Position numbers and translations under genes: made by a program | The notes under the pieces: model-generated | What the model was told of the DNA's origin: nothing | Database searches by the model: none | Seen by the model: only the letters and a program-made list of their open reading frames with translations | DNA from: a virus | Strand: one strand, 5' to 3' | DNA: 28,366 nt | Virus record (IMG/VR): IMGVR_UViG_3300027736_000191 | Span: 1 to 28,366 of that record | Shown here: positions 1 to 28,366 of the stretch, in pieces | Position numbering within the stretch: the first letter of the stretch is position 1 | How the letters are laid out: each line of letters opens with the position of its first letter

Positions 1-9
1 AACGAGCAA

Positions 10-144
10 ATGTTATCAGAATTAGTAAAAATACACGCTTTTTACATTGAAACAAGAGATTTTCAAAGCGCAAGTCAAGTTACCTTAGCAATGGATGTAA
101 TTATTAACTATTATCAAACAGTAAAAGAAGATGAAAACAACTAA
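10..144 (+). CDS. Small hypothetical protein (44 aa)
   Basis: A short open frame that is also open back to base 1, so the window edge could hide a longer N-terminus. I chose the ATG at 10 because it is preceded by ACGAGCAA, the same A-rich start context seen before other genes here (ACGAACAA before 6550 and 7551). The product starts MLSELVKIHAFYIETRDF and ends in an acidic tail (KEDENN). It looks largely helical, with no signal peptide or membrane segment. The next gene overlaps it by 14 bases in another frame. I do not recognise a family. Confidence 0.5.
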   Translation: MLSELVKIHAFYIETRDFQSASQVTLAMDVIINYYQTVKEDENN

Positions 145-292
145 AAAAAACACGTTTATTCCAGTCAAATCGGATTTGGCTACAATGATGAGATATTGGA
201 AAGGACAAAAGTCAGAAAACGATAAGGGCGGTAGCTTCAATTTAACGCTCTATTTAGACTATCTGAATGTCATTAACCAACAATGTAAATAA
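131..292 (+). CDS. Small hypothetical protein (53 aa)
   Basis: Starts with ATG at 131, 14 bases inside the upstream gene, and ends TAA at 290-292. The N-terminus is Lys-rich (MKTTKKNTFIPVKSD), followed by MMRYWKGQK and a C-terminal NLTLYLDYLNVINQQ that could form a helix. No family is recognised. Support comes from the tight overlap with its neighbour, the absence of other frames in the interval and a short gap to the next gene. A small early phage protein is the most I can say. Confidence 0.5.
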   Translation: MKTTKKNTFIPVKSDLATMMRYWKGQKSENDKGGSFNLTLYLDYLNVINQQCK

Positions 293-324
293 ACGCCCTT
301 AAAACGGCTAAAAAGTATAAAAGA

Positions 325-738
325 ATGGCACAGATTGAAGAGGAATTAAAACAGTTATTGAATTTAACACGAATAAATTATAAGGATGTTATAGATTCAA
401 GCCCTTACAGATTGTCTGAATTTCAACAAAAAAATAGACATAACAATATAGTTGTTTGGAGGCAATTTGTAGTCGTATTTGCAAGGTTGCAAGGTTTAAA
501 ATTAACCCAAGCTGGAGCGGTTGTCGAACAGGACCACGCAATGGTTATTCGAGCAATTAAATTAATTTATAAGCGACTACCGAACAAGCAATATCCTGAA
601 TATTTAGAAATTTTAAACATTATAAAAAACAATATAAACGTAAATTTTAGCTCCAGCGAGGATACGAATATTAACGAAATGAATTGTTTAGTTTTATTAG
701 ATCACTTAATATCAAGAAAATATGCAAACATTAATTAA
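325..738 (+). CDS. Stand-alone DnaA domain IV-like DNA-binding protein
   Basis: A 137-residue protein whose central part (about residues 38-85) resembles domain IV of the replication initiator DnaA: IVVWRQ at 42-47, a basic helix, LTQAG at 60-64 and the signature-like DHAMVIRAIK at 70-79, comparable to DnaA's DH(S/T)(S/T)V...A. In DnaA this domain is a helix-turn-helix that reads the DnaA box. There is no AAA+ ATPase domain, so it cannot act as a complete initiator. I infer a role in recognising host or phage DnaA boxes, or in competing with host DnaA. It lies just upstream of the replication genes. The extended C-terminus (106-137) is unrelated to DnaA. Confidence 0.65.
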   Translation: MAQIEEELKQLLNLTRINYKDVIDSSPYRLSEFQQKNRHNNIVVWRQFVVVFARLQGLKLTQAGAVVEQDHAMVIRAIKLIYKRLPNKQYPEYLEILNIIKNNINVNFSSSEDTNINEMNCLVLLDHLISRKYANIN

Positions 739-973
739 ATCATTTAACCAGTACCGCATTCAAACGACAAGGTTTATCAATTTTGAGTGCGATGCTCAGG
801 ACCTTGAATTTGAGGGTTATGTAAAAAATGACGGAATCAGCAAAATGAAAGGAATAACAGTCTATAATTTTGACACTATTTCTTATTTGTCAACATCTGA
901 AAAGGGATACATCCACGCTGTTGGATTAATTGGAAAACAACTTTATCAAATAATTTTAAAACAAAGCGAGTAA
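722..973 (+). CDS. Hypothetical protein (83 aa)
   Basis: ATG at 722 overlaps the preceding gene by 17 bases. The product starts MQTLIKSFNQYRIQTTRFIN and has a predicted alternation of beta-strands and a C-terminal helix (YIHAVGLIGKQLYQIILKQ). There are no cysteines that suggest metal binding beyond one isolated Cys, and no membrane segment. I do not recognise a family. It ends just before the promoter and structured RNA region at 988-1091, so it appears to close the first operon of the window. Confidence 0.55.
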   Translation: MQTLIKSFNQYRIQTTRFINFECDAQDLEFEGYVKNDGISKMKGITVYNFDTISYLSTSEKGYIHAVGLIGKQLYQIILKQSE

Positions 974-987
974 TTAGATATTATTTG

Positions 988-995
988 TATATTTG
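988..995 (+). promoter_or_regulatory. Bacteroidota-type -7 promoter box (TATATTTG)
   Basis: TATATTTG at 988-995 matches the TAnnTTTG box used by the primary sigma factor of Bacteroidota. No convincing TTTG at -33 is visible. The same local sequence (ATTTGTATATTTRCA) recurs at 3851-3865 before the second RNA copy. A start about 7 bases downstream would place the 5' end near 1002, exactly where the structured RNA begins. Confidence 0.55.
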
Positions 996-1001
996 CAGTA
1001 T

Positions 1002-1091
1002 GTTCCCTTCTGACATTATAGGAACTTAGGAAATTATTGCCCTTTTTAATGAAGTTGAAGTCAGAAGCAACCGATTTAATTAGGGCTTTTT
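1002..1091 (+). ncRNA. Candidate pseudoknotted small RNA, copy 1
   Basis: Two inverted repeats interlock. Stem A is CTTCTGAC (1007-1014) with GTCAGAAG (1060-1067), extended by GTT 1002-1004 with AAC 1069-1071. Stem B is GCCCT (1039-1043) with AGGGC (1082-1086), extended by TTAA 1046-1049 with TTAA 1076-1079. The order A-B-A'-B' is an H-type pseudoknot. Stem B' runs directly into CTTTTTG, as in an intrinsic terminator. The predicted start from the box at 988-995 coincides with the start of stem A, suggesting a free RNA of about 90 nt. A second copy with the same layout lies at about 3870-3950. I do not recognise a described family. A 5' regulatory leader of the 1114 gene is the alternative. 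Confidence 0.55.
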
Positions 1092-1113
1092 GCATTTAAT
1101 TAATTTATTTATT

Positions 1114-1320
1114 ATGATTTACAAATTTGAAAACTATGTTATACCTTCCATTATGGAGGTTGAATTAACTGTAACAGATGAAATTGCAAATGACTTTAAA
1201 GTAGTTCTTTTTGCAATTCAAGAGCAAGGGTTTGAGGAATGGCATTCAATTGAATTATCAAAAGACGATGTTTTTAAATTGATAGGCGCTCTTCATTTAC
1301 TACATAAAGAAATGAAATAA
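1114..1320 (+). CDS. Hypothetical protein (68 aa)
   Basis: I start at ATG 1114 ([20 protein letters not shown]). An upstream TTG in frame at 1090 would lie in the U-tract of the structured RNA and is less likely. The product is acidic, about 68 residues, probably mixed alpha/beta, ending in a helix ([15 protein letters not shown]). It overlaps the replication initiator gene by one base (TAATG), so the two are probably co-translated and transcribed downstream of the RNA element at 1002-1091. No family is recognised. Confidence 0.6.
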
Positions 1321-1982
1321 TGAACGGATATAATTTAATTCGGGATTGGTATAATTTTAAATTTGAAAATCCCTCCAGAGTCAAAGCAAGTCATTCAGAT
1401 TTCTATTGTTATTTAATTGACCGCTGGAATAGATTAGGACAAAAAAACGAATTCGGTTTGCCTACATCTGTAACAATGGAAGCATTAGGAATTGGATCAT
1501 ATAACAGTTATAAAAAAACGTTACAAGATTTAATTGATTTCGGCTTCATAAAATTAGTTACTGAAAGCAAAAATCAATATCAAAGCAAAGTTATTGCCCT
1601 ATCAAAAAATGACAAAGCAAGTGATAAAGCACTAGACGAAGCACATAACAAAGCACCTGACAAAGCAACTGATACCATATATAAACAAATGAACAATGAA
1701 ACAAATGAACAATATCGCTCATTCGCTCATTTGTCTATTTCAATAAATGAATTTCATAAATTAGAACTGGAATATTATAAAAAAGATATTGATTGTATTT
1801 TAGATGACATTCAGAATTACGCAAAAAATAAAACTTATAGAAGTTTATATTTGACGGCTAAAAAATGGTTGAGGGATATTCCTAAAAAAGGTCAGGAAGT
1901 GAAACCACACAAAACTGGTGATGACATTCTTTATGAAAATGTAATGCGTCAAATGGAAATTGCTAAAAATTATCAACCATGA
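1320..1982 (+). CDS. Putative replication initiator (winged-helix, phage replisome organiser-like)
   Basis: A 220-residue protein. Residues 1-80 look like a winged-helix DNA-binding domain: [13 protein letters not shown] at 6-18, then [20 protein letters not shown] at 47-66 as the likely HTH, and [10 protein letters not shown] at 71-80 as the wing. Residues 98-117 are five tetrads of the type D-K-A-x. The C-terminal half (about 140-190) contains [20 protein letters not shown] and a helix that could be a DnaD-like or helicase-loading region. The gene is followed with a 4-base overlap by a DnaB/RepA-like ATPase, as expected for a phage initiator/helicase pair. The repeats inside the gene (1611-1734) suggest the origin lies here. 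The initiator role is inference from domain type and context. Confidence 0.6.
1611..1670 (+). repeat. Five tandem 12-base repeats inside the initiator gene
   Basis: Five contiguous 12-base units start at 1611, 1623, 1635, 1647 and 1659 with the core GAYAAAGCA (variants GACGAAGCA and AACAAAGCA) followed by three variable bases. In protein they encode D-K-A-x tetrads. The first nine bases of each unit are more conserved than the rest. They resemble iterons bound by replication initiators, such as those in lambda gene O, but a purely structural protein repeat would give the same picture. Confidence 0.8.
1683..1734 (+). repeat. Direct and inverted repeats forming a candidate origin core
   Basis: AAACAAATGAACAAT occurs perfectly twice at 1683-1697 and 1699-1713, a 16-base period. 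CGCTCATT is repeated in tandem at 1716-1723 and 1724-1731. ACAAATGA (1685-1692 and 1701-1708) is inverted as TCATTTGT at 1727-1734. The block follows the five 12-base repeats directly and lies in AT-rich DNA. Together they look like a phage replication origin within the initiator gene. Confidence 0.75.
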
Positions 1983-2896
1983 TTTTAAAGAACGGACACG
2001 CAACTCAGTATTTAAATGATTTTAAAGAGGGTAAAATTACGCAAGGTTTGGGAATTGGTTGCGTATTGGATGACTATATTCGATTTAAAACTAAACAACT
2101 AAATATTGTTTTGGGACATGACAACGTTGGAAAAACATATTTCATGGAGTGGTATTTTCTTTGCCTAGCAATAAATCAAGGTTTGAAAATTACTATTTGG
2201 GCTGGAGAGAATTCAAGCGGTCAAATAATGCGTGATTTAATTCAGATGTATACGGGGAAAAGATTTTCAGATTTAAGTTATTCGGAACTCCGATCCGCCG
2301 AAGTAACTTTAGAGTATTATTTTCAATTTGTAGACAACTCAAAAATGTACAAGCCAAAAGATATGCTGGATATTATAGATTCAACAGAATGTAATATTGG
2401 ATTTATTGATCCATTTACAGGGTTGGATAGGGGAATGACACACTCAGATAATTACGAATTCTTAAATAATACTAGACAATTTTGCAATCAAACGGGAAAA
2501 ACTATTTATATTTCGACACACCCTACAAGTGAAAGTGGGCGTACATCAATGATTTATCCTTTGGACCATGATTGGGCGGGACATTTAAAGCCACCATTAA
2601 AAGCACATGTTGAGGGTGGTAAACCGTTTTTAAATCGAAGTGATGATATGCTAGTTATTCACCGATTAGTAAAACACCCGACAATGAAATATCAAACAAT
2701 GATTGACATTGAAAAAATTAAGGATAGGGATACTGGCGGTAAACAAACAGATTTAAATAACCCTTTAATGTTTGATTATAATTTTGGATTAGGATTTAAA
2801 ATTGGGGGGGTTGATCCTTTGCAAAGACCGAATAAAAAACAAACTGAATTAAGAAATTTTAGCGAATCAATTAACGAACAAAATTTACCATTTTAA
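1979..2896 (+). CDS. DnaB/RepA-like replicative helicase or loader ATPase (RecA fold)
   Basis: 305 residues with a RecA-type ATPase core. The Walker A motif GHDNVGKT is at 46-53 after the beta-strand [20 protein letters not shown] at 74-88 matches the exposed E-containing strand of AAA_25/DnaB-like proteins. Walker B is NIGFIDPF at 139-146, and YISTHP at 177-182 is a sensor-like strand. No separate DnaB N-terminal domain or C-terminal zinc site is seen, so it is shorter than full DnaB (about 450 aa) and closer to RepA-type hexameric helicases. It overlaps the initiator gene by 4 bases. The role as the phage replicative helicase or its loader is inferred from family and position. Confidence 0.75.
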
Positions 2897-2908
2897 AACT
2901 ATAAAAAC

Positions 2909-3199
2909 ATGGATTATTTACAGATATTAAACGCACAGGGCAGTATTTTAGCGAACATAGAATCAATGAAAGTTACGCTGGCAGAAATACGCACAAAAAA
3001 ACCTGAATCAAACTACGTTCAGGGACTTGAAAAACACATCCGACAAATGAGTGAAAGTTATTTTACGTTCAAATTTGTACACCAGCAGTTCGAGTTAATG
3101 CAAAAAATGAACAATAATTATCATAGGGAAAACATGGAGTTAAGATTTGAGATTGAAAAATTAAAGGAAATAAACGTTAATTTAATGAATGGGATATGA
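2909..3199 (+). CDS. Hypothetical coiled-coil protein (96 aa)
   Basis: A helical protein with heptad-like hydrophobic spacing in two blocks: about residues 5-50 (ILNAQGSILANIESMKVTLAEI, then GLEKHIRQMSES) and 60-94 (FELMQKMNNNYHRENMELRF and on to NVNLMNGI). There are no catalytic motifs and no membrane segment. It sits between the helicase and NinG in the replication operon and overlaps the next small gene by 4 bases (ATGA). A structural or scaffolding role in the replisome is possible, but no family is recognised. Confidence 0.6.
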   Translation: MDYLQILNAQGSILANIESMKVTLAEIRTKKPESNYVQGLEKHIRQMSESYFTFKFVHQQFELMQKMNNNYHRENMELRFEIEKLKEINVNLMNGI

Positions 3200-3318
3200 A
3201 AAAATTAACTTATCCATTTACATTTGAAGATTGGAAAAAAGCAAATCCAAAAGCGTTAAAATGGTGCAAAAAGACAGCCAAAGAAATTAAAACGGATATT
3301 CAACTAAAACTATTTTAA
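3196..3318 (+). CDS. Small hypothetical basic protein (40 aa)
   Basis: A 40-residue frame beginning MKKLTYPFTFEDWKKANP and ending in KTDIQLKLF. It starts in an ATGA overlap with the upstream gene and ends in a TAATG overlap with ninG, so it fills the gap between them exactly. It is Lys-rich with one Cys and two Trp. The perfect tiling between two genes is the main evidence that it is translated. Function unknown. Confidence 0.6.
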   Translation: MKKLTYPFTFEDWKKANPKALKWCKKTAKEIKTDIQLKLF

Positions 3319-3851
3319 TGAAATGTAAAGCATGTAATACAACATTCATTCCGAAGTATTTTAATCAAAAAATGTGCTTGGACAATGACGAATGTTTAAG
3401 AGCGTTTGCAGATTACGCCAAAATTGCAAAAGAAAAAACCGAACGAAAGGAATGGACCGAAAGAAAATCAAAGTTAAAAAAACAACTTTTAACAGTTCAG
3501 GACTATTTGAAGATAGCCCAGCAAGTTTTTAACGCATACATTCGAAAACGGGATCAAGGCAAAAATTGTATGGCTTGTGGTAAAAAAATTAACGGGGTTG
3601 TTCACGCATCCCATTACTACAACGCAAATAATCATTGGAACGTACGATTTGACGAAAATAACGTTTTTAGTTGCTGTTATAGTTGTAATGTTGCAAATTC
3701 AGGAAACCTTATTGAGTATGGTATTAATCTAGAAAAAGAAATTGGATTGGATGAGTTTGTTATATTAAGAGAAAAAGCATATAAAACACGCAAATTTACA
3801 CGAGATGAACTAAAAGAAATAATTGAAAAATATAAAAAAATAAGTAAATAA
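3318..3851 (+). CDS. ninG: NinG-like recombination protein (Rap, HNH-like zinc fold)
   Basis: 177 residues matching the NinG/Rap layout: an N-terminal zinc-finger-like segment (C3, C6, C20, C26), a basic helical linker (about 36-75), then NCMACGKK at 83-90, VHASHYYNANNHWNVRFDEN at 95-114 and FSCCYSCN at 117-124. The CxxC pairs 84/87 and 120/123 with the H/N-rich stretch between form a treble-clef HNH-type fold. In lambda this protein (orf/ninG, Rap) resolves branched recombination intermediates and assists Red recombination. Its company here, an ERF annealing protein and a 5'-3' exonuclease, supports a phage recombination role. The stop codon is followed immediately by the promoter of the second structured RNA. 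Confidence 0.8.
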   Translation: MKCKACNTTFIPKYFNQKMCLDNDECLRAFADYAKIAKEKTERKEWTERKSKLKKQLLTVQDYLKIAQQVFNAYIRKRDQGKNCMACGKKINGVVHASHYYNANNHWNVRFDENNVFSCCYSCNVANSGNLIEYGINLEKEIGLDEFVILREKAYKTRKFTRDELKEIIEKYKKISK

Positions 3852-3855
3852 TTTG

Positions 3856-3863
3856 TATATTTA
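3856..3863 (+). promoter_or_regulatory. Promoter-like box (TATATTTA) before RNA copy 2
   Basis: TATATTTA at 3856-3863 lies within the same ATTTGTATATTTRCA context as the box at 988-995, differing from TAnnTTTG only in the last base. It starts 5 bases after the ninG stop. A transcription start about 7 bases downstream would fall at 3870-3871, the first base of stem A of the RNA. Confidence 0.45.
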
Positions 3864-3869
3864 CATTGT

Positions 3870-3950
3870 GGAGTTACGGACACAGTAAGAACTTTTAAAA
3901 AATTGCTATTGATGAGTAGAGCCGTAACCTCGAAAGTCAATAGCATTTTT
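3870..3950 (+). ncRNA. Candidate pseudoknotted small RNA, copy 2
   Basis: Stem A is GAGTTACGG (3871-3879) with CCGTAACCTC (3922-3931, one bulged C). Stem B is TGCTATTGA (3904-3912) with TCAATAGCA (3937-3945), nine perfect pairs. The order A-B-A'-B' matches copy 1 at 1002-1091, while the paired bases differ (compensatory change). Short blocks are shared at the same places: GAACTT and TTGC between A and B, ATGA..GT.GA between B and A', and CGA before B'. Stem B' runs into TTTTTGTTTT. The homing endonuclease start codon follows at 3956, so this could be an independent RNA or the endonuclease's 5' leader. Confidence 0.6.
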
Positions 3951-3955
3951 GTTTT

Positions 3956-4429
3956 ATGGAAGAAATTTGGAAAAAGGTAAAAGGGTATGAAAATTTGTAT
4001 GAAATTAGTAATATCGGAAGAATTAAAAGTTTAAGATTTAATAAAGAAAAAATATTAAAAACCAATTTATCTACAAGTGGATATGCTATGGTTTCTTTAT
4101 GGAAAGATAAAAAACCTATATATCAATCAGTACATTCATTAATGGCTATTAATTTTTTAAATTATAAAATAACTACAAGGAAAATAGTTGTTGACCATAT
4201 TGATAATAATAAATTAAATAATTGTATTGAAAATATACAAATAATATCAAATAGAGAAAATTCCTGTAAAGATAAAAAATCAAAAAGCGGACAATATAAT
4301 ATCTATTTAAATTCAGGCGCATATTTAGTTAGAATGCGGATAAATGGGACTAAACAAACATTTGGAACGTATAAGACCATTGAAGATGCTATAATTAAAA
4401 GAAATTTTATAATTAATTTATATAAATAG
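3956..4429 (+). CDS. NUMOD4/HNH homing endonuclease
   Basis: 157 residues in three parts: NUMOD4 at the N-terminus (EIWKKVKGYENLYEISNIGR, 3-22), an HNH domain (VHSLMAINFL 59-68, VVDHIDNNKLNN 78-89, IQIISNRENS 94-103), and a C-terminal AP2-like DNA-binding repeat (GAYLVRMRINGTKQTFGTYK, 121-140). The domain order is that of free-standing homing endonucleases, which cut a specific site in genomes lacking the insertion. The gene is visibly more AT-rich than its neighbours (long A/T runs, few C/G-ending codons), a sign of separate acquisition. It lies directly after RNA copy 2 and before the strong promoter at 4433-4459. No interrupted gene or intron is seen. Confidence 0.85.
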   Translation: MEEIWKKVKGYENLYEISNIGRIKSLRFNKEKILKTNLSTSGYAMVSLWKDKKPIYQSVHSLMAINFLNYKITTRKIVVDHIDNNKLNNCIENIQIISNRENSCKDKKSKSGQYNIYLNSGAYLVRMRINGTKQTFGTYKTIEDAIIKRNFIINLYK

Positions 4430-4432
4430 TTA

Positions 4433-4459
4433 GTTATATTAAAATAAAGTTTATATTTG
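4433..4459 (+). promoter_or_regulatory. Promoter (extended TATATTTG type) for the recombination genes
   Basis: TATATTTG at 4452-4459 is a full TAnnTTTG box, 21 bases before the ERF start codon at 4480. The 19 bases upstream (GTTATATTAAAATAAAGTT) are nearly identical to those before the promoter at 27849-27877, apart from one substitution and a two-base shift. TTAG at 4430-4433 is a weak -33 candidate. It should drive erf and the genes to about 6508. Confidence 0.65.
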
Positions 4460-4479
4460 TTGAACCAAAAATAAAAATC

Positions 4480-5028
4480 ATGAAAAAAGAAACAGAATTA
4501 ATCACATTCGAGGATGCAATTCCGAAACCTCAAAACATTTATTTCAAGCTGCATTTAGCTAAACAAGAAATCGGAACAGTTACTAAGGGGAGCAACAATC
4601 CATTTTTTAAATCAAAATACGCAGATTTAAACGCTATTTTAGAGGCAACCGAACCAATCCTATTAAAATACAATTTACTGTTGTTACAACCAGTCCTAGA
4701 CGGCAAGGTTTGCACTCAGATAATTGATATTGAAAACGGGGATATGGTTACAAGTGAATTACTTTTGCCAATCATAACCGATCCACAAAAACAAATTGCT
4801 GGAATAACTTATTTTAGACGTGCGACATTACAATCAATTTTAAGTTTGAGGGCTGTTGACGATGACGGAAACGAAGTTGCAAAAACGGTTACAGCGCAAA
4901 AACCTGCGATTACTATTGACCGATTCGAGAATGCTTTAACAGCAATTCAGGATGGAAAGGCGAAAAAAGAGGATTTATTTAAATTTGAATTAACCGACCT
5001 TCAAAAGGCAGCATTACAATTGTTATGA
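4480..5028 (+). CDS. erf: ERF-family single-strand annealing protein
   Basis: 182 residues with the core of the ERF superfamily: a helix FKLHLAKQEIG (22-32), then SNNPFFKSKYADLNAILEA (38-56), the strand/helix LLKYNLLLLQPV (61-72), and the conserved end ITYFRRATLQSILSL (109-123) followed by VDDDGNE (126-132). ERF proteins form rings on ssDNA and anneal complementary strands in phage recombination and genome circularisation. The C-terminus (140-182) is short and helical. It lies with a FEN-like exonuclease and an ssDNA-binding protein, the usual partners. A promoter lies just upstream, and the next gene overlaps by 4 bases. Confidence 0.85.
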   Translation: MKKETELITFEDAIPKPQNIYFKLHLAKQEIGTVTKGSNNPFFKSKYADLNAILEATEPILLKYNLLLLQPVLDGKVCTQIIDIENGDMVTSELLLPIITDPQKQIAGITYFRRATLQSILSLRAVDDDGNEVAKTVTAQKPAITIDRFENALTAIQDGKAKKEDLFKFELTDLQKAALQLL

Positions 5029-5309
5029 TAAAATATAAAGAAACAATAGATAGAGGATTTCAACGTAAGGATTTGGGTAACGATTCCGTTTGGTTTGATG
5101 AATTTGGTTATGAATGGTTTATAACTGAAAAAGTTTTATGTAAACTTAAAAAAGGAAGTATTACAGCAAATTGGTGTCCAGATACTAAGACAATTGAAGT
5201 CATGAGATTAATTGACGGAATTATTAAGTCTAGGCAATCATTTAAAACAATAGAAGATTTTGATTATTTAGATTCATTTTTAAATTCATTTTTAAATCCA
5301 ATATTATGA
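5025..5309 (+). CDS. Hypothetical protein (94 aa)
   Basis: Starts MIKYKETIDRGFQRKDLGND and contains SVWFDEFGYEWFITEKVLCK followed by KGSITANWCPDTKTIEVMRL. Its aromatic-rich beta pattern suggests a small single-domain fold. The C-terminus repeats DSFLNSFLNPIL, an amphipathic end. It overlaps both neighbours by 4 bases (ATGA at each end), so it is an integral part of the recombination operon between the annealing protein and the exonuclease. No catalytic motif or family is recognised. Confidence 0.65.
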   Translation: MIKYKETIDRGFQRKDLGNDSVWFDEFGYEWFITEKVLCKLKKGSITANWCPDTKTIEVMRLIDGIIKSRQSFKTIEDFDYLDSFLNSFLNPIL

Positions 5310-6091
5310 GTAAAGTAATTTTATTTGACGCTGATAGTTTAATTTATCAGGCAATTTATAAAGTAGTAACGTTTGGAGAAATTCGAGCGTTACTACAAAA
5401 AGGCGAAAGTAGATATGCAATTGAACTTGAAATATTACAACGTGGATATGATAGGTTTGAAAAAATGTATTTTGACATTCATAACGAGATTGAGGAAACG
5501 GTACCAGTAAGCGAAACAAAATATTTCTTTACTGACTGTAAAAAGAATTTCCGCAAAGAGATTGATCCAAATTATAAAGCGAATAGAAAGCGCAATAAAT
5601 GGGTTTCTAATCTTAGAAAATATTTGATTGATTATTTACCTAATTCATTTGCAAGTGATGAATTTGAAGCAGACGATTTGATATATTACAACTCTCAATT
5701 ATATGAAGTTGAGGATTATATTATTTGTTCAATTGACAAGGATTTAAAGCAAATTGAGGGTTTACATTTTGATTACTACCAAATCAAGCTCAAAGACGAA
5801 AGCGGACAGTATATTATAGATGAATTCGGAAAAGAAGTAAAAAAGCGCAAAGGATTTATCCAAATATCCAAAGAACAAGCAGAAAATTTAGTATTTGAAA
5901 TGATGTTGACTGGGGATGTAAGCGACAACATAAAAGGGATTTATGGAATAGGTAAGGTTAAAGCGACTAAGTTACTTTTAAATCGCTCTAAATGGGGAAA
6001 ATTTAGAGTTCTATGTGAAGAGTATCGCAAGGAATCTGAGAATTGGAAAACACGCATAAAAATAAATGCACAATTATTAATGTTTAATTAA
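5306..6091 (+). CDS. 5'-3' exonuclease / FEN-like nuclease
   Basis: 261 residues with the metal-binding acidic residues of FEN nucleases in order: FDADSLIY with D8 and D10, YKANRKRN at 90-97 (the arch lysine/arginine region), DEFEADD at 118-124, SIDKD with D144 and D146, and TGDVSDNIKGIYGIGK at 202-217, combining the final aspartates (D204, D207) with the helix-3-turn-helix DNA clamp. The family includes T4 RNase H and T5 exonuclease, which remove primers and produce recessed ends. Next to ERF it is well placed to make the single strands for annealing. Length fits the family. Transcribed with erf and followed 12 bases later by the DUF3127-like gene. Confidence 0.85.
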   Translation: MSKVILFDADSLIYQAIYKVVTFGEIRALLQKGESRYAIELEILQRGYDRFEKMYFDIHNEIEETVPVSETKYFFTDCKKNFRKEIDPNYKANRKRNKWVSNLRKYLIDYLPNSFASDEFEADDLIYYNSQLYEVEDYIICSIDKDLKQIEGLHFDYYQIKLKDESGQYIIDEFGKEVKKRKGFIQISKEQAENLVFEMMLTGDVSDNIKGIYGIGKVKATKLLLNRSKWGKFRVLCEEYRKESENWKTRIKINAQLLMFN

Positions 6092-6103
6092 AATAAAGTA
6101 AAA

Positions 6104-6508
6104 ATGAGTGAAGTTTTAAAGATTAAAGGAACGGTTTACAAGGTAAGCCAAGAGGAAATTAAGAGCGAAAAGTTCAAAAAACGTGATGTTATTTTGGAGG
6201 TAATCGAGGGAACTTATAAGCAACATTTAACAGTTCAATTCAGTAACGCAAAATGCGACCTTTTAAACAACGTTCAGCAAGGGGATATGATAAGTATTTC
6301 AATCAATTTAAAAGGTCGTTTATGGACTGGCAATGATGGAATAGAGAAAGGATTTAACACGCTGGAGGGGTGGCAAATTGAATCTGACAGTTTAGCAAGT
6401 ACGCAAACAAATATTCCCATTCAAAGACAAATGGGAAATATTGAAGCTGCATTCCAAGAGGAGGCAATTCGAATGATGGCTGAAGAGGATGACGATATGC
6501 CATTTTGA
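6104..6508 (+). CDS. DUF3127-like OB-fold protein, probable phage ssDNA-binding protein
   Basis: 134 residues. Residues 1-92 match the pattern of Bacteroidota DUF3127 proteins: LKIKGTVYKVSQEE, FKKRDVILEVIEGTYKQHLT, FSNAKCDLLNNVQQGDMISI, INLKGRLW and FNTLEGWQIES. This is a small beta-barrel resembling an OB fold. After a linker (93-115) the C-terminus ends in EEDDDMPF, a close match to the acidic DDDxPF tail by which bacterial SSB recruits partners. I infer that it serves as the phage SSB, consistent with its place after erf and the exonuclease. The family assignment is from remembered pattern. The SSB role is inference. Confidence 0.7.
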   Translation: MSEVLKIKGTVYKVSQEEIKSEKFKKRDVILEVIEGTYKQHLTVQFSNAKCDLLNNVQQGDMISISINLKGRLWTGNDGIEKGFNTLEGWQIESDSLASTQTNIPIQRQMGNIEAAFQEEAIRMMAEEDDDMPF

Positions 6509-6514
6509 TAACAT

Positions 6515-6535
6515 GGGAGTGTAAAAGCTCCCTTT
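6515..6535 (+). terminator. Weak hairpin after the recombination operon
   Basis: GGGAG (6515-6519) can pair with CTCCC (6528-6532) around an 8-base loop, followed by only TTT before an A run. It lies in the gap after the SSB-like gene. The short U-tract makes it a weak terminator or an RNA-stabilising hairpin. Confidence 0.4.
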
Positions 6536-6549
6536 AAAAAAACGAACAA

Positions 6550-6771
6550 ATGACACTAAAAGAACTATCTAATATCAATCAAATTACACGCAAATTAATA
6601 ACTGATTATATTGCAAAAAATAATATATCGGAAAACAAATTTGCAAAGGAATCAGGAATAAGTCAAAATCAACTTTGGATGTATCTTCATTCAGGAAATG
6701 CGAAAAAAGGAATCCATACAACAACATTGGAGAAAATAGGTAAATATTTAAATGACCAAAATAAATTGTAA
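6550..6771 (+). CDS. XRE/Cro-like helix-turn-helix protein (73 aa)
   Basis: Residues 14-70 form a five-helix Cro/CI-type HTH: ITDYIAKNNISENKFAKESG, then ISQNQLWMYLHSGNAKKG as the recognition helix region, then HTTTLEKIGKYLN. There is no oligomerisation or peptidase domain, so it is Cro-sized rather than a full CI. It could regulate phage promoters, and candidates are the two similar promoters at 4433-4459 and 27849-27877. The start follows ACGAACAA, the A-rich initiation context used elsewhere. It ends 20 bases inside the next gene. Confidence 0.75.
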   Translation: MTLKELSNINQITRKLITDYIAKNNISENKFAKESGISQNQLWMYLHSGNAKKGIHTTTLEKIGKYLNDQNKL

Positions 6772-7054
6772 CTTTCGCAAAAAACGAGTGAATCAATGCG
6801 TAAGATATAGGAATGGAATACCAACCGAGGAATGGATCGCAACTATTGTTATTCAAACTCAAAAAGACGAAACAGTAATTGGTTATTCGATAGAGTTTAG
6901 TTACGATTTGCTCCCAGCTGTATGTGTTTATACGGATATTGATTTACATAGGTTAATAATAGCATTCAGGCGCAACGGAATAGGAATATTAAAGACAGTA
7001 ACAATCGGACACCTCCATTACATCTATTTTTTACGAAATTCAACAGAAAATTAA
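6752..7054 (+). CDS. Hypothetical protein (100 aa)
   Basis: ATG at 6752 overlaps the HTH gene by 20 bases. Starts MTKINCNFRKKRVNQCVRYR, with a basic N-terminus, then alternating strands (ATIVIQTQKDETVIGYSIEF) and a C-terminal LHYIYFLRNSTEN. It looks like a small alpha/beta protein and has no membrane segment. The stop codon overlaps the region of the promoter at 7055-7062. No family is recognised. Confidence 0.55.
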   Translation: MTKINCNFRKKRVNQCVRYRNGIPTEEWIATIVIQTQKDETVIGYSIEFSYDLLPAVCVYTDIDLHRLIIAFRRNGIGILKTVTIGHLHYIYFLRNSTEN

Positions 7055-7062
7055 TACATTTG
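7055..7062 (+). promoter_or_regulatory. -7 box TACATTTG placing the start at the ATG of 7067
   Basis: TACATTTG (7055-7062) fits TAnnTTTG. The ATG at 7067 lies only four bases beyond, where transcription should begin, so the mRNA is predicted to be leaderless or nearly so. A TTTTTT run at 7026-7032 may serve as the upstream element. Confidence 0.55.
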
Positions 7063-7066
7063 TAAC

Positions 7067-7300
7067 ATGAAAAACACGAATAAACAGAAAATGCGTAAAG
7101 TTCTAGGTCTTATTTTGATTCCTTTTTTTACCGCAATATTTGTATTTGACAGATTTTTATTAGTCTTTTTGATATGGTTAGAACAGCCAAAAGTAAAGAG
7201 CTGGTTTACGGGACAAAAGGAAATGACATCTTCATTTGTCAGGGTTATATCATTCACGTTGATTTATTCCGTTTATTCATTAATAAAATGGTTGTTTTGA
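7067..7300 (+). CDS. Small membrane protein (77 aa)
   Basis: Basic N-terminus MKNTNKQKMRK, then a long hydrophobic stretch at about residues 12-38 (LGLILIPFFTAIFVFDRFLL and on) that may be one long or two short membrane helices, and a second near the C-terminus (FTLIYSVYSLIKWLF, about 63-77). The loop KVKSWFTGQKEMTSS is hydrophilic. It has its own promoter box immediately upstream. Function is unknown. Superinfection exclusion or an accessory lysis role are possibilities, with no direct evidence for either. Confidence 0.55.
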   Translation: MKNTNKQKMRKVLGLILIPFFTAIFVFDRFLLVFLIWLEQPKVKSWFTGQKEMTSSFVRVISFTLIYSVYSLIKWLF

Positions 7301-7539
7301 GAGATTATTACGAAATAAGTGGGAGCGCCGAACGCAAAATGCCTGAGGAATATGACAATTGCATTCTAGGTTATGACCTGGTTACTAATTTACCGATTTA
7401 TTCAGTACAGAAAATTGTTAAGTTGATCCAGAGAGAGGGAATAGATTACTTTGAGGCAATAGATTTATTCAATCAAACATACGGATGTGGAAATTTAGGA
7501 GTGAATGAGCCGATATATTGCATGGATTTAGACAATTAA
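7288..7539 (+). CDS. Hypothetical protein (83 aa)
   Basis: I start at ATG 7288 (MVVLRDYYEISGSAERKMPE), overlapping the membrane protein gene by 13 bases. The in-frame ATG at 7174 would overlap it by 127 bases and add a segment of shadow-like composition. The product contains YDNCILGYDLVTNLPIYS and a helix KIVKLIQREGIDYFEAIDLF, and ends in an acidic tail (MDLDN). No family is recognised. Confidence 0.5.
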   Translation: MVVLRDYYEISGSAERKMPEEYDNCILGYDLVTNLPIYSVQKIVKLIQREGIDYFEAIDLFNQTYGCGNLGVNEPIYCMDLDN

Positions 7540-7550
7540 AACACGAACAA

Positions 7551-7703
7551 ATGAAATACAGTAAGCAGTTAAGTATATTCCAACGCAAACGAAAATGGGG
7601 AGCTTATATTTCAATTACCTCAGGGTTAAAATTGAACAGACAAAAAAACACGTTTGAAACATTCTGTAAAAATGCGTATAATGGGATTAAAGGAAAAACC
7701 TAA
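7551..7703 (+). CDS. Small basic hypothetical protein (50 aa)
   Basis: ATG at 7551 is preceded by ACACGAACAA, the recurrent A-rich start context, so I prefer it to an ATG in frame at 7518 inside the upstream gene. The product, MKYSKQLSIFQRKRKWGAYI then LNRQKNTFETFCKNAYNG, is strongly basic and may bind nucleic acid. It overlaps the next gene by 23-32 bases. No family is recognised. Confidence 0.45.
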   Translation: MKYSKQLSIFQRKRKWGAYISITSGLKLNRQKNTFETFCKNAYNGIKGKT

Positions 7704-7845
7704 AGGACTAGGAGACACAGTAGAGAATATCCTTGAAGTAACGGGAATAGCCAAAGTCGTAAAAAGCGTTATTAAAACGTGTAATTGCACTAAAAGAAAG
7801 GATTATTTAAATAAGGTTGTTCCTTACAAAAACACGAAAAAATGA
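7681..7845 (+). CDS. Small conserved-looking protein with CxC motif (54 aa)
   Basis: Two possible ATG starts, 7672 and 7681. I use 7681, giving MGLKEKPKGLGDTVENILEV. The pattern GLGDTVE...TGI.KVV...CNCTKRKDYLNKVVPY recalls a small protein repeatedly seen in Bacteroidota phages near the methyltransferase or terminase genes, from memory of the pattern only. The C-N-C followed by basic residues could bind a metal. It overlaps the methyltransferase gene by 4 bases (ATGA). Confidence 0.55.
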   Translation: MGLKEKPKGLGDTVENILEVTGIAKVVKSVIKTCNCTKRKDYLNKVVPYKNTKK

Positions 7846-9035
7846 TAACACAAAAAGTAAGCATTAAGGAAGTAATCCCGAATAAGTCAAACCCTAGAAT
7901 TATTAAGGATGACAAATTCAAAAAATTAGTTCAATCAATCAAAGATTTTCCTAAAATGTTGGAAATACGTCCGATTGTAGTTGATGAGAATAATATCATT
8001 TTAGGCGGAAACATGCGTTTTAAAGCATGTATTGAAGCAGGGTTAAAGGAAGTATTCATAATCAAAGCAAACGACCTGACAGAGGAACAAAAACACGAAT
8101 TCATTGTAAAAGACAACGTAGGTTTTGGAGAATGGGACTGGGATATTTTAGCGAATGAATGGGACACCGATAAATTACAAGATTGGGGTTTAGACTTGCC
8201 GTTAGATGTAAGCGTTCAGGAATTAGAAGCTGAAGAAGACAATTACGAAATACCAAACGAAATAACAACCGATATTGTTTTAGGAGATTTATTCGAAATA
8301 GGCGAACATCGTTTACTTTGTGGAGATAGTACAGATAGCGACCAAGTTGCAAATCTAATGAACGGACAAAAGGCTGATTTAATTTTTACAAGTCCACCCT
8401 ATAACGGCAATACACAAACTCCACAAGGTAAATTATATTTAAATAACGATTTAGATAACAAAACTGAAGACGAATATTTAAATTTTTTAGACGAAATTAA
8501 AAATACATTTTATACTATATTAAAGTCAAAAGGTATTATTTGTTGGAATATAATGTATAATAATAATTCAAGACAATCATTTATTAAAAATATAAATAGG
8601 TTTATTGAGTCGGGTTTATTATTAACTGAGACAATAATTTGGAAAAAAAACGCAATACCTTTGGTAAAAGGATTATCAAGGGCTTTTGAATTTATATTTA
8701 TATTTCAAAAAGACGAATTAGATTTTTCATATCAACAAAAAAATGCTTACAATGAAAATGTTTGGGAAATATCAAACGCTAAAACTCAAATAGAAACACA
8801 CAAAGCGTGTTTTCCAGTTGAACTACCTTCTAATGGAATAAGATTATTTACTAAAGAAAAAATGCTTTTATTTGAACCATTTACTGGAAGCGGAACAACA
8901 ATGGTAGCTTCACACCAACTTAAACGCAAATGTTACGGAATGGAATTAGACCCGAAATATTGCCAAGTAATAATTGACCGAATGAAAAAACTTGACACGA
9001 GTTTAGAAATTAAACGCAACGGAATTACAATGTAA
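7842..9035 (+). CDS. ParB-like domain fused to N4/N6 DNA methyltransferase
   Basis: 397 residues. The N-terminal ParB/Srx-like domain (1-90) has SNPR at 16-19 and ILGGNMRFKA at 53-62. The beta-class methyltransferase follows: GDSTDSDQV (161-169), catalytic motif IV TSPPYNGN (183-190), IIWKKN (266-271), and the SAM-binding motif FEPFTGSGTTM at 345-355 followed by YGMELDPKYC (366-375). TSPPY is typical of N4-cytosine and some N6-adenine enzymes acting on short DNA sites. No restriction gene adjoins it, so it is probably an orphan methylase protecting phage DNA. The middle (nt about 8420-8800) is more AT-rich than the ends, suggesting exchange of the target-recognition part. Confidence 0.85.
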   Translation: MITQKVSIKEVIPNKSNPRIIKDDKFKKLVQSIKDFPKMLEIRPIVVDENNIILGGNMRFKACIEAGLKEVFIIKANDLTEEQKHEFIVKDNVGFGEWDWDILANEWDTDKLQDWGLDLPLDVSVQELEAEEDNYEIPNEITTDIVLGDLFEIGEHRLLCGDSTDSDQVANLMNGQKADLIFTSPPYNGNTQTPQGKLYLNNDLDNKTEDEYLNFLDEIKNTFYTILKSKGIICWNIMYNNNSRQSFIKNINRFIESGLLLTETIIWKKNAIPLVKGLSRAFEFIFIFQKDELDFSYQQKNAYNENVWEISNAKTQIETHKACFPVELPSNGIRLFTKEKMLLFEPFTGSGTTMVASHQLKRKCYGMELDPKYCQVIIDRMKKLDTSLEIKRNGITM

Positions 9036-9045
9036 ATACAGAGTT

Positions 9046-9399
9046 ATGGAAGGAAAAAACGGAGGTACATTAAAACCATTTGAACAAGGCGAAAGCGGAA
9101 ACCCAAACGGAAGACCTAAAGGAGCAAAGAATAGAAGCACAATAGCACGCAAATGGTTAGAGGTAAATCAGTCGCTTAAAAATCCATTGACTGGAGAGAA
9201 TGAAACAATGAGCCAAGAAGATTTGATGACCTTAGCATTGATAAAAAAGGCTAGGGATGGAGACACAAACGCATACAAAGCCCTAATGGATTCAGGTTAT
9301 GGCGCACCCGTTCAACAAATAGAGCAAACAAACACCGAAATAGACCTATCCAGCTTAACAACGGATGAATTAAAGGACTTATTAAAGGAAGATGAATGA
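9046..9399 (+). CDS. terS: Probable terminase small subunit
   Basis: 117 residues just upstream of, and overlapping by 8 bases, the large terminase. The N-terminus has GESGNPNGRPKGAKNRSTIA (25-44), a basic segment of the DUF5681 type found in terminase small subunits and related phage proteins. The middle is helical (LMTLALIKKARDGDTNAYKA), with YGAPVQQIE and an acidic C-terminus (TTDELKDLLKEDE) that could contact the large subunit. Small terminases recognise the packaging site. The assignment rests mainly on position, size and the NPNGRPKG motif. Confidence 0.65.
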   Translation: MEGKNGGTLKPFEQGESGNPNGRPKGAKNRSTIARKWLEVNQSLKNPLTGENETMSQEDLMTLALIKKARDGDTNAYKALMDSGYGAPVQQIEQTNTEIDLSSLTTDELKDLLKEDE

Positions 9400-10750
9400 G
9401 AGGAAAGCACACGCAAAAGACTTGCTCAAAAGGGAATTATCAAGACGAGAGTTATGGCAGTTTTGCTGTTATTGTGATCCTATTTTCTTTAATAACAGAC
9501 CTTTTCTCAAAGAAATAGCGGATGCATTCCAAGAGATTGAGCAAAAAACAATCAAAAGTTTATCCATTTCAATGCCACCTAGAGCGGGAAAATCTTATAT
9601 CACGTCATTATTTTGTGCGTGGACCATTGGACGCAACCCTGACAAAAGCGTAATGAGGAACACTTGCACAGCAACACTATTCCTTAAATTCAGTTATGAC
9701 GTTCGGGCCATAGTTAAATCGGACAAATACCGTAAAGTTTTCAACAATGTAACGTTGTCAGATGACAAATCTAATCTACAAGGATGGAATACCAACAGTA
9801 GTAAACAAGTGGGTTATTTTGGTGCTGGAGTTGGCGGTACAATTATAGGGTTTGGAGCGTCAAACGTTGCTATAACGGATGACCTTTACCGAGGTATTGA
9901 GGACGCATTATCCGACACTGTAAACGACAGGATAAACCAATGGAAAGAATCAACGCATGACAGTAGATTTGAGAGCGGTTGCGCTAGGATTGACATAGGT
10001 ACTCGCTGGAGTTTAAATGATGTAATAGGGCGCAATATGGACTCAAAAATATACGACAAATCAATCATTGTAAGCGCAATGAATGAACAAGGGCTATCAT
10101 TTTGCGAGGATGTCCTTACAACGGATGAATACATAGAAAAAAAGAAACGAACAGCACCTGAGATTTGGGAGGCTGAATATCAACAACAGCCAGTTGACAT
10201 GAAAGGTAGGTTGTTCAATGAGTTGAATTTTGTATCAAAAGACGAGTTCGCAGAAATAAACAAAAATAATCCTATTGAGGGGTGCATAGGTTACGTTGAC
10301 GTTTCGGATCAGGGGACAGATTACACGTCTGTTGCAATTTGTGCTGTAATTAAAAAACAGTTGTTTATAGTTGACTATCTTATGACTAGGGATAATACCG
10401 ACATTACAATACCGCAGACCGCTGCATTATTAGACAAATGGAGGGTAACTTATTGTAGGGTTGAGAGCAATTCAATGGGTGCAATGTTTAGTAGGCAATT
10501 GCAAACACAGACAAAAACACGAATACTTCAAGTTCATAACACCCAAAATAAAATCACTAGAATAATAATGAGCTCAGCACACGTCATGAATTCAATGATA
10601 TTTGTACGCAATGGGGACAATCAAAGCGAGTTATTTATACAAAATGTACTGAGTTTTAGCAAGGAGGGAAAGAATAAAAATGATGACGCTCCAGATTGTT
10701 TGGCTGGATTAAGTATTTTTGTACAATCAATGTTTAAAAATTTATCGTAA
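9392..10750 (+). CDS. terL: Terminase large subunit
   Basis: 452 residues with both expected domains. The ATPase has Walker A MPPRAGKSY at 61-69, Walker B NVAITDDL at 158-165 and a coupling-like motif DIGTRWSLND at 201-210. The RNase H-fold nuclease has D303 in YVDVSDQGTDY, E358 in CRVESN and D431/D432/D435 in NDDAPDCLAG. The enzyme pumps DNA into the prohead and cuts concatemers. Length is normal. The TAA stop (10748-10750) is also the first three bases of a TAACTTTG promoter box for the portal gene. Confidence 0.93.
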   Translation: MNERKAHAKDLLKRELSRRELWQFCCYCDPIFFNNRPFLKEIADAFQEIEQKTIKSLSISMPPRAGKSYITSLFCAWTIGRNPDKSVMRNTCTATLFLKFSYDVRAIVKSDKYRKVFNNVTLSDDKSNLQGWNTNSSKQVGYFGAGVGGTIIGFGASNVAITDDLYRGIEDALSDTVNDRINQWKESTHDSRFESGCARIDIGTRWSLNDVIGRNMDSKIYDKSIIVSAMNEQGLSFCEDVLTTDEYIEKKKRTAPEIWEAEYQQQPVDMKGRLFNELNFVSKDEFAEINKNNPIEGCIGYVDVSDQGTDYTSVAICAVIKKQLFIVDYLMTRDNTDITIPQTAALLDKWRVTYCRVESNSMGAMFSRQLQTQTKTRILQVHNTQNKITRIIMSSAHVMNSMIFVRNGDNQSELFIQNVLSFSKEGKNKNDDAPDCLAGLSIFVQSMFKNLS

Positions 10751-10755
10751 CTTTG
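10748..10755 (+). promoter_or_regulatory. -7 box TAACTTTG fused to the terL stop codon
   Basis: TAACTTTG fits TAnnTTTG, and its TAA is the terL stop. The portal ATG is at 10778, giving a predicted leader of roughly 16 bases of A-rich sequence. No clear TTTG at -33 is seen. Confidence 0.5.
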
Positions 10756-10777
10756 CTTAAATTCTAATCAAAACAGA

Positions 10778-12217
10778 ATGGAAATTAATTTTTGGGATTC
10801 TTTTTTTGGCGTCAATTCAGGACAACAGAACAGATTTATAAATCAATTTAACCGCCTTCGACCGATACAAAATCAGGTTTGGGGAGTTAAAAACGCAATA
10901 TGGATTGACACAAATAACGCATGGGAATGGTTTTTATCTATTCCTGAGTTTAGAGCTGTAATTGATAAGAGAGCGTCAATGATGAGTTCAAATATTCCAA
11001 AATTATATGATAAAGATAATGTTCAAATAACGGATCATTGGTTTTTAGACATGGTTAAGCGACCAAATCCCATTCAAAGTTGGTCCGATGTAGTTTATTC
11101 TTTGTCAGTTAATGACGCTTTATACTCAAATGCGTTCGGTTATTGCCCGTTGAGAGCATTCAACCAGCGTAATTTGTTTGTTCCGTTGCCTAGTAATAAA
11201 ATCCAAATCATGACTAGTGGAAAAACACTCAAGCAAATGGATGTAAACGGGTTGATTGACGGGTATAGATTCGAATACGATGACAATAAAATCGAAACGT
11301 TACCTATTGAAGATGTTATCTATTTGACTACAACGGATGGAATGAGCATTGTTAAGCCGACCAGCCGAATAGATGCGCTCAAATATCCATTGAGTAATAT
11401 CAAAGCGTCATATCACAAACGAAATGTATTGCTAGAGAATATTGGAGCAATAGGTATATTGTCCGCTCAGAACTCGGATATTGGAGGGGCAATTCCAATG
11501 ACACCTGAAGAGAAAAGAGAGATCCAAAGAGATTGGTTTAATCGTTCAAAAGACGAAGTAATTATAACAGAAAGTCAGGTTAATTGGCAATCAATGAGTT
11601 ACCCGACAAGGGACTTGATGTTATTCGAGGAGTTAACAGCCGACAAAATGGCTATCATTGACGCTTATGGAATGAACGCAAACTTGTTTTCAAGTGATAA
11701 AGGTAGTACATTCAGCAACGTTAAGGATTCTATTAGGATGGTTTACACAGATACAATTATTCCTGAAACACAACAAATGTACGATTCAATTTGCCACCAA
11801 TTAGGAATGGATAAAGAGGGTATTCGTATAGAGGCTTGTTTTGACCATTTGCCAGTATTACAAGCGGATGAGTTAGCCGAATATCAAGCATTAACTGAGA
11901 AAGTAACAGCATATAATTTGCTATTGAATGACGGAGTTATAACAAAGGAACAATTTGCAGCCGAATTTGGGTATGAATTAGAGCCTATTGACAAGGCACA
12001 AGCTCAACAAAACGGACTTATTCAGGCACAAACAGAATTGAGAGGAACAGTCGGAGGTTTAAACGGTATAATTGCTCTTAATACAGCTGTTGCAACAGGT
12101 CAAATGACGAATGAAATAGCAGTCAATACCTTAGTTAATTACTACGGATATGACCGTATTGTCGCTGAATCAATGATAACCGCTACACCTGAGAATCCAC
12201 AAACAACAACGTTTTAA
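10778..12217 (+). CDS. Phage portal protein (HK97 type)
   Basis: 479 residues of portal size directly after terL and before a prohead protease. Features include NAWEWFLSIPEFRAVIDKRA (about 49-68, the early helix of the clip/stem region), DMVKRPNPIQSWSDVVYSL (90-108) typical of this family, SNKIQIMTSGKTLKQMDVNG, and IEDVIYLTT. The protein forms the dodecameric ring through which DNA enters and on which head-tail connectors assemble. The C-terminal region (about 390-479) is Gln/Asn-rich. The start is preceded by an A-rich leader (CAAAACAGA). Confidence 0.85.
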   Translation: MEINFWDSFFGVNSGQQNRFINQFNRLRPIQNQVWGVKNAIWIDTNNAWEWFLSIPEFRAVIDKRASMMSSNIPKLYDKDNVQITDHWFLDMVKRPNPIQSWSDVVYSLSVNDALYSNAFGYCPLRAFNQRNLFVPLPSNKIQIMTSGKTLKQMDVNGLIDGYRFEYDDNKIETLPIEDVIYLTTTDGMSIVKPTSRIDALKYPLSNIKASYHKRNVLLENIGAIGILSAQNSDIGGAIPMTPEEKREIQRDWFNRSKDEVIITESQVNWQSMSYPTRDLMLFEELTADKMAIIDAYGMNANLFSSDKGSTFSNVKDSIRMVYTDTIIPETQQMYDSICHQLGMDKEGIRIEACFDHLPVLQADELAEYQALTEKVTAYNLLLNDGVITKEQFAAEFGYELEPIDKAQAQQNGLIQAQTELRGTVGGLNGIIALNTAVATGQMTNEIAVNTLVNYYGYDRIVAESMITATPENPQTTTF

Positions 12218-12219
12218 CT

Positions 12220-12969
12220 ATGAAATCAACTACATACCAAACAAAAGGAGCAGCCGAAATAAAGGATATAAGCTCCGATAAAAGACAAGTGGCTGTCTAC
12301 CTAGCAAAGTTTGACAATATCGACTCAGATAACGATATGATTAAAAAGGGTGCGTTCACAAAATCTATTCAGGAACGTGGTCCCGACAGCCCGTCCAACC
12401 GAAAAATAGCATTTTTACGCTGGCATGATTGGGAAAAGCCTATCGGTAAATTCCTGACGTTACAAGAAGATGACTTTGGATTGTTTGCAGTTAGTCAGTT
12501 AGGTACGTCAGTAGGTGGAAATGACGCGTGGAATGATTATAACGATGGAATAATTCGTGAACATTCAATCGGATTCCAATATATTCAAGACAAAATGCGC
12601 TGGATAGATGACGCAAACGCTCCAGCACAAGGTTATTGGATGATTTCAGAACTAAAATTATACGAGGGGAGTGCAGTAACATTCGGAGCAAATAGCGAAA
12701 CGAATGTAATTGACGTCATGAAGTCGGAAGATAAGGTCGCAAAAGCGGTCAAAATCTCGAATGAAATAGATATATTAATCAAAGGACTTGCAAACGGTAA
12801 AGGATCAGATGAGCGTCTATTTGAAATGGAAATGAAATTAAAATATTTGAACAGTCAAATGTTAATACTCGCAAAAAGTGAGCCGTTTGTAAAAGAACAT
12901 TCGCCTATTATCGAGCCAATAATAGCACAAGAATTGTTTAATTGGAGTGATGTAATAAGTAAATTTTAA
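12220..12969 (+). CDS. Prohead protease (HK97 type)
   Basis: 249 residues. KRQVAVYLAKFDNIDSDND at 21-39 is the family's first strand and DxxxD loop. The catalytic His is in LRWHDWEKPIGKF (H69, 66-78), the Ser in REHSIGF (S116), and LYEGSAVTFGAN at 147-158 closes the active site, as in U35/S78-type proteases. It cleaves the delta domain of the capsid protein and other head proteins during maturation. The gene starts two bases after the portal stop. The C-terminal 80 residues are helical and could act as a scaffold. Confidence 0.9.
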   Translation: MKSTTYQTKGAAEIKDISSDKRQVAVYLAKFDNIDSDNDMIKKGAFTKSIQERGPDSPSNRKIAFLRWHDWEKPIGKFLTLQEDDFGLFAVSQLGTSVGGNDAWNDYNDGIIREHSIGFQYIQDKMRWIDDANAPAQGYWMISELKLYEGSAVTFGANSETNVIDVMKSEDKVAKAVKISNEIDILIKGLANGKGSDERLFEMEMKLKYLNSQMLILAKSEPFVKEHSPIIEPIIAQELFNWSDVISKF

Positions 12970-12999
12970 ACGAAAAAGTAAAAATTAAATTAAAAAACA

Positions 13000-14193
13000 A
13001 TGGAAAATTTAACACCAGAACAAGTAGTTGAAAAAATCAACACAAAGTTCAATGAAACGTTGGCTACAATGCCGACAAAAGCAGACCTAGACGGTTTGAA
13101 AAATGACGTTGACGCCTTAAAAGGATTAGAAGCTAAAAGTCAAGAAATCGAAAAAGCAATAGCAAGATTCGAGGGCAAAATGGAGGCAATTTCTGAAAAA
13201 GGATTTAAGACAGAGCGCGCACCACGTTCACTTGGTGAGGCAATCTCTCAAGCTTATGTTGCTAATATCGATAAGATTAAGGAGACAGCTGAAAAAGGCG
13301 GAATGATGACATTAGAAACGAAAACTCTTTATGACACAACAATTGATGGTGATTACTCAGGTAACATCGCATTGTCTACACTAGAAGCTGGAGTTTCTAC
13401 AATTGCTCGTCCAATTATCAAGATTAGAGACATTGTGAACATGGGTACAACAGCGTCTAAATTCGTAACTTATATATCTCAAAGCGTTCAAACAGCGTCA
13501 AGTTGGATTGATGAAGCTGGAGTTAAGATTTCAGGTCAACCGTCTTATGAAGAAATTTCTGAAGAGGTTAAGAAAATCGCTGGAACTGTTAAGATTTCTA
13601 AGGAAATGTTATCTGACCTTGCATTTGTTCAATCGGAAATCAATAGAGATTTAATGGCTTCTGTTGACCAAGCAATCGAAGACGCTTTATTGAATGGAGC
13701 AGTTGGTGGTATCAATGGAATTTTAACTAACTCAGTTACTTTCTCAGCTGGTACATTTGCTGGTACTGTTGTAACTCCAAACATATCGGATGTTATTAGA
13801 GTAGCAATTGCACAGATTCAAAATGCTAATTTCGAGCCTACGCACGTTGTGTTAAATCCTGAGGATGTTGCAGCAATGCAATTGACTAAGTCGTCAACTG
13901 GCGAGTACACTTACCCTATGTTCTTAATGGATGTAAATAAAGTGGCTAACTTATCAGTCGTTTCAACTACTAATATGACAGCTGGAACGTTCCTTGTTGG
14001 AGATTTCACAAAGTCAAATGTTAGAATGAGAGAGGCTATGAATGTTCAGGTTGGTTATGTAAATGACGATTTCCAACGTAACATGGTTACAATCCTTGCT
14101 GAGGCACGTTTAGTTCAATATGTTAAAGCAAACGATTATCCAGCATTTGTTGATGGAGTTGTGGCAACAGCTATTGCAGCGTTGGCGGTATAA
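13000..14193 (+). CDS. Major capsid protein (HK97 fold)
   Basis: 397 residues. The N-terminal 75 residues are coiled-coil-like (PTKADLDGLKNDVDALKG, then EIEKAIARFEGKMEAISE), the delta scaffold expected to be removed by the protease. The mature part includes LGEAISQAYV, SWIDEAGVKISGQPSYEEI, LNGAVGGINGILTN, PTHVVLNPEDVAAMQL and NDFPAF-like NDYPAFVDGV near the end, all typical of HK97-type capsids. Codons are more C/G-ending and regular than in neighbours, as expected for a highly expressed gene. A 30-base A-rich leader precedes it, and a strong terminator follows at 14204-14230. Confidence 0.92.
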   Translation: MENLTPEQVVEKINTKFNETLATMPTKADLDGLKNDVDALKGLEAKSQEIEKAIARFEGKMEAISEKGFKTERAPRSLGEAISQAYVANIDKIKETAEKGGMMTLETKTLYDTTIDGDYSGNIALSTLEAGVSTIARPIIKIRDIVNMGTTASKFVTYISQSVQTASSWIDEAGVKISGQPSYEEISEEVKKIAGTVKISKEMLSDLAFVQSEINRDLMASVDQAIEDALLNGAVGGINGILTNSVTFSAGTFAGTVVTPNISDVIRVAIAQIQNANFEPTHVVLNPEDVAAMQLTKSSTGEYTYPMFLMDVNKVANLSVVSTTNMTAGTFLVGDFTKSNVRMREAMNVQVGYVNDDFQRNMVTILAEARLVQYVKANDYPAFVDGVVATAIAALAV

Positions 14194-14203
14194 TAAAAAT
14201 AAC

Positions 14204-14230
14204 GGGGGTTGAGTTTTTAACCCCCCTTTT
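14204..14230 (+). terminator. Intrinsic terminator after the capsid gene
   Basis: GGGGGTT (14204-14210) pairs with AACCCCC (14219-14225) around loop GAGTTTTT, followed by C and TTTT (14227-14230). The last T of the tract is also the first base of the next promoter box. Confidence 0.8.
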
Positions 14231-14237
14231 AAATTTG
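14230..14237 (+). promoter_or_regulatory. -7 box TAAATTTG, predicted leaderless start at 14242
   Basis: TAAATTTG at 14230-14237 fits TAnnTTTG, and the ATG of the next gene is only four bases further (CACA), where transcription is expected to start. The box is directly joined to the terminator U-tract. Confidence 0.5.
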
Positions 14238-14241
14238 CACA

Positions 14242-14544
14242 ATGGAAAAAAGAACTCGTAAAAAAAAGGATATTGACGTTACGTTGAACGTTAATAATGC
14301 TGAAGTAAAAGTTAAAAGAGATGTTAAAGGAACAGAAATCGACCTTGACACTCGGATAATTGACGTTCACATTGACAAAACGGTTGACGAAGTAAAGGTC
14401 CAAGTTGAAATTGATGACAAAGTAATTTATGAATTTGTTGGAAATGGAGAATCAAAGCATTTACCGAAGGGAACAATTTGGAAAATAACGGGTGAAATGT
14501 TAAAGCATTTTATCAAAAAAGGGTTTGGAAAATTAAAAAAGTAA
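14242..14544 (+). CDS. Hypothetical head-region protein (100 aa)
   Basis: Starts MEKRTRKKKDIDVTLNVNNA and is rich in alternating Lys/Asp/Glu and Val, consistent with a beta-sheet protein: VKVKRDVKGTEIDLD, VHIDKTVDEVKVQVEIDDKV. The C-terminal 25 residues (MLKHFIKKGFGKLKK) are basic and helical. Placed between the capsid and connector genes it could be a capsid accessory or decoration protein, but no family is recognised. It has its own promoter, which would allow expression independent of the capsid gene. Confidence 0.6.
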   Translation: MEKRTRKKKDIDVTLNVNNAEVKVKRDVKGTEIDLDTRIIDVHIDKTVDEVKVQVEIDDKVIYEFVGNGESKHLPKGTIWKITGEMLKHFIKKGFGKLKK

Positions 14545-14548
14545 TACG

Positions 14549-15307
14549 ATGTTTTTAACAGTTCAAGATTTTACGGGAAAATATCAATTAAGTACGGGAA
14601 TGTATGATGTGGCTAAGCTACAAGATTACATTGATAAGTACGAAAAACGTTATTTAATTGAGTTATTTGGAGCGAAATTATATGATGAGTTTATAAGTGA
14701 TTTGACACCATTATATGTGCCTAAATCACCAAACTTTCAAAAGATTTTCAATCCATTTTACGAAAATATAACGTTTAGACAATTGATAATTTCCGAGGGA
14801 ATCATAGAAATGTTAAAGGGATTTGTTTATTTCGAGTATTCAAAAGACCTAATCAACCAAATGACTCCGTACGGAAATGTTCGTCCGATTAGTGAAAATT
14901 CGGAGCCTGTAAGCACTTTATACACAATGATTTATGCACGTTATAATGAGGCCGTAAAAACGTATAGAGCAATTCAATTGTATATTATAACGAATTTCAA
15001 TGCGCCAACGGGACAAGTGATTTCGATTTCTTTAGTTAGTGGAGGTACAAATTACACCTCACAGATTAACAACGGAACGCAAACGTTGATTTATGGGGAT
15101 GGAAATTTGACCTTAAATATTGTTGCGAACGCTTTTTTTGTTGTAACGTCAGGAACTGTTAATATTGCTGGAATCAATTACGCTGCTGGAATACTTACAA
15201 CGGTTGTCGGGGGAGATTACAACGCTCAATTTGAGATTACATACGTTGGTAAAGGGGATTTCACTTTGTTTAACGGTCAAACCAAACAAACTTGTTATTG
15301 GGTATGA
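14549..15307 (+). CDS. Probable head-tail connector protein (DUF6712-like)
   Basis: 252 residues. The N-terminal 150 are helical: MFLTVQDFTGKYQLSTGMYD, LQDYIDKYEKRYLIELFGAK, LIISEGIIEMLKGFVYFEY, MIYARYNEAVKTYRAIQLYI. This resembles adaptor-type connectors at this position in Bacteroidota phages. Residues 155-250 are Gly/Thr/Asn-rich beta (VISISLVSGGTNYTSQINNG), like a small Ig-type extension. Position right after the head genes supports binding at the portal. The DUF6712 label is from remembered pattern, not a search. The next gene overlaps by 4 bases. Confidence 0.6.
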   Translation: MFLTVQDFTGKYQLSTGMYDVAKLQDYIDKYEKRYLIELFGAKLYDEFISDLTPLYVPKSPNFQKIFNPFYENITFRQLIISEGIIEMLKGFVYFEYSKDLINQMTPYGNVRPISENSEPVSTLYTMIYARYNEAVKTYRAIQLYIITNFNAPTGQVISISLVSGGTNYTSQINNGTQTLIYGDGNLTLNIVANAFFVVTSGTVNIAGINYAAGILTTVVGGDYNAQFEITYVGKGDFTLFNGQTKQTCYWV

Positions 15308-15984
15308 TAAACGAGCTGTCAAATATTGTTCAAAACATTGTCTACGATATAGACAACATGATTCAGGGAGTTTATGACATAAACGATGAAAAGACGTATG
15401 CTTGTCAAACGAAATGGACCAGAGTAGGCAAAACGGTTGTCGCAAATGGCGAGGAATTCACAGTAACGGGACTTGAAGAGGATGAGTGGTTGACAGGAAC
15501 GAGTACAAATCCGTTGGTATTATTAGACGGAGTCATTACTTTGCCTTTACCGTTCTTTATTCATGGAACAAAGAAAGCAACCAATCGAGAGTGGACTATT
15601 TTAAGCAACAATGTGAGTTCAAAAACACCAATTATATGGCTTTTAGGATCGTTGAATTACAAACAGTTTGGGCGTGAAAGCACTATTGACATTGAAAGTT
15701 CGTTGAGAATATTCTTTTTAGACGAAACGGATGTTACAAATTACTACACAGCGGACCATGTAACTCAAGTCGTTTATCCAATGGAGCAACTCGCAATGGA
15801 GTTTATCAATACAATAAATCAAAACAGAAATTTTAAAACTATTGAAGATTGGGAGATTATCGAATTTACGAGGTTCGGAGTTGAGCAAGAAAACGGAATG
15901 TTTCAGAACATTTTGGATGCAAATTTATCAGGGGTGGAGTTAAGAATAACGCTCACAAAATATAAAGAAAATTGTAAATGTTAA
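15304..15984 (+). CDS. Probable neck/tail completion protein (226 aa)
   Basis: I start at ATG 15304 (MINELSNIVQNIVYDIDNMI) in an ATGA overlap. An upstream in-frame TTG at 15292 is less likely. The sequence has an N-terminal helix, then beta-rich segments (VGKTVVANGEEFTVTGLEED; ITLPLPFFIHGTKKATNREW) and a C-terminal strand LSGVELRITLTKY ending in CKC. Lying between the connector and the tail tube gene, it is probably a neck or tail terminator protein. I do not recognise a named family. Confidence 0.55.
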   Translation: MINELSNIVQNIVYDIDNMIQGVYDINDEKTYACQTKWTRVGKTVVANGEEFTVTGLEEDEWLTGTSTNPLVLLDGVITLPLPFFIHGTKKATNREWTILSNNVSSKTPIIWLLGSLNYKQFGRESTIDIESSLRIFFLDETDVTNYYTADHVTQVVYPMEQLAMEFINTINQNRNFKTIEDWEIIEFTRFGVEQENGMFQNILDANLSGVELRITLTKYKENCKC

Positions 15985-16000
15985 TTAAAACAGAGAAAAA

Positions 16001-16903
16001 ATGAGTATAGGATGTAATTGCGCGAGTGGATTAAGTAATACGGGAAGACCGAATTGCGTATCACTACAAAGCGTAACAAGTAAATTAATAATGGTTCCGT
16101 TGTTCGCAGCGGATGGAACGGCAAACTACATTGATTTGTCAGCTCCACTACCTACATGGTCAAGTTTAATCAATGAGGCAGACGCAACTAAGCGTTGGTT
16201 TCCATTGCCACAGTTTGAGAATGTAGAGTTACCGAAAGCTGACAGCCAATTCGAAGAGGCTAACTCAGGTCGTATGGTGTTCCTTAGACAAGGGAAACGT
16301 TCTTTTGCTGGAGAGCTTTGGGCGGAAGATTCAACTCCTACATTGTTAGGCAAATTACAAAACAACAGATGTGTTGATTTTGGAGTTTATATAGTTGATG
16401 TAAACGGTAATTTAGTTGGATCAAAGCATGACGGAGGTTTATATCCGATTTCAGTAGACAATCCAAGTTTTAACCCGACATTTACTTTTGCGACAGATTC
16501 GACAACGCAGAAAATAATGTTAGGATTTGACTTTGACAGATTATTTGATGAGTCTACAATGTACATGATAACACCAACAGAGGCTGGAGTTAATTTCAAT
16601 GACCTTAATGGGTTGGTTGACGTAAACCTAATCAATGAAGTTATTGTATCAACAACTATCACTTTTGACGCAGTATTGGACTACGGAACAGCATTGAATC
16701 CAATTAAGTTCTCAGGAGCTGTTTCTGCTGATTTCTTATTGTACAACAATGACACAATTGCCTCAGTAACTGTTTCGGCTGTTGAGAATTTACCTTTAGC
16801 GGGTAATTATACGTTGACTTACATTGCTCAAACGGGTGATTCTTTGACGTTGTCAATTGCTAAGGCTGGATTTGATGGTGAGTTAAGTTATACTGGAGCG
16901 TAA
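16001..16903 (+). CDS. Probable major tail (tube) protein with C-terminal Ig-like domain
   Basis: 300 residues. The N-terminus MSIGCNCASGLSNTGRPNC carries three Cys (5, 7, 19). The middle (about 25-210) is beta-rich, with KRSFAGELWAEDSTPTLLGK and VYIVDVNGNLVGSK. Residues about 215-300 (VIVSTTITFDAVLDYGTALN, VSAVENLPLAGNYTLTYIAQ) look like an Ig-like domain of the kind appended to tail tube proteins. Its place two genes before the tape measure, its size and a preceding A-rich leader (ACAGAGAAAAA) fit a tail tube protein. No direct motif proves it. Confidence 0.6.
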   Translation: MSIGCNCASGLSNTGRPNCVSLQSVTSKLIMVPLFAADGTANYIDLSAPLPTWSSLINEADATKRWFPLPQFENVELPKADSQFEEANSGRMVFLRQGKRSFAGELWAEDSTPTLLGKLQNNRCVDFGVYIVDVNGNLVGSKHDGGLYPISVDNPSFNPTFTFATDSTTQKIMLGFDFDRLFDESTMYMITPTEAGVNFNDLNGLVDVNLINEVIVSTTITFDAVLDYGTALNPIKFSGAVSADFLLYNNDTIASVTVSAVENLPLAGNYTLTYIAQTGDSLTLSIAKAGFDGELSYTGA

Positions 16904-17064
16904 TGTTTGTTCAAGTTGGAAATATACAATTTGCGGTCATTCATTTGACTGACAAATCGTTGAAAGACGCACAGTTATTGTTTAAGCACGTTAACCCAAT
17001 GGTGGTAAAGAAAGCGTTTGACTTAGCAAATAAAGGTCTTAAGAAGCGTTCCAAAGCGGAATAA
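16903..17064 (+). CDS. Small hypothetical tail-region protein (53 aa)
   Basis: Starts MFVQVGNIQFAVIHLTDKSL in a TAATG overlap with the tail tube gene and ends TAA at 17062-17064. The rest, KDAQLLFKHVNPMVVKKAFD then ANKGLKKRSKAE, is helical and basic at the end. It is followed by a terminator, so it closes this transcript. Tight overlap and coding-like composition support it. Function unknown. Confidence 0.6.
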   Translation: MFVQVGNIQFAVIHLTDKSLKDAQLLFKHVNPMVVKKAFDLANKGLKKRSKAE

Positions 17065-17082
17065 CATTAACGCAAAAATCTG

Positions 17083-17113
17083 AAAGGGAGTGATTAATTT
17101 CATTCCCTTTTTT
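17083..17113 (+). terminator. Intrinsic terminator in the tail region
   Basis: AAAGGGAGTG (17083-17092) pairs with CATTCCCTTT (17101-17110), one G-U pair, 8-base loop, followed by TTT to 17113. It separates the tail tube operon from the 17131 gene. Confidence 0.8.
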
Positions 17114-17117
17114 GTTG

Positions 17118-17125
17118 TAACTTTG
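17118..17125 (+). promoter_or_regulatory. -7 box TAACTTTG, predicted leaderless start at 17131
   Basis: TAACTTTG fits TAnnTTTG. The ATG is five bases beyond (TAATC), so the transcript should begin at or near the start codon. It lies five bases after the terminator U-tract. Confidence 0.5.
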
Positions 17126-17130
17126 TAATC

Positions 17131-17589
17131 ATGGGACTAATGGACACCGTTTTAGGGGATTTAATGGAGCGAACTATACATATTTCACAAAAAGAGATAT
17201 GGTTTTATGTCTTTTATGACACTAAATTCAAGACCGAAGTTTTAGATTTTATTCGTATTGACCAGCTTTTTGAACAAGGAGTAAATGAAGATGACAAAAT
17301 TATAGGTACTTATTCAATAGTTACAGAAACACAATACAATCCTAGTAAAGTAGCTGGAACACATTACACATTATTTGACACTGGAGATTTTTATCGTAGT
17401 TTTATGCTCGAGGTATTACCTGACGGTATAATTATAAACGCGGATGGATTAAAAGACGATGGAACGGACTTATTGGAAAAATTTACGAACAAGATTTTGG
17501 GACTTACTGACGAAAGCAAAATCAAACTTATTAAGAAAGTCAAGGACAAATATTACGAAACAACGTTGCGATTATTACGAGGGGATTGA
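17131..17589 (+). CDS. Tail assembly or tail completion protein (152 aa)
   Basis: Starts MGLMDTVLGDLMERTIHISQ. It contains HYTLFDTGDFYRSFMLEVL (about 85-103), a D-T-G-x(3)-R-S-F pattern recalling tail-completion proteins (the TGxLxxSI type), and a helical C-terminus LTDESKIKLIKKVKDKYYET. Its position and size, before the tape measure, also fit the G half of a G/GT tail assembly chaperone pair. The stop TGA at 17587-17589 is preceded by CGA GGG GAT. The next frame is open here and has no nearby start codon, so a frameshifted extension is possible. Own promoter upstream. Confidence 0.6.
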   Translation: MGLMDTVLGDLMERTIHISQKEIWFYVFYDTKFKTEVLDFIRIDQLFEQGVNEDDKIIGTYSIVTETQYNPSKVAGTHYTLFDTGDFYRSFMLEVLPDGIIINADGLKDDGTDLLEKFTNKILGLTDESKIKLIKKVKDKYYETTLRLLRGD

Positions 17590-18007
17590 GGAGTTACCGT
17601 TGTTTAATTGGATAAAATGTACGTCAAATGATTTAACGTACGTTAGAAAGGATAAAAAAGGCACAGAAAAAGAAGATATAAAAGCATGGGAGCGGATTTA
17701 TGACAGTTATATATCGGAATATGGACTAAACGAAGTCTACAAAAAGTTATTAAATGCAATGAAGAAAAAAGCGTTATTGGAAGTTGATTATATTTTGACT
17801 AGAGAACGTTTTAAACTTACAGAAATTGAAATGCAGATAGCAAATTTAGACGCTATGATGATGAATGGGGGTAACGGAATGACTATTGAACAGTCTTTAA
17901 TCCATTTAAGCAAGTGGATGGGTAGCTGGATAAATGCAAAGGATATAAGTACAAAGGAATATTTTAATTTAATGAGTGAATATGGCAAAGAAAATAAGCG
18001 CAAGTGA
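17459..18007 (+). CDS. Tail chaperone-like protein or frameshift extension; start uncertain
   Basis: The convincing part begins near 17567 (DYYEGIEELPLFNWIKC) and continues LTYVRKDKKGTEKEDIKAWE to MSEYGKENKRK. It is a helical protein of about 140-145 residues just before the tape measure. The given start is the first ATG of the open frame, 131 bases inside the upstream gene, and the residues it adds (MERTYWKNLRTRFWDLLTKA) look like shadow sequence. Between 17462 and 17585 there is no ATG, GTG or TTG in this frame. It may be reached by +1 slippage at GGGG (17581-17584), by a non-AUG start or from the far upstream ATG. Confidence 0.6.
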   Translation: MERTYWKNLRTRFWDLLTKAKSNLLRKSRTNITKQRCDYYEGIEELPLFNWIKCTSNDLTYVRKDKKGTEKEDIKAWERIYDSYISEYGLNEVYKKLLNAMKKKALLEVDYILTRERFKLTEIEMQIANLDAMMMNGGNGMTIEQSLIHLSKWMGSWINAKDISTKEYFNLMSEYGKENKRK

Positions 18008-21000
18008 TATATTTAGCGAAGAGGATATATTCTTAGGGATAAGAAATTCAGCCGAAAAAACAATATTAACGTTTCAGGAAATTGACGCAGAAGTTAAGAA
18101 ATTGGGCGCAAATCTAAAAAAGGATTTGGCGGGTGCTGACTTTGGAAATACAAAGGGAATAAATGCGTTCGTTTCAGCAACTCAAAAGGCAAATGACGCT
18201 AAAAATAAGTCTATTCAAATTGACAAAGTATTGGTACAGGCAACCAAAGATGTTGCAGCTGCGGATAAAGCGTTAATTGATATTGAAATAAAGAAACAAA
18301 AACTCGTTCAGGAAGAAATTAGAACGGCACAACAAAAGGCAAAAATAGAACAAGCCAACGCAAACGCTGCAAAAAAAACAGCCGAAGCGTCAAAAGTTCA
18401 AATGGATACTTATAAACAACTTGCTGCGTCAACTAGAGATTTAAAAAATCAAAGTAAAGAATTAGGAGCGCAATTATTAGCGTCTGAGAAAGCTGGTAAA
18501 AGTGGAACGGCTGCATACGCACAATTGGAGCAACAATTTAAAGAAGTAACTATTGCGGCACAAGCTGGAGATGCTGAGTTAAAGCAAATCGACAAAACAG
18601 TAGGGGACAATTTCCGAAATGTAGGAAATTATGAAGGTGCAACAAAAGGATTGAAACAACAATTGCGTGAAATGACTGTTGCTCTTCAAAACATGGAGTC
18701 AACCGATCCGAGATTCAAGCAAATGACAATTGACGCGGGGGAGCTTAAGGACAAAATAATGGATACAAATGCCGTTATTAAGTCAACCGCTGGTTCCGCT
18801 GTTGAGAATTTAGGAACAGGAATTGCAAAAGCTGGAAAAGTTGGAATAGACGCATTCGCTGGAATGACTGGAGCAATGGGATTGTTTGGAATTGAATCGG
18901 AGGGAGCAATGCAAGCCATGTTAAAACTCCAGCAATTGGCCGCAATGAGTGAAGCCCTTACAAGTTTGGGTGCATTAGGGGATACAGTAACGGAGGTTAA
19001 AGCGTCATTTATTGCAGCTGCGTCAAAATTAGGATTGTTTACGAGTGCAAAAGTAGCGGACACTGCTATTACAACAACTCAAACGGTAGTAACTGAGGGA
19101 GCAACTGTTGCTACAAATGGACTAGGTAAGGCAATGAAAGCGTTGCCTATTATCGCAATTATCGCGGGTATTGCAGCTCTTGTCGCTATTGTTTACGATT
19201 ATGCAAGCGCACAAGCGGAAGCTAGACGTCAGGCTGATATGTTAAAGGCTGCTAACGAACAAGCTGACGCAAATATTTCCAAACTTACACAAGGAGTAAA
19301 AGACAGATATGATGAGCAACTGAGATTGCTTGACCTTGAATTAAGAAAAAGAAAAGCAAATGGAGAAAGTGAAAAAAAATTAGCATTAGAAAAGGCTGCT
19401 AGAGAATTAAAAATATCTGAGGACGCTAAAAAATATTTTGTAACATCCTCAGAAAATAGAAAAAAGGAATATTCGCAAAAAGTACAAGATTTTGAAACAT
19501 TGACAAAATTGGATGCGAGAATGAATAAAGCGGGTGCACTTCAAACAACAAAGTTAGAAGAAGAAGCAATGAAAAGGGCGGGAATACAAAACGTTTTAGT
19601 TTTTAGGCAAAAAAGCACAAATGTTTTAAATAAAATGGCAAAAGATGCAACTAGATTGACTTCAGAAATTATAAATCTAAGTGAAAGCCAAAAAGAATTT
19701 AATAAAATAATTGATGAAAATGAAATTAAAAAATTAGAAGCTGATACAAAAGATTATACGGTTGTTGTAGAAAAACATACCGCTTCAATTACTGATTTAA
19801 AAGATACTGAAAAATTAGAAAAAGATGCATTAGATGCAGAAAATGAGGCTCGTCAAAAAGCAATAGATTTGCTTAGGGAACACAATGCTTTAATTGATGA
19901 GATACAAGCTTACAATGCGTCTAAAGTAATTGATTATAACGTTGAAAATCAAATCAAGAATATTCAAGAAACGGGGCAATATTCAATGGATGTTATACAA
20001 ATGTTGATTGATTCGGAATACGAACTACAAAAAGCAATTTTAGAGCGTCAAAGAATTGAATCCATAGACAAAGCAGAAACCCCACAGCAAGTTATTGATG
20101 CTGAAACTAAATATCAATTTGAACTCGGTAAATTAAAAACACAAACAGCAGAAAAAACAACTGAAATAAACAAAAAACTTGAAACGGAACAAGAAACATT
20201 TGATAAAAATAGAGCTGACGCTGACAAAGTTGTTACAGACAAAGAAAAAGAGGAACTACAAAAACGTTTAAAAACACAAGAGGATTTTATCAAAATGACA
20301 ACAGATTTCTTTATTAAAAACTCGGAAAAGAAAATTGCTCAAATGGATAAAGAGATAGCAAAGGCTGAAAGTCAATATACACTATTGCAAACATTAGCAG
20401 CCAACGGAAATATAAATGCTCAAGAATCCTTAGCAGAACAGCAACGAATAATTAACGAGGCAAATGCCAGAAAAGAAAAAGAATTGAAACGTCAACAACG
20501 AATCAAATTAGCTGAAAGCGTTTATTCAACTTACAATTCAAAGGTTGCTGGAGGTAGTGAACACCCATTAATGGATACGATTAAGGACACAATGCTTTTA
20601 CAACAGTTTATAGCGAGTTTACCAACGTTTTTTGATGGAACAGAAAACACAGGTAAAAACGGTAACGGAATAGACGGTAAAGGCGGATTTCATGCTGTAT
20701 TACACCCGAATGAAAGGGTTATACCTAAGAGTTTAAACGAACAAATCGGAGGGTTATCAAATGAAGCATTGGCAAAAATGGCTAGTGAATATCAAAATGG
20801 TAAAATAATACGCTCAAATAGTCAGGTTGGGAGTGCATTCGACACAGCAATATTGGTTGGTAAATTGGATGAGTTGACAAGCGCAATAAAACAAAAGCCT
20901 GAAACGAATATTGGAATAGGTGAAATTACTCAATCTGTTATGGAAATCGTTAAAAGCACAAAGCAAGGAAATACCACTACTTACAACCGTTATAAAGTTA

Positions 21001-21008
21001 GAAGATGA
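17982..21008 (+). CDS. Tape measure protein (1008 aa)
   Basis: I start at ATG 17982 (MAKKISASDIFSEEDIFLGI). GTG 17976 is the in-frame alternative. Long coiled-coil regions rich in Ala/Lys/Gln occupy about 15-230 and 600-860 (IKKQKLVQEEIRTAQQKAKI). A hydrophobic segment at about 388-405 (LPIIAIIAGIAALVAIVYDY) is typical of tape measures that insert in the host membrane. The C-terminus has FFDGTENTGKNGNGIDGKGG followed by FHAVLHPNERVIPKSLNEQI, a common tape measure ending. The protein sets tail length; about 1000 residues implies a tail of roughly 150 nm by the usual 1.5 Angstrom per residue. The middle (19360-20000) is more AT-rich than the flanks. Confidence 0.9.
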   Translation: MAKKISASDIFSEEDIFLGIRNSAEKTILTFQEIDAEVKKLGANLKKDLAGADFGNTKGINAFVSATQKANDAKNKSIQIDKVLVQATKDVAAADKALIDIEIKKQKLVQEEIRTAQQKAKIEQANANAAKKTAEASKVQMDTYKQLAASTRDLKNQSKELGAQLLASEKAGKSGTAAYAQLEQQFKEVTIAAQAGDAELKQIDKTVGDNFRNVGNYEGATKGLKQQLREMTVALQNMESTDPRFKQMTIDAGELKDKIMDTNAVIKSTAGSAVENLGTGIAKAGKVGIDAFAGMTGAMGLFGIESEGAMQAMLKLQQLAAMSEALTSLGALGDTVTEVKASFIAAASKLGLFTSAKVADTAITTTQTVVTEGATVATNGLGKAMKALPIIAIIAGIAALVAIVYDYASAQAEARRQADMLKAANEQADANISKLTQGVKDRYDEQLRLLDLELRKRKANGESEKKLALEKAARELKISEDAKKYFVTSSENRKKEYSQKVQDFETLTKLDARMNKAGALQTTKLEEEAMKRAGIQNVLVFRQKSTNVLNKMAKDATRLTSEIINLSESQKEFNKIIDENEIKKLEADTKDYTVVVEKHTASITDLKDTEKLEKDALDAENEARQKAIDLLREHNALIDEIQAYNASKVIDYNVENQIKNIQETGQYSMDVIQMLIDSEYELQKAILERQRIESIDKAETPQQVIDAETKYQFELGKLKTQTAEKTTEINKKLETEQETFDKNRADADKVVTDKEKEELQKRLKTQEDFIKMTTDFFIKNSEKKIAQMDKEIAKAESQYTLLQTLAANGNINAQESLAEQQRIINEANARKEKELKRQQRIKLAESVYSTYNSKVAGGSEHPLMDTIKDTMLLQQFIASLPTFFDGTENTGKNGNGIDGKGGFHAVLHPNERVIPKSLNEQIGGLSNEALAKMASEYQNGKIIRSNSQVGSAFDTAILVGKLDELTSAIKQKPETNIGIGEITQSVMEIVKSTKQGNTTTYNRYKVRR

Positions 21009-22723
21009 GACATTTTTTAAACGAGATTGAAATAACGCCACGAAATAGGGAAGTCATTGGAGTAGTTTCAGATTTCACAGATAACCCTGAAGTATTAAAG
21101 GTAAACGTTGACACTATAATACTACCTAGAGAGGCTTATGATATTGTCAAAAATCACATAAACACAATAGGTTTATTCGAGGGAATTCCATATCGAGTGC
21201 AAATGGCAAACGGGATTAGTTTAGATTATTACGTTGACCTGACAAGTGCGCCCGTATTTCGTTCCTATGAATGTGAATTAAAAATAAAAAGAAGACGTGC
21301 AAACGACAATTTTTTTGACAATGCAAACGGTACATCCTTTGAATTACTACTAGCAAAGGGAGTTGTTTTTCCAACGTTCAAGGTTCCTTATCTAATCATA
21401 AAGGATAACCAAGCGGAATTGGCAATTATGTTGTCTATTGCGCTTTATAACATGGTTCAAGCAAGTATTTCAGCTATACAAAACCTTTCGGCAACAATAT
21501 CGGAGGGAGTTGGAGCATTCACTCCAAGTGTTGGGGCAACGGGACCAGTTGTAAATGTAGGTCCAATTATAGCGTATTTTTTAAATATAACAATTCAAAT
21601 TATCTATGTTGCGAGTCTTTTGATTGCGATTACTGAAATGGCTGTGAGATTATTTAGTCTTATTTTCCCAAAAGTGCGTAATTTATTAGGATGTAAAGTG
21701 AAAGATTTGATTGAACAAGGCTGTAATTATTTAGGTTTTAGCTTAGATTCCACGCTTTTAACAACAGAAAATTGGACCATTTTACCCGTTCCATTGGTTA
21801 GAGGTCGAAAGGGTATTTTTAAATTTATTCCTGACGATTTAATTTCGCCATTTAACAAAGGTGTTCCGAGTTCAAGCGACACCGTTACAACGTTGGGGAG
21901 CTTAATTAAAGCGGTTGAGGATACTTTTAACGCAAGAACAAAGGTAGTAAATGGAGTTGTTCAGATTGAAAGGCGAGATTACTGGAATGATGTAGCAATT
22001 AATAATATTATTCCTGCAATGGTTATTCAGGCGGACCGCCAAGACGAATTCAGTTATAACCCCGAGGATGTTTGGAAAAGATACTACATTCATTATAATT
22101 TAGATCAAATGGATTTGAACACAATGGATGAATTATACGACATTCATGATGCTGAATATTCAACCGAACCAATAAACGTTTTAAATGCCGATTTAGTAAC
22201 AATTAAAGGACTTAATGATGTTGCGCCTCCCTTTGCCTTAGGACAAAGAAAAGACGGACTTAATTGGCTTGAATTATTGGCTAAAGGATTGTTTGAGGTT
22301 ATTGACGCAATTACGGGATTATTCGGAGGTGGGACAAATCTTGTTGCTAAAATTGAGGGTAGAGTTGGGGTTTTAGTTATTAGTCAAAATTTCTTTGCGG
22401 TTACAAAATTGCTTTATACAATTAAAGGAAAACAACCAGCAAATTTCAAAGATATTGTAAGCGCAAAAGGACTTTGGAATAATTATCACTACATAAATCA
22501 AATCGCATTAAACAGCTGGAAAATTAAAAGTGATGTTCGTTTGAGAATAATGGAGGAAGATTTTGTAACTTTGTTAAATAATAATTGGATTGAGGTTGAC
22601 GGGGTTAATTGTGAGATTCTGAGATTAGAGTGGATTGATGAGAAAAGTTTAGCGACTTTAACTTATCGAATTCCTGACAATTTCGCAAATGGTAAGGTAT
22701 CAACGCTAATAATAAACGAATAA
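21005..22723 (+). CDS. Tail protein following the tape measure (572 aa)
   Basis: Overlaps the tape measure gene by 4 bases, the usual slot of the distal tail or tail-tip protein. Residues 1-110 are alpha/beta (MRHFLNEIEITPRNREVIGV). Two hydrophobic stretches lie at about 139-164 (LAIMLSIALYNMVQASISAI) and 184-221 (VGPIIAYFLNITIQIIYVAS), unusual for a tip protein. A second beta-rich half (300-570) includes VVQIERRDYWNDVAINNIIP and ends ATLTYRIPDNFANGK. I do not recognise a named family. A structural tail-tip role is inferred from position. Confidence 0.6.
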   Translation: MRHFLNEIEITPRNREVIGVVSDFTDNPEVLKVNVDTIILPREAYDIVKNHINTIGLFEGIPYRVQMANGISLDYYVDLTSAPVFRSYECELKIKRRRANDNFFDNANGTSFELLLAKGVVFPTFKVPYLIIKDNQAELAIMLSIALYNMVQASISAIQNLSATISEGVGAFTPSVGATGPVVNVGPIIAYFLNITIQIIYVASLLIAITEMAVRLFSLIFPKVRNLLGCKVKDLIEQGCNYLGFSLDSTLLTTENWTILPVPLVRGRKGIFKFIPDDLISPFNKGVPSSSDTVTTLGSLIKAVEDTFNARTKVVNGVVQIERRDYWNDVAINNIIPAMVIQADRQDEFSYNPEDVWKRYYIHYNLDQMDLNTMDELYDIHDAEYSTEPINVLNADLVTIKGLNDVAPPFALGQRKDGLNWLELLAKGLFEVIDAITGLFGGGTNLVAKIEGRVGVLVISQNFFAVTKLLYTIKGKQPANFKDIVSAKGLWNNYHYINQIALNSWKIKSDVRLRIMEEDFVTLLNNNWIEVDGVNCEILRLEWIDEKSLATLTYRIPDNFANGKVSTLIINE

Positions 22724-22941
22724 TGACTGAAAATATTACAGAAATTACAAAAACTTTGGAACAATCATTCAATAAATTGTTGAATATGAACAAAGAATTG
22801 TTGAAAAGTTTAAATGATGAGCAATTAAAACAAGTTTTACCAATTCAAACAGATATAAATAATATATTGAGAGCTGTAAAAGGAGGGGATATTTTAGCAA
22901 TAAACGAAATTCAAAAGAAATATGCCAGTTCAGATATTTAA
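22723..22941 (+). CDS. Small helical hypothetical protein (72 aa)
   Basis: Starts MTENITEITKTLEQSFNKLL in a TAATG overlap with the tail gene. The sequence is almost wholly helical with heptad spacing (LNMNKELLKSLNDEQLKQVL) and ends LAINEIQKKYASSDI. It overlaps the next gene by 20 bases. It could be a coiled-coil assembly factor. No family is recognised. Confidence 0.6.
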   Translation: MTENITEITKTLEQSFNKLLNMNKELLKSLNDEQLKQVLPIQTDINNILRAVKGGDILAINEIQKKYASSDI

Positions 22942-25120
22942 TAAAACTTATACGGATATTTTTAGCAATTCGTTGGGTTATTATAAGACGAATGTAGGTG
23001 ATCCTATTATCTTGGAATTAACGTTACACGCGTCAATCAGGATGAGCTCACAAACAAATCCTTTATTCCTAGACTTATCAACAACGCCCTATTATATTAC
23101 GTCATCTTCACAAAGTTGGATTGATGAGGGGTTTCGAGTTGGGGACACCGTAACAATTGATTCATATGATGCTTTGATGAGCACACCAACAACAACTTTT
23201 ACAGCAACTGTTGTTTATGTTGATGACACTACATTGGGAGTAAACACTATTTTAAGCTGGTATGATATTGCTTTAAATCAATACGTTGTTATTACGGTAA
23301 CAAATAGAGCCAGAGCAACACTAGAAATTCTTTTAAATCATTGTTTAAATTCAACCGCTGGATTGCCTTTTTCATTAATTGATGGCGAAAGTACACGCGC
23401 GAGATTTGAAGACACAGACGGAATGATTGTCGGGGATGTTATTTCGGGGATTATTCTAGTTAATCAGTCGGGACAATTTTTACAAGGATGTAAAATTAAA
23501 AGACTAACCGATTACGCAACGGGGATTTTTGCCTATATTTTAAGCGTTCAATATATCAACTCAGGCATTTACGACAGTTCAAGTTTTGCAACGTCAAATT
23601 GTTTAAAAACTTATTTAAAATTGGAGTGGGCGAGTTTAGACGGGGAGCCATTTGCAAAGACAGTAAGTGTTTTAAATGAGTCAGGAGATACGGGTTATTT
23701 TGACCAGCCTTTTAATACTGGAGTTGTTGACGCCACATTGGTTCAGGGAGTTAATGAAATTGATTATTCCGTTGCTACAACATTTGACGTAATAATAGAT
23801 TCGGCAAGTGTTGACTATGCGATTGGTTCGGCTTATCAATCAATTGACACAGCATATTATAAAAATCGGACTTATTCTCAGTCTAATTTATCAATGATAA
23901 TTGAGTCAACTATTCCGACAATTAGCGTTGGTTATCTATCTTATATCAATGAGTTTTTAGCTCAATATGAACTGACGTTAAATTCTATTACAACCGTTGG
24001 GACGTTGAACACTTTAAATATTACGTTTACGCCTAGTATTTTGTTTACAGCTTTCATGGATGGTCTTGAAGAGGGAGATAGGCTATTTAAATTGTGGGTA
24101 AAATTCGGAAATCTTAACTTATTAGTTTTTGACAATCAATTAACGAAATCACCGCCCGTTGGTGGTCCATTAATTCCAGTTCAAAATATATTTATTGACC
24201 ATTCAGATAATACTACTGATTCACTTATTTCATCTTTAACTTATGAGGCAAACTCCGAAGATGATTTGGCTTTTTGCGGTAAATTTTTACTCGAAAATGG
24301 TGCTAGTTATGATTCAATAACGTACAAAATTGAAGCCTTTAATACGTCTACTTTAGAAAGTTTTGATTTGAACAACGTATTTTTTAATATTTCAACCGTT
24401 CCGCAAGTTGGAGGGATTTATATTCTTAATCAAACGCAAACAGTACAAAACACGTTACCGACAACTAGCGAAAAAAGGGTTGCGAGTTTGATTTTAGATC
24501 CGTCAATTGACACTTTCACAGAGTATGGAATAAAGGTTTATTTCCCATTCTTATTGCGCTGGGAATATTGGTTACAGCAATTGAATGCTGACGCTGATTT
24601 TTACCCAAATAATCAAACAAAAAACTGGTTTGAATATAACAATTTAGGGGACTGGCAATTGCGATTGAATATTGAGCTAGTAAAAGACGGACTTGCCTAT
24701 ATTTTTACCGATGTTGTAGCTGACAAGGGATACGATTCAAGCGTTGATATTGACCAAACGATTGAATTGTATATTGATAGCTCAAACACGAATGTTGGAA
24801 TAGTAACCGAGGGGCAATTAATGCGCGTAATCGGAACGCATACGCTAGTAAATGGTTTTGATTGGGATAACGCAACGGTATGGGGACAAATTACTGTTGA
24901 GCCAACAGAAAGCAATCCGAGATTTATTTCAAGTACTGTAATTGATTACGACAATAACCCGTCAAATCCATTAATTCCATTAGTTGGTGAGGTTGGCTGT
25001 AAGTTAACTTTTCCGACAACGACACAAGCTAAATTGGAATGTTATTTTAATCCTGATTTAATTAACTTAACAAACGGAGTGAAATTTACAACGAAGATAA
25101 AAGGTTGTCAAATTGACTAA
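22922..25120 (+). CDS. Large tail/baseplate or fibre protein (732 aa)
   Basis: A 732-residue beta-rich protein, rich in Thr, Ser, Asn and Asp with few charged helices: MPVQIFNKTYTDIFSNSLGY, VGDTVTIDSYDALMSTPTTT, VNESGDTGYFDQ-like VLNESGDTGYFDQPFNTGVV. It ends TNGVKFTTKIKGCQID. Composition and position after the tip protein suggest a baseplate or fibre component that may contact the host surface. No enzymatic motif or named domain is visible. Start at ATG 22922, with 20-base overlap with the upstream gene. Confidence 0.65.
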   Translation: MPVQIFNKTYTDIFSNSLGYYKTNVGDPIILELTLHASIRMSSQTNPLFLDLSTTPYYITSSSQSWIDEGFRVGDTVTIDSYDALMSTPTTTFTATVVYVDDTTLGVNTILSWYDIALNQYVVITVTNRARATLEILLNHCLNSTAGLPFSLIDGESTRARFEDTDGMIVGDVISGIILVNQSGQFLQGCKIKRLTDYATGIFAYILSVQYINSGIYDSSSFATSNCLKTYLKLEWASLDGEPFAKTVSVLNESGDTGYFDQPFNTGVVDATLVQGVNEIDYSVATTFDVIIDSASVDYAIGSAYQSIDTAYYKNRTYSQSNLSMIIESTIPTISVGYLSYINEFLAQYELTLNSITTVGTLNTLNITFTPSILFTAFMDGLEEGDRLFKLWVKFGNLNLLVFDNQLTKSPPVGGPLIPVQNIFIDHSDNTTDSLISSLTYEANSEDDLAFCGKFLLENGASYDSITYKIEAFNTSTLESFDLNNVFFNISTVPQVGGIYILNQTQTVQNTLPTTSEKRVASLILDPSIDTFTEYGIKVYFPFLLRWEYWLQQLNADADFYPNNQTKNWFEYNNLGDWQLRLNIELVKDGLAYIFTDVVADKGYDSSVDIDQTIELYIDSSNTNVGIVTEGQLMRVIGTHTLVNGFDWDNATVWGQITVEPTESNPRFISSTVIDYDNNPSNPLIPLVGEVGCKLTFPTTTQAKLECYFNPDLINLTNGVKFTTKIKGCQID

Positions 25121-25178
25121 CCAGTATTCAAAGTTATGACAACGGATTTACAAAAAGAAACAACTAATTTATTTGATA

Positions 25179-26321
25179 ATGTGTAATTGTATAAAAATAA
25201 CATATCTTATTCCTGAAGGAATTGAAACGACAATTGAAATAAACGTTTCAGGAACATTTGGCGGTGCTAATTATTACTATTGGACTGACGGAGTGAACGA
25301 CTTTTATTTATTTTGGAACACTAATCAATGGGAGGTATCTTTAACTTTGGGAGGTTTTTCGATTTGTTTTATAAAAGATGGGTTTATTGATTGTCCCGAT
25401 TTTGCTAGTATTCCAGCATGGCAAACAGAATTTTTCAGTGTGTTTACAACGGCTGCGTGTGATCCTGATAATTGCGGACTTGAAGACCGTATTTACAGAA
25501 ATTACGACTCAATAAAATTACCTCAATCATTTGTTGAACAAGACAGAGGGTTAATTGAATGCTGTTGCGTTGCGTTGGTTTTGGGTAGTCATGGCGAAAC
25601 TTGGGAAAATGACGTAACGTCTTTTTGGATGAAATTATCCGACAATTTAGATTCAGTAAGTTTTGACATTTTAGACTGTTTAGGCAATATAATTGATTCT
25701 TTTACGACAACAGCTTTTCCAAATGAGCCTAATGCGTATTACGCAACGTGTGATTGGGGATATATTTTAGGCGCTTATGGACAAGGCGAATATACACTAG
25801 CAATTACTTACAGTATTTCGGGAGTTTCAGGACAACTTTTATGGGGTGATTACAAACTATTACCGTACACTATACAAAACGCGCTTAAAACAGCTAGAGT
25901 AAGAGCTATTTTTAACGGTAAACAAACGATTGACGGGATAGATTTCACAAATAGTAATGTAGAAAGTACTCACAGATTTTACGGTTACATTGGAAATCGT
26001 CAACCTAACATGGAAATTGATAATATCATTTATGATAATAGGGAAATGAAACGGGTTATTAGGGAAAATCTAAACGATTACGAAATAATTACAGATCCAG
26101 AGGATGAGTGTATTTTGCGCCCTTTATTGGAGCTGTTTTTAATCTCTGAAAACGAATTATTTATTTCCGATTATAACGCTCACAATCATTCATACAGATA
26201 TTTAGATTTGCCCGTTATTGTTTCCGAAAGTCCAGCTGTTGAGTACAAAGATTTTAGCCGTAAAGCTGTATTAAAATGCAAGGTTGCGGATAAATTTAAA
26301 AACTCAAGAACTTTTTACTAA
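25179..26321 (+). CDS. Cys-rich structural tail protein (380 aa)
   Basis: I start at ATG 25179 (MCNCIKITYLIPEGIETTIE). A TTG in frame at 25173 is less likely. The protein is beta-rich with many Cys in the first half: CNC at 2-4, DCPDF, CDPDNC, IECCCVAL, DILDC. It also has a C-terminal region with QTIDGIDFTNSNVESTHRFY and NRQPNMEIDN. It is probably a tail tip or receptor-binding component, with disulphides or a metal site. No family is recognised. Its TAA stop (26319-26321) also begins a TAACTTTG promoter box. Confidence 0.6.
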   Translation: MCNCIKITYLIPEGIETTIEINVSGTFGGANYYYWTDGVNDFYLFWNTNQWEVSLTLGGFSICFIKDGFIDCPDFASIPAWQTEFFSVFTTAACDPDNCGLEDRIYRNYDSIKLPQSFVEQDRGLIECCCVALVLGSHGETWENDVTSFWMKLSDNLDSVSFDILDCLGNIIDSFTTTAFPNEPNAYYATCDWGYILGAYGQGEYTLAITYSISGVSGQLLWGDYKLLPYTIQNALKTARVRAIFNGKQTIDGIDFTNSNVESTHRFYGYIGNRQPNMEIDNIIYDNREMKRVIRENLNDYEIITDPEDECILRPLLELFLISENELFISDYNAHNHSYRYLDLPVIVSESPAVEYKDFSRKAVLKCKVADKFKNSRTFY

Positions 26322-26326
26322 CTTTG
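26319..26326 (+). promoter_or_regulatory. -7 box TAACTTTG fused to a stop codon, before the lysis genes
   Basis: TAACTTTG fits TAnnTTTG, and its TAA is the stop of the 25179 gene. The next ATG is at 26346, giving an A-rich leader of about 13 bases. Same arrangement and same eight bases as at 10748-10755. Confidence 0.5.
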
Positions 26327-26345
26327 TAAACTAAACTAAGCAAAA

Positions 26346-26612
26346 ATGTACAAATTTACAGTTTCAGGCAATTATTTATTAGTAAATTATACCGACAGAA
26401 ATACAATTAATTATCAATTTCCAATGATTAAAACAGTTTATTCCTTTAATGGATTATTGTTTAAAATTAGTGAGGGAGAAATAATGGCGGAAAATTTAAT
26501 TATAAATGTTCAAGATATTCAGCGTGGAAAAGTAATTGATTCAAATGACGCTCCATTTACTTTAATAACATTTGAGGAATTTTTGCAACAAAAAACAGCA
26601 ATCTATAAGTAA
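26346..26612 (+). CDS. Hypothetical protein (88 aa)
   Basis: Starts MYKFTVSGNYLLVNYTDRNT after the A-rich leader CTAAGCAAAA, and overlaps the next gene by one base (TAATG). It has a beta-rich N-terminus and a helical C-terminus (TFEEFLQQKTAIYK). It heads the presumed lysis operon and has its own promoter. No membrane segment and no family recognised. Confidence 0.6.
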   Translation: MYKFTVSGNYLLVNYTDRNTINYQFPMIKTVYSFNGLLFKISEGEIMAENLIINVQDIQRGKVIDSNDAPFTLITFEEFLQQKTAIYK

Positions 26613-26899
26613 TGGAATATTTAAACTTTATTTTATTTTCACTAATTGGAATAATTGCTTACTTTGTCAGGGACATTTTATCTCAATTTAAGGAACACAG
26701 AAAGTCAAGCGACCAACAACATTTGCATTTTAGCGAAGAGGTCGGAAAATTAAAGGGTAAAATTGAAATGGTACAGCAACAATCGACAAACGACATTACT
26801 AGAATAGAACAGTTAACGCAATTAAAATTGGAGCAAATTTCAAAGGATGTTTCAGATTTGACAAAAGCCGTACATCAACTAATAACACAAAGAGGATGA
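26612..26899 (+). CDS. Membrane-anchored coiled-coil protein (95 aa), lysis-region
   Basis: One N-terminal membrane segment (about 5-22, LNFILFSLIGIIAYFVRD), then a long hydrophilic coiled coil (about 40-92: HFSEEVGKLKGKIEMVQQQS, ITRIEQLTQLKLEQISKDVS). This layout resembles accessory holin or spanin-like proteins. No lipobox is seen. It overlaps the next gene by 4 bases in a run of small membrane proteins before a lysin candidate. The lysis role is inferred from architecture and position. Confidence 0.6.
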   Translation: MEYLNFILFSLIGIIAYFVRDILSQFKEHRKSSDQQHLHFSEEVGKLKGKIEMVQQQSTNDITRIEQLTQLKLEQISKDVSDLTKAVHQLITQRG

Positions 26900-27099
26900 A
26901 ATTAATTGAAAGAATCAAGAAAAGAACACCACGCAAGGACCGAATAAAGGGACAAATAGCAACTACAATAGGAGCAATATGTGGAGCAATTTTAGCAACT
27001 GGATTGATTGTTAACCCTGTTGGAATTGTTTGTTTAACTGTTGGGACAATAGTGTTTGGAGGCAAAGCATTATATCACTCGCAAAAAGTAGTAAAATGA
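26896..27099 (+). CDS. Candidate holin (67 aa, two membrane helices)
   Basis: A basic N-terminus (MKLIERIKKRTPRKDRIKGQ) followed by two Gly/Ile/Val-rich membrane segments, about 21-39 (IATTIGAICGAILATGLIV) and 42-57 (VGIVCLTVGTIVFGGK), linked by NP, and a short basic tail. Size and two-helix hairpin fit class II holins, which open the inner membrane for the lysin. It overlaps neighbours by 4 bases on both sides. No sequence-specific holin motif exists, so this rests on architecture and context. Confidence 0.55.
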   Translation: MKLIERIKKRTPRKDRIKGQIATTIGAICGAILATGLIVNPVGIVCLTVGTIVFGGKALYHSQKVVK

Positions 27100-27188
27100 A
27101 CAATGAAACACAGCTAATTTTAGGGACAATTTGCCTAATTATAGCGGTTATTGGTTATTATTTAGGTATAAAATATATCAAATGGTAA
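27096..27188 (+). CDS. Very small single-pass membrane protein (30 aa)
   Basis: Starts ATG 27096 in an ATGA overlap with the holin candidate and ends TAA 27186-27188, itself overlapping the start of the lysin gene by 7 bases. The 30 residues contain one membrane segment (about 7-25, LILGTICLIIAVIGYYLGI) and a basic end (KYIKW). Perfect tiling between two genes supports translation. It could be an antiholin or accessory lysis peptide. Function not determined. Confidence 0.5.
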   Translation: MNNETQLILGTICLIIAVIGYYLGIKYIKW

Positions 27189-27754
27189 AGAATTACACAG
27201 ATAGTCAGTTATTAAACAAGGTCAAATCGTTACCGAGTTTTAATGGTTTTCCGCAAGACTATTGGATATTGGGAGTTCAATCGGATGAGGACGCATTCAA
27301 TGTTTTTGACGATAAATTTTATTTATTTCAAGGCGAAAAGTTCATTTTAGTAACTTCAGGCACAACCAATGCTGGAAAAAATGGACTTGAAAAATACGAT
27401 TCCTATAACAAGGATGGGGTTGCTGTTATTAAGACGAATGAGTTTTATTATAACGTGTGGAAATACGGATTGCATAAAGGAAAAATGAGAGCTTTAAAGC
27501 AAGTTAGGAATTTCCTTATTTCTAGGGATGGGGATAAGGACCATTCTATTGAAGAGGGGTTATCCATTCCTATGATTGCTGGGATCAATTTTCACGCAAA
27601 CAATTACAACCTAGACAACAAAGAAATCAAAGAAATAATCGGAGGCTGGAGTTTAGGCTGTCAGGTTATCAATAACACCCCGAATTATCTAAAAATAATA
27701 AATTTTGTTGAACCTCAAAAGGTCGTTTCTTACTGTTTATTAAAGGAATTCTAA
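27182..27754 (+). CDS. Candidate endolysin with YkuD-like Cys/His active site (190 aa)
   Basis: I start at ATG 27182 (MVKNYTDSQLLNKVKSLPSF), discarding an upstream TTG at 27131 that lies inside the preceding gene. KFILVTSGTTNAGKNGLE is a beta-turn segment, YGLHKGKMRALKQVRNF (about 95-111) has H98, and GINFHANNYNLDN (134-146) with GGWSLGCQVI (154-163) gives H138, S157 and C160, a pattern like the His...S-x-G-C of YkuD L,D-transpeptidase-type folds. Phage proteins with G-I-N-x-H and S-x-G-C-Q-V are found as lysins in Bacteroidota phages, from memory of the pattern. Location after membrane proteins supports peptidoglycan cleavage. The exact bond is unknown. Confidence 0.6.
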   Translation: MVKNYTDSQLLNKVKSLPSFNGFPQDYWILGVQSDEDAFNVFDDKFYLFQGEKFILVTSGTTNAGKNGLEKYDSYNKDGVAVIKTNEFYYNVWKYGLHKGKMRALKQVRNFLISRDGDKDHSIEEGLSIPMIAGINFHANNYNLDNKEIKEIIGGWSLGCQVINNTPNYLKIINFVEPQKVVSYCLLKEF

Positions 27755-27779
27755 AATAAATCAAAATATTTTCTATCTT

Positions 27780-27811
27780 AAAGCCCTTATAAACAAAGGG
27801 TTTTATTTTTT
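27780..27811 (+). terminator. Intrinsic terminator after the lysis operon
   Basis: AAAGCCCTT (27780-27788) pairs with AAGGGTTT (27796-27803), one bulged G, 7-base loop, followed by TATTTTTTA. It lies 26 bases after the lysin stop and ends the late operon. Confidence 0.75.
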
Positions 27812-27848
27812 ATTCACATTTTTTTGTACTTTTTTTGTTAATAATTGT

Positions 27849-27877
27849 GTTATATTAAAAAAAAGTTTATATATTTG
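27849..27877 (+). promoter_or_regulatory. Promoter with TATATTTG box and shared upstream sequence
   Basis: TATATTTG at 27870-27877, with ATTG at 27844-27847 as a possible -33 element 22 bases upstream. The stretch GTTATATTAAAAAAAAGTT at 27849-27867 matches 4433-4451 with one substitution. It should drive the 27919 operon, with a leader of about 35 bases. Confidence 0.65.
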
Positions 27878-27897
27878 CATATATCAATTAACGAAAA

Positions 27898-27921
27898 ACA
27901 AATTTAAAACTAAAAATTATG
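27898..27921 (+). repeat. A-rich translation leader, copy 1 (second copy 28225-28248)
   Basis: 24 bases ending in the ATG of 27919 match 28225-28248 with a single difference (ACAAATTTAAAACT then AAAAATTATG against TAAAATTATG). The duplicated leader immediately before two start codons suggests a translation-initiation element in place of a Shine-Dalgarno site. Confidence 0.65.
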
Positions 27922-28218
27922 AAAAATTTAAATCCATTTACCATTTTTCACGCTATTAGATATGTGAAATCTACAAACAGCATTAATTTGTCAAAATCTT
28001 TTTGTGCTAATTCAGAAGAACTTTTAGCAAAAAAATTAGAAAAAGCGAAAGGAAAATACATTATTATTACGGATAAACAATTTGGTCTTATTCAAAATAA
28101 CTTTGGAACAACAGAATTAATTCCAAACACAAAATTACCAATTCATTTAGTTGTAAACACGTCTTTTGGAACAGCAATGATTCCAATGACTACTAAACAA
28201 TTTGACAACAAGGGGTAA
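27919..28218 (+). CDS. Hypothetical protein (99 aa) opening a new operon
   Basis: Starts MKNLNPFTIFHAIRYVKSTN after the promoter at 27849-27877 and the repeated A-rich leader. The sequence has a helix (NSEELLAKKLEKAKGKYIII) and beta-strands toward the end (IHLVVNTSFGTAMIPMTTKQ). No membrane segment and no catalytic motif. The DNA is more AT-rich than the structural genes. A strong promoter suggests early expression. No family is recognised. Confidence 0.6.
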   Translation: MKNLNPFTIFHAIRYVKSTNSINLSKSFCANSEELLAKKLEKAKGKYIIITDKQFGLIQNNFGTTELIPNTKLPIHLVVNTSFGTAMIPMTTKQFDNKG

Positions 28219-28224
28219 ACATAA

Positions 28225-28248
28225 ACAAATTTAAAACTTAAAATTATG
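28225..28248 (+). repeat. A-rich translation leader, copy 2
   Basis: Second copy of the 24-base leader at 27898-27921, one base different, ending in the ATG at 28246. It lies in a 27-base gap with no promoter box, so it is likely a translational rather than transcriptional signal. Confidence 0.65.
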
Positions 28249-28366
28249 TATTTAAAATATGACATTCAAGAATTTAAAGCCTTTTGCGTAAATCATAAAG
28301 CTGAATTAAAACAAGTTGATTTTCTTAGAATCATAACTTATAAGGGGACAACGTTTCATCAAACGT
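28246..28366 (+). CDS. Hypothetical protein, truncated by the window end
   Basis: ATG at 28246 after the repeated leader. The frame stays open to the end of the window (40 codons read: MYLKYDIQEFKAFCVNHKAE and on to YKGTTFHQT). It is a basic alpha/beta-looking N-terminus, with no family recognised. Probably co-transcribed with the 27919 gene. Confidence 0.55.
   Translation, partial: MYLKYDIQEFKAFCVNHKAELKQVDFLRIITYKGTTFHQT

Follow-up and report, generated by a model that had tools for sequence, protein, structure and literature searches.

The gene at positions 1320-1982 of the window (the whole stretch of DNA analysed here, an entire IMG/VR record of 28,366 bp that is possibly a fragment) carries in its middle a series of short direct repeats, and it raises the question of whether these have been kept for the peptide they encode or for the DNA itself. 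A sequence-only reading of the window had proposed them as part of a candidate replication origin located inside the putative initiator gene, in the manner of lambda. The comparison with relatives leads us to consider it very probable that 1611-1714 holds an iteron array and a duplex-unwinding element, which together would make up a theta-type origin embedded in the gene of its own initiator.

The repeat array in the window

Five head-to-tail 12-bp units (GAYAAAGCAnnn) occupy 1611-1670 on the plus strand, corresponding to codons 98-117 of the 220-aa gene. They start at 1611, 1623, 1635, 1647 and 1659, and read GACAAAGCAAGT (1611-1622), GATAAAGCACTA (1623-1634), GACGAAGCACAT (1635-1646), AACAAAGCACCT (1647-1658) and GACAAAGCAACT (1659-1670). 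All five units listed in the sequence-only reading are present, but the exact GAYAAAGCA core is confined to three of them (1611, 1623 and 1659), the cores at 1635 (GACGAAGCA) and 1647 (AACAAAGCA) having one mismatch each. The word AAAGCA lies at CDS positions 295, 307, 331 and 343 in units 1, 2, 4 and 5, the first of these being kept across the family; unit 3 is degenerate in the window genome, and two relatives (L011 and L013) carry AAAGCA there. The repeats are genuine and non-random: at lag 12 the array gives 38 matches out of 52, the maximum among 300 dinucleotide shuffles being 34 over periods 8 to 24, it is the best lag-12 stretch of the window, and four copies of GAYAAAGCA are found where 0.64 would be expected. 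Two other AAAGCA copies, at 1564 and 1582, are out of phase with the array and were left uncounted as units; conserved S-K-N-Q codons underlie one of them, and only a couple of close relatives share the other.

Relatives of the gene

Using tblastn, homologues were found in the Polaribacter phages Danklef_1 to 5, and they also occur in Lutibacter maritimus, Flavobacterium algicola, a Christiangramia MAG and other genomes, with prophages in Lutibacter and Flavobacterium; under even sampling, a few Flavobacteriaceae genomes contained homologues. Judging from these genomes and phages, the hosts are mainly Bacteroidota. A scan of genome contigs gave no match with the window protein as query and seven loci with the protein of a relative. 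Scans of viral contigs yielded 4 and then 196 relatives, and the best 80 of the 196, together with Danklef_1 and the window, provided 67 distinct genes. The non-redundant set consists of 31 relatives with less than 80% DNA identity; as it was thinned by identity, its counts are given without tree correction.

The repeated word is conserved independently of the reading frame

Across the 67 distinct genes, copies of AAAGCA follow one another at 11- or 12-bp intervals, in the equivalent part of the gene. Many relatives have it at CDS positions 295, 307, 319, 330, 342, 353 and 365, with spacings of 12, 12, 11, 12, 11 and 12, and along such a single gene the word slides from frame 0 to frame 2 and then to frame 1, the array coding for DKALDKAL, then IKHTTKQ and then SESTxQSIDSI. 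The number of units varies from 4 to 9 in the family and the bases between the words vary as well; the isolated phage Danklef_1 has nine copies spanning the three frames. Among the 31 non-redundant relatives we counted 188 copies (96, 46 and 46 in frames 0, 2 and 1, respectively), all three frames being used in 24 of the 31, and 138 of the 157 successive spacings were of 11 bp (39) or 12 bp (99).

These counts were compared with a synonymous null in which the same peptides were recoded at the codon usage of the family (2000 draws). The tested stretch of the 31 relatives contained 187 copies of AAAGCA, against a mean of 48 and a maximum of 70 under recoding. Outside frame 0 there were 46 copies against 4.9 expected in frame 1 and 46 against 6.4 in frame 2, and all 66 genes together had 383 copies against 92. 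Alanine is encoded by GCA in 109 of 113 cases within the array and in 98 of 237 elsewhere. Since the word and its helical-turn spacing are kept even though the frame differs, selection preserves the DNA itself and not the protein; an accident passed on by descent alone is unlikely to have come through the changes of frame. The persistence of a DNA word through three frames of a single gene makes this an unusually clean case of a DNA function overriding protein coding.

The window's own branch could nevertheless be read in another way, namely that a D-K-A-x linker was selected for its amino acids and that the DNA repetition is a mere consequence. The units of the window and of its close relatives are all in frame 0, at an exact 12-bp spacing, and encode D-K-A-x, and the synonymous signal of the window by itself is modest (4 AAAGCA copies against 1.5 expected). 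For this reason the window alone would not settle whether DNA or protein is selected, and the strong case comes from the relatives, most of which have AAAGCA coding for K-A, then K-H or K-Q, then E-S or Q-S within one gene. The array codons are moreover frozen, and the peptide is predicted to be disordered. The frame changes together with this codon freezing led us to reject the protein repeat, to which we attach next to no probability.

The freezing is apparent in the eight members of the window's subfamily, where codon identity, scored at identical residues, is 57.5% for residues 1-87, 87% for 99-119, 99.5% for 119-130 and 59% for 131-200. Thr119 is encoded by ACC in 8 of 8 members, a codon that makes up about 11% of the Thr codons across the loci. 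The subfamily comparison also reveals a conserved 5′ flank of the array (ATTGCCCTATCAAAAAAT, 1593-1610, plus strand, codons 92-97), in which GCC CTA TCA is invariant in 8 of 8 members; this flank is not retained in the distant Danklef copy. The sequence-only reading had named two outcomes that would speak against it, a skew switch elsewhere and homologues that keep the D-K-A-x tetrads while their synonymous codons vary freely; for the codons the opposite was found, which favours selection on the DNA. The frame-independent word and the frozen codons across the relatives thus support, at the sequence level, the proposal of an origin inside the initiator gene. Of the two possibilities it left for the D-K-A-x tetrads, a by-product of iterons or the reverse, the first holds, because the codons are frozen and the DNA word and its spacing have outlasted the tetrads, which are partly lost in most relatives.

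In 344 kb of loci, 62 arrays lie inside the initiator gene and 0 elsewhere. A protein-blind scan with a two-unit DNA pattern returned at least 120 loci; among the 80 of those that were examined, every array of at least four units that was assignable to an ORF belonged to the initiator gene family; one further array, at the end of a contig, could not be assigned.

An unstable A-rich tract adjoins the array

Past the last unit the consensus of the family continues with AAAGCAtTgnTAGTATAnAtAAACaA, after which the sequence is A-rich. The corresponding tract of the window is a candidate unwinding element at 1668-1714 (plus strand), supported by duplex stability, the synonymous null and codon identity, and it contains TACCATATATAAACAAATGAACAATGAAACAAATGAACAAT, the counterpart of the family consensus TAGTATARATAAACAA. 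Synonymous recoding gives an expectation of 1.7 copies for TAGTATA and of 55 for AACAA (null maximum 70), whereas the observed copies, spread over all frames, number 23 and 106, respectively. According to nearest-neighbour energies averaged over 30 loci, the array itself is comparatively stable and the 40 bp directly 3′ of it are the least stable nearby, the minimum starting 0-20 bp past the last iteron. These 40 bp have a median stability rank of 3.3% within their own locus. Such an unstable tract beside the array looks like the duplex-unwinding element found next to iterons.

In the window this tract is only moderately unusual within its own genome. The array had been described as lying in AT-rich DNA, a relative term in a window of about 66% AT: the 66 bp after the array are unexceptional in composition (31% of stretches equal or exceed their AT content), although the 40 bp directly after it are among the least stable 6.4%. 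The perfect 15-base direct repeat reported there, AAACAAATGAACAAT, is exact at 1683-1697 and 1699-1713 and is part of the A-rich tract, its exact sequence being absent from most of the family. The CGCTCATT pair (1716-1731) and the inverted TCATTTGT (1727-1734) are likewise present as described, but they were rejected as conserved origin parts, since they are restricted to the window and to L007 and L008, its two nearest relatives, and the tandem is therefore probably incidental; L014 and L015 have a similar C-terminal peptide, yet neither element is kept in them.

The initiator protein and its neighbours

The product of the gene (1320-1982, plus strand) was assigned as an initiator from its PHROG match, predicted fold and structural matches. 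It is laid out as a winged-helix N-terminal domain (aa 1-94), a linker (about aa 97-135) encoded by the iterons and the A-rich tract, and a variable C-terminal domain. The AF2 pLDDT is about 84-92 for aa 1-80 and below 50 for 113-125 and 128-152, and the iteron-encoded stretch is accordingly predicted to be a disordered linker. The window protein matches phrog_18020 ('replication initiation O-like') at 5e-4, as do 27 of the 61 family members tested, and the PHROGs matched by members also include those for replication initiation, replisome organizer, DnaD-like loader and primosomal proteins. Neither the window protein (E 0.1) nor the 61 members (E 0.01) match the lambda O Pfam family.

The best PDB matches of the N-domain (Z 9.4-10.3) are replication-initiator N-terminal domains, 4pql, 5kbj, 4pt7 and 4pta, one of the four being a complex with DNA; they are RepA_N proteins, as the entry titles also indicate. 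These Z values are above those of the other winged-helix entries, by a margin that is modest given that winged helices often reach a Z of about 8, and the best Foldseek E for the N-domain was 0.014. Replication proteins were also among the matches to predicted viral structures. No sequence match to the RepA_N Pfam family was obtained with the window protein or the members, and a profile run against PDB sequences gave no match at all. The RepA_N likeness is one of shared fold and is no proof of descent.

In blastp comparisons all N-terminal pairs were related (1953 of 1953) and only 245 C-terminal pairs were, with 752 pairs having at least 75% N-terminal identity and no detectable C-terminal similarity. 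The C-termini are therefore mosaic and exchangeable between family members. Because the junction lies just past the array, the latter could be seen as a recombination joint, a shared linker for swapping C-terminal modules whose likeness derives from exchange and not from function. Exchange would however not keep a 6-bp word at 11/12-bp spacing amid varying bases in 4 to 9 units, and we regard this explanation as very improbable, use as a joint being in any case compatible with an origin function.

Directly next to the initiator gene, and overlapping its stop, is a gene for a RecA-like replicative helicase (1979-2896, plus strand; phrog_18375 DNA primase/helicase, 3e-20, and phrog_19 DnaB-like, 8e-9). 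It would presumably be the helicase that is loaded at the origin, and none of the genes was recognised as coding for a loader. The array might also be a binding site for the same or another protein with a regulatory role, such as autorepression or a transcription roadblock, instead of a replicative one. Repressors are common among winged-helix proteins, the Danklef homologue is annotated as a 'transcriptional regulator', and a roadblock would be feasible at a site about 290 bp into the gene. We nonetheless find this unlikely, considering that the family profiles are those of replication initiation and primosomal proteins, that the unstable A-rich element is conserved in a fixed place beside the array, that a helicase gene adjoins and that lambda, SPP1 and pSK41 have origins in the form of in-gene arrays of like layout. 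The array could also serve autoregulation in addition to its origin role.

Upstream of the initiator gene, the window encodes at 325-738 a protein of 137 aa whose sole domain is a helix-turn-helix like that of DnaA domain IV (PF08299, E 1e-5, under the curated cutoff). In L002, L003 and Danklef_1 the initiator is preceded by a similar stand-alone DnaA-IV gene that scores above the cutoff, and a motif search found one in 11 of the 53 relatives having enough upstream sequence. The stand-alone DnaA-IV protein might be a helper at the origin.

Comparison with known origins

Origins inside initiator genes are already known. In lambdoid phages, iterons in the middle of gene O are followed by an AT-rich tract, with 4 units in lambda and 6 in Stx phages, where the two extra iterons add 13 residues and, as here, iterons are not multiples of three (PMC7466680). 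The mid-gene position, the adjoining AT-rich tract and the variable unit number are thus shared with lambda, whereas the units here are 11-12 bp and head-to-tail (the extra Stx iterons being of about 19-20 bp each), a helicase gene follows instead of a recognised loader, and the match to the lambda O Pfam family is absent. In SPP1 oriL, direct repeats and an AT-rich DUE lie inside the initiator gene 38 (PMC6316719), a phage arrangement much like the present one, but SPP1 also possesses oriR as a second origin and encodes its loader separately, as gp39; the window, itself maybe a fragment, was found to contain neither. The rep gene of pSK41 has its Rep boxes in a central position, and the origin-coded middle is a linker that is dispensable as a peptide (PMC5703833). 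Here the N-domain fold is similar, and the array, at codons 98-117 of 220 and coding for a predicted linker, would fit the layout of a central origin, in Bacteroidota phages and not Firmicutes plasmids, with different units and unit number and a C-terminus that is unrelated as far as tested.

A further comparison is with Danklef1_43 of Danklef_1 (L006 5001-5891; MT732458.1 29039-29929), a homologue with 41% identity over residues 1-154, whose nine AAAGCA copies in three frames and A-rich flank are alike, but which has more units than the window and a different C-terminus. As an initiator homologue with nine iterons, it is probably wrongly annotated as a transcriptional regulator. No origin is mentioned in those parts of the Danklef phage description that we consulted (PMC8776804), and no published account of this origin was found in our searches, most of the subscription literature being outside their reach. 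As far as these searches went, the novelty lies in the family itself, in its compact array of 11/12-bp spacing and in the clear demonstration across three frames.

Proposed mechanism

The direct repeats selected as DNA within the initiator CDS and the adjoining AT-rich element, easily melted on the family average, are sequence evidence, and from known systems of the same plan we infer how binding, melting and loading would proceed. Protomers would line up through their winged-helix N-domains on the AAAGCA units of 11-12 bp, about one per helical turn; the resulting nucleoprotein array would strain and melt the 3′ A-rich tract, and the C-domain, tethered by the origin-encoded disordered linker, would recruit the helicase of the neighbouring gene or a host loader. 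On the DNA side, this scheme draws on the selection acting on units and flank, the fixed unit position and spacing, and the instability of the flank; on the protein side, it draws on the predicted winged-helix fold and linker and on the exchangeable C-terminus. Given the fixed 11/12-bp spacing, the one-protomer-per-turn model is directly testable. A bolder version, which we put forward as a tentative conjecture and think rather doubtful as a whole, is that the initiator forms a continuous filament with one 11-12 bp unit per turn, and that the N-domain, iterons and unwinding element constitute a transferable cassette with interchangeable helicase-recruiting C-termini, often assisted by the DnaA-IV protein encoded just upstream.

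The origin reading provides a base-level prediction for a large group of Bacteroidota phages and prophages whose replication is little studied, and it accounts for a peculiar protein repeat that would otherwise be annotated as a linker motif. In-gene iterons can also be found in unannotated viral contigs by a simple test combining codon freezing and frame independence.

Other signals in the window and in distant proteins

The GC skew, proposed earlier as a check, showed no switch in the window and was positive throughout; since the main genes are all on the plus strand it is uninformative, and it neither supports nor contradicts the origin. Near the array there were no DnaA boxes, no Rfam match was obtained, and scanning for promoters and terminators gave results no better than chance. 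Distant winged-helix proteins of Flavobacteriaceae genomes (L217-L221) are without AAAGCA arrays. In L218 (1138-1821, minus strand), the linker region has 12-bp GAGGTTAGGGAT-like units followed by an A-rich tract, which hints at a shared layout built on a different iteron word, and these units, as well as the GTAAACAAGCGG-like units of L220, may be other iterons; no relatives of L218 were found with which to compare its units.

The intergenic region at 27755-27918 contains an exact DnaA-box-like TTATTCACA at 27810 and one-mismatch matches at 27787 and 27836, which precede a Bacteroidota-type promoter-like element, TATATTTGCA; across the window the number of such DnaA-box-like matches is not above chance overall. 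Lastly, TTTGTATATTTGCA at 984-997 and TTTGTATATTTACA at about 3851-3864 resemble the Bacteroidota promoter -7 element, and both are located ahead of gene groups.
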